Positions 1 to 64,000 of a stretch of DNA of 64,000 nt are shown here, one piece after another. A program made the position numbers and the translations under genes. The notes under the pieces were generated by a model that was given only the letters and a program-made list of their open reading frames with translations, had not been told where the DNA came from and ran no database searches. Origin of the DNA: Bacillota bacterium (GTDB lineage Bacteria > Bacillota > Dethiobacteria > Dethiobacterales > Dethiobacteraceae). Numbering within the stretch: the stretch's first letter is position 1; every line of letters starts with the position of its first letter. The stretch is taken from positions 1-64,000 of the forward strand of contig JAAYMK010000124.1 of NCBI GenBank assembly GCA_012521405.1, given 5' to 3'.

Positions 1-14
1 CGAATTACATCCAT
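1..14 (-). CDS. possible start of a gene cut by the left window edge
   Basis: On the minus strand an ATG at 14 is preceded by AGGAGG (32-27) and a second GGAGG (26-22). Only four codons lie inside the window, so no product can be named. The call rests only on the ribosome-binding site and open frame. Confidence 0.3.
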
Positions 15-71
15 GAGGAACCTCCGCCTCCTTTTAGGGGGTATTCATTCTGCTAGAATGTGAGGTTCCTC
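15..71 (-). promoter_or_regulatory. hairpin overlapping the ribosome-binding site of the left-edge gene
   Basis: Bases 15-24 and 62-71 form a perfect 10-bp inverted repeat, and an inner 5-bp hairpin sits at 46-50/56-60. Read on the minus strand, the 3' arm of the outer stem directly touches the ATG at 14 and the purine-rich Shine-Dalgarno tract lies inside the closed loop, so the fold could mask translation initiation. On the plus strand the stem is followed by a T-rich tract and could instead act as a terminator. I recognise no known riboswitch class. Confidence 0.35.
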
Positions 72-125
72 TTTCTATTTTAAATAGATTTTTCCTTCAA
101 AAACCTATAGTAATTTTACACTAAC

Positions 126-374
126 TTATTGGGTGGGTTGATGGCAGCTTAAACAATTATCGTAATTGCCTGCCCCAAAGCGTTCATCATGAGAAGGGAT
201 AATACTGCCATGGCAGTTTAAACAGTCACTATATGTTCCAGTGGTTTCATGGGGTGTGGGGGGACCTGACGTTTGCTCCGGCTCCGGTTGCTTTTGCTTC
301 ATTCCCGCTCTGATATATAACCCCAGTAAGACTACCAAAACCAGTGCCAAAATAATAAATGTCCCTTTTTTCAT
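126..374 (-). CDS. small membrane-anchored dihaem c-type cytochrome
   Basis: An 82-residue protein with an N-terminal hydrophobic segment (residues about 4-22) followed by a proline/glutamate-rich linker and two haem c attachment motifs, CLNCH (51-55) and CLSCH (74-78). Extra histidines (42, 62) could be distal haem ligands. The hydrophobic segment has no clear cleavage site, so it probably anchors the haem domain outside the membrane, where it would carry electrons. I chose the ATG at 374 because GGAGGG lies just upstream; an upstream ATG at 446 would add 24 residues without a ribosome-binding site. It is divergent from the gene at 516. The electron donor and acceptor cannot be inferred from the neighbourhood. 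Confidence 0.75.
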   Translation of the reverse strand: MKKGTFIILALVLVVLLGLYIRAGMKQKQPEPEQTSGPPTPHETTGTYSDCLNCHGSIIPSHDERFGAGNYDNCLSCHQPTQ

Positions 375-446
375 ACTGCCCTCCGCAAAAATTTTTTTTA
401 TTATTTTACCCGGAAAAGAAAAAACAAACCAAAAAAACACTTTCAT

Positions 447-475
447 GATTTACTTTAGCTTTTCAATGATATAAT
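447..475 (+). promoter_or_regulatory. promoter of the HgdB-like gene pair
   Basis: A perfect TATAAT (470-475) with an extended TG element (TGA before it). The -35 region (GATTTA, 17-bp spacer) is poor, as is usual for extended -10 promoters. It lies about 40 bases before the start at 516. Confidence 0.5.
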
Positions 476-515
476 TTAGCAAGAAAGAAGTTCAAGCATT
501 AATGGAGAGAGACCC

Positions 516-1802
516 ATGAATAAACTTGTTAAAAAAATTGTCAAAACATTCGGGAATATTATTACAGCACAAGTAGCCATAAACCCCGTTCGCACCCGCA
601 AGCTGCTGGCGATAGTCTACGGGTTAAATGGCTGGCGCAATCTCCTTTGGGGAGGGAGCGGGCTGGAAGGAGCATATGCAAAGTTAGGAGCCGCTTTATC
701 CCGCTCAATTTGCAAATCTTTTTTACAGCCCGGGAATTCAGTAATGGTGAATATTTTCTTTCCCTGCGAGCTTCTTCACGCCCTCAACATCATCCCCATG
801 TTCCCGGAAGCATTGTCCGTATATCTTGTTAATTCCGCCTGTGAACAAGTTTTTGCCGAAGCGGCGGAAAATGCCGGTGTCCCGGAGAGCTTTTGCTCTT
901 ACCATAAAATTATGCTCGGCATGGCGGAAACCGGTGTGCTACCAAAGCCCCTCTTAATTACCAATACCACACTGGCCTGTGATGCAAACCGCCTTTCCTT
1001 CCGGCGCTTGGCGGAACACTACCAAATTCCGCATTTGGTGGTAGACATTCCGGACAAAATCAACAGCGAGGCGGAACATTATGTGGCAGAACAGCTGCGT
1101 GCCGTCACCGCCGCCCTGGAAGACTGCTGCAAAAAAAAATTGGCATGGGAGAAGTTGTGCGAGGCGATCAGTATAGCGGATCGCTCTCTCAAAAGCTACC
1201 AAGAATATTTGGAATTCCGCGGCCGCTGCTCCCTGCCCGTAACCATGAGCGGTGAATTGTACTCGCTCATTGCCACTCATGTTTTTCTCGGTACGCCGGA
1301 AAGCGAGGATTATCTTAATGCCCTCAGGCAGGCGGCGCAAAATGCACCTTTACCAAAGGCAGGAAAAAAGAGGCTACTTTGGCTGCATACACTGCCCAAT
1401 TGGCAGGAATCCCTGCAAACATTTTTTGCGCCAGACGGGCACTTTGAAATTGTGGGCTGCGACCTTACTTACGATGTTCTGGTTGACATGGATCCCCAAA
1501 GACCTTATGAGAGCATGGCCAGGCGTCTTCTCTACAATTTTAACAACGGCCCAGCCCAGCGGCGCATTGCAGCGGCGGCTCATTATGCTAAAAAATTACA
1601 AGCAGACGGTGTCCTGATTTTCTGTCACTGGGGATGCAAACAGACTATGGGGATGGCACTGCTGGCTAAAAGCATCCTGGAAGCGGAAGGCTTTCCCACA
1701 CTTGTCCTGGACGGCGACGGCTGTGATTCCCGCAATGTCTCAGACGGGCAGATGGTAACGCGGTTAAGCGCTTTTCTGGAGCAACTGGAGGAGAAAAAAT
1801 GA
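516..1802 (+). CDS. 2-hydroxyacyl-CoA dehydratase / double-cubane-type reductase subunit (HgdB family)
   Basis: A 428-residue protein of the HgdA/HgdB/BcrC superfamily, which binds iron-sulfur clusters through cysteines and receives a low-potential electron from an ATP-driven activase. Visible features are FFPCELL (Cys84), Cys109, Cys127, Cys155, and a C-terminal CHWGCKQ motif (Cys370, Cys374), typical of the family's cluster-binding core. The start is an ATG preceded by GGAGAG. It overlaps the next gene by 4 bases, so the two are probably translationally coupled and form one enzyme. Candidate activities are dehydration of a 2-hydroxyacyl-CoA or the poorly understood double-cubane reductases; no CoA-transferase gene lies nearby, which weakens a simple dehydratase assignment. 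Confidence 0.72.
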   Translation: MNKLVKKIVKTFGNIITAQVAINPVRTRKLLAIVYGLNGWRNLLWGGSGLEGAYAKLGAALSRSICKSFLQPGNSVMVNIFFPCELLHALNIIPMFPEALSVYLVNSACEQVFAEAAENAGVPESFCSYHKIMLGMAETGVLPKPLLITNTTLACDANRLSFRRLAEHYQIPHLVVDIPDKINSEAEHYVAEQLRAVTAALEDCCKKKLAWEKLCEAISIADRSLKSYQEYLEFRGRCSLPVTMSGELYSLIATHVFLGTPESEDYLNALRQAAQNAPLPKAGKKRLLWLHTLPNWQESLQTFFAPDGHFEIVGCDLTYDVLVDMDPQRPYESMARRLLYNFNNGPAQRRIAAAAHYAKKLQADGVLIFCHWGCKQTMGMALLAKSILEAEGFPTLVLDGDGCDSRNVSDGQMVTRLSAFLEQLEEKK

Positions 1803-3454
1803 TTGGCTACACTTGTAAATACACACCAGTGGAATTATTAAACGCCCTGGGGGCAAAGACAAAACTCTTAAACAATGAAGTTTTAGATTTTGCCGAGGCC
1901 GAAGTATTGACCCATACAAATCTTTGCTGCCATGCCAAAGCTTTTCTCCAGCAAAGTTTGCAGGTGGAAGAGCTTGTTCTGGTCAACTGCTGTGATGCTT
2001 TGCGTAGGGTATATGATGTACTGAAAGTGCAAGGTAAACATAAACTGCTGCCTTTAATTACTCTCCCCCATACTGACGACCCCTGTGCCCGCCGCCTCTT
2101 GCAACAGGAACTTTTGCAGCTTTATGAGTGGTACAGCGACCGTTACAATGCTAACTTTAACAGGCAGTTATTTATTGACGCCTGCAGGCAAGCGGCGGCT
2201 CCTGTGATAGACAAGCCGTTCCTTGCGGTCTTGGGAGCCAGAGTCAGTAGCCAAATGTTTACTTTTTTACAAGCAAAAACGCCCTATCCTCTGCTGGATT
2301 TGACTTGCAGCGGCAATAGATGGCTGGGAAACCTGCCGGACGACCTTGCAACCATGGATTTTACAGCACTTATGGACTGGTATGCCGGCGCCCTTCTCCG
2401 CCTTGTACCCTGCATGCGCATGACAAATGTGGCAGGTAGGCGGATTCTTTGGGAAAATGAAAATCTACGCGGCATTATTTATCATACAGTCAAATTTTGC
2501 GATTATTATGGTTTTGAGTACGCTAAACTGAAAAAAGAAACTACTCTGCCCCTTTTAAAGCTGGAATCGGATTATACTCCCCAGGCGTCAGGACAGTTTA
2601 CCACCCGCCTGGAAGCATTTATCGAAAGCATAACACCACAGCGCACTGCACTCCCGTTGCCAAAAGCAAAGGGCAAGAAACTTTATGCCGGCATTGACAG
2701 CGGCTCCACCACAACAAATATAGTGGTCTTAAATGAAGAGTACCAAATAGTGGCTTCTGCCACTGTCCGCACCGGGGCAAAGGTGGAAAAAAGCGCCCGG
2801 GCGGCCTTGGAAAAGGTTTGCCAAATCTTGCAGGCAGAAGTAGATGATTTTGCCGCCATTGTAGCCACAGGCTATGGTAGAAACAGTATTTCCTTTGCCG
2901 TTACCGCCGTGACGGAAATAACCTGTCACGCCCGGGGAGCCCATTTTCTCAACCCCCGCGTTCGTACCATTGTGGACATTGGTGGTCAGGATAGTAAGGT
3001 CATCTGCCTGGCCGGCGATGGCACGGTGACAAATTTCCTGATGAACGATAAGTGCGCCGCCGGCACGGGACGTTTCCTGGAAATGATGGCCCGCACCCTG
3101 GAAATGGAAATAGAAGAGTTAAGCACAATAGGACTTATTTGGCAGCATGATTTAACTATCTCCAGCATGTGCACCGTCTTTGCCGAATCTGAAGTCATCT
3201 CCCTTATTGCCGCCAACCACTGCACACCTGATATTGTGCACGGACTGAATAAAGCGGTGGCGGCCAAAACTGCTTCCATGATCAGCCGCGCCGGAGGCCG
3301 GGGGCCTTATATGATGACAGGAGGCGTGGCGCGCAATCTAGGTGTGGTGCGGGAATTGGAAAAGAAGCTGGGAGAGAAATTGTTGATCCCGGAAACGCCT
3401 GACCTATGTGGTGCCCTGGGTGCCGCCATACTGGCACGGGAACAAGAAAAGTAG
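1799..3454 (+). CDS. HgdB-like domain fused to ATP-dependent activase (BadF/BadG/HgdC type)
   Basis: A 551-residue fusion. Residues about 1-290 resemble an HgdB-type subunit, including the C-terminal KFCDYYGFEYAKLK and SGQFTTRLEAF regions. Residues about 295-551 are an ASKHA-fold activase: phosphate-1 loop GIDSGSTTTN, DIGGQDSK, and CAAGTGRF. Cys419 and Cys458 are 39 residues apart, the same spacing as the cluster-bridging cysteines of Acidaminococcus HgdC (127 and 166). In this family a [4Fe-4S] cluster held between two activase monomers fires electrons into the partner on ATP hydrolysis. Here activator and acceptor half-site are one polypeptide, and the gene at 516-1802 supplies the second subunit. 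The substrate is unknown. Confidence 0.78.
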   Translation: MIGYTCKYTPVELLNALGAKTKLLNNEVLDFAEAEVLTHTNLCCHAKAFLQQSLQVEELVLVNCCDALRRVYDVLKVQGKHKLLPLITLPHTDDPCARRLLQQELLQLYEWYSDRYNANFNRQLFIDACRQAAAPVIDKPFLAVLGARVSSQMFTFLQAKTPYPLLDLTCSGNRWLGNLPDDLATMDFTALMDWYAGALLRLVPCMRMTNVAGRRILWENENLRGIIYHTVKFCDYYGFEYAKLKKETTLPLLKLESDYTPQASGQFTTRLEAFIESITPQRTALPLPKAKGKKLYAGIDSGSTTTNIVVLNEEYQIVASATVRTGAKVEKSARAALEKVCQILQAEVDDFAAIVATGYGRNSISFAVTAVTEITCHARGAHFLNPRVRTIVDIGGQDSKVICLAGDGTVTNFLMNDKCAAGTGRFLEMMARTLEMEIEELSTIGLIWQHDLTISSMCTVFAESEVISLIAANHCTPDIVHGLNKAVAAKTASMISRAGGRGPYMMTGGVARNLGVVRELEKKLGEKLLIPETPDLCGALGAAILAREQEK

Positions 3455-3488
3455 AAGAAAGTAAAGCAAGCTTGCTAAAATTTCCCAA

Positions 3489-3523
3489 CTAAAAATAAAG
3501 GCGGCCGGAAATTTCCGGCCGCC
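3489..3523 (-). terminator. terminator of the pcrA-ligA transcript
   Basis: A 24-base perfect palindrome (3500-3523) forms a 9-bp GC-rich stem and is followed on the minus strand by a T-rich tract (3499-3489). It lies just after the ligA stop. Confidence 0.6.
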
Positions 3524-3538
3524 AGATTGTAGACAAAT

Positions 3539-3577
3539 CGCTATTTGGGCAGTTCCGCTTAAATAGCGGTTTATTTT
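3539..3577 (+). terminator. terminator of the HgdB-like operon
   Basis: Arms 3539-3546 and 3561-3568 pair perfectly (8 bp) and are followed on the plus strand by GTTTATTTTTT. It converges with and touches the end of ligA. Confidence 0.65.
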
Positions 3578-7724
<4,147 letters not shown>

Positions 7725-7754
7725 TTTTTCCTCCCCATAACGCACAAAAAACAT

Positions 7755-7770
7755 CAGCAATGCATTGCTG
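7755..7770. other. 16-base perfect palindrome upstream of pcrA
   Basis: The sequence CAGCAATGCATTGCTG is fully palindromic and lies about 30 bases before the pcrA start. It does not match the Gram-positive LexA box. It could be an operator or chance. Confidence 0.25.
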
Positions 7771-7806
7771 TCAGCTTACTCTTGCATCACCGTAGAGAAT
7801 TAGGGG

Positions 7807-7831
7807 ACAAAAAAAGCAGTTTATACTGCTT
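7807..7831 (-). terminator. terminator of yerC
   Basis: A 7-bp stem (7814-7820/7825-7831) with a 4-base loop, followed on the minus strand by seven T residues (7813-7807), 35 bases after the yerC stop. Confidence 0.75.
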
Positions 7832-7865
7832 AAATCTGCCCTTACCTATCCCCTTGAAGTAACTT

Positions 7866-8168
7866 TTATGGCTTCATCTCTTTACTTAAACGTTCCAAAA
7901 CCAGGCTGTAACCACCGGCACCATAATGCAAATAACGTTTTACACGGCTGATGGTTGCCGTGCTTGCTCCGGTATCTTTTTCTATTTGCTGGTAAGTATA
8001 GCCTTCATGCAGCATTTTTGCTACCTGAAACCTCTGCGCCATGGCTTTTAATTCATTGATGGTACAAACATCCTCAAAAAACTGGTAACATTCCTCTATG
8101 TTCTCTAAACGCAAAATGGCGTCAAAGAGCAAGTCCAGACTTTCATCCTTTATTTTCGGATTAACCAC
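7866..8168 (-). CDS. yerC: YerC/YecD-type TrpR-like DNA-binding protein
   Basis: A 100-residue helix-turn-helix protein of the Trp-repressor-like YerC family. The recognition region reads GYTYQQIEKDTGASTATISRVKR, split here by position: QQIEKDTGAS then TATISRVKR at about residues 60-80. The GTG at 8168 was chosen because it has a perfect GGAGGTGA 4 bases upstream and gives the usual family length; the longer frame to 8237 adds a lysine-rich stretch without a ribosome-binding site. In Firmicutes yerC commonly sits next to pcrA-ligA, as here, but its regulon is not settled. Its own terminator shows it is the last gene of its transcript. Confidence 0.85.
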   Translation of the reverse strand: MVNPKIKDESLDLLFDAILRLENIEECYQFFEDVCTINELKAMAQRFQVAKMLHEGYTYQQIEKDTGASTATISRVKRYLHYGAGGYSLVLERLSKEMKP

Positions 8169-8308
8169 GGTCTCACCTCCGGCAGAACTCATACTTTTAT
8201 TCGTGAAAGGCACAACTTTTTCCTTCTTGACAAGCATTTCCCGCCCCGGGCAAATTTAAACCTCTTAATATTATGAGTTTGACCAAGGGGCAGCATCTTA
8301 CCTAAAAT

Positions 8309-9142
8309 TTAATTCTCCTGCAGAATCTGCCTAGCCCCTGTCAGGGCGGCGTTAAAGATGGCTAGGCGGTCAAATCTTTTTGTATGATAGCCTGTATTTT
8401 TCGTGGTAGTCCGGCGGATCACAATTACTTCCGCATTTCCATCGCTTTGAAATGCCACGGTAATGTTTCTGCCGGCAGGGATTTTTTCCACATATTTGTG
8501 CAAACCAAAACCTTTCCGTGCCGGAATGACGCAATAAAAGTAGGGGTAGACGGTACCTTGCACTTGATTAAGATGGATTTGTCCCTGCAGCCCATAGAAA
8601 CCTTCCGGCTGCCCGGCAAAGTTCACTGTAAAACGTGCATCTACCGGCACACTTTTACCGCTTTGCTCCCGAGCCAGCAATAATGCCGGTACAAAAGTTT
8701 CGTTTATTTTTTTTACCAGCTTAAACTCTGCCTCCATCTCCATGATAATGGCGATTTTGCGCTGTAAGTTGTCCTGCGTGGATACCTTTCTTGTGCCGTT
8801 AAACCAAAGGGGAAAAAACAAAATCACCGCGTCCAAAAGGAAAATCAGCCCCACATGGGCACTGCCGTAAAGGGAAATCAGAAGAAAAAAAGTTATTGCT
8901 GCAGCACCTGCAGCCAGAAGAAAAATCAGCAATCCCAGGCCGTTTGTTATGTCTAAAGTATCCGCATTCCATTTTTTGATCCTGTCCCCGAGCCTTTTAA
9001 TTTCCTGGATGCGCTCCATATCCACAACTGTCCAGTTGCTGTCCTTTATATACTTTTCCAAGCGGATGCGATTGTCAAAGCCCTCCACCAGATTAAGGGC
9101 AGCAGCGCCAACTAAAAACAAGGCACCGGGAAAAACTCTCAT
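8309..9142 (-). CDS. membrane protein of unknown function (last gene of the repeat-protein locus)
   Basis: A 277-residue protein I do not recognise. It starts with a hydrophobic stretch (about 4-20), has two more membrane segments (about 68-110, LLIFLLAAGAA and IFLLDAVILFF), then a soluble C-terminal half of about 160 residues. The start has only a weak ribosome-binding site. Most striking, the frame continues upstream without shift: a single TAG at 9152-9154 and three codons separate it from the 46-residue frame at 9152-9292. Read through, the pair would be one protein of about 327 residues with a natural two-helix N-terminal hairpin. Its position suggests a role linked to the radical SAM system, such as export or anchoring, which is inference only. 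Confidence 0.6.
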   Translation of the reverse strand: MRVFPGALFLVGAAALNLVEGFDNRIRLEKYIKDSNWTVVDMERIQEIKRLGDRIKKWNADTLDITNGLGLLIFLLAAGAAAITFFLLISLYGSAHVGLIFLLDAVILFFPLWFNGTRKVSTQDNLQRKIAIIMEMEAEFKLVKKINETFVPALLLAREQSGKSVPVDARFTVNFAGQPEGFYGLQGQIHLNQVQGTVYPYFYCVIPARKGFGLHKYVEKIPAGRNITVAFQSDGNAEVIVIRRTTTKNTGYHTKRFDRLAIFNAALTGARQILQEN

Positions 9143-9151
9143 TATACTTAT

Positions 9152-9292
9152 CTAGGTCAGTAACCCGGCCGCTGCCAGCAGTATAAACCAGCGCATTCTG
9201 GTGGTATACGACAAGCCTTTAAACAGCAAAAACTGTACCTGGCCCTGCTTTTCCGGCGGCAAAAAAACAGAATTATGGATTCTTCGCCTCAT
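9152..9292 (-). CDS. 46-residue membrane peptide, coupled to the radical SAM gene; possibly the N-terminus of the next gene
   Basis: A short frame starting at the ATG 9292-9290, which overlaps the radical SAM stop as ATGA and has GGGGGAG just upstream. It is basic at the N-terminus (MRRRIHN) and hydrophobic at the C-terminus (FILLAAAGLL), ending at TAG. Because the following membrane gene is in exactly the same frame only 9 bases later, this is either a free small membrane protein or the first part of that gene interrupted by an amber codon. Confidence 0.5.
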   Translation of the reverse strand: MRRRIHNSVFLPPEKQGQVQFLLFKGLSYTTRMRWFILLAAAGLLT

Positions 9293-10623
9293 AATGCTCC
9301 CCCTTCCTGCAGCAATCCGCATGCCTGCCAGTAACTTTCCAGGTCGCCATAGCCGTGGCTTTGGAAATACAAAGGACAGGCTCCCTGGCAAAGGGCAAAA
9401 TGCTGGCACTTTTTACACAACGGCGGTGCAGCTTTTTTTTGGCGAATCCAGACACTCTGCTTTTGATACCAAATAGAAGTAAAACCTTCCGTAAGCAGGT
9501 TACCTAAAGGCATAGGCCAACTGGAACAGGGCAAAACATTACCTTGCGCATCTACAGATAAAAGCCCTTCACAAGCACTGCAACCTTTATTGCCAAAACC
9601 GGCCGCCACAGGATTAAAGAGACAAATTGGCGTAGGTGAATACCACATAAATTCCACACCGGCCGCGGCGGCAGCTTGCCTGATTTCCGCGATAATTTCA
9701 CCGATTTCTGTATAGCTGACTTTTAACTCTGCATCAGCACCGCGCCCCGCCGGTATCACCAAGTTGGCGGAAAATCTTTCGATACCGAGGCGGCGCACAA
9801 ATTCCGGGTAATCCGCCACTTTCTCTTTGTTGAGCCTATTAATGGTGATGTGAGGATGCACGCTCACCCCCGCTTCCTTTAATGCCTGCAGGCCGGCCAC
9901 GGAAGCGTCATGAGAACCGGGGACGCCGCTGATGGCATCATGTTCCTCCTGGCAAGCAGATTCAATGCTAACTTGGGCGGAAGCCAAACCGGCCCGCGCC
10001 AGTTCTCTGGCTTTCTGCCCACTGATAAGCGTACCGTTTGTAATCAAGTTTACCCTCATGCCGTTATTTTGCGCGGCATATTTGATCAAATCCGTCAGCT
10101 CCGCAAATAAAAGGGGCTCTCCCCCGGTAAAGGACACACTGGGTACTTCCGCTTCATAGCGGATAATATCCAGGACTTTTTTAAATCCCTTAAGATCCAG
10201 TTGATTTGCTTTTTTATTTTCCGTACAACCGGCATAACAAAAACGGCACTTAATATTACAGGCAGACGTCACAGCCACTTCCGACAAGACAGGCAGCTCA
10301 ATATAACCCAAGGTAAATTCACGCCTGATAATGGCCGGCGTTATATAGTTGTCACAAATTTCGTGATTCCACATTCGTGTCAGATCAAGAAAGAAACGTT
10401 CCAGCTGCTCCTCCGTTTCCGGCGCGTCCGCCCTGGCTTTAATTATGTCCAATACTGAACCGCCGCTTAAAATATGGGCGACAATCCTGGCTCCGGTAGT
10501 ATTAAGTTTAAAGGCCTCGTTGGGCATGCGAATCAGGACGTTATCCCGCAGGCGCAGATAAACGTACGGTTTAATCTGCCGCAAAAAATCGTCTACCCAA
10601 GCGAGGCGGTGTTTTTTTCTCAT
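9289..10623 (-). CDS. radical SAM/SPASM peptide-modifying enzyme with N-terminal PqqD-like (RRE) domain
   Basis: A 444-residue maturase. Residues about 20-90 resemble the PqqD/RRE peptide-recognition fold (FKLNTTGARIVAHIL). The radical SAM core has CNIKCRFC (Cys122, 126, 129) that holds the SAM-cleaving [4Fe-4S] cluster, and FTGGEPL downstream. The C-terminus is a full SPASM domain for auxiliary clusters: a CSAC...C region, then CKKCQHFALCQGAC, which fits C-x2-C-x5-C-x3-C, and a final Cys. Such enzymes crosslink or epimerise ribosomal peptides. Its ATG (10623) overlaps the stop of the Cys-His-Ser-Ala repeat gene as ATGA, with GGAGGTG 5 bases upstream, so substrate and enzyme are probably made together. 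The likely substrate is that repeat tail. Confidence 0.88.
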   Translation of the reverse strand: MRKKHRLAWVDDFLRQIKPYVYLRLRDNVLIRMPNEAFKLNTTGARIVAHILSGGSVLDIIKARADAPETEEQLERFFLDLTRMWNHEICDNYITPAIIRREFTLGYIELPVLSEVAVTSACNIKCRFCYAGCTENKKANQLDLKGFKKVLDIIRYEAEVPSVSFTGGEPLLFAELTDLIKYAAQNNGMRVNLITNGTLISGQKARELARAGLASAQVSIESACQEEHDAISGVPGSHDASVAGLQALKEAGVSVHPHITINRLNKEKVADYPEFVRRLGIERFSANLVIPAGRGADAELKVSYTEIGEIIAEIRQAAAAAGVEFMWYSPTPICLFNPVAAGFGNKGCSACEGLLSVDAQGNVLPCSSWPMPLGNLLTEGFTSIWYQKQSVWIRQKKAAPPLCKKCQHFALCQGACPLYFQSHGYGDLESYWQACGLLQEGGAL

Positions 10624-12206
10624 CTTGCACCTCCACTGACACAGGCGGAATGACAAGCCGAGTGGCAAGCGGAATGGCACGCGGAGTGACAGGCGGAGTG
10701 GCAGGCCGAATGGCAGGCATCATGGCAGGCGGAATGACAGACAAATACTCCCGGTCCTGAATTGAAAATAGAATCTAATGATCGTTTTTCAGGTTTGACA
10801 GGAAAAGTTTTTTCATACCTGTTGATGTGCTTTCTATACCTGAGGCCGCTGGTGTAAAAATACCAGTAAGGCCAGTAGCCGGTAAAAAAAATAGTTCTGT
10901 CTTTGTCCCGCACTGCGGGGAGCTCCTTTTCTTCTGCTTTGACCGCCGAGGCAATTTGCTCCTGGTAATACTGGCGTGTAGCCTCCAAATCACAATCCCA
11001 GGTTTTCTTTTTTACATTCTCCATAATTTTTTGCAAAATTGCTTCCAATTCTTTTTCCTGAAAACGACCGTCCGCGGCGGCAGCGTACATCATTTTTTCA
11101 TACTCATTAAGCTCAGGGGATTGGGAAAAGAGATTATCCTTAATGACACGGCGCACCCGGAGGGGATTTCGGGAAACTTCCTCAAGATATCCCTTCTCAA
11201 TGAGCTTGGCAAGGATGGCAGCAAGAATACTTTGATAGGGTACCCCCAAAAACATGGCTGCTTCAATGCTGTCTAAATCTTTGGCAATGGTGCCGTCCTT
11301 GCGGAAGGAGGCAATTTCAAGCTTTGGCGGCTCCCAATCGGTTCTGGCCCACTGTACTTCCTCCAGGGAAGCTTTGGCCTGCACATGGGAGCGATGCTTT
11401 TTCCCCACCACCCAAAAGGTAACCAGGAAAAGCCCCCGCAGTGCCAGCACCAGACCTGTTCTACTGCTTGCAGGCAGCAAAGGAGTACCACCCTGGCCGG
11501 AAGGCTCCTGCCCCCGGCTTTCCGGCACTCGGGGCAGCGGTACTTCCTTGACGCCGTTACTGCCCCCTTCAGGTAATGTAAAAACATCTGCGTCAATATA
11601 TTGCTGAATCCGGAATTGATAATATGCTCCGGGTGTTGCCTTATGTAACAGCACCTGCGCCCAAAAAACATCATTCACTTTATTTGCGCGGTAATCAAGA
11701 AGATATTCTTCATTCATCCACGGTTCCGTGGCAAAACCCTGCTCCAGCAAACTTGCCTCTATTTCCTCCCTGCCATCCTGCTTTGACACCTCAAGGGGAT
11801 AGGTCACGGTAACGGTATAATACTCCATCTGCTCATCCCACTGGGTGGGAGACCAGTTAAAAACAACCAAAGGGCTGCCGTCGGCGGCTGTTGTTTTTGC
11901 CAAATACCCTGCCGCGTACATGTCAGCGGCAAAACGGAATTTATATGTTAAATGCTCCCCGCCTAAGCGTTTTTCCCCAGCGTGAATGAGATCATAATTG
12001 CCGCCGCCCAGATTTACAATCTCTAGCTCATAAGCAGTATTATCATCTGTTATGACCCAGGCATGCTCTTGGTCAAAGACAGGATTTAGCCTGTCAAAAC
12101 CTGACATGGTAAAGGCCAGCATGGTCTGCCCGGGCACCAGGTTGTAGCGCACGGTATAAGTAATTATGGCTTTACCGTCCGCCAGTAAAAGCACATCCGT
12201 CCACAA
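10620..12206 (-). CDS. DUF2207-like membrane protein ending in eight Cys-His-Ser-Ala repeats (putative radical SAM substrate)
   Basis: The open frame gives 528 residues starting at a TTG. The first 240 residues look like an extracytoplasmic beta-rich domain, residues about 250-268 form one membrane helix (LVLALRGLFLVTFWVV), and the rest is predicted cytosolic, ending in the repeat tail at 10641-10739. The layout resembles DUF2207 or TIGR04222 proteins, which carry low-complexity C-termini; that kinship is tentative. The frame lacks its signal peptide, which is encoded immediately upstream one base out of frame (12172-12294). It overlaps the radical SAM gene by ATGA. I infer that the tail, facing the cytosol, is the modification target. 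Confidence 0.75.
   Translation of the reverse strand: MWTDVLLLADGKAIITYTVRYNLVPGQTMLAFTMSGFDRLNPVFDQEHAWVITDDNTAYELEIVNLGGGNYDLIHAGEKRLGGEHLTYKFRFAADMYAAGYLAKTTAADGSPLVVFNWSPTQWDEQMEYYTVTVTYPLEVSKQDGREEIEASLLEQGFATEPWMNEEYLLDYRANKVNDVFWAQVLLHKATPGAYYQFRIQQYIDADVFTLPEGGSNGVKEVPLPRVPESRGQEPSGQGGTPLLPASSRTGLVLALRGLFLVTFWVVGKKHRSHVQAKASLEEVQWARTDWEPPKLEIASFRKDGTIAKDLDSIEAAMFLGVPYQSILAAILAKLIEKGYLEEVSRNPLRVRRVIKDNLFSQSPELNEYEKMMYAAAADGRFQEKELEAILQKIMENVKKKTWDCDLEATRQYYQEQIASAVKAEEKELPAVRDKDRTIFFTGYWPYWYFYTSGLRYRKHINRYEKTFPVKPEKRSLDSIFNSGPGVFVCHSACHDACHSACHSACHSACHSACHSACHSACVSGGAR
10641..10739 (-). repeat. tandem Cys-His-Ser-Ala coding repeat (8 units plus a ninth Cys)
   Basis: Eight 12-base units encode C-H-S-A (the second unit reads C-H-D-A), followed by a final Cys, giving nine cysteines spaced exactly four residues apart. 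Synonymous positions differ between units: TGT/TGC, CAT/CAC, TCC/TCG and GCC/GCG/GCT all occur. The peptide therefore appears to be under selection rather than a fresh slippage product. The spacing resembles CXXX-type repeat peptides that are modified by radical SAM enzymes. Confidence 0.9.
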
Positions 12207-12294
12207 AACCTAAATGCGCCACGGCGGCCTGCCCGGAACTAACAGGCAAAACCAACAGTAAGCAAATAAGGCAGCCGATAAAGATTTTTTTCAT
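12172..12294 (-). pseudogene. out-of-frame signal-peptide segment of the repeat protein
   Basis: From the ATG at 12294 this 40-codon frame encodes a classical signal peptide: MKKIF, hydrophobic core CLLLVLPV, then SSGQAA before a likely cleavage site. It then runs out of register with the following gene. Removing one T from the TTTT run at 12208-12205 fuses it directly to the downstream frame at Trp-Thr-Asp. The start overlaps the uracil-DNA glycosylase stop (ATGATGA context) and has GGTGGAG upstream. It is either a genuine frameshift or a homopolymer error in the assembly. Confidence 0.7.
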
Positions 12295-12869
12295 CATCTC
12301 TCCACCCGTTTCAGCGTATTTACCATCTCCACTACGCGACGGAAATCCTCAATCATCACATCTGCTCTCACCGTTCCCCGCAGCACTGCAGCCGGGTGAT
12401 AGGTAGGATAAAGCTTATACCCCGGCCCATCGAACCAGTGTCCGTGCACGTCCACAAGACGGGCTTTTTTGTCCAGCAAATTCTGAATGGCCACCAACCC
12501 CATGCACACCACCACCTGCGGCTTAATAATCGCCAACTGCTGCTGCAAAATGGAACGGCAGGCGGTAAGTTCTTTTTTATAGGGATTGCGGTTTTTGGGC
12601 GGGCGGCATTTACATGATCCGGTTATATAGACATCCTGCCGGTTAATGCCGGCTTGAGTCAACATTTCCGTTAGCAGCTCCCCCGCCCGGCCCACAAAGG
12701 GTCGACCGGTCTCATCTTCCTTGGCACCGGGAGCTTCTCCCAGTAAAAAAATCTCGGCATCTGCTTTACCTTCACCAAAAACCAGGTTTTTTCTGGTGGC
12801 TCCCAGCTCACAATTTTGGCAGGTTAAACTTTGTGTATACAATGCTTGTAGCTTCGCCTTTGCTGACAT
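12294..12869 (-). CDS. udg: family-4 uracil-DNA glycosylase
   Basis: A 191-residue [4Fe-4S] uracil-DNA glycosylase that removes uracil arising from cytosine deamination. Features are the cluster cysteines CQNC near the N-terminus and CKC/CRS further on, the active-site GEAPG motif, RPFVGRAGELL, and the HPAAVLRG motif near the C-terminus. The length is typical for the family. It lies 42 bases after dnaE and its stop overlaps the ATG of the repeat-protein gene, so it probably shares the LexA-box promoter at 16027-16076. Confidence 0.93.
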   Translation of the reverse strand: MSAKAKLQALYTQSLTCQNCELGATRKNLVFGEGKADAEIFLLGEAPGAKEDETGRPFVGRAGELLTEMLTQAGINRQDVYITGSCKCRPPKNRNPYKKELTACRSILQQQLAIIKPQVVVCMGLVAIQNLLDKKARLVDVHGHWFDGPGYKLYPTYHPAAVLRGTVRADVMIEDFRRVVEMVNTLKRVER

Positions 12870-12911
12870 AATCTTGGTCCCTTCATTATAGTCTATGTAA
12901 TCTATGCTTTT

Positions 12912-15900
12912 TCATTTCGACGGGGCTACTTTCTTTTCCTTTTTCACCGGCAGCATTGCCAGGGGCAGCACTTCTTCCACCAGGAGGGAATCGCCGTCTG
13001 CAGTGGTTTTACCGGTTAAAAGCAGCATCTTTTCCTTTAAGAAGGGCAAAAAACGCTTATAAACGGCAGGATAAATCACTGCTTCGGCAAAACCGCTTTG
13101 GTCTGACAAAAAAAGCGTCAGCATGACGCCGTCTCCTTTTTTAAGACGACGGCGCACTCGGGCCAAAACCATTGCCGCCACCGTCACCGTCCGCTTTGCC
13201 GGCAAGTACGGAAGTTGTGCCAGCGGCGTTAAATCACAGGCTGCAGCATTATGACTAAGATAATTTTCCAGCGGATGACAACAAAGAGTCACCCCCAACA
13301 CATTCGCTTCCGCCTCGGCTTTTTCCGTCACCGTATAAGGGGGCAGTTTTGGTACCGGTATCTGGTCGTCCCATAAACTTAATTGTCCCGGGTAACGGGC
13401 CGTTCCTTTTAATATATGATCCAGCATGGCCAATGCCTGCCGGCGATTTAAGCCCAAGCCGTCAAAGGCACCCACTTTAATTAAGTTGACCAGAGCACTG
13501 CGGCGCAGTGTATTGCGTCCCAGACGCCGGCAAAAATCTCGCAGCGATATAAAGGGGCCGTTTTTTCGTGCCGCTAAAATGGCGGCCACACCACGTGTAC
13601 CCAAATCGCGAACTAAAGACAGCGCCGCCCGCACTCCCTTTTCTTCCGGCAGGAAAAGTACGCCGCTATGGTTAACATGAGGGGGAAGTACCGGAATTCC
13701 TTTTAATCTGGCCTCGTGCACATAAACAACCGGCCCGTAGTAACCAAAGCCGGTGGAAAGCAAAGCCGCATAAAATTCCACCGGGTAATGTGCTTTCAAA
13801 TATGCCGTCCAGTACGAAATCAGGGCATAAGCTGCCGCATGGGACTTGTTAAAACTATAACCGGTAAAATGGTATAAATGGTCAAAAATTTCTCCCGCTT
13901 CCTGCCGGGTCAGCCCCCTGGCCTGCGCACCATGGAGAAATTTCCGGCGGTGGAAGTCAAGCTGCGCCCGCTTGGCCAGATCACGCCGAAAACAATCCGC
14001 CTCTCCCGGCGTATAACCTCCCACCTCACAAGCAATCCGCATTACTTGCTCCTGGTACAAAATTACCCCATAAGTATCTGCTAAAATCGGAGCCAGGATG
14101 GGATGTATGTGTACTGTTTCTTCTTTGCCGCGGAGTCTGGCCACAAAAGTTTCCACCACGCCGCTTTCCCAGGGACCGGGCCGGTAAAGGGCAAGCAAAC
14201 GCATTAAATCTTCCAGGCAGCGCGGTGCCAAAAGGCGCAGCACCCGGCGCATACCGGTGCTTTCCAGCTGAAAACAACCCAAACTCTCGCCTCGCCGCAA
14301 CATGGCGAAAGTTTTCTTGTCGTTGAGAGGAATTTCTTCCACGCCGGGGGCAGCCCCAAATCTATCCTCCACAAAAGCCAGTGTGTCGTGGATAATGGTC
14401 AGATTGCGGGAGCCTAAAAGATCTATTTTTAAAAAGCCCATGGCTTCCACATCGTCTTTATCCCACTGGGTCAGAATTTCTCCCGATAGCCCCCGGCATA
14501 ACGGCACATTGCCGTGCAGCTCCTTTTCACCGATAATAATGCCGCTGGCATGGGTGGAAAGATGACGACACAATCCTTCAAGCTGCCGCGCCGCCACCAG
14601 GACCTCCTTGACTGCCCGCTCCCGGAAGGTTTTTTGTTGAAACTCCGGAAATTGCTGCACCGCTGCGGCAATACCGCCCTGTCCTGTGTAATGCGGCAGG
14701 GCCTCCGCCAACTCCGCAATGCGCTGTTGTGTAAGGTCAAGCACCTTTCCTACTTCCCGTACAGCCGCCCGTGCTCCCAATGTACTGAAAGCACATACTT
14801 GCGCTACCCGGTCTTCTCCATAACGGGAGCGTAAATAATCCAGCAGTTCCTGACGGCGCCGTTGGCATACATCCAAATCAATATCCGGAAATTCGGCCCG
14901 GTCCTCACTTAAAAAACGCTCAAAATACAGTCCGTGTGCAAGCGGGTCAACCTGGGTAATGCCTAAAAGGTAAGCCACTAAACTGCCTCCCGCTGATCCG
15001 CGCCCCGGACCCACGGGAATACCTGCCCTCCGCGCATAGCAAACTAAATCATGTACAACTAAAAAGTAGGAAGCCAATCCTTTAGGCAAAATTACGGCCA
15101 GTTCTTTTTCCAGGCGTTCCCGGGCGTCTTGCCTAGAGTCCAATCCTTTTTTGCGCAAACCTTCCCGGCAAAGACGTATTAGCACCGCCCCGGGCTCTTC
15201 CCCCTCCGGCAGGGCCACATGAGGTAAATGCATCTCCTCCCGCTCCAAAAGAAAAGTACAGCTTTCAGCAATTTTCAATGTATTCTCACATGCTTCCGGA
15301 TATGTCGCCCAGTAGCGGCGCATCTTTTCCGGAGAAACTAAATAATAAAAAGCATCCGGTAAAAATAATTTTTCCGCCCCGGCCAAAGGCTTACCCGTCC
15401 GTATACAGTTAACCAGGCGGTAAATTAAATCATCTCCTGGCAAAACATAATGGACATTGTGGGTGGCAACTAGGGGGATACCTAAACAGTCCGCCAGCTG
15501 TGCCAGCCGGCGGTTTAAACTCTCTGTGGCCGCACCGCCCATTTCTAAAGCGAGATAAAGCTTTTCACATTGGGGTCGTAAAACGGTGAGTACATTTTGT
15601 ACCAAAGGGAGGTAGGCCAAAGCAGCGAAAGCCGGTCTGGCGGTTTGAGTATGCAAAATCACCGTCAGCCCCTCACAGTGCCTGGTGATTTCCCCTATAT
15701 CCAAAGTATTTTCCCTTTTTTGCAATTGGCATAAATTCACTAAACGTACAAGATTGCGCCAACCTTTTTGGTTGCGCACCAAAAGCACCACCGGCAGGCC
15801 GCTAACCGTTACTTCCGCCCCCAAGAGCGGTTTAAGGCCGTATTTTTTTGCCAGGGCCGTAAAACGGACGGCACCGTGCAGCACGCCGTAATCAGTTAAT

Positions 15901-16010
15901 GCTACGGCGGGCATACCAAGTTTTTTCGCCTGTAAAACTAAATTTTCCAGGCGGCAGGCGCCGCGCAAAAAACTATATTCACTATGGACCCGCAGATGCA
16001 CAAAAGACAT
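12912..16010 (-). CDS. dnaE: short DNA polymerase III alpha subunit, DnaE2/ImuC-like
   Basis: A 1032-residue C-family polymerase. The PHP domain is N-terminal (HLRVHSEYSFL), followed by the palm with PGRGSAGGSLVAYLLG and the catalytic FPDIDLDV aspartates, then the fingers and an OB domain (VAAMVLARVRRRL). It is shorter than replicative DnaE (about 1115-1160 residues) and close to error-prone DnaE2/ImuC. The first histidine of the PHP HxH pair is Arg, as in the E. coli enzyme, so PHP nuclease activity is unlikely. The ATG at 16010 lies about 30 bases after the inferred transcription start; an ATG at 16067 would be upstream of the promoter. The LexA box supports a damage-response role. Confidence 0.88.
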   Translation of the reverse strand: MSFVHLRVHSEYSFLRGACRLENLVLQAKKLGMPAVALTDYGVLHGAVRFTALAKKYGLKPLLGAEVTVSGLPVVLLVRNQKGWRNLVRLVNLCQLQKRENTLDIGEITRHCEGLTVILHTQTARPAFAALAYLPLVQNVLTVLRPQCEKLYLALEMGGAATESLNRRLAQLADCLGIPLVATHNVHYVLPGDDLIYRLVNCIRTGKPLAGAEKLFLPDAFYYLVSPEKMRRYWATYPEACENTLKIAESCTFLLEREEMHLPHVALPEGEEPGAVLIRLCREGLRKKGLDSRQDARERLEKELAVILPKGLASYFLVVHDLVCYARRAGIPVGPGRGSAGGSLVAYLLGITQVDPLAHGLYFERFLSEDRAEFPDIDLDVCQRRRQELLDYLRSRYGEDRVAQVCAFSTLGARAAVREVGKVLDLTQQRIAELAEALPHYTGQGGIAAAVQQFPEFQQKTFRERAVKEVLVAARQLEGLCRHLSTHASGIIIGEKELHGNVPLCRGLSGEILTQWDKDDVEAMGFLKIDLLGSRNLTIIHDTLAFVEDRFGAAPGVEEIPLNDKKTFAMLRRGESLGCFQLESTGMRRVLRLLAPRCLEDLMRLLALYRPGPWESGVVETFVARLRGKEETVHIHPILAPILADTYGVILYQEQVMRIACEVGGYTPGEADCFRRDLAKRAQLDFHRRKFLHGAQARGLTRQEAGEIFDHLYHFTGYSFNKSHAAAYALISYWTAYLKAHYPVEFYAALLSTGFGYYGPVVYVHEARLKGIPVLPPHVNHSGVLFLPEEKGVRAALSLVRDLGTRGVAAILAARKNGPFISLRDFCRRLGRNTLRRSALVNLIKVGAFDGLGLNRRQALAMLDHILKGTARYPGQLSLWDDQIPVPKLPPYTVTEKAEAEANVLGVTLCCHPLENYLSHNAAACDLTPLAQLPYLPAKRTVTVAAMVLARVRRRLKKGDGVMLTLFLSDQSGFAEAVIYPAVYKRFLPFLKEKMLLLTGKTTADGDSLLVEEVLPLAMLPVKKEKKVAPSK

Positions 16011-16026
16011 CCAACCGCCCCCAACA

Positions 16027-16040
16027 CAAACATATGTTCG
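16027..16040 (-). promoter_or_regulatory. LexA (SOS) box
   Basis: On the minus strand the sequence is CGAACATATGTTTG, one base from the Gram-positive consensus CGAACATATGTTCG. It starts about 8 bases downstream of the -10 element, over the expected transcription start, a position where LexA would block transcription. Confidence 0.75.
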
Positions 16041-16047
16041 CATTGTT

Positions 16048-16076
16048 ATTATACGCGGTAAAGCCATCTTTTACAA
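16048..16076 (-). promoter_or_regulatory. promoter of the dnaE-udg-repeat protein operon
   Basis: TTGTAA (16076-16071), a 17-base spacer and a perfect TATAAT (16053-16048). Confidence 0.78.
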
Positions 16077-16082
16077 CCGGAT

Positions 16083-16119
16083 AAAAAAAACAAGTTCCCG
16101 GTGCCTACCAACCGGGAAC
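16083..16119 (-). terminator. terminator of the cobO-MBL transcript
   Basis: A perfect 9-bp stem (16094-16102/16111-16119) is followed on the minus strand by TTG and eight T residues, 13 bases after the stop at 16132. Confidence 0.85.
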
Positions 16120-16131
16120 CTGCGAAAAATT

Positions 16132-17016
16132 TCACATTCTTTCCCATAGCATTCTGCCATCCTTGACGTAGTGCATAATTTTTTGCTCCTTATAAAGATG
16201 TGTCAGACAAGCGCTAATGGTGCCGTAATCAAGGAAGTAATGTAAAATATTTTGCTTTCTCGCCCGTACTGCCATATAAGCGGCCACAATTTCCTCGCGA
16301 CTGCAAGGTTTTTTTCCCAGTGTGTCCAGGATCAAAGCGAAAGTATTTTCTATGGCCGCAAGATTTTTTTCTATTTCCGCAGTGGGCTTACAACTAAGTT
16401 GGCTGTGACTGGGAACATAGTAAGCATAGTTACTTTCCTTGAGGCGGTTTAATGTTTCCAGGGCTAAAGTGACATCAGCTGTAAAAGGCATACCGTAGCC
16501 GTCAATTGTGTGCCCGCTTATATAGGCATCACCACAAAAACATACACCGTCTGCGGTCACAACGCCAACCTGCCCCAGGCTATGGCCCGGCAAAGCTATG
16601 ATTTCCAAGGCAATACCGGCGATGGTGCATTTCCCCGGCGTTAAAAGGAAATCTACCGCTGAAGCTTCCGTCGTCAACACAGGATTGTGCAGTTCTTTCA
16701 CGGGAGCCGCGGAAAATAAAAACATAGGGCCAAAAACCGGGTTTTCCATCATGGCTTTTTCTATCGCCGTGGCGTAAATATGTGCACCTTTAAAGGCGCC
16801 GTTGCCCCCGAAATGGTCAGCATGACCGTGTGTATTAATAATGGCCTCCACCTTAAGCCCCGCTGCTTTTAAGCTCCTTTGGATCTGCTTTCCGTACTGG
16901 CGGTCTCTGCCTGTATCGATGAGGACGCATTTGTTGCCGTTGACCACAACACCAATATTTGTTGCTCCGGGAATATAATATGTGTTGCCGAAAATATGCT
17001 CTAATGCTACCGCCAT
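16132..17016 (-). CDS. metallo-beta-lactamase-fold hydrolase
   Basis: A 294-residue MBL-fold protein with THGHADHFGG, which provides the first zinc ligands, a later GHSLGQVG histidine, CFCGDAY (bridging Asp) and SHSQL. The C-terminal about 70 residues resemble the helical wing found in glyoxalase-II-like and related hydrolases. No substrate can be assigned. It follows cobO by 35 bases in the same transcript and has its own terminator, so the two share the promoter at 17642-17670. Confidence 0.85.
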   Translation of the reverse strand: MAVALEHIFGNTYYIPGATNIGVVVNGNKCVLIDTGRDRQYGKQIQRSLKAAGLKVEAIINTHGHADHFGGNGAFKGAHIYATAIEKAMMENPVFGPMFLFSAAPVKELHNPVLTTEASAVDFLLTPGKCTIAGIALEIIALPGHSLGQVGVVTADGVCFCGDAYISGHTIDGYGMPFTADVTLALETLNRLKESNYAYYVPSHSQLSCKPTAEIEKNLAAIENTFALILDTLGKKPCSREEIVAAYMAVRARKQNILHYFLDYGTISACLTHLYKEQKIMHYVKDGRMLWERM

Positions 17017-17051
17017 GATTATCCTCCCTTATATTCGCCAGCAAACAAGCG

Positions 17052-17582
17052 TTAATATTCCACACCGGGCTGTGCGGCGATGCCGGAGTGGAAATGGTGT
17101 TTTATTTCCCTTACTTCACTGACAAGATCAGCTGCTTCCATCACTGCTTCAGCGGCATAGCGTCCGGTCAGCACCACCGTCACATGCGGCGGGCGTTTTT
17201 TCAGCATATCTAAAATATCTTCAACTTTAATGAGCTTGTTATAGGCAGCAAAATTAATTTCATCAAAAATCACCAAATCATATTCGCCGGACAGCACCGC
17301 TTCTTTGCCGAGGGCAAAAACATTAGCAGCATCGTCAAAATCTTCCTGCTCAAAATCACCTTTTTTCCGGAAACGGCTGCGCTTGGATTGGACCACCGTC
17401 ATAGTGGGCAAAAATTTGCGGATGGCTTTAATTTCTCCATAAGTGGGATCGCTTTTGCGAAACTGAACCATGTAGATTTTCTCCCCATGCCCGCTGGCAC
17501 GCAAGGCTAACCCTAAAGCAGCCGTAGTTTTACCTTTACCGTTTCCTGTATATACCATCACAACGCCTCTTTTGGTACTCAT
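17052..17582 (-). CDS. cobO: cob(I)alamin adenosyltransferase, CobO/BtuR type
   Basis: A 176-residue enzyme that transfers the adenosyl group of ATP to reduced corrinoid, making coenzyme B12. The P-loop TGNGKGKTTAALG is at the N-terminus and the VIFDEIN acidic motif in the middle, with the family's KKRPPHVTVVLTGR strand-loop. The ATG at 17582 has GAGGTG 6 bases upstream; the GTG at 17591 would sit within that site. A strong promoter lies 60 bases upstream. It probably supports corrinoid enzymes encoded elsewhere. Confidence 0.94.
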   Translation of the reverse strand: MSTKRGVVMVYTGNGKGKTTAALGLALRASGHGEKIYMVQFRKSDPTYGEIKAIRKFLPTMTVVQSKRSRFRKKGDFEQEDFDDAANVFALGKEAVLSGEYDLVIFDEINFAAYNKLIKVEDILDMLKKRPPHVTVVLTGRYAAEAVMEAADLVSEVREIKHHFHSGIAAQPGVEY

Positions 17583-17641
17583 TTTTTGCACCTCTTTTAT
17601 GTTTACTGGGAACGTGTAATTAACATTAATTTGCTTTTTCT

Positions 17642-17670
17642 ATTATAACTTTACACCTCCGCTTTGCCAA
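17642..17670 (-). promoter_or_regulatory. promoter of cobO-MBL
   Basis: TTGGCA (17670-17665), a 17-base spacer and TATAAT (17647-17642). Confidence 0.78.
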
Positions 17671-17680
17671 GCTTTGACAA

Positions 17681-17706
17681 GAAAAGAGAACCTCAAAGAG
17701 GCTCTC
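17681..17706 (-). terminator. terminator of the MFS gene
   Basis: A 9-bp stem with one mismatch (17686-17694/17698-17706), a 3-base loop and TTTTC following on the minus strand. It lies just upstream of the cobO promoter. Confidence 0.6.
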
Positions 17707-17778
17707 CGGAAAATTTAGTTGCAATAACATTTTTCGCGCAGGTTTAACGCAGGTAATCTTTCTTGGCCACCACGCAAT

Positions 17779-18972
17779 TTATTCAACTTCAAGGGCTTTA
17801 ATCTCCGCTGCTTTAATCTCATAATCCTTATTGGTATAGAACCAGAAGCACAAGAAAGGAATAACAAGAAACAGCGCACAGGCCAGGAACATGGTGGCAT
17901 ACCCGGTATGATTGGCAATAAAGCCAAGAATAACAGAACCGCTGCCGACACCTATATCCAAAGCGGCAAAATAGGTGGAATTGGCTGCTCCCCTTCTTTC
18001 CGGGACAACCATGTTAAAAATCATAGCCTGCAGCGACGGCATCATGGAACCGTTACCCAAACCGATAATGAGCGCCGAGATATAGAAAAGCGGAGGACTT
18101 GTGCTTAATGACAGCAGCACAAAACCTAAAACCAACATGACAAAAGCAAAAAGTATCACCGGCCGCGGGCCATGCCGGTCTTGAATTTTTCCGGCAAACA
18201 TCCGGGTGATGACAACGCCCACAGAATTGAGGATAAAAAACCAACCGGCATTGGGTACACCCAATTCTTCACCAAATAAAATGGCAAAGGAAAGAATGCC
18301 CCCCATTAAAACATGCATTAACATGGTTAAGATGGCAACAGAGAGAATACGCTTTTCAAAACAACTCTCCCAAGAAAACTTTGCTTTTTTAATTGGCTGC
18401 GGGGGATATTTAACCAAAGCTGCCGAGAGAAAGGACAATACAAACAGTATACCTGTGACCGTAAAGATGCCATAATAATTTCCGGTATCAATGATGGCCA
18501 CACCCAGGTAAGGGGCAATAGCCATGGCAAAGGTTAGGGATAATGTAAAATAACCGACACCTTCCGCCCTTCTTGACGGGTGGACCAGGTCTGCAGCCAG
18601 GATGGGACCACCGGCCGATGCCACCCCAAAAGTAATACCGGTCAGTACACGAAAGACAACAAGCCAGAAAAAGGTGGCCACCGTTAAATGTCCAAAGGCC
18701 AAGAGGGCAAAAATTAGCAGGGAAAGCAAATAGGTGATTTTTCTGCCGATTTGGTCGTAAGAGTAGCCGGCGAAGGGCCGGATCAAGAGTGCAGCAAAGG
18801 AATAGACCGCCACTAAAGAGCCCACCTGCGAATCACTAGCATCTAAAACGTGCAAAGCAAAAAGCGGCAGTCCAGACATCAGCATTTGCCCGCCTACAGT
18901 CATAAAAAAGTTAGTTAAAAAGAGGAAAATATAATCTTTAGTCCATAATTTTTCTGCTACTTGTTTTTGCAC
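17779..18972 (-). CDS. MFS transporter
   Basis: A 397-residue major facilitator permease with twelve predicted membrane helices. The loop 2-3 signature reads GYSYDQIGRK and a matching repeat in the second half reads GKIQDRHGPRP. It most resembles drug or metabolite efflux proteins of the YfkF/YwoG kind, but the substrate is not predictable. I prefer the GTG at 18972 because GGAGGG lies 8 bases upstream; an in-frame ATG six codons earlier overlaps that site. It has its own promoter and terminator. Confidence 0.85.
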   Translation of the reverse strand: MQKQVAEKLWTKDYIFLFLTNFFMTVGGQMLMSGLPLFALHVLDASDSQVGSLVAVYSFAALLIRPFAGYSYDQIGRKITYLLSLLIFALLAFGHLTVATFFWLVVFRVLTGITFGVASAGGPILAADLVHPSRRAEGVGYFTLSLTFAMAIAPYLGVAIIDTGNYYGIFTVTGILFVLSFLSAALVKYPPQPIKKAKFSWESCFEKRILSVAILTMLMHVLMGGILSFAILFGEELGVPNAGWFFILNSVGVVITRMFAGKIQDRHGPRPVILFAFVMLVLGFVLLSLSTSPPLFYISALIIGLGNGSMMPSLQAMIFNMVVPERRGAANSTYFAALDIGVGSGSVILGFIANHTGYATMFLACALFLVIPFLCFWFYTNKDYEIKAAEIKALEVE

Positions 18973-19068
18973 ATAAGGTCCCTCCTGCATTTCCCAAGAT
19001 GTGGTAAGATGCTTGCGACAATGTTGCGGCTCTTGTTTGCCTCAAAAGTATGAAAACAAATTATCATA

Positions 19069-19097
19069 ATTCTAACTTCTATTTTATTCAGAGTCAA
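19069..19097 (-). promoter_or_regulatory. promoter of the MFS gene
   Basis: TTGACT (19097-19092), a 17-base spacer and TAGAAT (19074-19069). Confidence 0.72.
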
Positions 19098-19106
19098 GCA
19101 ATATTT

Positions 19107-19138
19107 AAAGGTATGCCGTCTTTTACCAGCATACCTTT
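19107..19138 (-). terminator. probable terminator of the purine operon
   Basis: A perfect 10-bp stem (19107-19116/19129-19138) sits 22 bases after purD. The following minus-strand tract TTTAAATATT is only moderately T-rich, so termination may be leaky. Confidence 0.5.
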
Positions 19139-19159
19139 TAGTTTTTCTCACATTATGCT

Positions 19160-20434
19160 TTATCGATGTTTTAAAGCTTTTTGGCCAATATCCTTCCGGT
19201 AATGGGCACCTTCAAATTTAATCAGCTTTACGGCGTTATAAGCTTTCTCTAAAGCAGCCTCCAAGGTCCCGGCCCAGGCCGTAACCCCAAGCACACGTCC
19301 TCCGGCGGTCACAAATTTTTCCTCCTGCTTTGCCGTGCCGGCATGAAACACATATGTATCTTCCAAGGCACTAACTTCATGTAAGCCTTGAATTTCTTGC
19401 CCGGTGGTATAATCCCCGGGGTAGCCGGCAGAAGCCATGACCACACAGGCAGTATGGTTATCATACCAGACAATTTCTTGCTCATGGAGCTTCCGGTTCA
19501 ATACGGAAAGCATAATCTCCACCAAGTCACTTTTGAGACGGGGCAAGACCACTTGACACTCGGGATCACCAAAACGGACATTATATTCTAAAACTTTAGG
19601 TCCGGCTTCAGTAATCATCAAACCGGCATAAAGTACACCTTGATATACTATTCCTTCTTGGCGCAAACCTCTGATGGTGGGCTTGAGAATTTCTGCTTCC
19701 ACCTGTTCCAGCAATGCCGGCGTTAAAACAGGAGCGGGTGAATAAGCACCCATACCGCCGGTATTAGGTCCTTGGTCGTGATCATATACAGCTTTATGGT
19801 CTTGGGAAGATACCATGGGGATGACAGTTTCCCCGTCAGTAAAGGCCAAAACAGAAACTTCCTCGCCCACTAAAAATTCTTCAATTACCACTTTAGCTCC
19901 GGCTTGGCCGAAAACTTTTTGCACCATAATCTGCTCCACCGCCGCCTTTGCTTCGGCAAGGGTTTGAGCCACCACCACGCCTTTACCTGCAGCCAGCCCG
20001 TCTGCTTTAACAACAATGGGAGCACCTTTTTGCTCCAGATAAGCCAAAGCCTCTTGCGGGTCAGTAAAGGTCTGGCTGTGGGCGGTAGGAATTTGATATT
20101 TTTGCATTATTTGTTTGGCAAAAGCTTTACTTGCTTCCAATTGTGCCGCCGCCCTGGTAGGTCCAAAAATAGGAAGTCCTTCCGCTTGAAAAGCATCAAC
20201 AATCCCTGCGGCCAGCGGAGCTTCCGGCCCTACCACGGTTAGCCCGATCTCATGCTCCCGGGCAAATTCCACAAGCTTGTCTATCTTTGCAACCGGTATG
20301 TCAATACACTGGGCAATTTGCGCAATACCGGCATTGCCCGGTGCGCAATATACCTTTTGCACACGGGGGCTTTGCCGCAATTTCCAGACCAGGGTATGTT
20401 CCCGCCCCCCGCTGCCAATCACAAGTACACGCAT
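19160..20434 (-). CDS. purD: phosphoribosylamine-glycine ligase PurD
   Basis: A 424-residue ATP-grasp enzyme that joins glycine to phosphoribosylamine, step 2 of de novo purine synthesis. It starts with MRVLVIGSGGREH, and has KADGLAAGKGV in the ATP-grasp domain, SQDHKAVYDHDQGPNTGGMG, and EYNVRFGDPE metal-binding residues. AGGAGG precedes the ATG. It is the last gene of the purE-F-M-N-H-D unit, 15 bases after purH. Confidence 0.98.
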   Translation of the reverse strand: MRVLVIGSGGREHTLVWKLRQSPRVQKVYCAPGNAGIAQIAQCIDIPVAKIDKLVEFAREHEIGLTVVGPEAPLAAGIVDAFQAEGLPIFGPTRAAAQLEASKAFAKQIMQKYQIPTAHSQTFTDPQEALAYLEQKGAPIVVKADGLAAGKGVVVAQTLAEAKAAVEQIMVQKVFGQAGAKVVIEEFLVGEEVSVLAFTDGETVIPMVSSQDHKAVYDHDQGPNTGGMGAYSPAPVLTPALLEQVEAEILKPTIRGLRQEGIVYQGVLYAGLMITEAGPKVLEYNVRFGDPECQVVLPRLKSDLVEIMLSVLNRKLHEQEIVWYDNHTACVVMASAGYPGDYTTGQEIQGLHEVSALEDTYVFHAGTAKQEEKFVTAGGRVLGVTAWAGTLEAALEKAYNAVKLIKFEGAHYRKDIGQKALKHR

Positions 20435-20449
20435 TTTTTTCCTCCTTGG

Positions 20450-21985
20450 TTAATGTTTGAAATAACGGGTACCGGTCACCACCATGACCAAGCCCTGCTC
20501 ATCACAAGCAGCAATGGCATCCTGATCGTTGACAGAACCTCCGGGCTGGACAATTGCTTTTACACCGGCTGCCGCCGCCGCATCCACGGTATCACGGAAC
20601 GGGAAAAATGCATCTGAGGCCATAATACTACCAACGGCCTTTTCCCCGGCTTGTTCAATGGCAATTTTGGCCGCACCAACCCGGTTCATCTGACCGGCAC
20701 CAATGCCAATGGTCTGCCCGGCTTTCACCAGCACAATGGCATTTGATTTCACATGTTTTACTACTTTCATGCCAAAAACCATATCGGCCAGCTGCTCTGG
20801 CGTCGGTTTTTGCCTGGTGACTGTTTCCCAGTTGTTGGGCTCCACGGCAGCCGTATCCACCGTCTGCATTAAAAGCCCACCGGAAACTTTTTTCACATCA
20901 AATTTGTCCCTCACTGCTGTCAACGGTGCCTCCAGGAGGCGAATATTTTTCTTGCGGGTTAATATAGTTAAAGCTTCCTCTGTGAAACCGGGGGCAATGA
21001 TAACTTCTAAAAAGATCTCACTCATCTTTGCTGCCGTTTCTTTATCTACTTCCCGGTTTACCGCCACAATCCCGCCAAAGATGGAAACAGGGTCGGCTTC
21101 ATACGCCCGCCGATAGGCAGTAAAAAGATCTTTGCCAATGGCTACACCACATGGGTTTGTATGCTTCACTGCCACCGCCGCCGGTTTGCTAAATTCCTGC
21201 ACAATTTCCCATGCGGCGTTGACATCATTTAAATTGTTAAAGGACAATTCACGGCCGTGCAGTTGTTTGGCACGGGCAATGGAACCCGGTGCCGCTTGTG
21301 CTTCTTGATAAAAAGCAGCTTTTTGTTGCGGATTTTCTCCGTAACGCAATTCCTGCACTTTCGTAAAAGACAGCACCAGTTTCTCGGGGAAGTTTTCCGC
21401 ATCTATTTTTTGCCAGAGCCAATTGGCAATCATGGCATCATATGCTGCTGTGTGTCTAAAGGCTTCCGCCGCTAAAGTAAAACGTGTTTTTTCACTTAAA
21501 CTGCCCTTTTCCTGCATTTCTTTTAAGATTTCACCATACCGCTTTGGATTTACCACCACCGCCACATGGGCAAAATTTTTGGCGGCAGCTCGTACCATGG
21601 CAGGTCCGCCAATATCTATATTTTCAATGGCTTCTTCCAGGGTGACATCCGGTTTTGCCACCGTTTGCGCAAAAGGGTAAAGGTTAACGGCCACCAGCTC
21701 AATGGACGGGATTTGGTGTTCCTGCATTTGTCTTTGATGTTCCGGCAGGTCCCGGCGTGCCAAAATACCGCCATGGATTTTAGGATGAAGCGTTTTTACC
21801 CGCCCATCCAAAATCTCCGGGAAACCGGTAAGACAGGACACACTTTGGACGGGAATTTGTGCCTCCTCCAGCACTTTTTTTGTCCCGCCGGTGGAAATAA
21901 TGGTAAAGCCAAGGTCAATTAAACCGCGGGCAAAATCCACAATCCCGGTTTTCTCAGAAACGCTTAACAGCGCCAGCTTATTCAT
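20450..21985 (-). CDS. purH: bifunctional AICAR transformylase / IMP cyclohydrolase PurH
   Basis: A 511-residue enzyme for the last two steps to IMP. The N-terminal MGS-like cyclohydrolase (SVSEKTGIVDFARGL, STGGTKKVL) is followed by the transformylase domain with VKHTNPCG and AFFPFRDTVD. The ATG at 21985 is preferred over an in-frame TTG at 21988. It overlaps the purN stop by 8 bases, so translation is coupled. Confidence 0.97.
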   Translation of the reverse strand: MNKLALLSVSEKTGIVDFARGLIDLGFTIISTGGTKKVLEEAQIPVQSVSCLTGFPEILDGRVKTLHPKIHGGILARRDLPEHQRQMQEHQIPSIELVAVNLYPFAQTVAKPDVTLEEAIENIDIGGPAMVRAAAKNFAHVAVVVNPKRYGEILKEMQEKGSLSEKTRFTLAAEAFRHTAAYDAMIANWLWQKIDAENFPEKLVLSFTKVQELRYGENPQQKAAFYQEAQAAPGSIARAKQLHGRELSFNNLNDVNAAWEIVQEFSKPAAVAVKHTNPCGVAIGKDLFTAYRRAYEADPVSIFGGIVAVNREVDKETAAKMSEIFLEVIIAPGFTEEALTILTRKKNIRLLEAPLTAVRDKFDVKKVSGGLLMQTVDTAAVEPNNWETVTRQKPTPEQLADMVFGMKVVKHVKSNAIVLVKAGQTIGIGAGQMNRVGAAKIAIEQAGEKAVGSIMASDAFFPFRDTVDAAAAAGVKAIVQPGGSVNDQDAIAACDEQGLVMVVTGTRYFKH

Positions 21986-22586
21986 CAATAAAGCACCTTC
22001 TTCCCTGTATTGTTATTTTACCGCGCACCCAAAGATCAATGGCTTTGGGGTACAGGCGGTGCTCAATTTTTTGTATCCGCTCCCGCAAACTTTCCACTGT
22101 ATCGTCATCCCGTACCGTCACGGCTTCCTGCAAAATAATGGGTCCTGTATCCATCCCCTCATCCACAAAATGGACTGTGCAGCCGGTGACTTTTACCCCG
22201 TAGTCAAGGGCAGCGGCAATCCCCTTGGTGCCGGGAAATGCCGGCAGTAAAGCGGGATGAATATTCATGATCCTGTTTTTGTAAGCTTCCACAAATTCAG
22301 GAGAAACCAAACGCATATAACCGGCCAGGACCACCAAATCAATTTTATGCTCCTGTAAATAAGCCACAAGGGCACGGTCATATTCCTGCCGTGAAGCATA
22401 AAGTTGGGGATCAAAAAATTTATTTTTAATACCGTGTTTTTTCGCCCGGGTTAAGGCATAAGCATCTTTTTTATCGCTCAGAACCAGCACCACTTCTGCG
22501 CCACAAATTTTTTTACTTTCCACCGCATCAATAATAGCTTGCAAATTAGTACCGTTACCTGAAGCCAGAACGGCTATACGTTTCAT
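21978..22586 (-). CDS. purN: phosphoribosylglycinamide formyltransferase PurN
   Basis: A 202-residue 10-formyl-THF-dependent transformylase, step 3 of the pathway. It has the N-terminal VLASGNGTNLQAI phosphate loop, the catalytic NIHPALLPAFPG with the essential Asn and His, and the GCTVHFVDEGMDTGPII aspartate motif, here in two pieces VHFVDEG and DTGPII. GAGGAA precedes the ATG. It overlaps purH. Confidence 0.97.
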   Translation of the reverse strand: MKRIAVLASGNGTNLQAIIDAVESKKICGAEVVLVLSDKKDAYALTRAKKHGIKNKFFDPQLYASRQEYDRALVAYLQEHKIDLVVLAGYMRLVSPEFVEAYKNRIMNIHPALLPAFPGTKGIAAALDYGVKVTGCTVHFVDEGMDTGPIILQEAVTVRDDDTVESLRERIQKIEHRLYPKAIDLWVRGKITIQGRRCFIDE

Positions 22587-22607
22587 TTCCTCTTCACTCC
22601 GCAGTTT

Positions 22608-23630
22608 CTATTTAAAAGTTACGCCGCTGCCGCTCACCACTTCACCAAGCAAATAGGGAGTTTCCCCTAAACTTTGCAATAAAGTTACCGCTTTGTCAGC
22701 AGCATCCGGCCTAACCACCAGCACAAAACCAATCCCCATATTAAAAGTCCTGTACATTTCTTGTCTTTCTATTGCCCCCAGCTTTTCCAGCACTTGAAAG
22801 ACAGGCGGCACCGTCCAGGCTTTAGTCTCAATTACCGCCCCCAAACCTTGCGGCAGGCAACGGGGTACATTTTCCACCAGTCCGCCCCCTGTAATATGGG
22901 CCATACCGTTGATTTGCACTTCCTGTAATAATGACAAGATTCCTTTGACGTAAATTCGCGTCGGTGTAAGCAGTTCCTCGCCCAAGGTCTTGCCAAATTC
23001 AGCAATATAAGCGTCCGGCTTCCAATTGGCTTTATGGAAAAATACTTTCCGTGCCAGGGAAAAACCGTTACTATGCAGCCCCGAAGCAGCCAGCCCAATG
23101 AGCACATCTTTTTCCTGCACCTTGCTGCCGTCAATAAGTTGACTGCGTTCAACCACCCCCACGGCAAATCCGGCTAGATCATACTCGCCTTCTGCATAAA
23201 AACCCGGCATTTCCGCCGTCTCGCCGCCAATTAAAGCACAGCCGGCCAGGCGGCAACCGGCGGCAACACCGCTAATAATTTCTGCCACCTGTTCCGGGTT
23301 CAATTTCCCCACGGCTAAATAATCCAGGAAAAAGAGCGGCTCCGCTCCCTGTACCACAATATCGTTTACACACATGGCCACTGCATCTTGGCCAATAGTA
23401 TCGTGCCTGTCCAGCAGAAAGGCAATTTTTAGTTTAGTACCTACACCGTCCGTCCCGGAAACTAAAACCGGCTCCTTGTACGTTGTATTCAAGGCAAACA
23501 AACCGCCGAAGCCACCGATGTCAGTTAAAACTTCTGGCCGCATAGTGGAACGGACATGCTTTTTCATCAGCTCCACAGCTTGATTGCCGGCATCAATATC
23601 AACCCCGGCATCTTTATAGGTATACGCCAA
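22608..23630 (-). CDS. purM: phosphoribosylformylglycinamidine cyclo-ligase PurM
   Basis: A 340-residue AIR synthetase of the PurM/SelD/HypE superfamily. Visible are [12 protein letters not shown] at the N-terminus, [10 protein letters not shown], the [18 protein letters not shown] core and [13 protein letters not shown]. The only usable start is TTG at 23630 with GGGAG 9 bases upstream, since a stop lies three codons before it. It lies between purF and purN. Confidence 0.97.
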
Positions 23631-23651
23631 GGCTACTTACTCCCTTCACCT

Positions 23652-25064
23652 TTATTTATCATATGGGCACTCCTCAGTGCACACAACCGGATAGCGCCCG
23701 TTAAAACAGGCGGTACAAAATTCTTCTTTAGGCAGGTTTAAACATTCTAGCATCCCGTCTTCACTTAAAAAGCCCAAAGAATCGGCGCCGATTTCCCTGG
23801 CAATTTCTTTAGTTTCTAAACGTGCACCGATTAATTCCTGCGATGTGGCCGTATGCACTCCATAATAACAGGGAGAGATGACAGGTGGTGAAGTAATTAA
23901 AACATGTACTTCTTTGGCGCCGGCTTGCCGCAACATATGCACTATCCGTTTGGATGTCGTTCCCCGGACAATGGAATCATCCACCATGACCACACGTTTG
24001 CCCGCCACAATCTGCCTGACCGGGTTGAGTTTTAGTTGTACACCCAGCGCCCTCAATTCCGGCGAAGGTTGAATAAAAGTACGGCCAATATAGCGATTTT
24101 TCACAAAACCCATTTCGTAGGGCAAGCCTAACTGTTCAGCCACACCGGAGGCGGCGGAAAGTGAAGAATCGGGAACGCCAGTAACAATATCGGCATCCAC
24201 AGGATGTTCCTGCGCCAAGCGCCGGCCGAGGCGCTTGCGTACCATATGCACATTTTGCCCCAACAAATTGCTGTCCGGACGGGCAAAGTAAATATATTCA
24301 AAGACACACATGGCCTGTTTTTCCGTTTCTGCATACTGAAGAGATTGCGGGCCGTTTTTGTCAATGACAACCATTTCCCCGGGCTTAACGTCGCGAATAA
24401 ACTGGGCGCCCACCGTATCAAAGGCGCATGTTTCCGAGGCCAGGACAAAACCTGCTGCCGTTTCCCCCAAAGACAGCGGTCTGATACCATGGGCATCCCG
24501 TATGGCAATTAATTTGTCCGGTGTCATAATGAGAAACGTAAAAGCACCTTTGAGCCGTGGCAATACTTTTTGCAAGGCGGCCACAATCTCACTTTCCCCT
24601 GACCGGGCGATAAGGTGGGCAAGAATTTCGCAGTCTGTGGTAGTTTGAAAAATAGATCCTTCCCTTTCCAGTTGCATGCGCAATTTCCGGCCGTTTACCA
24701 GGTTTCCGTTGTAGACAATGGCAGGGGAACCGCCATAATAGCGGACAATTAATGGTTGCGCATTGACCGGAGAGGTAGAACCGGTGCCGGAATAGCGCAC
24801 ATGGCCCACGGCAATATGTCCCTGTAGTTCCTGCAGTTTAGTCGTCTCGGCAAAAACATCAGAAACCAGCCCGATACCTTTTTCCCCTTTAATATCCCTG
24901 CCGTTAGCCACGGCAATACCCGCACTTTCCTGTCCGCGATGCTGGAGAGCATAAAGCCCATAATAAGTAAGTTGGGCCACATCACTACCCGGTGAATAAA
25001 TGCCGAAAACTCCGCACTCTTCTTTCATTTTGTCTTCAGGCAAATTTATAAGTTCAGCCGCCAT
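23652..25064 (-). CDS. purF: amidophosphoribosyltransferase PurF
   Basis: A 470-residue enzyme that makes phosphoribosylamine from PRPP and glutamine, the committed step. After a short propeptide (MKEE) the N-terminal glutaminase begins with the nucleophile in CGVFGIY. The PRPP-binding loop is VVMVDDSIVRGTT. Four cysteines for the structural [4Fe-4S] cluster of Bacillus-type PurF are present, including CLNLPKEEFCTACF near the C-terminus. The ATG at 25064 has GGGAGG upstream, preferred over a start 13 codons earlier. The use of PRPP as substrate fits control by a PRPP-type riboswitch. Confidence 0.97.
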   Translation of the reverse strand: MAAELINLPEDKMKEECGVFGIYSPGSDVAQLTYYGLYALQHRGQESAGIAVANGRDIKGEKGIGLVSDVFAETTKLQELQGHIAVGHVRYSGTGSTSPVNAQPLIVRYYGGSPAIVYNGNLVNGRKLRMQLEREGSIFQTTTDCEILAHLIARSGESEIVAALQKVLPRLKGAFTFLIMTPDKLIAIRDAHGIRPLSLGETAAGFVLASETCAFDTVGAQFIRDVKPGEMVVIDKNGPQSLQYAETEKQAMCVFEYIYFARPDSNLLGQNVHMVRKRLGRRLAQEHPVDADIVTGVPDSSLSAASGVAEQLGLPYEMGFVKNRYIGRTFIQPSPELRALGVQLKLNPVRQIVAGKRVVMVDDSIVRGTTSKRIVHMLRQAGAKEVHVLITSPPVISPCYYGVHTATSQELIGARLETKEIAREIGADSLGFLSEDGMLECLNLPKEEFCTACFNGRYPVVCTEECPYDK

Positions 25065-25134
25065 GATACTGCCTCCCAGTAAGTTAGTTTCCTCCCTACA
25101 CATCTCCTGCGCTTGCAGGTATTTTTTGCGAAAA

Positions 25135-25662
25135 CTATTTTTTCTGTTCCGCCAAGTATTGCCGCCAACCGCTTTTCGCCAATTTTTCTGCCTTTGCCAT
25201 CACTTGTTTAGCCATCTCTTCTTTATAGGCCACCATTTTGCAGCGCAGATTTTCATCCTTCACACTTAAAATTTGTACCGCCAAGAGTCCTGCATTTTTT
25301 GCTCCGTTGATGGACACGGTAGCCACAGGCACACCTGAAGGCATTTGCACCATTGAATATAATGAATCGGCACCGCCGAGAGTTTTCGTCAAAATAGGTA
25401 CGCCAATCACCGGTAGCTCGGTATAAGCGGCAACCACACCGGCCAGATGCGCCGCCCCGCCGGCACCGGCAATAATTACTTTCATCCCACGGGCTGAAGC
25501 ATTCCTGGCAAATTCCTCCACTTTAGCCGGTGTACGATGGGCAGACATGACAGCCATTTCGTAAGGAACGCCAAATTCCTCCAAAATTTCCGCAGCGGCG
25601 CTCATAACGGCCAGATCTGAATCACTGCCCATAATAATTCCCACTAAAGCATTATTTTCCAT
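25135..25662 (-). CDS. purE: N5-carboxyaminoimidazole ribonucleotide mutase PurE
   Basis: A 175-residue class I PurE with the GSDSDLAVM phosphate loop, SAHRTP and the [16 protein letters not shown] motif. It heads the purine cluster. PurK, purC, purB and purSQL are absent from this cluster and must lie elsewhere. It is separated from the permease by a 150-base gap with a hairpin, so it may be read partly through from the riboswitch promoter. Confidence 0.96.
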
Positions 25663-25782
25663 CCCTAACGCCTCCAGCTAAATTTTCTTCCAATTATGAG
25701 CAAAACCGTATTTAAACATGTAAGTATGTACCATTATTTTAACACTAAAAGCTTTATCACATCAGGAAAGCTAAAGGATTAA

Positions 25783-25803
25783 GGGGCCGCAAAATACGGC
25801 CCC
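25783..25803 (-). terminator. hairpin between the permease and purE
   Basis: A 7-bp GC-rich stem (25783-25789/25797-25803). The following minus-strand bases are only weakly T-rich, so this may be a partial terminator that adjusts the ratio of permease to pur gene expression. Confidence 0.4.
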
Positions 25804-25814
25804 CGTCCGTTATT

Positions 25815-27101
25815 TTAGAGCAGATAAAAAGCCAATGACACCACAAAGAGAACGTACGCAAACCAATGCACTTCCTTGGCACGGCCGGAAGCCAATTTAA
25901 CAATGGGATAAGTAATAAACCCGGCGGCAATTCCATGTGCAATGGAATAGGTTAGCGGCATGGCAATAATGGTCATGAAAGCCGGAAATGCTTCCGTAAA
26001 ATCATTAAAATCTATATCCATAACTGCCCCCAGCATTAAAACCCCTACAATCACCAAAGCGGGAGCAGTAGCTGCACTGGGTACAAGGGTTGCCAGCGGG
26101 GTAAAGAAAAGTGCCAGGAGGAATAAAACCCCAGTTGTAACCGCGGTTAGTCCTGTCCGTCCGCCTTCAGAAACACCGGCACTGGATTCCACATAGGTGG
26201 TAACAGTACTGGTACCAAGCAGCGCTCCCAACATGGTACCGATGGCATCAACCGTCATGGCACCTTTGATTCTGGGCAGGCGACCGTCTTTATCAAGGAA
26301 GCCGGCACGGGCGCTTGTTCCCATTAAAGTGCCTAAAGTATCAAACATATCGACAAAAAGCAGGGAAAAAATCACCATGAAGCCCAGTCTAATGGCGCCC
26401 GGGAAATCAAGTTTTAAAAAGATCGGGGACAAACTGGCGGGAGGTCCCACAATCTCGCCTATGGACTGCGGCACTTGTGTCACACCCACAAACATGCCAA
26501 TAATTGTTGTAATCAGAATCCCGATTAAAATGGCACCCTTTACTTTTAAAGCCATGAGCACAGCCATAATCAGCAGGCCAATTAAAGCTAAAGCCGGTGT
26601 AGTTTCTTTAATATTACCCAAAGCTACAGTCGTGGCCGGATCGCCGACAATAATTCCCACATTCGTCAGGCCGATTAAAGCAATAAATAAACCAATACCG
26701 GCCGCAACAGCCCTCTTTAAACTGGTAGGCAAAGCTTTATCGATTTCCTCCACAATACCAAAAATAGACAGGAGGAAAAAGACAATACCGGAAATAAGCA
26801 CGGCTCCCAAAGCAGCCTGCCAGCCGTATTGGGGCGCAACGGTAAAGGCGAAATACGCATTTAACCCCATACCCGAAGCCAAAGCAAAAGGATAATTGGT
26901 GACAAGTCCCATTAAGATTGTGGTAATGGCTGCAGATAAAATTGTTGCGGTGGCCACGGCAGGCTTGTCCATCCCGGTGGTACCGAGAATATCAGGGTTA
27001 ACAAAAATAATATAGGCCATGGTCATGAATGTTGTAATACCTGCTACAATTTCCGTTCTTACATTGGTGTTGTTTTCCTTCAGTTTAAAAAACTTTTCCA
27101 T
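25815..27101 (-). CDS. pbuG: NCS2 purine permease, PbuG/PbuO type
   Basis: A 428-residue membrane transporter with about 12-14 helices. It begins MEKFFKLKENNTNVRTE, a hallmark of the AzgA/PbuG branch, and has GITTFMTMAYI, ASGMGLNAYFAF and SAGVSEGGRTGLTAV, given here as short pieces. This branch imports hypoxanthine, guanine or adenine by proton symport. AAGGAGG precedes the ATG. It is the first gene after the tandem riboswitch, which fits control by guanine. Confidence 0.93.
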   Translation of the reverse strand: MEKFFKLKENNTNVRTEIVAGITTFMTMAYIIFVNPDILGTTGMDKPAVATATILSAAITTILMGLVTNYPFALASGMGLNAYFAFTVAPQYGWQAALGAVLISGIVFFLLSIFGIVEEIDKALPTSLKRAVAAGIGLFIALIGLTNVGIIVGDPATTVALGNIKETTPALALIGLLIMAVLMALKVKGAILIGILITTIIGMFVGVTQVPQSIGEIVGPPASLSPIFLKLDFPGAIRLGFMVIFSLLFVDMFDTLGTLMGTSARAGFLDKDGRLPRIKGAMTVDAIGTMLGALLGTSTVTTYVESSAGVSEGGRTGLTAVTTGVLFLLALFFTPLATLVPSAATAPALVIVGVLMLGAVMDIDFNDFTEAFPAFMTIIAMPLTYSIAHGIAAGFITYPIVKLASGRAKEVHWFAYVLFVVSLAFYLL

Positions 27102-27128
27102 GGTACAACAAGCCTCCTTAAATTTATT

Positions 27129-27155
27129 TTATGTATAAAAGCTTCTCCTTACCAT
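27129..27155 (-). CDS. possible 8-codon leader peptide
   Basis: A tiny frame (MVRRSFYT) with a perfect GGAGGTG 4 bases before its ATG lies between the riboswitch terminator and the permease. The strong site over such a short frame is unusual but may be chance. Confidence 0.25.
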   Translation of the reverse strand: MVRRSFYT

Positions 27156-27239
27156 CTTTCACCTCCTCAACTTTACTCAAGTTTAGTAATTCTCTGCTAT
27201 AAAAGCAGTTATGCCTGGGATAAAATAAATAGGCTCATG

Positions 27240-27292
27240 AAAAAGCAGCCCAGACGAGTAGGTCAAATGAGCGAAACCTACCCGTCTGGGCT
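27240..27292 (-). terminator. riboswitch expression platform (intrinsic terminator)
   Basis: A 17-bp stem (27276-27292/27247-27263) with a single G-U pair, followed on the minus strand by GCTTTTT. Its 5' arm overlaps the AAAAGCCC end of the ykkC-type aptamer, so ligand binding to that aptamer would prevent termination. Confidence 0.88.
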
Positions 27293-27372
27293 TTTATCCC
27301 TTCGGTGTAGCACATAAAGTGCCTGTGCCACTTGGACCAGCCCGCTTACGCGGCGGAACCCTAGGCACACTT
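27286..27372 (-). promoter_or_regulatory. ykkC-family riboswitch aptamer, probably the PRPP subtype
   Basis: The minus strand shows the hallmark ykkC blocks in order: CTAGGGTTCCG, GGCTGGTCC, and ACACCGAAGGGATAAAAGCCC split as ACACCGAAGGG and ATAAAAGCCC. Subtypes of this fold sense guanidine, ppGpp, PRPP or nucleoside diphosphates. PRPP is preferred because it controls purine genes and sits directly after a guanine aptamer, an arrangement reported for PRPP riboswitches. Sequence alone does not prove the subtype. Confidence 0.85.
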
Positions 27373-27375
27373 TCA

Positions 27376-27442
27376 CCCGTAGTCAGATAATTTACGGTTA
27401 TCTGGTAGAGACTTTCAGGCCATATTCCTGAAATTATACGAG
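27376..27442 (-). promoter_or_regulatory. guanine riboswitch aptamer
   Basis: The minus strand carries the canonical three-way junction: CGTATAAT, ATATGGCC, GTCTCTACC, ACCGTAAAT and CTGACTACG. Stem P1 is 27442-27437/27381-27376. The nucleotide pairing with the ligand is C (GACTACG), which specifies guanine rather than adenine. No terminator separates it from the next aptamer. Confidence 0.93.
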
Positions 27443-27459
27443 TTATTTAATTCACCATT

Positions 27460-27488
27460 AGCTTATCAGATTTGACAAAGCCTGTCAA
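27460..27488 (-). promoter_or_regulatory. promoter of the riboswitch-pbuG transcript
   Basis: A perfect TTGACA (27488-27483), a 17-base spacer and an extended -10 (TGA TAAGCT, 27465-27460). Transcription would start about 12 bases before the guanine aptamer. Confidence 0.62.
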
Positions 27489-27535
27489 TATGCTTTACTT
27501 TTCCCGTCGGCCATGCGAAGTTTGCTATTTTTCGC

Positions 27536-28612
27536 CTACTCGCCACAGTATTTAATTCGCGATTGCTTATATAACTCCTCCCTAAAGGCGGGGGTTAAAT
27601 ACTCGGAGGCATAGAAATTAAAGAAAGATGGTTTGTCAGGATGGCAAAACTTTTCCACATAAGCCCTGGCGGCAGCGCGCTGTTCTTCTTCACTGGCATC
27701 AGGAGAAATGGGATCGGGCATCACACCCAGCACAATTTTGTCTCCGTACAATTCGTAAAGTTTTTGCGTATCATTCATGGGTTGCGGATTCCAGGAGTCC
27801 CAACCGGCGGCAATAATGGAAGGTACCTGCTTTTCAATCATACCGCAGGAATGTAAATCTGCATATAAACCGCGGGCATGCAGGTGGTCGGTAACTTTTT
27901 TCATGTACGGGACAATCATTTCCATGGTTACATTGGGAGAAAAGAAAGTATCTTTTTGCGCGCCCCAGTCATCATGGAAGCAGAAGCAATCAATTTCCGG
28001 CCAATATTCAAGATGTTTATCGATAATTTTTATGTAAAGATCAGATAGCTTGTCAAAAAGCGCCTTGACTGCATCCTTTTGTTCCTCATCAATTAATGCC
28101 ACTACAGCATTTTCAAAATCCATAAAGGAAATTAAACGCTCAAACCAGCCGTTCATAATCCAGACAATATTAAAAACATCTTTGTTCATGGTGATATTTT
28201 TGACACTGGTCTCCCAATCCCAGCTGTCTATATCCGGCCAAACCAGTTTTTCTTCCCACTCGTTGGCATCGCGCAGGAACGGATTGCCCGGCTTAACCAT
28301 AGAACCGCCGGCCACAGGCACATACACCCATTCAATGCCAAACATATCTTTTACCGGCCCTTCCAATGGTGGCATGGGAGTATCTTCAAAAACAAAGGCA
28401 CGGGCCACATTGTCTGGATTGGCTCTGGGTGTATAAAAACGTGTTTCAATATTTGTAATTTGCCAAATCGGTTTTTTCTCCATGGTGGCAATATATGCCT
28501 CTCTTCTTGTTACCGGGAAATCATATAAAGGAGTAGGCGGCGCCCCCGGTATCATACTGGGCATTTCACTAACAACCTTTAATTCAGCCTCATTAAATTT
28601 GGGACGATGCAA
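27536..28612 (-). CDS. uroporphyrinogen-decarboxylase (URO-D) family protein, methyltransferase-like
   Basis: A protein of about 358 residues with the URO-D fold used by MtaA/CmuA-type corrinoid methyltransferases. The HSCGM motif would bind zinc and the CFCFHDDWG segment lines the barrel. Acidic, tryptophan-rich blocks (WPDIDSWDWE) resemble uncharacterised anaerobe family members. No corrinoid protein or activator lies next to it, so a role in methyl transfer is inference; true haem-pathway HemE is unlikely because other hem genes are absent. The TTG at 28612 has AAAGGAG 7 bases upstream, while a GTG three codons earlier overlaps that site. Confidence 0.7.
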   Translation of the reverse strand: MHRPKFNEAELKVVSEMPSMIPGAPPTPLYDFPVTRREAYIATMEKKPIWQITNIETRFYTPRANPDNVARAFVFEDTPMPPLEGPVKDMFGIEWVYVPVAGGSMVKPGNPFLRDANEWEEKLVWPDIDSWDWETSVKNITMNKDVFNIVWIMNGWFERLISFMDFENAVVALIDEEQKDAVKALFDKLSDLYIKIIDKHLEYWPEIDCFCFHDDWGAQKDTFFSPNVTMEMIVPYMKKVTDHLHARGLYADLHSCGMIEKQVPSIIAAGWDSWNPQPMNDTQKLYELYGDKIVLGVMPDPISPDASEEEQRAAARAYVEKFCHPDKPSFFNFYASEYLTPAFREELYKQSRIKYCGE

Positions 28613-28728
28613 AATTTTCACTCCTTTTGAAAATTTTTAATATTAATATTATTACTGTCTTATACGCCTTTTGCCTTAATTTCTCCTGCCGGCCGCAAAG
28701 GAATTAGATTTTTTCTTAAACAATTAAG

Positions 28729-28758
28729 CCCTATAAACCTTTATTAAGGTTCATAGGG
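28729..28758 (-). terminator. terminator of the amidase gene
   Basis: A 13-bp stem with one mismatch (28729-28741/28746-28758) lies 18 bases after the stop. The trailing minus-strand tract is modestly T-rich. Confidence 0.6.
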
Positions 28759-28775
28759 TTTTACTACATGAAAAA

Positions 28776-29507
28776 TTATTTTTTTGCCAGAAGCTGATAG
28801 AATCTATACAACATGGTCACAGTTTGCTCTCTGGTTATGGCCCCCTGCGGATTTGTCCCGTCGGTGATGCCTTCCTGCATCGCCCATTGCCATGCATCTT
28901 TAGCCCACTCACTGGGAATATTTTTTTCCTTTTGCACACCGGTCACTTCCGCTAGTGCCGCCCCCACATCCGCACGGAAAGTATCCATATCCTTTCCATG
29001 CCTAGGAAACCAGTGCATCACATCGGCCCGACTGCTGGCAATCCCCAATTGGGCCCCTTCGCTATGACAAATTATATCTTTTTCCGTTAAGCTAAACATC
29101 CGGCAAAGATATACGCACAATTCTACAGCTTCCCGGTATACCAGGCCAAAATAGACCGGATCATTTAACCCGTCCTCACAAATTTCAAAACCAATATGCG
29201 TATTATTTGCCGCTCCCCCTGCATGCCACCCCCTGTGATTCCACGGCAGAGTTTGGTACGTGGCAATACTTCCGTCCTTTAATTTACCAATAAAGGCGTG
29301 GACACATTTTTGTTGCCCGTCCGGGCGCGGTTGGTTCCAGTGGTTACCATAGAGATTCGTCCCCAAAAGACCGTCATCCGGGCCCACATAACGTCGCAAA
29401 TAAGGATTGTTTGCCCCGGTACTGTGCACCATGATCCCCCGCACCAAAATTTTTTGCCCGGCTTGATAGCATTCATTTTTTATCAGAATCAGCTTCCGCA
29501 GATTCAT
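28776..29507 (-). CDS. N-acetylmuramoyl-L-alanine amidase with C-terminal SLH-like domain
   Basis: A 243-residue protein. Residues about 20-160 are an amidase-2/PGRP zinc hydrolase that cuts the bond between muramic acid and the stem peptide: GIMVHSTGAN (first zinc His), HAGGAANNTHIGFE, and a later CHSEG His. Residues about 195-240 (WAKDAWQWAMQEGITDG, MLYRFYQ) form an S-layer-homology-like wall-binding unit. There is no signal peptide, so release needs lysis or an unusual route, as for phage or autolysin-like endolysins, but no phage genes surround it. Confidence 0.85.
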   Translation of the reverse strand: MNLRKLILIKNECYQAGQKILVRGIMVHSTGANNPYLRRYVGPDDGLLGTNLYGNHWNQPRPDGQQKCVHAFIGKLKDGSIATYQTLPWNHRGWHAGGAANNTHIGFEICEDGLNDPVYFGLVYREAVELCVYLCRMFSLTEKDIICHSEGAQLGIASSRADVMHWFPRHGKDMDTFRADVGAALAEVTGVQKEKNIPSEWAKDAWQWAMQEGITDGTNPQGAITREQTVTMLYRFYQLLAKK

Positions 29508-29605
29508 TTATTCTCCTCCCCGCCATTTGCTTCTGTTTGCGGCAAATAAAGCTTCACATTAGTATATACGTCTAGCAGCAAAGTGGTGCCATCAGAAAAT
29601 AATCT

Positions 29606-29635
29606 CTTTTATTTTACTTTGCAAAACAATGTCAA
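29606..29635 (-). promoter_or_regulatory. possible promoter of the amidase gene
   Basis: A perfect TTGACA (29635-29630) with an 18-base spacer to TAAAAG (29611-29606). The 5' leader would be about 90 bases. Confidence 0.42.
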
Positions 29636-29723
29636 CTTCTCGCAGGTTTTACAAGCAGCCCTCAAAGACACTCGGGATTAATCACAGGCTCCAACTAAAA
29701 AAATTTACTCTATGAAAATAGTT

Positions 29724-29753
29724 AAAAACCCCCGGGGTAATCATCCCCGGAGG
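29724..29753 (-). terminator. terminator of the MATE gene
   Basis: A GC-rich stem (29729-29736 with 29745-29753) followed on the minus strand by five T residues, 7 bases after the stop. Confidence 0.8.
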
Positions 29754-29759
29754 CTTTAT

Positions 29760-31124
29760 TTAACTCTGAACGCTTTGTGTAACATCTCTCATCCAGCGGC
29801 CTGACCTTACTCTGATTGAGGCCAAAATACACTTTACTATTTCTTCAATCATGGCCATAGCATAAACTAAATGAATCGGAAATCTGAAAACAAAGGCTCC
29901 CAGTAAAGTTAAAGGCACGCCAATAAACCACATGGTAAAACCCTCAATTATCAGGGCCTGCCTGGCATCACCACCGCCCCTTAAAACGCCGGTAATAAGA
30001 ATTATACATACCATTCTTACCGCCAAAATCGCCGCCATCATGTATAAAATAATCTGGGTTGAATAAGCCACTGCGGCGGAAATATTAAATAAGCGGATAA
30101 TAAAGGGTGAAGCTACAGCCAAGGACGCTCCCAACGTCACACCTGCCAGCACGGAAAGTATAATGGACTTTCGCGCATATTCTTTACTTAATTCGACTTG
30201 GCCTGCACCAATACTATTGCCGATCATGACAGAAGCAGCGGCAGAAAGGCCGAAAATCACAATCATAAACAAATTATTCACCGTATTACCAATTTGCACT
30301 GCAGCCACCGCCTGGCTGCCCATGCGGCCATAGACCGCAACGTAGACAATACTAGCAAGTCCCCAGCAGATATCATTTAAGACTACCGGTGTGACCGTCT
30401 TGAAAACATCCCTGACGTAAGCAAGAGTAAAATCAAGCATTTCTTTCATGGAGGCGGCAATTACCTCTTTGCCGAGATAAACGGCCAGGATTAATCCCAC
30501 CGTCTCTACAATTCTGGCGATTACCGTTGCAATGGCAGCTCCCTGAACACCAAAGGCCGGCATCCCCAAATTACCAAAAATGAGGGCATAGTTTAAAACA
30601 ATATTACAAACAAGCCCCACCACACTGATAAACATGGGCAAAACAGTATTGCCAATTGATCTAAGCGCTGACTGGAACATAAAAGTAATGGCTGTAAACA
30701 GGTAGCCGAGCAAAATAATTCTTAAATATTGGGAACCCAGCTCTAAAATCAGCGTTTCTTTGTTAAAAATTGCGATAATCATTCTGGGATTACTTAAACC
30801 CACGGCGATAAACAGCAAGGCAATTACTGTTACGGAAGACAAGCCCAGGCCTAAGATCCGCTTAATATTCACAGTATCCCTTTTTCCCCAGTATTGAGCA
30901 ATAAAAATACCGCAGCCCGAACAGATACCGATCAATACCATATGGAAGAAAAAGAAATACTGGTTGGCGATCCCCACAGCAGCAATTTCAGTCTCCCCAA
31001 GCCTGCCCACCATAATAGTATCAACCATATTTAAAAACTGACCCAAAAAATTTTGGATCATAATGGGCACACCAATCTGCAGTACTCTTTGATAAAATTC
31101 CCTGTCCTTTACCAATACATTCAT
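29760..31124 (-). CDS. MATE family efflux transporter
   Basis: A 454-residue multidrug and toxin extrusion protein with twelve predicted helices in two related halves. N-terminal signatures are VPIMIQNFLGQFLNMVDTIMVG, given here as IMIQNFLGQ and MVDTIMVGRLG, and IAQYWGKRD in the first loop. It would expel cationic compounds by sodium or proton antiport. AGGGTGAG precedes the ATG. It has its own strong promoter 110 bases upstream and a terminator. The leader contains a small inverted repeat but no riboswitch I can identify. Confidence 0.92.
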   Translation of the reverse strand: MNVLVKDREFYQRVLQIGVPIMIQNFLGQFLNMVDTIMVGRLGETEIAAVGIANQYFFFFHMVLIGICSGCGIFIAQYWGKRDTVNIKRILGLGLSSVTVIALLFIAVGLSNPRMIIAIFNKETLILELGSQYLRIILLGYLFTAITFMFQSALRSIGNTVLPMFISVVGLVCNIVLNYALIFGNLGMPAFGVQGAAIATVIARIVETVGLILAVYLGKEVIAASMKEMLDFTLAYVRDVFKTVTPVVLNDICWGLASIVYVAVYGRMGSQAVAAVQIGNTVNNLFMIVIFGLSAAASVMIGNSIGAGQVELSKEYARKSIILSVLAGVTLGASLAVASPFIIRLFNISAAVAYSTQIILYMMAAILAVRMVCIILITGVLRGGGDARQALIIEGFTMWFIGVPLTLLGAFVFRFPIHLVYAMAMIEEIVKCILASIRVRSGRWMRDVTQSVQS

Positions 31125-31234
31125 CTTTTTCGCTCACCCTAAATTTTTGCAAAAGATTAACCACCCGCCAATGAGAGTGGTTATCAAGTTTAGCCTTGCG
31201 ATACTTTATTTCTCTAAAACGGCACAACGCATTC

Positions 31235-31263
31235 ATTATAACGTTATTATCTGGTTTTGTAAA
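31235..31263 (-). promoter_or_regulatory. promoter of the MATE gene
   Basis: TTTACA (31263-31258), a 17-base spacer and a perfect TATAAT (31240-31235). Confidence 0.8.
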
Positions 31264-31356
31264 CTATAAAGGGAGAGAATCTTTGCTGTAGCTGTCTTTA
31301 TATAGTTTGCGGTTATATGACCAAAAATTAAAACTATTATTATTTAAAGTGAAGCC

Positions 31357-31392
31357 AAAAAGCCTGTAACCCGGACTAGTAGGTTACAGGCT
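31357..31392 (-). terminator. terminator of guaA
   Basis: A perfect 11-bp stem (31361-31371/31382-31392) followed on the minus strand by TTTT. Confidence 0.8.
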
Positions 31393-31397
31393 CTAGT

Positions 31398-32936
31398 TTA
31401 CTCCCATTCAATGGTGGCCGGCGGTTTAGGGGTAATATCGTACACCACGCGGTTGACATGGGGTACCTCGGTAACGATGCGGTGAGTAATTTTCTCCAGC
31501 ACTTCATAAGGAAAACGATACCAATCGGCCGTCATCCCGTCCTGGCCGGTGACGGCACGCAAAGCAATGGTATAAGCGTATGTGCGCTTACCGTCAAAAA
31601 CACCTACGGAGCGGATATCGGGCAGGACGGCAAAAGCTTGCCAGATTTTGCGGTAGAGGCCCGCTTTTTTAATTTCTTCAATCATAATGGCATCGGCCGC
31701 CCGCAAGATTTTCAATTTTTCCTCTGTGACCTCACCTAAAACCCGTATGGCAAGACCGGGACCCGGGAAAGGATGGCGCCAAACAATATCCTCAGGTAAG
31801 TTTAAGGCTGCTCCAACCTGGCGTACCTCATCTTTAAATAAAGTATTGAGCGGTTCAATAAGTTTAAATTTCATGTCTTTAGGCAGGCCGCCCACATTAT
31901 GGTGTGATTTAATGACAGCAGTTGTTTCTGTTCCGCTCTCAACAATATCGGGATAAACCGTTCCTTGTACCAAGTAATCAATTTTACCGATTTTAGCCGC
32001 TTCCCTTTCAAAAACACGAATAAATTCAGTGCCGATAATTTTACGCTTTTGCTCCGGATCGGTCACACCTTTAAGTTTATGCAAAAACTCTGCCGCCGCA
32101 TCTACCTTGATTACTTTCATTTTTAAATTTTCCTGAAAAGTGGCCATGACCTGCCGGGCTTCATCCTGGCGTAAAAGTCCATGATCAACAAAAATACAGG
32201 TTAAACCATCGCCGATGGCTTTATGTACCAAAGCGGCGGCCACGGAACTATCTACGCCACCGGAAAGGCCGCACACCACTTGTTCATTTTCTCCCACGGC
32301 TTCCCGGATTCTTTGCACGGTATTTTCAATAAACACATCAATGTTCCAGTCCCCGGTCAATCCTGCAATTTTAAACAAGAAGTTTGCCAAAACTTTTGTC
32401 CCTGCAGGTGTTTCTAAAGCCTGTGGGTGGCAGGAAACGGCATAAAACTTCCGCTCCAAATGGGCCATGGCTGCCACAGGCATCATTTCTGTCGCCGCCA
32501 AAACTGTAAAACCCTCAGGTACTTTTTCCACCACCTTGCCCTGTTCCGGCAAGAGCAGAATTTCTTTTGCCAAACCGGCAAAAAGGTCATTTTCTTTTAA
32601 TACCGTCATTTTTATCTTTTTGCCGGGATCATGCTCACCCGGGCGGATAGTGCCGCCCAAATCCTTTGCCATCACCTGCACGCCGGCACCGAGAGCTAAA
32701 ATGGGCAGTCCCAGCCGGTAGGCTTCAGGAGCTGCCGCCGGTGCTGTCTCTTTGTAAACCTCCTGTGAATCACCGGTAAAAATTAAAGCTTTAGGATGGC
32801 GTTCTTTAATTTTTTCCCAAGGGGTTTTATATGGTAAAATCTCACAATAAACGTGTAATTGCCTGATTTTACGGGCAATTAACTGGGTATACTGTCCACC
32901 GAAATCAAGGACAACCACCAATTCCTGCTGCGCCAT
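31398..32936 (-). CDS. guaA: GMP synthase with degenerate glutaminase domain
   Basis: A 512-residue GuaA that aminates XMP to GMP. The ATP pyrophosphatase half is intact (CGLSGGVDSSVAA, FVDHGLLR, HPFPGPGLAIR, and the dimerisation end PPATIEWE). The N-terminal class I glutamine amidotransferase half has lost key residues. Where active enzymes have CYGMQ it reads GAGVQ, so the nucleophilic Cys is Gly83. The His (170) remains but the triad Glu is Gln172 (CHPQ for HPE). The oxyanion-strand FSGGP-type motif is FTGDS. The domain still has full length, so ammonia-dependent synthesis is likely. The ATG at 32936 has GGAGGTG upstream. Confidence 0.92.
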   Translation of the reverse strand: MAQQELVVVLDFGGQYTQLIARKIRQLHVYCEILPYKTPWEKIKERHPKALIFTGDSQEVYKETAPAAAPEAYRLGLPILALGAGVQVMAKDLGGTIRPGEHDPGKKIKMTVLKENDLFAGLAKEILLLPEQGKVVEKVPEGFTVLAATEMMPVAAMAHLERKFYAVSCHPQALETPAGTKVLANFLFKIAGLTGDWNIDVFIENTVQRIREAVGENEQVVCGLSGGVDSSVAAALVHKAIGDGLTCIFVDHGLLRQDEARQVMATFQENLKMKVIKVDAAAEFLHKLKGVTDPEQKRKIIGTEFIRVFEREAAKIGKIDYLVQGTVYPDIVESGTETTAVIKSHHNVGGLPKDMKFKLIEPLNTLFKDEVRQVGAALNLPEDIVWRHPFPGPGLAIRVLGEVTEEKLKILRAADAIMIEEIKKAGLYRKIWQAFAVLPDIRSVGVFDGKRTYAYTIALRAVTGQDGMTADWYRFPYEVLEKITHRIVTEVPHVNRVVYDITPKPPATIEWE

Positions 32937-32991
32937 TTTCCCACCTCCAATTAAAAGGGCTAAAATTAGCATGGTGTTAAAAAATAATTTT

Positions 32992-33021
32992 ATTATAGAC
33001 AGCAGATTGTAAATTTGTAAA
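32992..33021 (-). promoter_or_regulatory. promoter of guaA
   Basis: TTTACA (33021-33016), an 18-base spacer and TATAAT (32997-32992). Confidence 0.72.
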
Positions 33022-33026
33022 GAAAT

Positions 33027-33887
33027 TTATTTCGGAGCAGTTGTACGAAGTGTAATTAAAGTCATTTCCGCAGGCGATAAAAAACGTAAGGGAATAATTC
33101 CGCTTTGCCCGATACCGCGGGAGATATAAAGCCAGATATTACCTTCACGGCTTAAACCTTCAATATAATCCCGTGGGAATAAGCGGCCGGATGCCGTCGT
33201 TACAGGCCCGACAAAAGGTAATTTTATCTGCCCGCCGTGGGTATGCCCCGTTAAAATTAAAGCCATATTTTCCCATAGTGCATCTTCTGCGCGCAAGACT
33301 GTCAGGGAATCATTTTCCTGCCTCCGGACAAACCAGGTAGGGGCATGGGCTAAAAGAATTACCGGCGCATCTATTACCGGCGGCAGCGCAGACGGTAAAT
33401 GATCATGGCCTGTATGCGGGTCGCTTACCCCCGCAAGAATTAATTCCTGCCCTTCTTTTTGTATCTTCACATGCCTGTTGTCCAGCACGGTGATTCCTGC
33501 TTTTTGCAGTTTCCCGGCAACAAGCTCCCAACCGGCCCGGTAATCATGGTTGCCGCTAACGGCATAAACGGGGGCTATTGCTGCCATTGCTTCCAGCAAG
33601 GAATAATAATTGTCAATTTCCTCTGCTTTCCTTTTCACATAGTCACCGGTCAGAACAATCAGATCCGGATTTGCCGCTTTAATTTCTTGTGCTAATTTGC
33701 CGTCTCCTGGCAGGCGGCGTCCATGCAAATCACTGAGTTGCAAAATTCGCAAACCGTCGAAAACTGGTGGCAGCGCAGGGAGAGGAATTTCAATGTGCTC
33801 CATTTTGATAAAAAATGTGTCAGAAATTACCTTTGCCAGGACAAACAAAAAAATAATTAAGAGAACACCCAGAAAAAATTTTCTCAT
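33027..33887 (-). CDS. membrane-anchored metallophosphoesterase, YkuE/YaeI-like
   Basis: A 286-residue calcineurin-like phosphoesterase. An N-terminal helix (VLLIIFLFVLAKV) anchors it. Metal-binding motifs are LSDLHGR, LTGDYV, SGNHDYR and TGHTHGGQI, in the standard order. The YaeI/YkuE branch includes enzymes active on UDP-sugar lipids or phosphodiesters, but the exact substrate is open. It is divergent from ald, and no clear terminator is seen before the guaA promoter. Confidence 0.88.
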   Translation of the reverse strand: MRKFFLGVLLIIFLFVLAKVISDTFFIKMEHIEIPLPALPPVFDGLRILQLSDLHGRRLPGDGKLAQEIKAANPDLIVLTGDYVKRKAEEIDNYYSLLEAMAAIAPVYAVSGNHDYRAGWELVAGKLQKAGITVLDNRHVKIQKEGQELILAGVSDPHTGHDHLPSALPPVIDAPVILLAHAPTWFVRRQENDSLTVLRAEDALWENMALILTGHTHGGQIKLPFVGPVTTASGRLFPRDYIEGLSREGNIWLYISRGIGQSGIIPLRFLSPAEMTLITLRTTAPK

Positions 33888-34027
33888 CTTTGCTCTCGCT
33901 TAACAAATTTTTAGCTTAAGAATTAATTAATTTGAGTTTGCCTTAAACTACCCCTGATGTCAAGGCGACAGCCAGAAAAGATGTGTAAAAAATAAGTAAA
34001 TTTGGCCTAGTTAGACTGCCTATTTTT

Positions 34028-34036
34028 TGATATACT
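34028..34036 (+). promoter_or_regulatory. possible extended -10 element of ald
   Basis: TGA followed by TATACT (34031-34036). The -35 region is poor. A TTGACA at 34038-34043 lies just downstream but has no convincing -10, so the start site is uncertain. Confidence 0.35.
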
Positions 34037-34100
34037 TTTGACAATGTATTTTATTTTTGCGTACTGATTTTAATTTCGTCGTTTTGAGGAGGCCTGGAAA

Positions 34101-35225
34101 ATGATCATTGGTGTTGTTAAAGAACTAAAAGAACAAGAAAACCGTGTAGCCATGACCCCCGCCGGCGTAGATGCGTTAACAGCCTGCGGACACCGGGTAC
34201 TTGTGGAAAAAGGTGCCGGCCTTGGCTCGGGTTTCTCCGATCAGAGTTATGAAGCCGCGGGCGCGGAAATCATAGATGATGCCTCTTATGTCTGGGAAAA
34301 TTGTGAACTCATGGTAAAAGTTAAGGAACCGCATGAATCTGAATATAAGTACTTAAGGCCCGGCCTGATCTTTTTTGCTTACTTACACCTGGCGGCAGAT
34401 TTAAAGCTGACACAACTTTTAATGGAGTCCAAAGTAACGGCCATGGCTTATGAAACAGTCCAGCGTTCCGACCGCAGCCTGCCCCTGCTGACTCCCATGA
34501 GTGAAGTGGCGGGACGGATGGCCATCCAAGTGGGAGCCATCTATCTGGAAAAAACCCGCGGTGGTAAAGGGATTCTGCTGGAAGGAGTACCGGGAGTAAC
34601 ACCGGGTTCCGTGGTTGTGGTAGGCGCCGGCACTGTGGGCACGGGAGCCATCAGACGTGCCATGGGACTGGGAGCCCGTGTCACAGTGATTGATATTAAT
34701 GTGGATCGGCTACGCTACCTTGAAGACGTCTTTTACGGCAGAATTGAAACTTTATATTCCAATCGCTACAATCTTACGAAGGCTGTGAGAAATGCAGATT
34801 TAGTGGTGGGGGCGGTGCTGGTGCCGGGTGCAAAGGCGCCTAAAATTATTACCGAAGACATGGTGAAAAAAATGCAGCCGGGCAGTGTCATCGTCGATGT
34901 GGCCATTGATCAGGGCGGCTGTGTGGAAACTATTGAAAAACCCACCACCCATGCCAATCCGGTTTTTGTGAAGCATAGTGTGATTCATTATGCCGTGCCC
35001 AATATTCCCGGTGCTGTACCTCGTACTTCTACTTTGGCCCTTACGAATGCAACTTTACCATATATTTTGGAAATTGCTAAAAAAGGCTGGAAACAAGCTG
35101 TGCTGGATGATGAAGCTTTGGCCAAAGGTATCAATGTTTATGGCGGCAAAGTTACCAACGCCGGTGTTGCCGAAGCCCACGGATTACCCTATTATCCTCT
35201 GGAAGAAGTTTTAAAATCCCTTTAA
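34101..35225 (+). CDS. ald: alanine dehydrogenase
   Basis: A 374-residue NAD-dependent enzyme interconverting L-alanine and pyruvate plus ammonia. The start [20 protein letters not shown] is typical, catalytic Lys and His lie in [11 protein letters not shown] and FAYLHLAAD, and the Rossmann motif is [18 protein letters not shown] precedes the ATG. It is monocistronic, with a bidirectional terminator shared with groEL. In anaerobes it often supports amino-acid fermentation or ammonia assimilation. Confidence 0.97.
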
Positions 35226-35245
35226 AAAATCTTACCAAACAGCAC

Positions 35246-35280
35246 AAAAAAAGTGTTGGGAGAAAATCCCAACACTTTTT

Positions 35281-35282
<2 letters not shown>
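35246..35282. terminator. bidirectional terminator between ald and groEL
   Basis: A perfect 10-bp stem (35251-35260/35268-35277) flanked by A-runs on the left and T-runs on the right, so it works in both directions. It touches the groEL stop. Confidence 0.9.
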
Positions 35283-36912
<1,630 letters not shown>

Positions 36913-36934
36913 TTATCATTCATTAGTGCTTAAT

Positions 36935-37222
36935 CTAAACTAATTTACCCAGAATATCGTCTTGACGCATAATTAAGTATTCGACACCTTCAAGCTTAAC
37001 TTCCGTTCCGGCATATTTGGAGAAAAGGACACGGTCCCCTACTTTTACGTCCATTTCTAAGCGAGTCCCATTATCAAGAACACGGCCGTCACCTACGGCA
37101 ATAACTTCTCCTTCTTGCGGCTTCTCTTTTGCTTTGTCGGGCAGTACAATGCCGCTGGCCGTTTTTTCTTCGGCTTCAATAGGTTTGATGACTACGCGAT
37201 CACCTAAGGGTTGAATTTTCAT
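36935..37222 (-). CDS. groES: co-chaperonin GroES
   Basis: A 95-residue lid of the GroEL chamber. It has the N-terminal [12 protein letters not shown] strand, the mobile loop region [12 protein letters not shown] and the roof loop near the centre. AGGAGG precedes the ATG. First gene of the operon. Confidence 0.98.
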
Positions 37223-37259
37223 GCAGATAGACCTCCTTCTAAAAGTAGGTATATTGTTA

Positions 37260-37286
37260 TTAGCACTCTAAGGCTGCGAGTGCTAA
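37260..37286 (-). promoter_or_regulatory. CIRCE operator (HrcA binding site)
   Basis: A perfect match to TTAGCACTC-N9-GAGTGCTAA (37260-37268 and 37278-37286), just downstream of the -10 element. It predicts heat-shock control by HrcA. Confidence 0.97.
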
Positions 37287-37299
37287 ATTCACACTTGAT

Positions 37300-37328
37300 A
37301 TAGTATAAAAAAAACCAGGCAAAAGCAA
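37300..37328 (-). promoter_or_regulatory. promoter of groES-groEL
   Basis: TTGCTT (37328-37323), a 17-base spacer and TACTAT (37305-37300), immediately before the CIRCE site. Confidence 0.7.
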
Positions 37329-37561
37329 ATCTACCAAAAAGATTAATTACGTAATAATTCATTAATATGAAGAATCATCTTGATTTACATTTAATTTTCT
37401 TCTATTATCTGTTTTTTCCTTACTTTCCTGTCAACAGAGGATAGTATATACTTTTCACGCCTTTTTATACATCCTTTTGCCCTTGTTCCACCCCCCTATT
37501 TTGCCCCAAAATTATCAAGGCAAAGAGATAACCTAAAGGACCTACCCCTGCCCCCATTAAA
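37329..37561. other. gene-free stretch upstream of groES
   Basis: An AT-rich gap of about 230 bases between the groES promoter and the terminator of the GGDEF gene. I see no open frame, RNA gene or repeat in it. Confidence 0.5.
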
Positions 37562-37592
37562 CAAAAAATTAGTCTGGAAAACTCCAGACTAA
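37562..37592 (-). terminator. terminator of the GGDEF gene
   Basis: A perfect 10-bp stem (37569-37578/37583-37592) followed on the minus strand by six T residues. Confidence 0.88.
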
Positions 37593-37609
37593 GGGCCTAT
37601 ACCTGGCAG

Positions 37610-38809
37610 CTAAAGCTTGACTTCAACTTTACTTATCCTGTAAATTTGATTAATAATTTGATCAACATATCTACTTTGTTTCAGTAAATCTTGGCTGGTA
37701 AAATCCTGCCCGTCGGCAAGTTTATGCAATTTTTCTCTTTCTTGTTGCAGTTTTTTCAGCAACATTTCCTTCTCCATCATGGCCAAAAACACATCTACCA
37801 CCCTTGGATCAAATTGTTTTCCCCGCTGGCGCTTTATTTCGGCAATGGCTTCCTTTTGGGAGAGCTTTTGTTTGTAAACTCTGCCATGTGTCATGGTATC
37901 ATACGCGTCTAAAACAGAAATTATTCTAGCCAGAAGCGGTATTTCCTCTCCTTTTAACCCTTGGGGATAACCGGTACCATCCCAGCGTGCGTTATTGCCC
38001 TCAAACAGCTTGTTTTGATTCAACCTGTTTTCGGCTTTAGCCACAACGGCCCAAATATCTTGTTTTTCGTTTCGTCGTGAGGCCGACCCTATAGCAATAT
38101 TTATCTTAAAGGGTTGCTGCTTATCTTCCTGGCAATGGAATCTCAATTTCCGCACCAACGCCTGTAGCTCTTCCTTATGTACTCCCGGCAATGCCACGGC
38201 AAATTCATCGCCGCCTATGCGTGCCACAAAACCAATTTGCTGGAACATGGCTTTTAAAATAGCTGCCACCCTTTGCAGATACCGGTCTCCCGTTTCATGA
38301 CCAAAGGAATCATTTACCGTTTTTAGACCGTTAATATCAAGCAAAATTAAACTTAAAGGCCACGTCTTTTCCTGGTTATACCATTCCAATTGTTTATCAT
38401 AGTAAGCACGAGTAAAAAGACCTGTCAGTTCATCTTGACAGTTGCTCCGCAATAAATTTTCTGCAAAGGGTATAAATGTAAAAATATAAGTTCCCTGATG
38501 TCTCACTACAGTTGTGAAATAATAGCCACCTTGCAGTTTAACCACCATACTCTTACTGGTAAAAGGTGTTTCGGCATTAACAAGGGCAAAAAACATTTCT
38601 ACCAATTCATGTTTGCCCTCATACTCCAGGCAGCGCAAAAATATATCCCCATAAAGGCACTCAAGGCCAAAATAACTGATAAATGTATGGTTCCAATCTT
38701 TCACTTTAAAATCAACAATTTTATTTTTTCTGACAATAGGCTTAAGTATGACTGTAGCTAAAGCGGATGCACTTTCATGCTGCAAAACCGGGTTACTACA
38801 GGTAAACAA
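37610..38809 (-). CDS. diguanylate cyclase fused to a truncated HD-GYP domain
   Basis: A 399-residue protein. Residues about 15-115 look like a PAS sensor, and residues about 124-265 form a GGDEF domain with intact IGGDEF (198-203), so it can probably make cyclic di-GMP. At about residue 270 the chain jumps directly into the second half of an HD-GYP domain (RWDGTGYPQG). The first half, with the HD metal-binding residues, is missing, while the GYP half through FDPRVVDVFL is kept. A C-terminal coiled coil follows. This looks like an in-frame deletion of roughly 130 residues from a GGDEF-HD-GYP ancestor, so phosphodiesterase activity is unlikely. The start is TTG with GAGGG upstream. Confidence 0.85.
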   Translation of the reverse strand: MFTCSNPVLQHESASALATVILKPIVRKNKIVDFKVKDWNHTFISYFGLECLYGDIFLRCLEYEGKHELVEMFFALVNAETPFTSKSMVVKLQGGYYFTTVVRHQGTYIFTFIPFAENLLRSNCQDELTGLFTRAYYDKQLEWYNQEKTWPLSLILLDINGLKTVNDSFGHETGDRYLQRVAAILKAMFQQIGFVARIGGDEFAVALPGVHKEELQALVRKLRFHCQEDKQQPFKINIAIGSASRRNEKQDIWAVVAKAENRLNQNKLFEGNNARWDGTGYPQGLKGEEIPLLARIISVLDAYDTMTHGRVYKQKLSQKEAIAEIKRQRGKQFDPRVVDVFLAMMEKEMLLKKLQQEREKLHKLADGQDFTSQDLLKQSRYVDQIINQIYRISKVEVKL

Positions 38810-39102
38810 TTTGACCCTCTCCCTAAAATCTTACTTGCGGAAAAGAAAATAGCACTCTTAACCTATATATACATGTTTATACGAATATAACAAAAAAAAT
38901 AAGCGCATCCAGTGGTTGTCTCTCTGCAGCCCAGCTATTTCCTTTTTTGTCACCCAACAGTTCCTAGTCTAACACAAAAATTGTTAATTTGCAACCAGCA
39001 TATAACATTTTTTTCTTAAAATTTGCCAACATTTTTCAACTGGAAAGCAACAATTACCGGAAGGATTTTTTTCATTCCCCAATTGCTCAAAAACCTGCTT
39101 CA
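38810..39102. other. gap between the JAMM-protein gene and the GGDEF gene
   Basis: An AT-rich gap of 293 bases. It should hold the GGDEF-gene promoter, but I see no convincing -35/-10 pair, RNA gene or repeat. Confidence 0.4.
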
Positions 39103-39525
39103 TCAGTCAGAAGTATTGGCAATTTTAACAGGAATTTCTTCTACTATGCCTTCGTGAATAAAAAAACCTTTCAGCTCCGGTTCTTGGTGCCTAAAAGATA
39201 AAATCAAATACGGCCCCGTAAAATAAGCTTCTTTTATGTCCGTAGGTGAAGGTCTAGCCGGCGATATGGGATGAGAATGGTAGGCGGCATTAAACTGCAA
39301 ATTTTCCTCCTCCATTTTTTTAAAAGCCGCCACCACTTCTTTACCGTCCATACGGTATGAGGTAGGTGAAGGTTTGACGTTAGTGATAGGAAAAAGGCGC
39401 GTGCCATGCCATTTGTCCGGTCCAGCAATCAGGCCGCAAGCCTCGTTAGGAAGGCAGTCTTGACAATGTTTAACCAGCTGCTGGTAAACTGATGCCTTTA
39501 AAATATAGATTTGAGACAAATTCAT
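39103..39525 (-). CDS. JAMM/MPN+ metalloprotease (Mec/RadC-like fold)
   Basis: A 140-residue zinc peptidase of the JAB1/MPN family. The metal motif HSHPISPARPSPTD fits H-x-H-x7-S-x2-D, and the upstream NEACGLIAG carries the catalytic Glu. Bacterial members of this size cleave C-terminal extensions from ubiquitin-like sulfur carriers such as CysO or ThiS/MoaD proteins. No such carrier gene is adjacent, so the substrate is unassigned. The ATG at 39525 was chosen with AGGGG just upstream; a TTG nine codons earlier is an alternative. Confidence 0.85.
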   Translation of the reverse strand: MNLSQIYILKASVYQQLVKHCQDCLPNEACGLIAGPDKWHGTRLFPITNVKPSPTSYRMDGKEVVAAFKKMEEENLQFNAAYHSHPISPARPSPTDIKEAYFTGPYLILSFRHQEPELKGFFIHEGIVEEIPVKIANTSD

Positions 39526-39672
39526 CGCCCCTGTATTAACCTCTATGCGCAAATAGGCAATGCTGGTTATGCATAACTAATCTTGCATATATCATAACAG
39601 CTTTTGGCAGATTTACAAGCTTATTCAGGAGATTTTCCTGCCCGGCGAACAGTTTCCGGCGACAAATTTCGC

Positions 39673-39701
39673 TTTACCTCTTGCTTACATTTACCTATAA
39701 T
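39673..39701 (+). promoter_or_regulatory. promoter of the SDR gene
   Basis: TTTACC (39673-39678), a 17-base spacer and a perfect TATAAT (39696-39701). Confidence 0.72.
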
Positions 39702-39745
39702 ATACATATGGACAAATATTTTTAATGTGAGGTGGAGTGTGGAAA

Positions 39746-40522
39746 ATGAAACTACAAAATAAGGTGGCGTTGATTACGGGCGCGGGGACTGGCATTGGAG
39801 CAGCCATTGCCAAGCGTTTTGTAGAAGAAGGCGCAAAAATTGTAATTATGGGCCGTCGTAAAGAAAAGTTAGAAGAAACCGCGGCAAATCTGCCCGCAGG
39901 CTCCGTGAAAGTCTGCCAGGGCGACGTTGCCAACGCAGATGATGTAAAGCGGGCTGTGGCGGAAACCCTTGAATTTGGTGGCGGAAAAATTGATGTCCTG
40001 GTCAATTGCGCCGGCGTTAATTTCCCCGGCAGTGTAACCACCATTGACTTGAATGACTGGCAAAAATTCTGGGCCATTAACGTCAACGGACCTTTTATGC
40101 TCATGCGGGAAACAATCCCCCACATGCAAAAAGCCGGCGGCGGCTCCATTATTAACATTGCTTCCATAGGCGGTCTAGTCTGCCTCTCCGAAAGAGTCGG
40201 TTACTGTACCACGAAAGCCGCCCTCATTATGCTGACAAAACAAGCAGCCAGGGACTTTGGTGCCGACAATATCCGCTGCAACGTTGTCTGCCCCGGTTTC
40301 GTGCTCACCCCCATGACAGAAGGTCATTTTGGCTCCATGACAGAAGACAATTTTATTGGCTCTCCCATGAAGCGCGGGGCCACACCGGATGAAATCACCG
40401 GTATTTGCGTCTACCTGGCCAGTGAAGATGCTTCTTACACAACCGGTGCCGTTATTACCGTTGACGGCGGTTCAACTGTCATTGACGGTTTTGAAGTAGG
40501 TATTATTGCGTCTTCTAAATAA
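39746..40522 (+). CDS. short-chain dehydrogenase/reductase (FabG-like)
   Basis: A 258-residue classical SDR. The cofactor motif is TGAGTGIGAAIA, the structural NCAG motif follows, the catalytic Ser is in NIASIGG, and YCTTK holds Tyr and Lys. MGRRK after the second strand favours NADPH. It is closest in appearance to FabG or glucose-dehydrogenase-like members, but no fatty-acid genes are near, so the substrate is open. The ATG at 39746 follows GAGGTGGAG; a GTG three codons earlier is less likely. Confidence 0.9.
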   Translation: MKLQNKVALITGAGTGIGAAIAKRFVEEGAKIVIMGRRKEKLEETAANLPAGSVKVCQGDVANADDVKRAVAETLEFGGGKIDVLVNCAGVNFPGSVTTIDLNDWQKFWAINVNGPFMLMRETIPHMQKAGGGSIINIASIGGLVCLSERVGYCTTKAALIMLTKQAARDFGADNIRCNVVCPGFVLTPMTEGHFGSMTEDNFIGSPMKRGATPDEITGICVYLASEDASYTTGAVITVDGGSTVIDGFEVGIIASSK

Positions 40523-40542
40523 TAAAGACTTCCATACTTAAT

Positions 40543-40580
40543 AAAACGCCGACTTGTCCGGGGACAAGTCGGCGTTTTTT
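40543..40580. terminator. bidirectional terminator between the SDR gene and argH
   Basis: A perfect stem of at least 15 bp (40543-40559/40561-40577), with A-runs on one side and T-runs on the other. It overlaps the argH stop. Confidence 0.9.
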
Positions 40581-41955
40581 AATCTTGGGCCAAAATTTCC
40601 CTTGCCTTTTGCAACTGTTCCGCCACAGCCTGTGCCGCCGTACCGCCGCGGGAGGTGCGGGCAGCCACACAGTTTTCCGGCGGTAAAAGCGCCAAAGCTT
40701 CAGGCCCAAAAAGGGGATTGGCTTCTTGCAATTCCTCCACCGTTAAATCCACCAACCTGCGCCCTTGGGCAACACATTCGCCCACCAGTTTACCTACCAC
40801 GGCATGGGCTTCTCGGAAAGGCAAACCTTTGCGCACCAGGTAATCGGCCAGATCGGTGGCGCTGGCAAAATCACCGGCTACAGCGGCATACATCCTTTCT
40901 TTGTCCACCTCGAGGGTACGCAGCATGGCAGCATAAAGTTTCAGGCAGGCTTTAATGGTATCAACAGTATCAAAAAGGCCTTCTTTATCTTCCTGCAAAT
41001 CTTTATTATAAGTTAAAGGTAGGCCTTTCAGTACCGTTAACAGCCCCATAAGATGTCCATACACACGGCCGGTTTTACCGCGTACCAATTCCGCCACATC
41101 GGGATTTTTCTTTTGCGGCATAATACTGCTGCCGGTGGTAAAGGCATCATCCAGGATGACAAAACCAAATTCCTGTGAGTTCCATAAAATTAAATCTTCA
41201 CTTAAGCGGCTTAAATGCATCATTAAAATGGCGGCGTTGGCTAAGAACTCCACCACAAAATCGCGGTCACTGACGGCATCCATACTGTTCTCATACAGGG
41301 TGGCAAAACCTAACTCCTGCGCCACCATCTCCCTGTCAATGGGAAAGGTTGTCCCGGCCAGAGCTCCGGCCCCCAGGGGCATCCAATCTGCCCGCTTGTA
41401 AGCATCCTGGAAGCGTCCCCGGTCCCGCTCCAGTTGCCAAAAATATGCCAGTAAATGGTGCGCAAATAAAACGGGCTGGGCCCGCTGCAGATGCGTATAA
41501 CCGGGCATGACCGCATCTTGATGTCTTTCCGCCAGTTCCACCAGCACCACCTGCAGATTTTTAATTAAGGCCATGGTGGCTAAAATTTCCTTTTTGACAT
41601 ACATATGCAAATCTAAAGCCACCTGGTCGTTACGGGAGCGTGCCGTATGGAGTTTACCCCCCACGGGACCGATTTTTTCAATTAACCTTTTTTCAATGTG
41701 CATATGAATATCTTCCAAAGCTGCCGTAAATTCCAGCTTACCGGCAGCTATTTCTTCCTTGATTTCCGCCAAACCGGCAAGGATGGCATCGGCTTCAGCC
41801 TGCTCAATGATGCCACAGGCAGCCAACATCCGGCAATGGGCCATACTGCCGCGGATATCTTCTTCATAAAGCCGCTTGTCAAAGCCAATGGAGGCATTAA
41901 AGGCCTCCACCAGCGCATCAGTATCTTTACTGAATCTTCCTCCCCAAAGTTTCAT
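40579..41955 (-). CDS. argH: argininosuccinate lyase
   Basis: A 458-residue lyase that splits argininosuccinate into arginine and fumarate, the final step. It starts [20 protein letters not shown], has the [13 protein letters not shown] region and the superfamily signature [12 protein letters not shown]. It is the last gene of the operon and ends at the shared terminator. Confidence 0.98.
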
Positions 41956-41964
41956 TGTCTACAC

Positions 41965-43167
41965 CTACTTTTTTAGGTTCTTTTCCAAGAAACCTCTTAC
42001 TTTCAGGGGCAAGCCAAAGAGGTTAATAAAACCTTCCGCATCACGTTGATTATAAACTTCATCGGCTTCAAAGGTAGCCAGATCTTCACGGTAGAGAGAG
42101 TAGGGTGATTGACGGCCGGCCACAAAAATATTGCCTTTATATAATTTGAGGCGCACAGTGCCGGTAACAGTACGTTGCGTACTGTCAACAAAGGCGTCAA
42201 TGGCTTCGCGCAAAGGTGTATACCAGAGTCCATAATAGACCAGCTCACCATATTTGATGGCCACCATTTCTTTAAAATGTAATGTCTCCCGGTCCAGCGT
42301 CAATTTCTCCAATTCACGATGGGCAAAATACAATAATGTTCCCCCCGGGGTTTCATAGACGCCGCGGGATTTCATGCCCACAAGCCTGTTTTCCACAAGA
42401 TCCACCCGGCCGACACCGTGACGTCCGGCAATGGTATTAAGTTCCGTCATTAAAGTAACCGGATCCAACTTTTTGCCGTTTACGGCAACAGGCACGCCTT
42501 TTTCGAAACCGATTTCTACATATTCCGGAGTATCCGGTGCATCTTGCGGATCAACAGTTAATAAAAACATGTCTTTTTCCGGCTCCACGTTAGGATCTTC
42601 CAAGATCCCGCCTTCATAACTAATGTGCCATAAGTTACGGTCCATACTGTAGGGCTTATCTTTTGTAACCGGGACGGGGATGCCGTGTTTTTGCGCATAA
42701 TCGATGGCATCTTCCCGGGATTTTATCTCCCATTCCCGCCAGGGGGCAATAATTTTCATCTGCGGTGCCAAAGCTTTAATGGATAACTCAAAACGCACCT
42801 GGTCATTACCTTTTCCGGTGGCACCGTGGGCAATGGCATCGGCACCTTCTTTTTCTGCGATTTCCACCAGGCGTTTGGCAATGGCGGGACGGGCGATGGC
42901 AGTGCCCAATAAATATTGCTGCTCATAAAAAGCACCAGATTTAATCATGGGAAAAACAAAATCCCGCATAAATTCCTGGCAAATATCTTCAATATAAATT
43001 TTTGCCGCTCCGGAATTAATGGCTTTTTCCCGTAAGGGCTCCAGTTCCTCTCCCTGGCCCACATCTGCCGCCATGGCAATCACATCCACTTTATAATTTT
43101 CTTTCAGCCAAGGGATAATAATGGAGGTATCCAAACCACCGGAATATGCTAAAACAACCTTTTTCAT
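41965..43167 (-). CDS. argG: argininosuccinate synthase
   Basis: A 400-residue ATP-dependent enzyme joining citrulline and aspartate. It begins [17 protein letters not shown] (PP-loop) and has [15 protein letters not shown]. It overlaps the murI stop by 4 bases, so translation is coupled, and precedes argH by 9 bases. Confidence 0.98.
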
Positions 43168-43967
43168 ACTTCACCCTCCCATTGTGCAGAAGCTATTGCA
43201 TATAATTTTTTGAGTAAATCCAGCGACGCTTCCCCGCCACTGGCCAAAATTTCCACCTGCCCGCCGGATTTATGACCGGAACGCGAAAGTTTTTTTGCGG
43301 TCAAAACTCTTTGCAGCTGGCGTACCGTACCGAGATTCCCGTCAATAAATTTCACTCCCGGCAACATCTTCTGTAAAGTAGCTTTAATAAATAAGTAATG
43401 TGTACAACCTAAAACTACCGTTGTAATTTCCTTGGTGTTAACTTCACTAAACAGTTTAGTTAAAACATTTTCCAAAGCAGGGCCTGAGATGATTCCTTGT
43501 TCAATTAATTCCACCAGCCCGGGACAAGGGAGCAGTGTCACCTCATCCGTTGCGGTAGCATAACGATTATAAAGCTGGCGGAATTTTTTCTCCCGCAATG
43601 TCAGAGGGGTGGCCATGACTAAAACCTTTCCCCCTTCCGCCAATGCGGGTTTAATGGCCGGTTCCATCCCGATTACCGGCAGGGTAAATTTTTCCCGTAG
43701 CAAATCAACGGCAGCGCTTGTGGCTGTATTACACGCCACTACTAGAGCTTTGCAGCCTTTTTCCACTAAAAGCTCTGCCGCCTGCAGGCTTAAAGCGCGT
43801 ACTTCTTCTTTATCCTTGCTGCCGTAGGGAGCATTGGCGGTATCGCCAAAATAGAGAAAATTTTCTGCAGGCAGCATACGGGCAGCCAGTGCCAAAACCG
43901 TCAGACCGCCGGCACCGGAATCAAAAAAGGCAATCGGTTTTTCCTGCACTATTTCTTCCTTGGACAT
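43164..43967 (-). CDS. murI: glutamate racemase
   Basis: A 267-residue cofactor-independent racemase supplying D-glutamate for peptidoglycan. Catalytic cysteines are in VVACNTATS and LGCTHY, and the start has [12 protein letters not shown]. It lies inside the arginine operon between argF and argG, overlapping argG by 4 bases. Its transcription would therefore follow arginine supply through the T-box, an uncommon link between wall synthesis and arginine biosynthesis. Confidence 0.96.
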
Positions 43968-44006
43968 AATCTCACCACATATTTTCCCGTTAAATTTCAG
44001 TGCTTT

Positions 44007-44936
44007 TTACATAACTTTGGCCAGAATTGCTTTCTGGGCATGCAGGCGATTTTCAGCCTGATCAAAAATTACAGACTGTGGCCCTTCCATAATTTCATCG
44101 GTTATTTCCTCTCCACGATGGGCAGGTAAGCAATGCATCACAATGGCATCCTTTGCCGCCAGTTGCATAACCTCCCGGTTTATCTGGTACGGTTTAAAGA
44201 CACGTATCCGGGCTATGCGTTCAGCTTCCTGTCCCATACTGGCCCAAACATCTGTATAGAGAATGTCGGCATCTTTCACTGCTTCTTTGATGTCTGCAGT
44301 GATTAAGACTTCCGTGCCACTGTCTTTAGCGTTTGCCTGCGCTGCCTTGACGATTTCTGTGCGCGGTTCATAGCCTGCGGGAGAAGCTATGGCCACGTGC
44401 ATTTCCATTTTACTGCAGGCCAAAAGTAACGAATGGGCCATATTGTTCCCATCACCTACAAAAGCCAGCTTTAAACCTTTTAGTTTGCCTTTATGCTCCA
44501 AAATAGTCATTAAATCGGCCATGGCTTGACAGGGATGCAAAAGATCCGTTAAACCGTTTATCACCGGTATTTCCGCATACTCTGCCAGTTCTTCCACTTC
44601 CCGGTGTTCATAGGTACGAATCATTATTCCATCCAAATAACGGGAAAGCACCCGGGCCGTATCTTTCACCGGTTCCCCGCGCTTGATCTGTAAATCCTGA
44701 TCACTTAAAAAGAGCGCACAGCCGCCCAGTTGATACATGCCCACTTCAAAGGATACTCTTGTTCTGGTGGAAGCTTTGCGAAAAATCATCCCCAAGGTTT
44801 TTCCGGCCAATAAAGGATGACTTTTCCCTTCTTTTCGCTCCGCTTTTAGCTGCAGGGCAAAATGCAAAATCTCATATAATTCATCCCGGGAAAAATCGTT
44901 GACCGTTAAAAAATCTCTTCCTTTAAGCTTACTCAT
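44007..44936 (-). CDS. argF: ornithine carbamoyltransferase
   Basis: A 309-residue trimeric enzyme making citrulline from ornithine and carbamoyl phosphate. It has FRKASTRTRVSFE (carbamoyl phosphate site), HPCQAMADL and MHCLPAHRGEE. It overlaps the argD stop by 4 bases. The biosynthetic context favours an anabolic ArgF. Confidence 0.97.
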   Translation of the reverse strand: MSKLKGRDFLTVNDFSRDELYEILHFALQLKAERKEGKSHPLLAGKTLGMIFRKASTRTRVSFEVGMYQLGGCALFLSDQDLQIKRGEPVKDTARVLSRYLDGIMIRTYEHREVEELAEYAEIPVINGLTDLLHPCQAMADLMTILEHKGKLKGLKLAFVGDGNNMAHSLLLACSKMEMHVAIASPAGYEPRTEIVKAAQANAKDSGTEVLITADIKEAVKDADILYTDVWASMGQEAERIARIRVFKPYQINREVMQLAAKDAIVMHCLPAHRGEEITDEIMEGPQSVIFDQAENRLHAQKAILAKVM

Positions 44937-46156
44937 AGCCCTTTTTCACCTCTTTTCCCCTCCGCCGCCGTATGCTCAGCGCCCTGAAGGGCATTTCGTA
45001 AAATTTCTACGGCCGCATCAATTTGCTCTTCATTAACGATTAAAGGCGGTAAAAAGCGTAAAATTTTTCCGCCGATACAGTTGATTAATAAACCGTTTTC
45101 TTGACACATTTTTGCCACTTGTGCACCGTCACCGTCTATTTCCAAACCCACCATTAAACCTAAGCCGCGTACCTCTACCACATTGCCCACGGCAAGCTCA
45201 CGAAGTTTTTGCCGGAAGTAATCACCCATTTTGGCCACATGGTCTAAAAAACCTTCCGCCGTAACAATCTCAAAGACTGCATTGGCCGCCGCACAGGCCA
45301 CCGGGTTGCCGCCAAAGGTGGAAGCATGCTCACCCGGAGTTAAGACCTCAGCAGCCTTACCTTTAGCCGCCATCACACCAATGGGAAGCCCGCCGCCCAA
45401 AGCTTTTGCCAAGGTGAAAACATCCGGTTCCACGCCGTAATTCTCATAAGCAAAGAGCTTGCCGGTACGTCCCATGCCGCACTGCACTTCATCAAAAATC
45501 AAGAGCAACCCATGTTCATCGCAAAGCCTGCGCAAGCCCTTAAGGAAGGCTTCCTTTGCAGGATATACTCCCCCTTCGCCCTGTACCGGCTCCACCATAA
45601 TGGCACATGTCTCATCTGTAATTAAGCGGGCAAAAGATTCCAGGTCATTAAATTCACCGTAACGAAAACCTTCCACTATGGGTTCAAAGCCTTTATGGTA
45701 CTTGGGCTGACCGGTGGCAGTAATGGCCGCCAGGGTCCGCCCGTGGAAAGAACGCTTGGCGGTAATAATTTCATAGGCATTTCCTTTAGTAATTTTACCG
45801 TACTTGCGGGCCAGTTTGATGGCTGCTTCATTGGCTTCGGCACCGCTGTTGCCAAAAAACACTTTATCGGCACAGGAATGCGACACAATGCGTTCTGCCA
45901 AAAGAATCTGCGGTTCAGTATAGTACAGATTGGAAGCATGCATCAGCTGCTTTGCCTGGCGGCAAACGGCCTCTACCACCTGCGGGTGGCAGTGCCCGAA
46001 ACTGTTTACCCCTAGGCCGCAAATAAAGTCAAGATAGCGCTTGCCGGAAGCATCCCAGACGTAAGGCCCCTCACCGCGCTGGATAAAAGGAGTGATGCCG
46101 GGCTGGCGGTTGTAAGTGTTAATAATAAAATTTTTTTCCTTTGTCTGCAGATCCAT
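44933..46156 (-). CDS. argD: acetylornithine aminotransferase
   Basis: A 407-residue class III PLP aminotransferase. The PLP lysine is in FTLAKALGGGLPIG, and the substrate-side NSGAEANEAAIKLARKYG is given here as NSGAEANEAA. It acts on N-acetylglutamate semialdehyde. It starts 11 bases after argB and overlaps argF. Confidence 0.97.
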   Translation of the reverse strand: MDLQTKEKNFIINTYNRQPGITPFIQRGEGPYVWDASGKRYLDFICGLGVNSFGHCHPQVVEAVCRQAKQLMHASNLYYTEPQILLAERIVSHSCADKVFFGNSGAEANEAAIKLARKYGKITKGNAYEIITAKRSFHGRTLAAITATGQPKYHKGFEPIVEGFRYGEFNDLESFARLITDETCAIMVEPVQGEGGVYPAKEAFLKGLRRLCDEHGLLLIFDEVQCGMGRTGKLFAYENYGVEPDVFTLAKALGGGLPIGVMAAKGKAAEVLTPGEHASTFGGNPVACAAANAVFEIVTAEGFLDHVAKMGDYFRQKLRELAVGNVVEVRGLGLMVGLEIDGDGAQVAKMCQENGLLINCIGGKILRFLPPLIVNEEQIDAAVEILRNALQGAEHTAAEGKRGEKGL

Positions 46157-46167
46157 AGCTCTCCCCC

Positions 46168-47061
46168 CTAGGTTGTGACCATGGTGCCAATGCCATGGTC
46201 GGTAAAGATTTCCAATAAAAGTGAGTGCGGTAGTCTGCCGTCAATAATGTGCGTGCGGGTCACACCGTGTTCCAAGGCGGTGAGACATGCCTGCACTTTC
46301 GGAATCATACCTTTATTGATTCTGCCGTTTTCAATCATCTCCAAAGCTTGCGCTTTGGGTAACGTGGAAATCAAAGATGTGGGATCGTCGGCATCGGCAA
46401 ATATCCCTTCCACATCCGTTAAAAGAATCAGCTTTTCCGCAGAAAGGGCCGCCGCCAATTCCCCGGCCACATGATCAGCATTAATATTAAGACTTTCACC
46501 GTTTACGCCTACGGCAATGGAAGAAATAACCGGAATATAACCTTGGGCGCTTAAGGTATGAATCACATCGGGATTAACTTCCACAATGTCTCCCACATAC
46601 CCTAAATCCACCACTTCATTACTGCCGCTGATGGGCTCGGGGGGACGCTTTTGGGCAACCAGTAAATTGGAGTCTTTTCCGGAAAGGCCTACGGCTTTGC
46701 CGCCATGACTGTTAATGAGACTGACAATTTCTTTATTTACTTTACCGGTTAACACCATTTCCACAACTTCCATAGTTTCTTTATCGGTTACCCGCAGGCC
46801 ATTGGCAAAAACAGCTTCCTTGCCTAAACGGTTAAGCATCTGTGTTACTTCCGCCCCGCCGCCATGGACTACTATGGGGTTAATACCAATATACTTTAGT
46901 AAAATTATATCCATCATCACTGATTTTTTTAATTCATCTGAAACCATGGCCTGACCGCCGTATTTTATGACAAAGGTTTTATTGGCAAAAGTGCGTAAAT
47001 AGGGCAGCGCTTCAATTAATACTTTTGCTTTTTCAATCAATTTTCTTACTTCACCGGTCAT
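46168..47061 (-). CDS. argB: N-acetylglutamate kinase
   Basis: A 297-residue amino-acid kinase that phosphorylates N-acetylglutamate. It has KYGGQAMVSDELK (nucleotide loop Lys), VHGGGAEVTQML and GKDSNLL. It has an N-terminal helix (residues 1-20) of the type found in hexameric, arginine-inhibited enzymes, so feedback control is possible. It lies between argJ and argD. Confidence 0.97.
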   Translation of the reverse strand: MTGEVRKLIEKAKVLIEALPYLRTFANKTFVIKYGGQAMVSDELKKSVMMDIILLKYIGINPIVVHGGGAEVTQMLNRLGKEAVFANGLRVTDKETMEVVEMVLTGKVNKEIVSLINSHGGKAVGLSGKDSNLLVAQKRPPEPISGSNEVVDLGYVGDIVEVNPDVIHTLSAQGYIPVISSIAVGVNGESLNINADHVAGELAAALSAEKLILLTDVEGIFADADDPTSLISTLPKAQALEMIENGRINKGMIPKVQACLTALEHGVTRTHIIDGRLPHSLLLEIFTDHGIGTMVTT

Positions 47062-47113
47062 AGTTATTTCACCCCTTCGAACCTAAAGCTACCAATATTT
47101 CTGCCACTAAATT

Positions 47114-48319
47114 TTACGAACGATAACTGGCGTTAATTTTTACATAATCATAACTTAAATCTGAACCCCAGGCGGTAACAATTTCCGTACCCAGGTGCAA
47201 ATCAACAGTAATGACAATCTCTTTTTGCGCAAGAATCTCCTTTGCCCGTACTTCATCAAAAAGTAGCCCCTGGCCGTCTTTTGTCACTTGCAAATCGCCA
47301 AGATAAACATCAACTTTCCCGGGGTCAAAAGCCGCATCCGTGTTTCCCATGGCCATCACAATCCGCCCCCAGTTGGCGTCCTCACCAAAAAAGGCGGTTT
47401 TCACCAGATTTGAATTCAGAATGGCCATGGCCAGTTTTTTCCCGTCACTAAAGGTAGGAGCATTCTTAATGGTAACTTCTAAAAATTTTGTTGCTCCTTC
47501 ACCATCGCGCACAATTTTTTGGGACAGTTCCGTGTTAACCTGCTGCAAAAGTGCGACAAAGCGCCAATAATCTTCGTTTTCTTCTTTTATTTCCGGATTT
47601 TGCGCCTTGCCGTTTGCCAAGATAAAAACTGTATCATTGGTACTTGTATCGCCGTCCACGGTAATTAAATTATAAGAACGATCCACAGTGTACCGTAAAG
47701 CCTTTTGCAACAGCTCTGCGGAAATGTTACAGTCGGTGGTAATAAAGGCCAACATGGTGGCCATATTGGGATAAATCATGCCGGATCCTTTGGCTATACC
47801 CCCTACGGTCACTTTTTTCCCGCCAATTTCTGTTTCATAAGCGCTCACCTTTGTCACCAAATCAGTGGTACAAATGGCTTCCGCCGCCTCTTCGCCGCCT
47901 GCCACGGATAATTTTTCCACCACTTGGCTAATGCCGGCAGCAATTTTTTCCATGGGCATATAGACACCAATCACCCCTGTGGAAGCCACCAGTACATCCT
48001 CCGGAGTAAGCTTTAATAAGTTTGCCGTAATTTCCGCCATGCGGGCTGCGTCCTTCAGACCTTGCTCCCCCGTGCAGGCATTGGCATTGCCGCTGTTGCA
48101 AATAATGGCTTGGGCCTTTTGCCTGGCTAGATGCCGGCGGGAAAGAATGACCGGGGCCGCTTGAAAACGATTTTGCGTAAAGACACCGGCGGCCGTAGCA
48201 GGAACTTCTGAATAAATTAAGGCTAAATCTTTTTTATCCTTTTTTAGGCCGCAATGCACCCCGGAGGCTAAAAAGCCTTTTGCCGCCGTGACCCCGCCTA
48301 AAACTTTGTTCAGCGTCAT
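47114..48319 (-). CDS. argJ: bifunctional ornithine acetyltransferase/N-acetylglutamate synthase ArgJ
   Basis: A 401-residue enzyme that recycles the acetyl group and can start the pathway. It is made as one chain that cleaves itself before the conserved Thr in MATMLAFITTD. KGSGMIYPNMA precedes that site. The ATG at 48319 is preferred over a TTG one codon earlier. No separate argA is seen in the operon, consistent with a bifunctional ArgJ. Confidence 0.97.
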   Translation of the reverse strand: MTLNKVLGGVTAAKGFLASGVHCGLKKDKKDLALIYSEVPATAAGVFTQNRFQAAPVILSRRHLARQKAQAIICNSGNANACTGEQGLKDAARMAEITANLLKLTPEDVLVASTGVIGVYMPMEKIAAGISQVVEKLSVAGGEEAAEAICTTDLVTKVSAYETEIGGKKVTVGGIAKGSGMIYPNMATMLAFITTDCNISAELLQKALRYTVDRSYNLITVDGDTSTNDTVFILANGKAQNPEIKEENEDYWRFVALLQQVNTELSQKIVRDGEGATKFLEVTIKNAPTFSDGKKLAMAILNSNLVKTAFFGEDANWGRIVMAMGNTDAAFDPGKVDVYLGDLQVTKDGQGLLFDEVRAKEILAQKEIVITVDLHLGTEIVTAWGSDLSYDYVKINASYRS

Positions 48320-48333
48320 CAAAGCAACCTCCT

Positions 48334-49353
48334 TTACTGCAAGCCGGCTGTTTCCGGCCAGCCCTGCATAATATTCATATTTTGCACCGCCTGACCTGCA
48401 GCCCCTTTGACCAGGTTATCAATGGCTGAAATGACGATGAGGCGGCCTGTGCGCTGATCCAAGCGATAAGCAAGGTCGCAGAAATTAGTGCCGCTGACAT
48501 TTTTCGTTTCCGGCAGTTCCGGAGATGGCAGCAAACGAATAAAAGCTTCATTTTCATAGTATTTTGTATAAATCTCGCCGATTAAAGCTTCCGTAACCAA
48601 TGGTTTAACCCGTAAATAAATGGTGGATAAAATACCTCTAATCATGGGAACCAAATGGGGGGTAAAAAGTAGTGTCACCGGCCGACCGGCTGCCCTGGAC
48701 AATCCTTGTTCCATTTCGGGGATATGCTGATGTCCGGTCACTTTATAAGCTTTAAAGTTTTCCGTGCATTCCGGGAAATGGAGCGCTTGTTTCGGGGTGC
48801 GACCGGCTCCGGAAACTCCCGACTTGGCATCAATAATAATGTCCTCGCTCTCCACCACCCCTTCGGCTAAAAGCGGGAAAAGTGCCAATTGCACACCGGT
48901 GGGATAACAGCCCGGATTGGCAACCAAAGTAGCTTTAGCAATTTCCACCCTGTTAACCTCCGGTAAACCGTAGACACTTTGCTGTAAAAGTTCAGGGGCG
49001 GTATGCTCGTATCCATACCATTGAGGATACATTGCCGCATCCTGCAGGCGAAAATCACCGCTTAAATCCACAACTTTTTTTCCCGTTTGCAAAAGTTGCG
49101 GTACTGTGTTGACGGATGTGCCGTGAGGCAGCGCAGCAAAAATAAAATCACATTGAGCTACCTTTTCCAGATCCAATTTTTCCAGAGGCAGATCACAAAG
49201 CTGGCGAAACTGTGGATAGACATCAGAAATTTTTTGCCCGGCAAAACTTTCAGAGGTTAAATAATAAGGACGGGCATGCGGGTGCCGTAGTAAAATGTGA
49301 ACCAACTCCCTGCCGGTATAACCGGTTGCTCCCACAATGGCTACTTTTAACAT
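48334..49353 (-). CDS. argC: N-acetyl-gamma-glutamyl-phosphate reductase
   Basis: A 339-residue NADPH-dependent reductase. The Rossmann loop is VAIVGATGYTGRELV and the catalytic Cys is in VANPGCYPTG. It is the first gene of the operon, directly after the T-box leader. The ATG at 49353 has GCAGGTG upstream, and a longer frame lacks a site. Confidence 0.97.
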   Translation of the reverse strand: MLKVAIVGATGYTGRELVHILLRHPHARPYYLTSESFAGQKISDVYPQFRQLCDLPLEKLDLEKVAQCDFIFAALPHGTSVNTVPQLLQTGKKVVDLSGDFRLQDAAMYPQWYGYEHTAPELLQQSVYGLPEVNRVEIAKATLVANPGCYPTGVQLALFPLLAEGVVESEDIIIDAKSGVSGAGRTPKQALHFPECTENFKAYKVTGHQHIPEMEQGLSRAAGRPVTLLFTPHLVPMIRGILSTIYLRVKPLVTEALIGEIYTKYYENEAFIRLLPSPELPETKNVSGTNFCDLAYRLDQRTGRLIVISAIDNLVKGAAGQAVQNMNIMQGWPETAGLQ

Positions 49354-49385
49354 TGTAAACACCTGCCTTGTTTGCATTTATCTAG

Positions 49386-49640
49386 AAAAAAAGCCTCTCT
49401 ATCCTAAAAGGACGAGAGGCATCTCGCGGTACCACCTTTATTGGTCACCAAGTGACCCACTTACGCCGTGTTTCCACACGGACAGCGCTAACGGGCATTT
49501 CCCGGCGTGGCCTACTAAGCAAAGCCGTTGGGCACGCAGTTCAGGGGTGCGCTTCAGAATGCCTTCCGTGCCGGGCTTCCACCATCCCCGACTCGCTGGA
49601 ACTTCCAACATTCCTACTCTCCCCATCATTACCTTACGAT
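49386..49640 (-). promoter_or_regulatory. arginine-specific T-box leader
   Basis: The conserved T-box AAGGTGGTACCGCG is at 49438-49425, followed by an intrinsic terminator (stem 49393-49420, seven T residues). Stem I features are present: GAGAGTA near its base, GCGAGTCGGGGATGGTG in the distal loop, and the specifier loop GAA-G-CGC-A. The specifier CGC (49551-49549) reads as arginine. Uncharged tRNA-Arg would stabilise the antiterminator and switch on argC onward. Confidence 0.95.
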
Positions 49641-49671
49641 ATTTACCAAATTTATACCTAGTATAGCTAAT

Positions 49672-49700
49672 AGATTAGCATTGCCGTGGCTAAAAGTCAA
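49672..49700 (-). promoter_or_regulatory. promoter of the arg operon
   Basis: TTGACT (49700-49695), a 17-base spacer and TAATCT (49677-49672), just upstream of the T-box leader. A TATACT at 49665-49660 is an alternative -10. Confidence 0.5.
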
Positions 49701-49756
49701 GGGGTGGTTTAGCGATAATTAGGCTTTGCTGGCCGTGTTTTTACCTAAATCAAAGG

Positions 49757-51298
49757 CTATAAAGGAATATTACCGTGTTTTTTGCGGGGGCGATCCTCTT
49801 GTTTATTTGCCAGCATGGCCAGCCCGCGCACTAAATAATTGCGGGTCTCCCTCGGGTCAATGACGGCATCCACCCAGCCGCGGGAAGCGGCAATGTACGG
49901 ATTGGCGTATTTTTCTTTGTATTCTTGAATCCTTGCCGCCCTTTCCGCTTCCGGATCCCGGGCCCCTTGGATTTCTTTGCGGTAAACAATATTGGCTGCG
50001 CCCTCGGGCCCCATGACGGCAATTTCCGCCGTGGGCCAGGCCAAAGCTAAATCGCCTCCCACAGAACGCGAACTCATGGCGATGTAAGAGCCGCCGTATG
50101 CTTTACGCAAAATAACGGAAATTTTGGGCACCGTGGCTTCGCAATAGGCAAAAAGCACCTTGGCACCGTGGCGAATAATACCACCATGTTCCTGTTTTAC
50201 CCCCGGTAAATACCCGGGAACATCCACAAAAGTAATCAGCGGGAGGTTAAAACAATCACAGAAACGGACAAAGCGGGCAATTTTATCTGCAGCATCAATA
50301 TCTAAAACTCCGGCCAAAACTTTCGTCTGGTTGGCAACAATCCCGACAGGGCGGCCGTTAAGGCGGGCAAAACCAATGACGGCATTGGCGGCAAAGGCTG
50401 CTTGAATTTCCAAAAATTCGCCGCCGTCCACGATCCGCACAATAATGTCCCGAACATCATAAGTTTTTTGCGGGTTATCCGGCAGGAGAGAAAGCAGTTC
50501 TTCCGCCGCATAAGGCGGTTCCTGCACGGCAGCCACCGGCGGATCCTCCAGGTTATTGGCAGGCAAATAAGAAAGTAATTTTCTAAGCTGCCGGAAACAA
50601 GTTGCCTCATCGGGCGCCATAAAGTGGGCGACGCCACTGGTGGTAAAATGCTTGTGCGCACCACCCAGTTCTTCCGGGCTGACATCTTCACCGGTGACAG
50701 CCTTTATTACTTGGGGACCGGTGATAAACATCAGGCTAGTTTTATCCACCGTAAAAATAAAATCAGTCATGGCCGGTGAATAGACGGCACCACCGGCACA
50801 AGGCCCTAAAATAACCGAGATTTGCGGAATCACACCACTGGCCAAGGTGTTGCGATAAAAAATATCACCAAAACCGTTAAGCGCTTTAATTCCTTCCTGG
50901 ATGCGCGCACCGCCGGAGTCAAATAAACCTATACAAGGAGCACCTGTTTTCAGGGCTAAATCCATGACTTTACAAATTTTTTGGGCATGCAATTCCCCTA
51001 AAGAACCGCCCATTACGGTAAAATCCTGGGCAAAAACATAGACTAAACGGCCGTCAATGGTGCCAAAGCCGGTCACTACGCCGTCACCCGGAGCAAATTT
51101 ACCTAAGTCCTCTGCTTTATATAAATCTGCTTGCACAAAGGCATCCAATTCGGTAAAACTGCCGGTATCCAGAAGCATTTGCATCCTCTCCCGGGCAGTC
51201 AGCTTACCTTTGGCATGCTGTGCCTCAATTTTTTCTTTGCCGCCACCTAGGGCAATTAATTTTTGGCGTTCCTGCAAAAATTGCAACTTATCCAGCAT
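49757..51298 (-). CDS. acyl-CoA carboxyltransferase, MmdA/PccB type
   Basis: A 513-residue carboxyltransferase with two crotonase-like halves: SGGARIQEG and LGPCAGGAVYSPAMTDF in the first, VDVPGYLPG and YGGSYIAMSSR in the second. It is typical of the alpha subunit of methylmalonyl-CoA decarboxylase or the beta subunit of propionyl-CoA carboxylase. No biotin carrier, biotin carboxylase or membrane beta/delta subunits are next to it, so its partners must be elsewhere. The ATG at 51298 follows GGAGGTG. It has a strong promoter and a 5' leader with a hairpin. Confidence 0.88.
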   Translation of the reverse strand: MLDKLQFLQERQKLIALGGGKEKIEAQHAKGKLTARERMQMLLDTGSFTELDAFVQADLYKAEDLGKFAPGDGVVTGFGTIDGRLVYVFAQDFTVMGGSLGELHAQKICKVMDLALKTGAPCIGLFDSGGARIQEGIKALNGFGDIFYRNTLASGVIPQISVILGPCAGGAVYSPAMTDFIFTVDKTSLMFITGPQVIKAVTGEDVSPEELGGAHKHFTTSGVAHFMAPDEATCFRQLRKLLSYLPANNLEDPPVAAVQEPPYAAEELLSLLPDNPQKTYDVRDIIVRIVDGGEFLEIQAAFAANAVIGFARLNGRPVGIVANQTKVLAGVLDIDAADKIARFVRFCDCFNLPLITFVDVPGYLPGVKQEHGGIIRHGAKVLFAYCEATVPKISVILRKAYGGSYIAMSSRSVGGDLALAWPTAEIAVMGPEGAANIVYRKEIQGARDPEAERAARIQEYKEKYANPYIAASRGWVDAVIDPRETRNYLVRGLAMLANKQEDRPRKKHGNIPL

Positions 51299-51325
51299 CA
51301 AAACACCTCCAGGCTGTTAACAATA

Positions 51326-51353
51326 GCAAAAAACTTCGTCAGCAGTTTTTTGC
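51326..51353 (-). promoter_or_regulatory. hairpin in the carboxyltransferase leader
   Basis: A perfect 10-bp inverted repeat (51326-51335/51344-51353) in the 5' leader. No T-run follows, so its role is unclear. Confidence 0.35.
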
Positions 51354-51384
51354 AGGGAAAATCTAGATTATGGAATTTTTTTTT

Positions 51385-51413
51385 ACTATACCATTTCCCC
51401 CAGCCTGCATCAA
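51385..51413 (-). promoter_or_regulatory. promoter of the carboxyltransferase gene
   Basis: TTGATG (51413-51408), a 17-base spacer and an extended -10 TGG TATAGT (51390-51385). Confidence 0.75.
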
Positions 51414-51462
51414 CCAAAATCACTTTACGCCTGCAAATATAGCTTTGTGGCAATATTTTTCA

Positions 51463-51471
51463 TGTTATAAT
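51463..51471 (+). promoter_or_regulatory. extended -10 promoter of the P-loop protein gene
   Basis: TGT followed by a perfect TATAAT (51466-51471). The -35 region (about CTTTGT at 51443) is weak. Confidence 0.55.
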
Positions 51472-51502
51472 GAAAACATCCATCAACCTTGGAGGAGTAA
51501 GC

Positions 51503-52336
51503 ATGCAAGTTTTTGCTTTAGTGGGACCCAGTGGCACAGGCAAATCCCATCGTGCTTCCTATGTGGCTTATCAATACCAAATACCCTTGCTCATTGATGA
51601 TGGGCTTTTAATTGCCGGCAGCACCGTTTTGGCCGGTAAATCAGCGAAAAGAGAAGTAACACGCATTGGTGCCATTAAACGGGCCATCTTCCATGACCCC
51701 TTACACGCTGCCGAAGTGCGCGCCAAGATTTTGGCCTCGGGTGCCGAACGTATACTTATCTTGGGCACATCGGAAAAAATGGTAGAAAAAATTACCCAAC
51801 GCTTAGGCTTACCACACCCGGCCAAAACCATCAAAATTTACGATATTGCTTCCGCAGGGGAAATCAAAAAGGCCCTGGAAATTCGCCAAAAAGAAAACCG
51901 CCATTGTATCCCCCTCCCCGCCTTTGCTCTCAAAAAAGATTTTCCCGGTTACCTTTTAGACCCCATCCGTTCTTTTTTTGCAAAGCGCCATAGCAAAGCT
52001 GCCAGGAAGGTTCTGCTTGAACGGACAGATGTGCGACCGGTCTACAGTTCTTTGGGCACCATCTATATTGCCAAGCACGTGCTTTACCAGCTGATACTTC
52101 ATATAACCAGTCAGGTGCCGGGGGTGGCAAAACCCCTAAAAATAGAAGTAATGACCCAACGGGACGGGAGTGTATCCCTTAATGTTGAAGTTAGTGTCTG
52201 TCTAGGTCCCAATATTCCCACAGTATTAAGGCAAGTACAGCATGCCCTGAAGACAAAACTAGAGCTTTTGACAGGATTAACAATTTACCAAATAAATGTC
52301 TCGGCCCGCCGGCTGGAAATTACGCACAAAACTTAA
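51503..52336 (+). CDS. P-loop protein with C-terminal Asp23/Gls24-like domain
   Basis: A 277-residue protein. The N-terminus has a Walker A motif GPSGTGKS (8-15) in a uridine-kinase-like or adenylate-kinase-like fold, and LLIDDGLLIAG may act as the acidic strand. Residues about 180-277 (VYSSLGTIYIAKHVLYQLI, VSVCLGPNIP) resemble the Asp23/Gls24 (DUF322) envelope-stress domain. The substrate of the P-loop half is unknown. The ATG at 51503 has GGAGGAG upstream. It is the only gene between the divergent carboxyltransferase and the terminator at 52335. Confidence 0.6.
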   Translation: MQVFALVGPSGTGKSHRASYVAYQYQIPLLIDDGLLIAGSTVLAGKSAKREVTRIGAIKRAIFHDPLHAAEVRAKILASGAERILILGTSEKMVEKITQRLGLPHPAKTIKIYDIASAGEIKKALEIRQKENRHCIPLPAFALKKDFPGYLLDPIRSFFAKRHSKAARKVLLERTDVRPVYSSLGTIYIAKHVLYQLILHITSQVPGVAKPLKIEVMTQRDGSVSLNVEVSVCLGPNIPTVLRQVQHALKTKLELLTGLTIYQINVSARRLEITHKT

Positions 52337-52355
52337 AGCCCGCTTTGCGGGCTTT
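52335..52355. terminator. terminator between the P-loop protein gene and ltaE
   Basis: A perfect 9-bp stem (52335-52343/52347-52355) with a 3-base loop. The right flank GTTTA suits the plus strand; it may serve both converging genes. Confidence 0.65.
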
Positions 52356-52357
52356 GT

Positions 52358-53383
52358 TTACTTTCTCAGAATTTCTTTGATTATGTGTACGGCTTTTTTA
52401 ATTTCTGCCATACTTACATCTTTATGTGTTACAAAACGTACTGTTTCCTGGTCAAGGGCTCCGGCCAGCACGCCGGCAGCTTTAAGTCGGTGTAAAAATT
52501 CCTGCAGGGAAATCTTCTCCGGTTTAACAAGTACCATGTTGGTTTGGACTTTTGCCAAATCAATGACTAAACCATCAACGCTAGACAACTCTTTGGCCAA
52601 ATATTGTGCTTTTTCGTGATCTTCTGCCAAATGTTTATAGTTTTGCAGGGCAATAATCCCGGCAGCAGCAATAACGCCTACCTGCCGCATCCCTCCACCA
52701 AGCAATTTCCGGTAATAACGGGCTTTATCAATAAAGCTTCTGGGGCCGGCCAAAAGCGAACCGATGGGTGCGCCCAAGCCCTTGGAGAGGCAAAACATTA
52801 CAGTATCTGTAAAACAAGTAAATTCGGTAACCTCCCGTTGCAGGGCAACGGCCGCATTAAAAATACGTGCTCCATCCAAGTGCACTTTTATATTACCTTC
52901 CCGGGCCAGCCGGTAAACAACAGCCATCTGTTCCGGCGGCATAACCGTGCCGCCGTTGCGATTCAGTGTGTTTTCCAGGCAAATCAGTTTTACCGGAGCT
53001 GAATACGGTATGTCGGTACGCAGGTTGTCCATCAAGTCAGCAATCCCCTGGCAGTGATGCAAATTTGCCACAGGTTGTATCTGCACACCGGCAATGACAC
53101 TGGCCGCCGCCATTTCGTCCTGGTAAATGTGTGCCAGTGAATCACAAACCACTTTTTCGCCGCGCTCACAATGTGTCATGATGGCCAACTGATTCCCCAT
53201 GCTTCCCGAAGGAACAAATAAAGCCGCTTCTTTACCTACTATTTCCGCCGCCAGCTTTTCCAAGCGGTTTACAGTTGGATCTTCACCATAAACATCATCA
53301 CCCACTTCTGCCTCCGCCATGGCTTGGCGCATGGCTGCCGTCGGTTTTGTGACCGTATCACTGCGTAAATCTATGATGCTCAA
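52358..53383 (-). CDS. ltaE: low-specificity L-threonine aldolase
   Basis: A 341-residue PLP enzyme that cleaves threonine to glycine and acetaldehyde. It starts IIDLRSDTVTKPT, has GDDVYGEDPTVN, and the PLP lysine lies in CLSKGLGAPIGS. A TTG at 53383 with GGAGG upstream is the start. It ends against the terminator at 52355 and runs in the same direction as fdhD. Confidence 0.95.
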   Translation of the reverse strand: MSIIDLRSDTVTKPTAAMRQAMAEAEVGDDVYGEDPTVNRLEKLAAEIVGKEAALFVPSGSMGNQLAIMTHCERGEKVVCDSLAHIYQDEMAAASVIAGVQIQPVANLHHCQGIADLMDNLRTDIPYSAPVKLICLENTLNRNGGTVMPPEQMAVVYRLAREGNIKVHLDGARIFNAAVALQREVTEFTCFTDTVMFCLSKGLGAPIGSLLAGPRSFIDKARYYRKLLGGGMRQVGVIAAAGIIALQNYKHLAEDHEKAQYLAKELSSVDGLVIDLAKVQTNMVLVKPEKISLQEFLHRLKAAGVLAGALDQETVRFVTHKDVSMAEIKKAVHIIKEILRK

Positions 53384-53402
53384 TTTTCATACCTCCAGGC
53401 CA

Positions 53403-54188
53403 TTAATTAAATTGTATCCTTTGTTTATGGGCATAAATATTAAACCGGCGGCCGCGCGCAAACCCTATGAGGGTGATACCTAAACTTTTCGCCAGTTCAA
53501 TACTTAATTCTGTAGGTGCTGATCTTGAGACTAAAACCGGAAAACCCAATTTAGCCGTTTTAATCAAAATTTCCGAGGAAACTCTACCACTTGTTAATAA
53601 AACTTTATCATTAAGATCAATATTTTCCTTTAAACAATGACCGATAAGTTTGTCTACCGCATTATGGCGGCCGATATCTTCACAAACATAAAGCAAACCA
53701 TCTTTACTGCCTAAAGCAGAACTATGTATGCCGCCTGTTTGCTGGTAAAGTTCAGCCCTTTCCTGTAACTGCCGCATAAGTGCTAAAATTTGCTGTGCAG
53801 CAATTGTCATTTCCGCTTTAACCGGATTGCTTTTTAAAGCATCAAGGGCATGGTAAAAAACTGTTCCCTTGCCGCAGCCAGATGTAATGGTACGTTTACC
53901 GTATAATTTTTCCGCCAATTCATTGCCTTTTGTTTCCACAAATACTATACCTTGCTCTTGCTCAAAACGCAAGGAATGTATATCCGCAAAGCGGCCAATT
54001 AAACCTTCAGAACGTAAAAATCCTATGGCCAACTCTTCTGACCTTTCCGGGGTATGTAAAAGCGTCACCAGTTCTTTACCATTCAAAAAAATGGTTAGAG
54101 GCACTTCACGGATGACAGGATCATCAAATTCATGAATACCTTTATCATCATAACGTAAAATCGGTTTTGAAACTACTATTTTCTCCAT
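53403..54188 (-). CDS. fdhD: formate dehydrogenase sulfurtransferase FdhD
   Basis: A 261-residue protein that delivers sulfur to the molybdenum cofactor before it enters formate dehydrogenase. It has VCEDIGRHNAVDKLIG and LLTSGRVSSEI. The active loop, CxxC in many homologues, reads TSGCGKGT with a single Cys. The ATG at 54188 has GGGAGGACAGC upstream, and an upstream start adds 12 codons without a site. It follows the formate dehydrogenase terminator, so it may be separately expressed. Confidence 0.95.
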   Translation of the reverse strand: MEKIVVSKPILRYDDKGIHEFDDPVIREVPLTIFLNGKELVTLLHTPERSEELAIGFLRSEGLIGRFADIHSLRFEQEQGIVFVETKGNELAEKLYGKRTITSGCGKGTVFYHALDALKSNPVKAEMTIAAQQILALMRQLQERAELYQQTGGIHSSALGSKDGLLYVCEDIGRHNAVDKLIGHCLKENIDLNDKVLLTSGRVSSEILIKTAKLGFPVLVSRSAPTELSIELAKSLGITLIGFARGRRFNIYAHKQRIQFN

Positions 54189-54315
54189 GCTGTCCTCCCT
54201 CATGAAAAAATTGTTTCCGGACAATTAATAAATAAAATTACTTTCTTCACGCTAATTTTCCTCTATTTTTCTTTTTCATGTTTATTTCCCAAAATTACTT
54301 GCTTCAACTTATGAC

Positions 54316-54349
54316 AAAAACAGCGGATGCTCGCGTGAGCATCCGCTGT
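54316..54349 (-). terminator. terminator of the formate dehydrogenase operon
   Basis: A perfect 13-bp stem (54320-54332/54337-54349) followed on the minus strand by TTTTTG, just after the fdhA stop. Confidence 0.88.
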
Positions 54350-54352
54350 ATG

Positions 54353-57034
54353 TTAATTGGCCTTTTCTATGCGAACGGCAGTTACTTTCAATTCGGGGAT
54401 TTTGGCCGTCGGGCAAGAGCGTGAACTGGTCAGCAAATTGGCGGCCGTCTCCTTAAAATGGAAAGTCATAAAGACGATGCCTTTGGGGACACGGTCGGTA
54501 ATTCTAATTTTAGATTTAACCTCACCGCGGCGCGAAGCCACCTTAACAAGATCAGCGTCTTGCAGGTTAAGCGCCTTTGCGTCATCAGGGTTAATTTCCA
54601 TTAATTCCTCATTGAGCACCTTTTTCAAGCCCTTACTTCTCCGGGTCATGGTCCCTGTGTGGTAATGATAGAGCACTCGTCCTGTGGTCAGCAGGAACGG
54701 GTATTCCTCATCAGGTTCTTCGGCCGGGCCTTGATGCTCAACGGCACTAAAGCGGCCCAAACCACGACTAAATTTGCCCACATGCAGAATAGGTGTACCG
54801 GGATGATCTTCTGAGGGACAAGGCCAATTAATGCCTGTCACCCCTAGACGTTCATAGGTAATGCCGGCATAACTTGGTGTTAAGGCGGCAATTTCTTTAA
54901 AGATATCCTCGGCACATTGATAATTCCAGTCAAAACCTAATCTCTTGCCAATTTCAGCGATAATCTGCCAGTCAGCTTTTGCCTTGCCGCGCGGCGTCAA
55001 TGCCTGATTTACCTTTTGTACACGCCGCTCTGTATTGACAAAGGTACCTTCTTTTTCCGCCCAGGAAACGGCGGGTAAGACCACATCGGCATATTTGGCG
55101 GTTTCTGTTAAAAATAGATCTTGGACAACAAGAAATTCCAGTTGCTCCATGCAGTGACGGACATGGGAAGAATCCGGATCAGATAAATAGGGATTTTCCC
55201 CCATAATATACATGGCACGAATGTTTTTGTTTTCCGCGGCGGAAAACATTTCCGTCACAGTTAGTCCGGGTTTGGCGGAAAGTTCTACCCCCCACGCCTG
55301 TGCAAATTTGGTGCGTGCTTTTTCATCGGTTACCGGCTGGTAACCGGTGAAGACATTGGGCAGAGCTCCCATGTCACAGGCTCCCTGCACGTTGTTTTGA
55401 CCCCGTAGCGGGTTTACACCGCTAGACGGTTTACCAATATTACCGGTCAGCATGGCCAAGTTTGCAATGGCCAGCACATTATCAGTACCGGAAGTATGCT
55501 GGGTTACACCCATGGTGTAGAGAATGCTGGCAGTCTCTGCTTTAGCATAAATCCGGGCAGCTCTGATAATTTTTTCTGCCGGCACACCGGTGATTTTTTC
55601 CGCATATTCTGGTGTATATTTTTCCACAGTGGCTTTAAGGGCAGCAAAATTTTCCGTTCTTTCCTGAATGAATTTCTCATCAGCCAAGCCCTCTTTAATA
55701 ATCACATGGGCCATAGCATTTAAGAGGGCAATATTTGTACCCGGTTTTAACTGCAAGAAAGTATCGGCATAGTTACAAAGCTCAATTCTACGCGGATCAG
55801 CCACAATTAATTTGGCACCTTTTTTAACAGCACGTTTAATGCGATAGCCAATAACAGGATGATTCTCGGTAGTGTTGGAACCAATAACAAAAATAGCTTT
55901 TGCGTCTTCAACCTCATTAATGGTATTTGTCATAGCTCCACTTCCAAAAGCAGCGGCCAGACCGGCCACAGTGGGAGAGTGTCACAAACGGGCACAATGG
56001 TCCACATTATTTGTCCCCAAGCTGCGCAGTAATTTCTGGAAGAGATAGTTCTCTTCATTGGTGGCGCGTGCTGAAGACAAACCGGCTATGGCATCGGCAC
56101 CGTATTGTGCCCTCACCTCCTTAAATTTGGCGGCCACAAGGTCAAGGGCTTCTTCCCAAGTGGCTTCGACAAATTCACCATTCTTTTTAATTAAAGGAGT
56201 TTTTAAGCGGTCGGGACTGTCTACAAAATCCCAGCCAAAACGTCCTTTCACACACATGTGTCCCTTCATCGGCCCTTTAAAATTCGGAGTAATGCCCACA
56301 ATCTTATCATTTCTTACGTGCAAATAATAAGTGCAGCCGCAACCACAATAGGGACATGTGGTAAGGACTTTTTTCACTTCCCACGGACGATTGTTGTGTA
56401 AGCCTTGTTTGGGCGTCAACGCCCCTACAGGACAAACATCAACACACATCCCACACATAACACAGGAAGATTCCTCTAGGGGAACATCAAAGGCGGTAGT
56501 TACCTTGGTGTTAAAGCCGCGATACATAAACTCAACGGCACCGGCACCATTCACTTCATAGCATTTGCGTACACACTTGCCACAATAAATGCATTTATTC
56601 AAATCACGGAAGAAAAACGGATTGGTGTCGTCCAGCTCATGTACTTTAGTTTCCCCTTTATAAGGACTGCCGGTAACATTATAACGGTAACTGTAATCCT
56701 GCAGTTTACAGGATCCTGTTTTTTCACAAGTTAAGCAATCCTGGGGATGGTTAGCCCAAATTAGCTGCAAATTCACTCTCCGTGCTTTGATCACGCGCTC
56801 GGATTCTGTTTCAATCACCATTCCTTCAGACACCGGTGTGGTGCAGGCAGCCGGGAGGTTGCGCGCACCGGCAACTTCAACGACACAAATGCGGCAAGCA
56901 CCGGCCCTTGTCAATTCCGGATCATGACAAAACGTCGGAATCTCAATACCGGCAGACTCCGCCGCTTCCAAAATGGTCATGGAAGCATCAACCTCAAGCG
57001 GCATGCCGTTAATGGTGATCTTCACCTTGCTCAT
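54353..57034 (-). CDS. fdhA: selenocysteine-containing NAD-linked formate dehydrogenase, catalytic subunit
   Basis: An 893-residue enzyme made by reading the UGA at 55984-55982 as selenocysteine (residue 351). Without recoding it splits into two frames in the same register. The N-terminus carries a NuoG-like region: [2Fe-2S] cysteines 36, 47, 50 and 64, HPQDCLTCEKTGSC, and two [4Fe-4S] motifs (CIYCGKCVRKC, CVMCGMCVDVC). Then comes the molybdopterin domain with CPYCGCGC and the active-site motif DHCARL-U-HSPTVAG. The C-terminal domain binds the cofactor (FHFKETAANLLTS). It acts with NuoE- and NuoF-like partners upstream to couple formate oxidation to NAD, or CO2 reduction in reverse. Confidence 0.95.
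55953..55984 (-). promoter_or_regulatory. bacterial SECIS element of fdhA
   Basis: The UGA (55984-55982) is followed after 12 bases by a 6-bp stem (55969-55964/55958-55953, one G-U pair) closing the loop GGUCU. Position and loop match the SelB-binding hairpin of E. coli fdhF. Confidence 0.92.
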
Positions 57035-57050
57035 CTCATCCCCTCCTTTT

Positions 57051-58835
57051 CTATTTTAGGATGATGGCATTAAATTTGCATTTTTCGTAACAAACACCGC
57101 ATTTTATGCAAACTGACGGGTCAATTTCATGCGGAGATTTCCGTTCTCCGGAAATGGCATTAACGGGACAATTTCGCGCACACAGCGTGCAGCCAACACA
57201 TTTCTCCGGCACAATATAGTAGCTGACCAGATTTGTACAAACTCCAGCACGGCATTTTTTCTCATAGATATGCTCTTCATACTCGTCACGGAAATAACGC
57301 AGTGTACTTAAAACAGGGTTAGGGGCAGTTTGTCCTAAACCGCAAAGGGCAGTATCTTTAATGGTAACGGCTAGATCTTCCAACATTTCTAGGTCGCCGT
57401 CTTCACCATTACCTTGGGTAATACGTTCCAAAATTTCCAGCATGCGTTTAGTGCCTTCACGGCAGGGAGTACATTTACCGCAAGATTCTTTTTGCGTAAA
57501 GGTTAAAAAGAACCTGGCCAAATCCACCATGCATGTTTCTTCATCCATAACCACTAAACCACCTGAGCCCATCATGGCTCCTGCAGCCGTTAAGGAGTCA
57601 TAATCCACAGGTAAATCCAGCTTTTCCTCCGGTAAACATCCGCCGGAGGGACCGCCTATTTGCACAGCTTTAAATTTTTTGCCTCCCTTTATGCCGCCGC
57701 CAATATCAAAAATAATTTCCCGCATGGTAATACCCATGGGTACTTCCGCTAAACCTGTATTGTTAATTTTGCCGGTAAGGGCAAAAATTTTCGTACCTTT
57801 ACTGCGTTCCGTGCCAACTTTAGCATATTCTTCAGCGCCAAGACGGAAAATAAGCGGTATATTGGCAAAAGTCTCCACGTTATTCAGGCAAGTAGGCTTG
57901 CCCCACAAACCCGCGTTGGCAGGAAAAGGCGGACGTGGACGCGGCATGCCCCGTTCACCCTCAATGGAGGCTAAAAGGGCTGTTTCTTCACCGCACACAA
58001 AAGCGCCGGCACCTTCTTTAATTTTGAGTTGGAAGCTAAAATCTGTGCCCAAAATATTTTTACCTAAAAATCCATGCCGGTTAGCTGCTTCAATGGCCAA
58101 ACGCAACCTTTTTACCGCCAAAGGATATTCAGCGCGGACATAAACATAGCCTTCGTCGGCACCTACAGCATAAGCGGCAATGAGCATGCCCTCAATGACA
58201 GCATGCGGGTCGCCTTCCAGCACACTGCGGTCCATAAAAGCACCCGGGTCGCCTTCGTCAGCATTACAAACTACATATTTCTTGTCTCCCTGGGCTTTAT
58301 AGGTAAACTCCCATTTCAAACCGGTGGGGAAACCTGCACCGCCACGACCGCGCAAACCTGATTTTTTTACTTCTTCAATCACTTCAAGTTGACTCAGCTG
58401 CAGGGCATTTTTTAAACCTTCATAACCGCCACGAGCTAAATATTCATTAATATTTTCCGGGTCAATGACACCGCAGTTACGTAGCACTCTACGCAACTGT
58501 TTGGCGTAAAAACCAATTTCCAGGTGGTTTTTAATATGCTCACCGGAAACAGGATCTTTATAAAGTAAACGCTCGACAACGCGATTATTGAGCAGATATT
58601 CTTCCACCAATTCCGGAACATCTTCCGCTTGCACGCGGCAGTAAAAAATATCTTCCGGATGCACAATGACAATTGGCCCCTGCTCGCAGAAACCGTGGCA
58701 ACCGGAGGTAACAACCTCATATTGATCGGCAATTCCTCTTTTTTCTAATTCTTTTAGCAGGGCTTCTTTAACTCCCAGCGAACCTGAGGAAATACAACCG
58801 GTTCCTGCACAAAGCAAAATTCGTCTTCGCTCCAT
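57051..58835 (-). CDS. NuoF/HydB-like NADH-binding subunit of the formate dehydrogenase
   Basis: A 594-residue flavoprotein. Residues about 1-90 are a thioredoxin-like [2Fe-2S] domain (CAGTGCISSG, SGCHGFCEQGP). The central part binds FMN and NAD (GRGGAGFPTG, CNADEGDPGAF). SCGKCTPCREGT holds the N3-type [4Fe-4S] cluster, and the C-terminus has two ferredoxin motifs (CVGCTLCARNCPV, CIKCGVCYEKC). Such subunits serve NAD-linked or electron-bifurcating formate dehydrogenases and hydrogenases. AGGGAGGG precedes the ATG. It lies between nuoE- and fdhA-like genes. Confidence 0.9.
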   Translation of the reverse strand: MERRRILLCAGTGCISSGSLGVKEALLKELEKRGIADQYEVVTSGCHGFCEQGPIVIVHPEDIFYCRVQAEDVPELVEEYLLNNRVVERLLYKDPVSGEHIKNHLEIGFYAKQLRRVLRNCGVIDPENINEYLARGGYEGLKNALQLSQLEVIEEVKKSGLRGRGGAGFPTGLKWEFTYKAQGDKKYVVCNADEGDPGAFMDRSVLEGDPHAVIEGMLIAAYAVGADEGYVYVRAEYPLAVKRLRLAIEAANRHGFLGKNILGTDFSFQLKIKEGAGAFVCGEETALLASIEGERGMPRPRPPFPANAGLWGKPTCLNNVETFANIPLIFRLGAEEYAKVGTERSKGTKIFALTGKINNTGLAEVPMGITMREIIFDIGGGIKGGKKFKAVQIGGPSGGCLPEEKLDLPVDYDSLTAAGAMMGSGGLVVMDEETCMVDLARFFLTFTQKESCGKCTPCREGTKRMLEILERITQGNGEDGDLEMLEDLAVTIKDTALCGLGQTAPNPVLSTLRYFRDEYEEHIYEKKCRAGVCTNLVSYYIVPEKCVGCTLCARNCPVNAISGERKSPHEIDPSVCIKCGVCYEKCKFNAIILK

Positions 58836-58862
58836 GGTTTACCCTCCCTTACAATCCGTACA

Positions 58863-59351
58863 TTAATACTTTTCAAGAATTTCCGCTATTTTATCTGGTG
58901 TCAGCCGGCCAAAAGTATCATCGTTAATCATAATTACAGGAGCCAAGCCGCAAGCACCGATACAGGCCACCGATTCTAGCGTAAATTTCAAATCTTCTGT
59001 GGTACCGTCCACTTCCAAATTAAGTTGTTCCTTTAATGTTTGCAGGATTTTTGCCCCGCCACGGACGTGGCATGCTGTTCCTTGGCAAACACGAATAATA
59101 TTTTTACCCCGCGGTGTGAGATGAAATTGGGCATAAAAAGTAGCAACACCAAAAATTTTACTCAAGGGAATTCTTAGTTGTCGTGCAGTGTATTCCAGTG
59201 CCTCGCGGGGTAGATAGCCGTAGGCTTCCTGGATCGCCTGCAAAATGGGTATCAGCGCACCTTTTTGGTCTTGATAGCGCTCTAAAACCTCTTCAACTGC
59301 TCCATAGTCAAAGGGATCCTCTGTATAATTTTTCTCCAGGTTCTCTTTCAC
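58863..59351 (-). CDS. NuoE/HydC-like [2Fe-2S] subunit of the formate dehydrogenase
   Basis: A 162-residue thioredoxin-like ferredoxin. Cluster cysteines lie in CQGTACHVRGG and SVACIGACGLAP. It has the N-terminal helical part typical of NuoE (YQDQKGALIPILQAIQEA, given in pieces YQDQKGALIP and ILQAIQEA). The start is GTG with AAAGGAGG upstream. First gene of the three-gene operon. Confidence 0.93.
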   Translation of the reverse strand: MKENLEKNYTEDPFDYGAVEEVLERYQDQKGALIPILQAIQEAYGYLPREALEYTARQLRIPLSKIFGVATFYAQFHLTPRGKNIIRVCQGTACHVRGGAKILQTLKEQLNLEVDGTTEDLKFTLESVACIGACGLAPVIMINDDTFGRLTPDKIAEILEKY

Positions 59352-59478
59352 ATGCCTGACCTCCTTTGCTTACTGGCCTATCTTGTACAAAAAAGTTGTT
59401 TCAGAGTATAAATTAAATTTATAATGCTTAACTCACTATAGATTCGTGTTCGCGGTAGCTTATTCCTGCAAAAGGCAC

Positions 59479-59516
59479 AAAAAATCCCCGGGAAGCCTAG
59501 TAAGCTTTTCCAGGGA
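59479..59516 (-). terminator. terminator of the proS / cyclo-ligase transcript
   Basis: An imperfect GC-rich stem (about 59485-59516) followed on the minus strand by six T residues (59484-59479), 75 bases after the cyclo-ligase stop. Confidence 0.68.
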
Positions 59517-59589
59517 AATTTTATTACTTTGTTCTCTCTTTATATTGTACTGTAATTCGTTTTTTCTGGCAATGACCATTATTTTCATC

Positions 59590-60174
59590 TCAGTATAATT
59601 TTTTACTCCGAATTACGCGTTTTTCCGTAATAATCATATCCACCTGCTTGTCCCAAGGCTCCACAGGGATTTTATCTAGAATCTGCAACTCAAAGGCCAG
59701 GGCAACCAGCGGTACCCCCGGACGCAGGCGCGGGAAAAAACGATCATAATAACCTGCCCCATAGCCTAAACGGTTACCGTACTCATCAAAGGCAAGTCCC
59801 GGTGTCACAACAAAATCTATTTCTTTGGGATCAATGAGGGGTAACTTATCTACTTTTGGTTCCGGTATATTCCATGGTCCGGGAGTTAAATCAGCAGCCA
59901 AATTTGTAATTTGTGCCACCAATAATTGCCTGCCTTCTCTCACTGTTTTCGGCACCACCACCCGTTTGCCATGGGCAAAAGTCTCCGGCACCATTTTCAG
60001 GGTCTTAACTTCTTTACCAAAACTTAAAAAATACATTACGGTTTGTGCTGCACGATATTCCGGCAAGGCAAAAAGTTGTGCGGCGATTTTTTCACTATAT
60101 GCTTCAACTTGCTGCCAAGTTAACTGCTCACGTTTTGCTTTGACAATTTTGCGCAGTCTTTTTTTTTCTTCCAT
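59590..60174 (-). CDS. 5-formyltetrahydrofolate cyclo-ligase
   Basis: A 194-residue enzyme that recycles 5-formyl-THF to 5,10-methenyl-THF with ATP. It has KKRLRKIVKAKR at the N-terminus, TPGLAFDEYGNRLGYGAGYYD with the phosphate-binding glycines, given as VTPGLAFDEYG and LGYGAGYYDR, and WDKQVDMIITE. It lies 29 bases after proS in the same direction. It would support formyl-folate flow used by purN and purH. Confidence 0.94.
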   Translation of the reverse strand: MEEKKRLRKIVKAKREQLTWQQVEAYSEKIAAQLFALPEYRAAQTVMYFLSFGKEVKTLKMVPETFAHGKRVVVPKTVREGRQLLVAQITNLAADLTPGPWNIPEPKVDKLPLIDPKEIDFVVTPGLAFDEYGNRLGYGAGYYDRFFPRLRPGVPLVALAFELQILDKIPVEPWDKQVDMIITEKRVIRSKKLY

Positions 60175-60203
60175 TCATTCCACCTCAATGTCTGACTTCA
60201 GGG

Positions 60204-61673
<1,470 letters not shown>

Positions 61674-61710
61674 TTAAACCAAAAACGCCAAACCTTATGA
61701 ATTCCCACAG

Positions 61711-61740
61711 ATTATACCATACACAGGACAAAAGGGTCAA
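61711..61740 (-). promoter_or_regulatory. promoter of proS
   Basis: TTGACC (61740-61735), an 18-base spacer and an extended TGG TATAAT (61716-61711). Confidence 0.8.
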
Positions 61741-61797
61741 TTTTTCGGAAAAAACGCTATGTTTTTCCGCCTTTCAGCCCACAAGCAAGATACAAAG

Positions 61798-61818
61798 AAA
61801 AAGCCGCCGGAAGCGGCT
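61798..61818 (-). terminator. terminator of cysK
   Basis: A 6-bp GC-rich stem (61802-61807/61813-61818) followed on the minus strand by five T residues, just after the cysK stop. Confidence 0.75.
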
Positions 61819-61823
61819 CTTTG

Positions 61824-62747
61824 CTATTCAATCCGGAACAACTCTGTGGAAAGATAACGCTCACCTGTATCCGGAGCAATCACAACAACGCGTTTGCCTG
61901 CACCAAGAGCTTTCGCTACTTGCAAAGCAGCGGCCACGGCGGCTCCAGAGGAAATACCCACTAAAAGTCCTTCTTTGGCCGCCAATTGGCGAGCAGTTTC
62001 CATGGCCGTTTCGTCTCCCACGGGTATAACTTTATCAACAATTTTACTATTGTACACATCCGGTATAAAACCGGCACCAATACCCTGTATTTTATGGGGA
62101 CCGGGTTTTTTCCCGGAAAGTACGGCGGAAGAAGCAGGTTCCACAGCATAAATTTTTACGTGAGGCAATTTTTCTTTAAGCACTTCCCCGACACCTGTTA
62201 AAGTTCCACCTGTACCTACGCCGGCCACGAAAGCATCCAGCTTCCCGTCAGTCTGTGCTAAAATTTCCTGGGCTGTCGTTTTTCTGTGAATCTCAGGATT
62301 TGCCGGGTTGGAAAACTGTTGGGGCAAAAAATAATCTGGATTTTCCTTAAGAATCCGCTCTACCTCATCTACCGCCCCTTGCATCCCTAAATATCCGGGA
62401 GTAAGGACAAATTCAGCACCATACGCTTTTAGGAGGCTGCGGCGTTCCACGGACATGGTATCAGGCATAACTAAAAGCAAGCGATAACCGCGGGCGGCTG
62501 CCAGCATAGCCAAGCCAATACCTGTATTACCGCTGGTGGGCTCAATAATCGTGGCACCCGGCTTGAGTTTACCGGCCTTTTCTGCCTCGATAATCATGTT
62601 CATGGCAATACGATCCTTCACACTGCCTCCCGGGTTAAATGACTCCAACTTCAAGACAATTTCTGCCATTTCGGCATTAACAAGCTTATTTAAACGCACC
62701 ATTGGCGTTTGCCCGATAAGCTCAAGGACATTGTTTGCGATTTTCAA
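61824..62747 (-). CDS. cysK: cysteine synthase (O-acetylserine sulfhydrylase)
   Basis: A 307-residue PLP enzyme. The PLP lysine is in GGSVKDRIA, the asparagine loop is TSGNTG, and the substrate loop is [11 protein letters not shown]. The start is TTG at 62747, whose TTGA overlaps the stop of the HAD gene and has GGAGGG 6 bases upstream; a longer frame would run into that gene. It makes cysteine from O-acetylserine and sulfide. Confidence 0.96.
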
Positions 62748-63412
62748 AATTTTCCCTCCTCCTTGATTAATGAGTTTAGCTCGGCCAAAATATCGGCAAA
62801 AGTAGTAAAGGCATAAAAATGCAAACCATGACTTTGGCAAAACTCGGCTAGATAGCTTTTAGCAAAAAGAAAATCGGCTATTTTACTAATACATCTATCA
62901 GAGTAGCCATCGCCAATATAAATAAGGGAGTTGCCTTTTTGTTTAACTTTATTGGCAAACTCCAGCTTACAGTTGCCACACTTACCACATGTACTGCTTT
63001 GATAGGGGAAAGCGGCTTGCAACCTTCCCTTTACCACTTGCAACTTATTGGCAACATAGGGCAGGTTGATATTGTATTTAGCAAATATCCGCTCAATATA
63101 CCAGTCAAATCCGTCTGAAACAACGGTAACTTTTATTTCATGCCTGCGACAAAAAGCAAGGAAGGCAGGAAAATAGGGATCAAGAAAAAAATTATCATCC
63201 ACAAATTGCTGCAGTTCTTTTTCACTGACAGAAATAAGTTGAAAAATTTCCGTCATTGCTTCCCGGGAACCTTTTTCCCCACGTTGGTAGGCTTCTTCGA
63301 TTTCCCACCATCCTTCTCCGGCAAAGGTCTGCATAATTTGAAACCCGATATCATCATTGATGATGGTGCCATCAAAATCACAAAGCACCTCTAAGGATTT
63401 TTTTGGCTGCAT
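62744..63412 (-). CDS. HAD phosphatase, SerB/MtnX-like
   Basis: A 222-residue HAD-IB enzyme with the catalytic CDFDGTI (nucleophile and acid Asp), [10 protein letters not shown] in motif II and [10 protein letters not shown] in motif [11 protein letters not shown] insert, unusual in the family, could bind zinc. It could act on phosphoserine or on the MtnX substrate of the methionine salvage pathway; no mtn genes are near. The ATG at 63412 has GGAGG 12 bases upstream; an ATG at 63436 has none. It overlaps cysK, so serine or sulfur metabolism is plausible. Confidence 0.82.
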
Positions 63413-63461
63413 GCAAAACTTTTCCTCCGGTTTCATCCGTTCTGGGAAATTGTGTGCATAC

Positions 63462-63695
63462 TTATTCCCATTGATTTATTTGCAGCAACTGTGCTGCTTT
63501 CGCTGCTAATTTTTTCGGTACCCTGACAACAATCTCACCAAAGATACCGTCAGATAAATCAAAAGCTTCACTTGTGTTCCGGTCTAATAATGCCGGAATT
63601 TTTGCCGTTTCCAAAATTCCCTTAATCATATTTGCTTCTTCCTCAGTCGCAGCCTGGAAAACAGATACCCAAGTTTCAGTTCCGTTGTACTTCAT
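63462..63695 (-). CDS. DUF2007 family protein
   Basis: A 77-residue protein with the DUF2007 pattern (EEANMIKGILETAKIPALL, given in pieces EEANMIKGIL and IPALLDR), of the kind called putative signal-transducing proteins. AAAGGAGG precedes the ATG. It probably shares a transcript with the HAD and cysK genes. Function unknown. Confidence 0.8.
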   Translation of the reverse strand: MKYNGTETWVSVFQAATEEEANMIKGILETAKIPALLDRNTSEAFDLSDGIFGEIVVRVPKKLAAKAAQLLQINQWE

Positions 63696-63951
63696 AAGCC
63701 GCCTCCTTTACGAAAAGTAGCTTTCCCCGATCACAAGACTTTTAAAGCTTTAATTTACTTTTTGGGCAAAGTAGCCGGAAAATCTTTTCCGGACCGCAGA
63801 AGTGATAAGTAAGGCGGCTCCAACTTATCACTTTTGGCCACTATCTCGCGCTAAAACAATAATTTTTCTTAAGTCATGAAATCTAATTCCACAATAACCT
63901 TAAAATTCCTGCCGCCTGGCGGAAAAGGCCGGACAAAGTCCGGCCAAACCG
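63696..63951. other. leader region with several inverted repeats
   Basis: No gene is seen. It holds an 18-base palindrome (63775-63792), a perfect 10-bp inverted repeat (63801-63810/63823-63832) and a terminator stem (63927-63945). These could form a 5' leader for the DUF2007 transcript, but no known riboswitch class is recognisable. Confidence 0.35.
63923..63945 (-). terminator. terminator of the right-edge gene
   Basis: A perfect 8-bp stem (63927-63934/63938-63945) with a 3-base loop and TTTT following on the minus strand. Confidence 0.7.
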
Positions 63952-64000
63952 TTATTTTTGCGGCAGAATCACAGAGCATGCCATCCGCTTAAAATCCAAG
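63952..64000 (-). CDS. C-terminal end of a gene running off the right edge
   Basis: An open frame of 15 codons ends in TAA at 63954-63952 (tail KRMACSVILPQK), directly before a good terminator. The product cannot be named from this fragment. Confidence 0.4.
   Translation of the reverse strand, partial: LDFKRMACSVILPQK

Follow-up and report, generated by a model that had tools for sequence, protein, structure and literature searches.

Most of what is known about radical SAM maturases concerns their action on small peptides. The stretch of DNA analysed here (the window, 64,000 nucleotides of contig JAAYMK010000124.1 from a Bacillota bacterium) places a radical SAM/SPASM gene directly behind the gene for an integral membrane protein that ends in Cys-His-Ser-Ala repeats. 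What does such an enzyme act on, and could the tail of a membrane protein be its substrate?

Three overlapping genes

The locus consists of three consecutive, overlapping genes on the minus strand, and both junctions are ATGA overlaps; the overlap between the tail-protein gene and the maturase gene had been reported in a preliminary description of this DNA and is present in the sequence. Gene 1 encodes the repeat-tailed membrane protein. Its main open frame (10620..12206) specifies 528 residues from a TTG start, and its 5′ end (12206..12297), comprising an ATG and the signal peptide MMKKIFIGCLICLLLVLPVSSGQAAVAHLGFV, is read in a different frame from the remainder. Gene 2 (9289..10623) encodes the 444-residue maturase and is intact. 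A GGAGG ribosome-binding-like (Shine-Dalgarno-like) site for the maturase (10630-10634, minus strand) falls within the last codons of the tail gene, those of a C-terminal cap, VSGGAR (10623..10640), that is kept across all 36 loci of this kind known to us. Gene 3 (8309..9292, ~327 codons) encodes a second membrane protein, its start overlapping the maturase stop. This third gene had escaped the preliminary description, whose range (9152-12297) takes in its start, the region 9152-9292; it is an obligate member of the cassette, with a match at 36/36 loci. Elsewhere in the window, on the plus strand (516-3454), the gene for a 2-hydroxyacyl-CoA dehydratase/double-cubane-type protein is followed by one whose product has an acyl-CoA dehydratase activase domain.

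The repeat tail

The tail (10641..10739, minus strand) reads CHSA CHDA (CHSA)6 C. It had been described as eight CHSA units and a ninth Cys at four-residue spacing; the count, the Cys residues and the spacing stand, but the second unit is CHDA, so that only seven units are CHSA. Across the 36 loci the tail has either 8 or 9 units and no other number. Among their 313 units, His and Ala occur in all 313 and Cys in 312, and the third position is variable (S 247, D 48, A 8, N 7, G 2, T 1). Asp, Asn and Ala at this position cluster in the N-terminal units (for instance at loci L040, L051 and L074), and the final four nearly always read CHSA, a pattern that suggests a polarity along the tail. The sole lost Cys belongs to locus L061, where the first unit is WHSA.

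An intact sister copy is available from a genome of the same genus (G001; loci L013/L034) for direct comparison. Over the 39 codons of the tail, the window and the sister differ at 11 synonymous and 0 nonsynonymous positions, the amino acids being identical (dN = 0), and dN/dS for the whole genes is 0.15 (gene 1), 0.12 (gene 2) and 0.27 (gene 3). Synonymous codons for the tail Cys, His, Ser and Ala are used freely, with wobble positions unconstrained. Within gene 1, mean column conservation is highest in the tail (0.96), lower in the folded parts (0.74 and 0.70) and lowest in the linker preceding the tail (0.47). The codon comparison, together with the rarity of the pattern (3 of 399 genomes of the phylum, with none for a reversed control pattern), argues that the tail is no product of chance, and judged from these data it is under purifying selection. 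The same evidence bears on one alternative, a low-complexity expansion of no selected function that happens to sit beside an unrelated radical SAM gene. Slippage can create short repeats, but it sits poorly with a unit count fixed at 8 or 9, with residues that stay invariant while wobble codons vary, and with an exclusive association at 36 loci across phyla; we regard this explanation as refuted and leave it practically no weight.

Tail and maturase travel together

When 85k genomes were scanned with an alignment of the maturase, 24 true orthologues (55-81% identity) emerged. They belong to Acetivibrio, Herbivorax, Thermoclostridium, Clostridiaceae and other Bacillota and, going by the titles of the records, to Ca. 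Fermentibacteria, Ca. Eisenbacteria and candidate division CSSED10-310. Two other matches, L058 and L059, proved to be unrelated radical SAM genes. In 24/24 orthologous loci the tail protein is encoded immediately upstream and gene 3 downstream, with flanks that vary; none of the orthologues stands beside a different precursor. Beyond the three genes, no fourth conserved member was found and no further family is common to more than 5 of the 24 loci. The count rose to 36 distinct loci in further searches, every one with these three genes in unchanged order; in the preliminary description, such co-occurrence of the tail and this enzyme family in other genomes had been named as what would support a system.

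Surveys independent of the enzyme gave the same picture. The tail pattern was searched in 399 genomes of the window's phylum and found in 3, all with the cassette, and the reversed control pattern was found in 0. The Acetivibrio order was covered by 58 genomes: 12 have the tail, and the same 12 have the maturase, adjoining the tail in 12/12. A search with the gene 1 body alone, stripped of its tail, recovered the same 12 genomes and 0 of the other 46. No repeat protein without a radical SAM enzyme thus appeared in either survey. As tail, body and enzyme are all-or-none in the 58 genomes, they have been gained and lost together in this sample, whose members share ancestry and do not count as 58 independent observations; what makes the co-occurrence compelling is that other phyla show the arrangement too, amid different flanks. 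Pairwise distances for gene 1 track those for gene 2 (correlation of the matrices, r = 0.92). No maturase relative was found in viral contigs, neither gene 1 nor the maturase in plasmids, and no gene 1 in phages. CHSA repeats in three viral contigs (L010, L011, L012) were dismissed as chance, since the frame in use encodes PVTQ repeats and CHSA is out of frame.

Since tail and enzyme stay together in anaerobic bacteria that are only distantly related, the enzyme most likely modifies the tail. We put at roughly 70% the probability that the three genes form a dedicated post-translational modification system in which the maturase acts repeatedly on the gene 1 tail. Co-occurrence could reflect a shared pathway instead of an enzyme-substrate pair. 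In a rival reading, the tail would serve as a docking platform, and the enzyme would modify either gene 3 or another part of gene 1, such as the ectodomain or the linker. Gene 3 is equally obligate and a repeated motif could act as a multivalent binding site, but no part of gene 1 is more conserved than the tail, which is built of reactive Cys, and the predicted topology puts the ectodomain and the enzyme on opposite sides of the membrane. We consider this reading quite improbable.

A complete radical SAM/SPASM enzyme

The preliminary description had taken gene 2 for a complete radical SAM/SPASM enzyme, and the domain searches agree. The window protein matches Radical_SAM (4.6e-24) and SPASM (2.1e-09), both above the Pfam cut-offs, and the two domains (PF04055 and PF13186) are each matched in 20/20 maturase homologues. 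The cluster-binding Cys residues are intact: the CxxxCxxC motif (C122, C126 and C129; 10237..10260, minus strand) and the seven SPASM auxiliary-cluster Cys (C348, C351, C366, C403, C406, C412 and C416; 9376..9582, minus strand) are invariant in the 20 homologues.

The N-terminal region (10324..10623, minus strand), which contains an invariant IRMPNEAFK, is less certain. It had been called a PqqD-like recognition domain, and a weak match is indeed found at the maturase N-terminus, but the window protein reaches 13.0 bits against a Pfam cut-off of 23.4. PF05402 (PqqD) is weakly matched in 8/20 homologues (best 0.01), and the region has no significant relative in the PDB, with TfuB1 at E = 0.61. 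We therefore speak of an RRE/PqqD-like region. SkfB and PqqE, both peptide maturases, are among the enzyme's relatives of solved structure.

In NCBIfam, the top scores belong to the tetrapyrrole enzymes AhbD heme b synthase (136.4/500 bits) and NirJ2 (133.4/500 bits), far under the equivalog cut-off of 500 bits, and on this ground the maturase was rejected as an AhbD or NirJ enzyme. These scores nonetheless invite a different reading, in which the tail stays unmodified as a ladder of Cys and His that binds metal, heme or an iron-sulfur cluster, and the enzyme makes or alters the bound cofactor by tetrapyrrole-like chemistry. Alternating Cys and His are classic ligands, which suits such a ladder. 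Against it stand the wide margin by which the AhbD score falls short, the lack of a conserved fourth gene for cofactor synthesis, and the combination of a weak RRE-like N-terminal region with tight coupling to the tail gene, which suits a peptide substrate better. We hold cofactor chemistry to be unlikely, although it is the strongest of the rivals to tail modification.

The two membrane proteins

At complete loci, the gene 1 product is a membrane protein of 550-610 residues (560 in the intact sister), and it is the sole Cys-repeat candidate there. The cassette was accordingly rejected as a typical ranthipeptide or sactipeptide system with a small leader-core precursor. Hydropathy of gene 1 indicates a signal peptide and one transmembrane (TM) helix, and from these the tail is predicted to be cytosolic, on the same side as radical SAM enzymes. 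From N- to C-terminus, gene 1 is modelled as a beta-rich extracytoplasmic domain, one TM helix, a winged-helix-like cytosolic region and the tail. This agrees with the earlier picture of the tail as the cytosolic end of a large membrane protein and the presumed substrate. The structure model draws the tail out into a single long helix at pLDDT values that mostly lie under 50, which is not interpretable. A PDB fold search pointed to M1 aminopeptidases (ERAP1 and others) with a TM-score of ~0.25 on the whole query over ~240 aligned columns; we discarded this as a generic beta-domain match.

The likeness of gene 1 to DUF2207 proteins is weak. The DUF2207 N-terminal domain (PF09972) is matched in 7/23 members, at best with 1.8e-05, but in neither the window nor the sister protein. 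Neither the tail protein nor gene 3 has a specific Pfam or NCBIfam model. Gene 3 is predicted to have 3-4 TM helices followed by a C-terminal beta domain; it belongs to no recognisable family, and a PDB fold search gave nothing better than E = 0.09.

How the tail might be modified

If the tail is the substrate, the following sequence of events may be envisaged. Gene 1 would span the membrane, its beta-rich N-terminal domain facing outwards and its eight or nine C-H-x-A units lying in the cytosol. The maturase, whose translation is coupled to that of gene 1, would dock on it, probably through the RRE-like N-terminal region, and work iteratively along the repeats. As the third position varies whereas Cys, His and Ala are invariant, the atoms that react would most likely be the sulfur of Cys and a carbon of either Ala or His; the variability makes position 3 an unlikely acceptor, although its Asp or Asn may take part in some units. 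The chemistry could be, for example, one Cys thioether per unit, at about -2 Da each. Formylglycine formation was set aside, as no sulfatase-type motif (C/S-x-P/A-x-R) is present.

The product would be a rigid tail lined with Cys and His, able to bind metal or sense the redox state, and this lining suggests a role in metal or redox binding. Similarly, the outside domain and the winged-helix-like region suggest sensing or signalling: the modified tail would connect the cytosol with the outside domain, and gene 3 would be a partner in the membrane. In its most specific form, the proposal is that a receptor-like TM protein carries a fixed-length cytosolic Cys-His-x-Ala ladder, whose units a dedicated radical SAM/SPASM enzyme cross-links one after another to give a metal- or redox-active device. 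We offer it tentatively, as somewhat likelier to fail in some part than to hold as a whole. If correct, radical SAM chemistry would here produce a lasting functional element of a membrane protein and not a released peptide, and the membrane-protein tail would be a new kind of target for such maturation. The simple, nearly invariant repeat makes the chemistry easy to test, and the cassette, cross-phylum and strictly conserved, occurs in cultured Acetivibrio and Herbivorax strains, among them Acetivibrio mesophilus (locus L041) and Herbivorax sp. ANBcel31 (L037).

Relation to known systems

The preliminary description knew of no system with this arrangement, in agreement with our own search: no published description of the cassette, or of a CHSA/CXXX tail of such a kind, was found in the literature searched, which mostly leaves out subscription journals. 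By analogy, the cassette may work like repeat-peptide radical SAM systems, with PapA, TIGR04117 and TIGR04222 as the nearest precedents.

TIGR04222 (near_uncomplex) proteins are the nearest architectural parallel. These membrane proteins with Cys-rich C-terminal tails are proposed substrates of MNIO (DUF692) enzymes (PMC12452194), and share with gene 1 an extracytoplasmic domain, a low-complexity Cys-containing C-terminus and an oxidative iron enzyme encoded alongside. Their enzyme, however, is an MNIO where that of the cassette is a radical SAM/SPASM protein; their tails are Gly/Ser-rich, irregular and predicted to be periplasmic, in contrast to the strict CHxA register and predicted cytosolic location here; and MNIO genes are absent from a third of genomes (PMC12452194), whereas the cassette association is exclusive. 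The TIGR04222 model is weakly matched in 2/23 gene 1 members (best 0.0025), and the cassette has no conserved MNIO neighbour.

TIGR04117 (Syntroph_Cxxx in NCBIfam) resembles the tail in having Cys at every fourth residue and in being a predicted radical SAM target; it is a short family of 98 positions and was compared by the target protein alone. Its model gives weak matches in 21/23 gene 1 members (best 5.2e-06), that of the sister protein falling in the tail. At 11.8 bits against a cut-off of 50, the intact sister protein is not a member. No TIGR04117 precursor was found in 300 genomes of the phylum, in 2 others or in the control genomes.

Ranthipeptide systems are also close to the cassette. 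Among them, PapB is a single radical SAM maturase that forms a thioether in each of the six Cys-X3-Asp motifs of PapA (freyrasin) (PMC9413430). The repeat spacing of PapA equals that of the cassette tail, but PapA is a small peptide precursor with an Asp/Glu acceptor at i+4, whereas in the cassette the residue at i+4 is the Cys of the following unit and position 3 varies. TvgB likewise applies radical SAM chemistry to a four-residue repeat, the TVGG of TvgA, yielding cyclopropylglycine (PMC9062424); this differs from the cassette in its Cys-free repeat, its chemistry and its peptide precursor. DUF2207 membrane proteins such as SMU.243 (PMC10457818) share the weak N-terminal similarity noted above, but the match to DUF2207_C is negligible (one member, 0.091), and no literature linking DUF2207 with a radical SAM enzyme was found.

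Lesions in the window copy

The window copy carries two lesions that the preliminary description overlooked. Compared with the sister genome, whose copy is intact, gene 1 lacks 2 bases just after the signal peptide (~12206), and the resulting frameshift accounts for the TTG start of the 528-residue frame. In gene 3, an in-frame TAG (9152-9154) replaces a Gln that is nearly invariant in relatives, and the frame beyond it remains open and alignable. The window copy may be decaying, or it may have been mis-sequenced or misassembled; the low dN/dS of all three genes indicates that selection acted until recently. Frame breaks or stops also occur at loci L035, L056, L064 and L073. In a genome of another family (G068), the gene 1 ectodomain is frame-broken as well (L033, ~8195), so lesions are present in several cassette copies. 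At L064 (genome G453), where gene 1 is frame-broken, the maturase match stops at residue 370 within an open frame of 722 codons, and either a deletion or a fusion of the maturase with gene 3 is possible.

Follow-up and report, generated by a model that had tools for sequence, protein, structure and literature searches.

How can two aptamers placed a few bases apart govern one purine operon through a single terminator, and which ligands do they sense? The question is raised by a leader in the window, that is, the whole stretch of 64,000 nucleotides of Bacillota DNA analysed here. A preliminary description had read this leader as a guanine aptamer followed within a few bases by a ykkC-type aptamer, probably for PRPP, upstream of a purine permease gene and purEFMNHD. 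Our analysis makes it very probable that the leader is a guanine-PRPP tandem riboswitch whose two aptamers share one terminator, and that it controls a purine importer together with the greater part of de novo purine synthesis. The gene order was recovered as described, from the permease gene through purE, purF, purM, purN and purH to purD (Table 1).

Table 1. Positions of the leader elements and operon genes in the window.
Feature	Positions	Strand	Remarks
Probable promoter	27460..27488	minus	TTGACA 27488-27483, 17 nt, TAAGCT 27465-27460
Guanine-type purine aptamer (Rfam span)	27360..27461	minus	P1 is 27443-27437 with 27381-27375
GACUA core of purine aptamer	27384-27380	minus	From the sequence
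PRPP-type ykkC aptamer (subtype 2b), P0 to P0	27269..27378	minus	From RF00442, the PRPP-type model and residue numbering
Shared strand GGGUGAAA	27371..27378	minus	GGGU is the guanine P1 3' strand; the whole is the extended P0 5' strand
UUUCGCUC	27269..27276	minus	Extended P0 3' strand; occupies the top and the loop of the terminator hairpin
P3 of PRPP aptamer, GGGAUAAAAGCCC	27288..27300	minus	Its CCC is also part of the terminator 5' arm
G96 equivalent, PRPP versus ppGpp discriminator	27286	minus	T. mathranii numbering; rule of PMC6031431
Intrinsic terminator hairpin, 17-18 bp	27247..27292	minus	Predicted -33.2 kcal/mol
Terminator U-tract UUUUU	27240..27244	minus	From the sequence
AzgA-like purine permease (PF00860)	25815..27101	minus	Nearest solved chains: adenine/guanine permeases AZG1/AZG2
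purE	25135..25662	minus	
purF	23652..25103	minus	
purM	22608..23630	minus	
purN	21978..22586	minus	
purH	20450..21988	minus	
purD	19160..20434	minus	

On the minus strand, transcription would run from the probable promoter through the purine aptamer, the ykkC-fold aptamer, the terminator and a ribosome-binding site (AAGGAGG, between the terminator and the permease gene) into the permease gene. The -10 hexamer of the window is poor and a consensus promoter scan did not list the promoter (27488-27460); the TTGACA-17-TANNNT layout was present in 15 of the 15 tandems shown of the window's family. A TGTCGAATCTG-like motif (TGTCAAATCTG in the window) lies between the promoter hexamers and is kept across this family, and the same region (27488-27460) holds a TTGACA...TGTCAA inverted repeat, a possible operator. 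The guanine P1 has 7 bp and is separated by 5 nt from the P1 of the second aptamer, which starts at 27369. The terminator hairpin (27292-27247) begins inside P3 of the second aptamer and is the one terminator for both, which bears out both the close spacing and the shared terminator with an overlapping 5' arm that had been described. A simple terminator scan missed this hairpin since its rule takes loops of 3-8, the actual loop being 10.

The covariance-model search that had been proposed for the two aptamers was performed with Rfam and with a model of our own. RF00167 matched the first aptamer (27461-27360) with 92.9 bits, against a gathering score of 37 (E 8e-16 for the whole window). The GACUA core has C at 27382, and we take C, not U, at this ligand-pairing position to mark a guanine-type purine aptamer. 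The first aptamer would be a guanine riboswitch, with guanine as its probable ligand. By these Rfam models there is no other purine or ykkC aptamer in the genome, the tandem pair being the sole one. Weak Rfam matches in the stretch around the leader (Bacteroid-trp, IhtA and others) were set aside, being far under their cut-offs. Elsewhere in the window, a T-box leader was found on the minus strand (49405-49638, 124.7 bits).

Tandems of the same kind were sampled by a pattern scan of genome contigs (at least 119 stretches). Among the matches listed, we kept 93 distinct tandems and left out 27 matches, none of the latter entering the residue, co-variation or P0-register counts. By our own reading, the 27 comprised 11 matches due to chance (in unrelated DNA, most of it coding), 1 match starting at a contig edge, 2 without a recognisable guanine core and 13 apparently true tandems missed by the regular expression. 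A laxer first parse had kept 98 and dropped 21, among the matches listed.

The second aptamer was matched strongly by a single Rfam family, RF00442 (27375-27281), with 59.4 bits (E 5.6e-10 over 701 bases), which is under the gathering score of 63. The Rfam label Guanidine-I is not a verdict, since a separate PRPP match was not obtained from Rfam 15 for this leader. We have built a PRPP-type covariance model (R1) from 10 of 22 short tandems outside the window's family, taken from other lineages. The R1 model scored the window at 112.1 bits (E 1e-29, 27381-27265), whereas true guanidine-I controls (L169, L170, L172 and L174) reached 37.2-46.2 bits with R1 and 84-90 bits with RF00442.

Residues were numbered after the T. 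mathranii PRPP aptamer (PDB 6CK5, PMC6031431), carried over with zero shift to the Thermoanaerobacter-type tandems L124, L127 and L068; 16 of the 30 control loci were parsed for the residue table. The window has A5, G6, G48, U49, C75, C77, C78, G96, G101, A103, G104 and G105, in agreement with the residues or rules given in PMC6031431. The published PRPP-contacting residues, G96 among them, are thereby all accounted for, and A5, G6, G48, C75, C77, C78, A103, G104 and G105 are identical. It differs from T. mathranii at position 49 (U, at 27330, for C) and at position 101 (G for A), both changes being inside the stated consensus. The P0 helix formed by the 5' and 3' tails is also present, as GAAA/UUUC extendable to 8 bp.

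These residues bear on two other ligands that were considered and rejected. Were the second aptamer an ordinary guanidine-I aptamer beside a guanine riboswitch, the P1-P2-P3 scaffold in common with RF00442, and the standing of this family as the only strong Rfam match, would fit. This reading is nevertheless next to impossible, since position 49 carries a pyrimidine in place of A (rule of PMC6031431), the RF00442 score lies under its gathering score, the window has extra P0 strands and an R1 score out of the reach of the controls, and the genes downstream are purine genes. Alternatively, the aptamer might sense ppGpp (subtype 2a), so that the leader would couple guanine to the stringent response. 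Subtypes 2a and 2b are alike in fold, in pyrimidine 49 and in their extended 5' and 3' ends (PMC6031431), but G96 occurs in >97% of PRPP aptamers and is absent from ppGpp aptamers (PMC6031431). The window has this G, its downstream genes are for purines and not for amino acids, and 93 of the 93 parsed guanine tandems carry G96 together with U or C at position 49, among the matches listed. We hence regard ppGpp sensing as highly improbable.

The second aptamer is PRPP-type, as had been suspected, and G96 points to PRPP rather than ppGpp as its ligand. Taken together, pyrimidine 49, G96 and the GACUA core argue, at the level of sequence, against guanidine or ppGpp binding and against a first aptamer for something other than guanine. 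Among the other loci, L184, L185, L193, L195 and L196 are ykkC subtype-2-like, with pyrimidine 49 and ACCCUAGAGGG in place of ACACCGAAGGG.

Guanine-PRPP tandems accounted for 127 of 257 PRPP aptamers in Sherlock et al. 2018 (PMC5912903), and a 2022 review counts 192 of them (PMC9481103). In the tandems of 2018, the guanine aptamer stands directly upstream of the PRPP aptamer, 5-7 nt separate the two P1 stems, the single terminator that they share overlaps the PRPP aptamer, and a purine operon follows (PMC5912903). The window fits every structural point, with no structural difference, and its tandem is another case of the class published in 2018; the likeness to a known logic-gate system proposed in the preliminary description was thus well founded. 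The first gene of the window is a permease gene, a word absent from the main text of that paper (PMC5912903). The T. wiegelii tandem (L127), from a relative of T. mathranii, also stands before a permease gene and purE. PRPP aptamers were described within Firmicutes (Sherlock et al. 2018, PMC5912903). In records of Ktedonobacterales, Ktedonobacteria or Chloroflexi (L032, L053, L083, L113 and L130), we have seen a guanine aptamer of 74.5-76 bits directly followed by a PRPP-type aptamer, the latter scoring 57-67 bits with R1.

Gene context was surveyed in 83 of the 93 listed tandems (10 with <700 nt downstream were excluded), with nine window proteins as queries. Among the matches listed, the first gene was a permease relative in 48 of the 83, the commonest context, purE in 15, purD in 4 and none of the nine queries in 16. 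Of the 31 permease-first loci with enough DNA, 25 had purE next, among the matches listed. In the window, the tandem is preceded by a URO-D-like gene, and guaA (GMP synthase, 31398-32972, minus strand) lies ~2.8 kb upstream of that gene, outside the control of the tandem. A protein layer through PurR was rejected for the window's operon, because no PurR above the cut-off was found in its genome (best 35.2 versus 258.7 bits) and no PurBox-like pairs were seen by eye before its tandem. Outside the window's family, pairs of CCGAACAAT/GTTCGG, which we take to be a PurBox-like motif, stand before many tandems (e.g., L037, L048 and L144), and a PurR layer is probably present in those lineages on account of these upstream pairs.

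How the guanine and PRPP aptamers communicate was left open by Sherlock et al. 2018 (PMC5912903). Knappenberger et al. proposed that guanine P1 and PRPP P0 are mutually exclusive, based on mfold folds of the tandem of one species, T. mathranii (PMC6031431). In the window, GGGUGAAA (27378-27371) is divided between the two helices, GGGU going to guanine P1 and GAAA to the P0 core, and it can pair along its whole length of eight bases with UUUCGCUC (27276-27269). The duplex estimates were -7.7 kcal/mol for P1, -7.2 kcal/mol for the extended P0 and +0.3 kcal/mol for the short P0 core, which indicates that closing P1 takes most of P0's strength.

Co-variation was assessed by fitting the guanine P1 3' strand to the 9 nt after GUUUC, with partners shuffled 20000 times. 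Among the matches listed (n=93), the mean fit was -3.93 kcal/mol versus -3.27 kcal/mol when shuffled, and 0 of 20000 shuffles were as low. Clustering of the matches listed at 80% identity left 34 clusters, for which 17 of 20000 shuffles were as low. At 70% identity (13 clusters) the fit was no longer significant (1497 of 20000), and the 3 clusters formed at 60% gave a reversed and uninformative result (16712 of 20000). As a control, the next 9 nt gave no fit to the P1 strand among the matches listed (5664 and 15448 of 20000).

The pairing could also be followed base by base. One register was common to 62 of the 93 tandems among the matches listed; in these 62 same-register rows, the three inner pairs of the P0 extension hold in 56, 60 and 60, the pair beside the core in 40, and the outer pairs are loose (26 for the fifth extension position, and 17). 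In the 10 model sequences from outside the family, 4 of 7 P0 pairs changed on both sides with 90% of cells paired, and the whole PRPP-type structure was 94% paired versus 26-49% when slid, these counts being made on the same alignment from which R1 was built. Both aptamers, the subtype residues, the terminator, the two alternative helices and the co-variation among relatives are what the sequence analysis itself shows.

We infer the ligands and the direction of each switch as follows. During transcription, GGGU (27378-27375) could go into guanine P1 and close it, or into the PRPP P0, which would then grow from 4 to 8 bp. Guanine binding would hold GGGU in P1 and leave P0 with GAAA/UUUC only. 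This would weaken the PRPP aptamer and release P3 along with the bases that follow it, and the 17-18 bp terminator would form and stop transcription. PRPP binding would instead lock P0 and P3, holding the terminator 5' arm AGCCCAGACGGGUAGG, and the operon would be transcribed even when guanine is present.

By analogy with B. megaterium codA, the one gate tested in vitro in PMC5912903 and read there as IMPLY, the window's gate may be OFF in a single state, when guanine is present and PRPP absent. The IMPLY reading is not assured here, since by energy alone the window defaults to termination. The terminator fold with guanine P1 was computed at -94.3 versus -68.5 kcal/mol (~26 in favour), tertiary and ligand energies not being included, and P1 is ahead of the extended P0 by 4 kcal/mol as long as the 3' arm has yet to be transcribed. 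Since this fold and P1 are favoured, the ligand-free default ON that IMPLY needs is not predicted from energy alone. The same values would suit a gate with the same parts and another logic, PRPP AND NOT guanine, with default OFF instead of default ON. Folding is kinetic, however, and the energies are without tertiary contacts, while the gate tested in vitro was read as IMPLY; we consider AND NOT rather unlikely and keep IMPLY as the presumed logic.

Both aptamers were present in 15 of 19 genomes of the window's family. In f3, a related family belonging to the same class, a ykkC-fold match was found in 31 of 43 genomes and a purine aptamer in 1 of 43. The 31 f3 loci examined, whose effective count is smaller than it looks owing to shared ancestry, have the permease gene next in 24, purE in 4 and no match in 3; five of them scored 93.7-99.8 bits with R1. 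These singlet PRPP aptamers have the same P0 strands, and permease or purE genes downstream, as in the window, but no guanine aptamer. CGAG(G/C)GAAA and a CUC tail are kept in 31 of 31 leaders, and in 23 of 31 a plain hairpin was predicted over the guanine P1 strand, covering at least 3 bases of CGAG (versus 16% in shuffles). Plain hairpins stand where guanine P1 would be in the singlets L003-L030 and L150-L166; farther upstream, f3 singlets have recurring GGCGAAAA or CAGGGAGAAAA stretches, which are unexplained.

In the simplest reading, the P0 strand would need a possible cover, for which the window's family would use a helix gated by guanine and f3 an ungated hairpin. It is possible, if doubtful, that the guanine aptamer and a plain hairpin are interchangeable "P0 blockers", the two-input gate having arisen or decayed by a swap of hairpin and aptamer at a fixed strand-exchange site. 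If true, the plain hairpin of f3 would compete for the P0 strand without a ligand, leaving a PRPP-only switch.

For the mutual exclusion of the two aptamers, which in the open-access literature was earlier proposed from one species, the sequences compared here provide comparative support from many lineages. The same genes, preceded either by a guanine aptamer or by a hairpin instead, make up a comparison set from nature, with which the strand-exchange model is directly testable.
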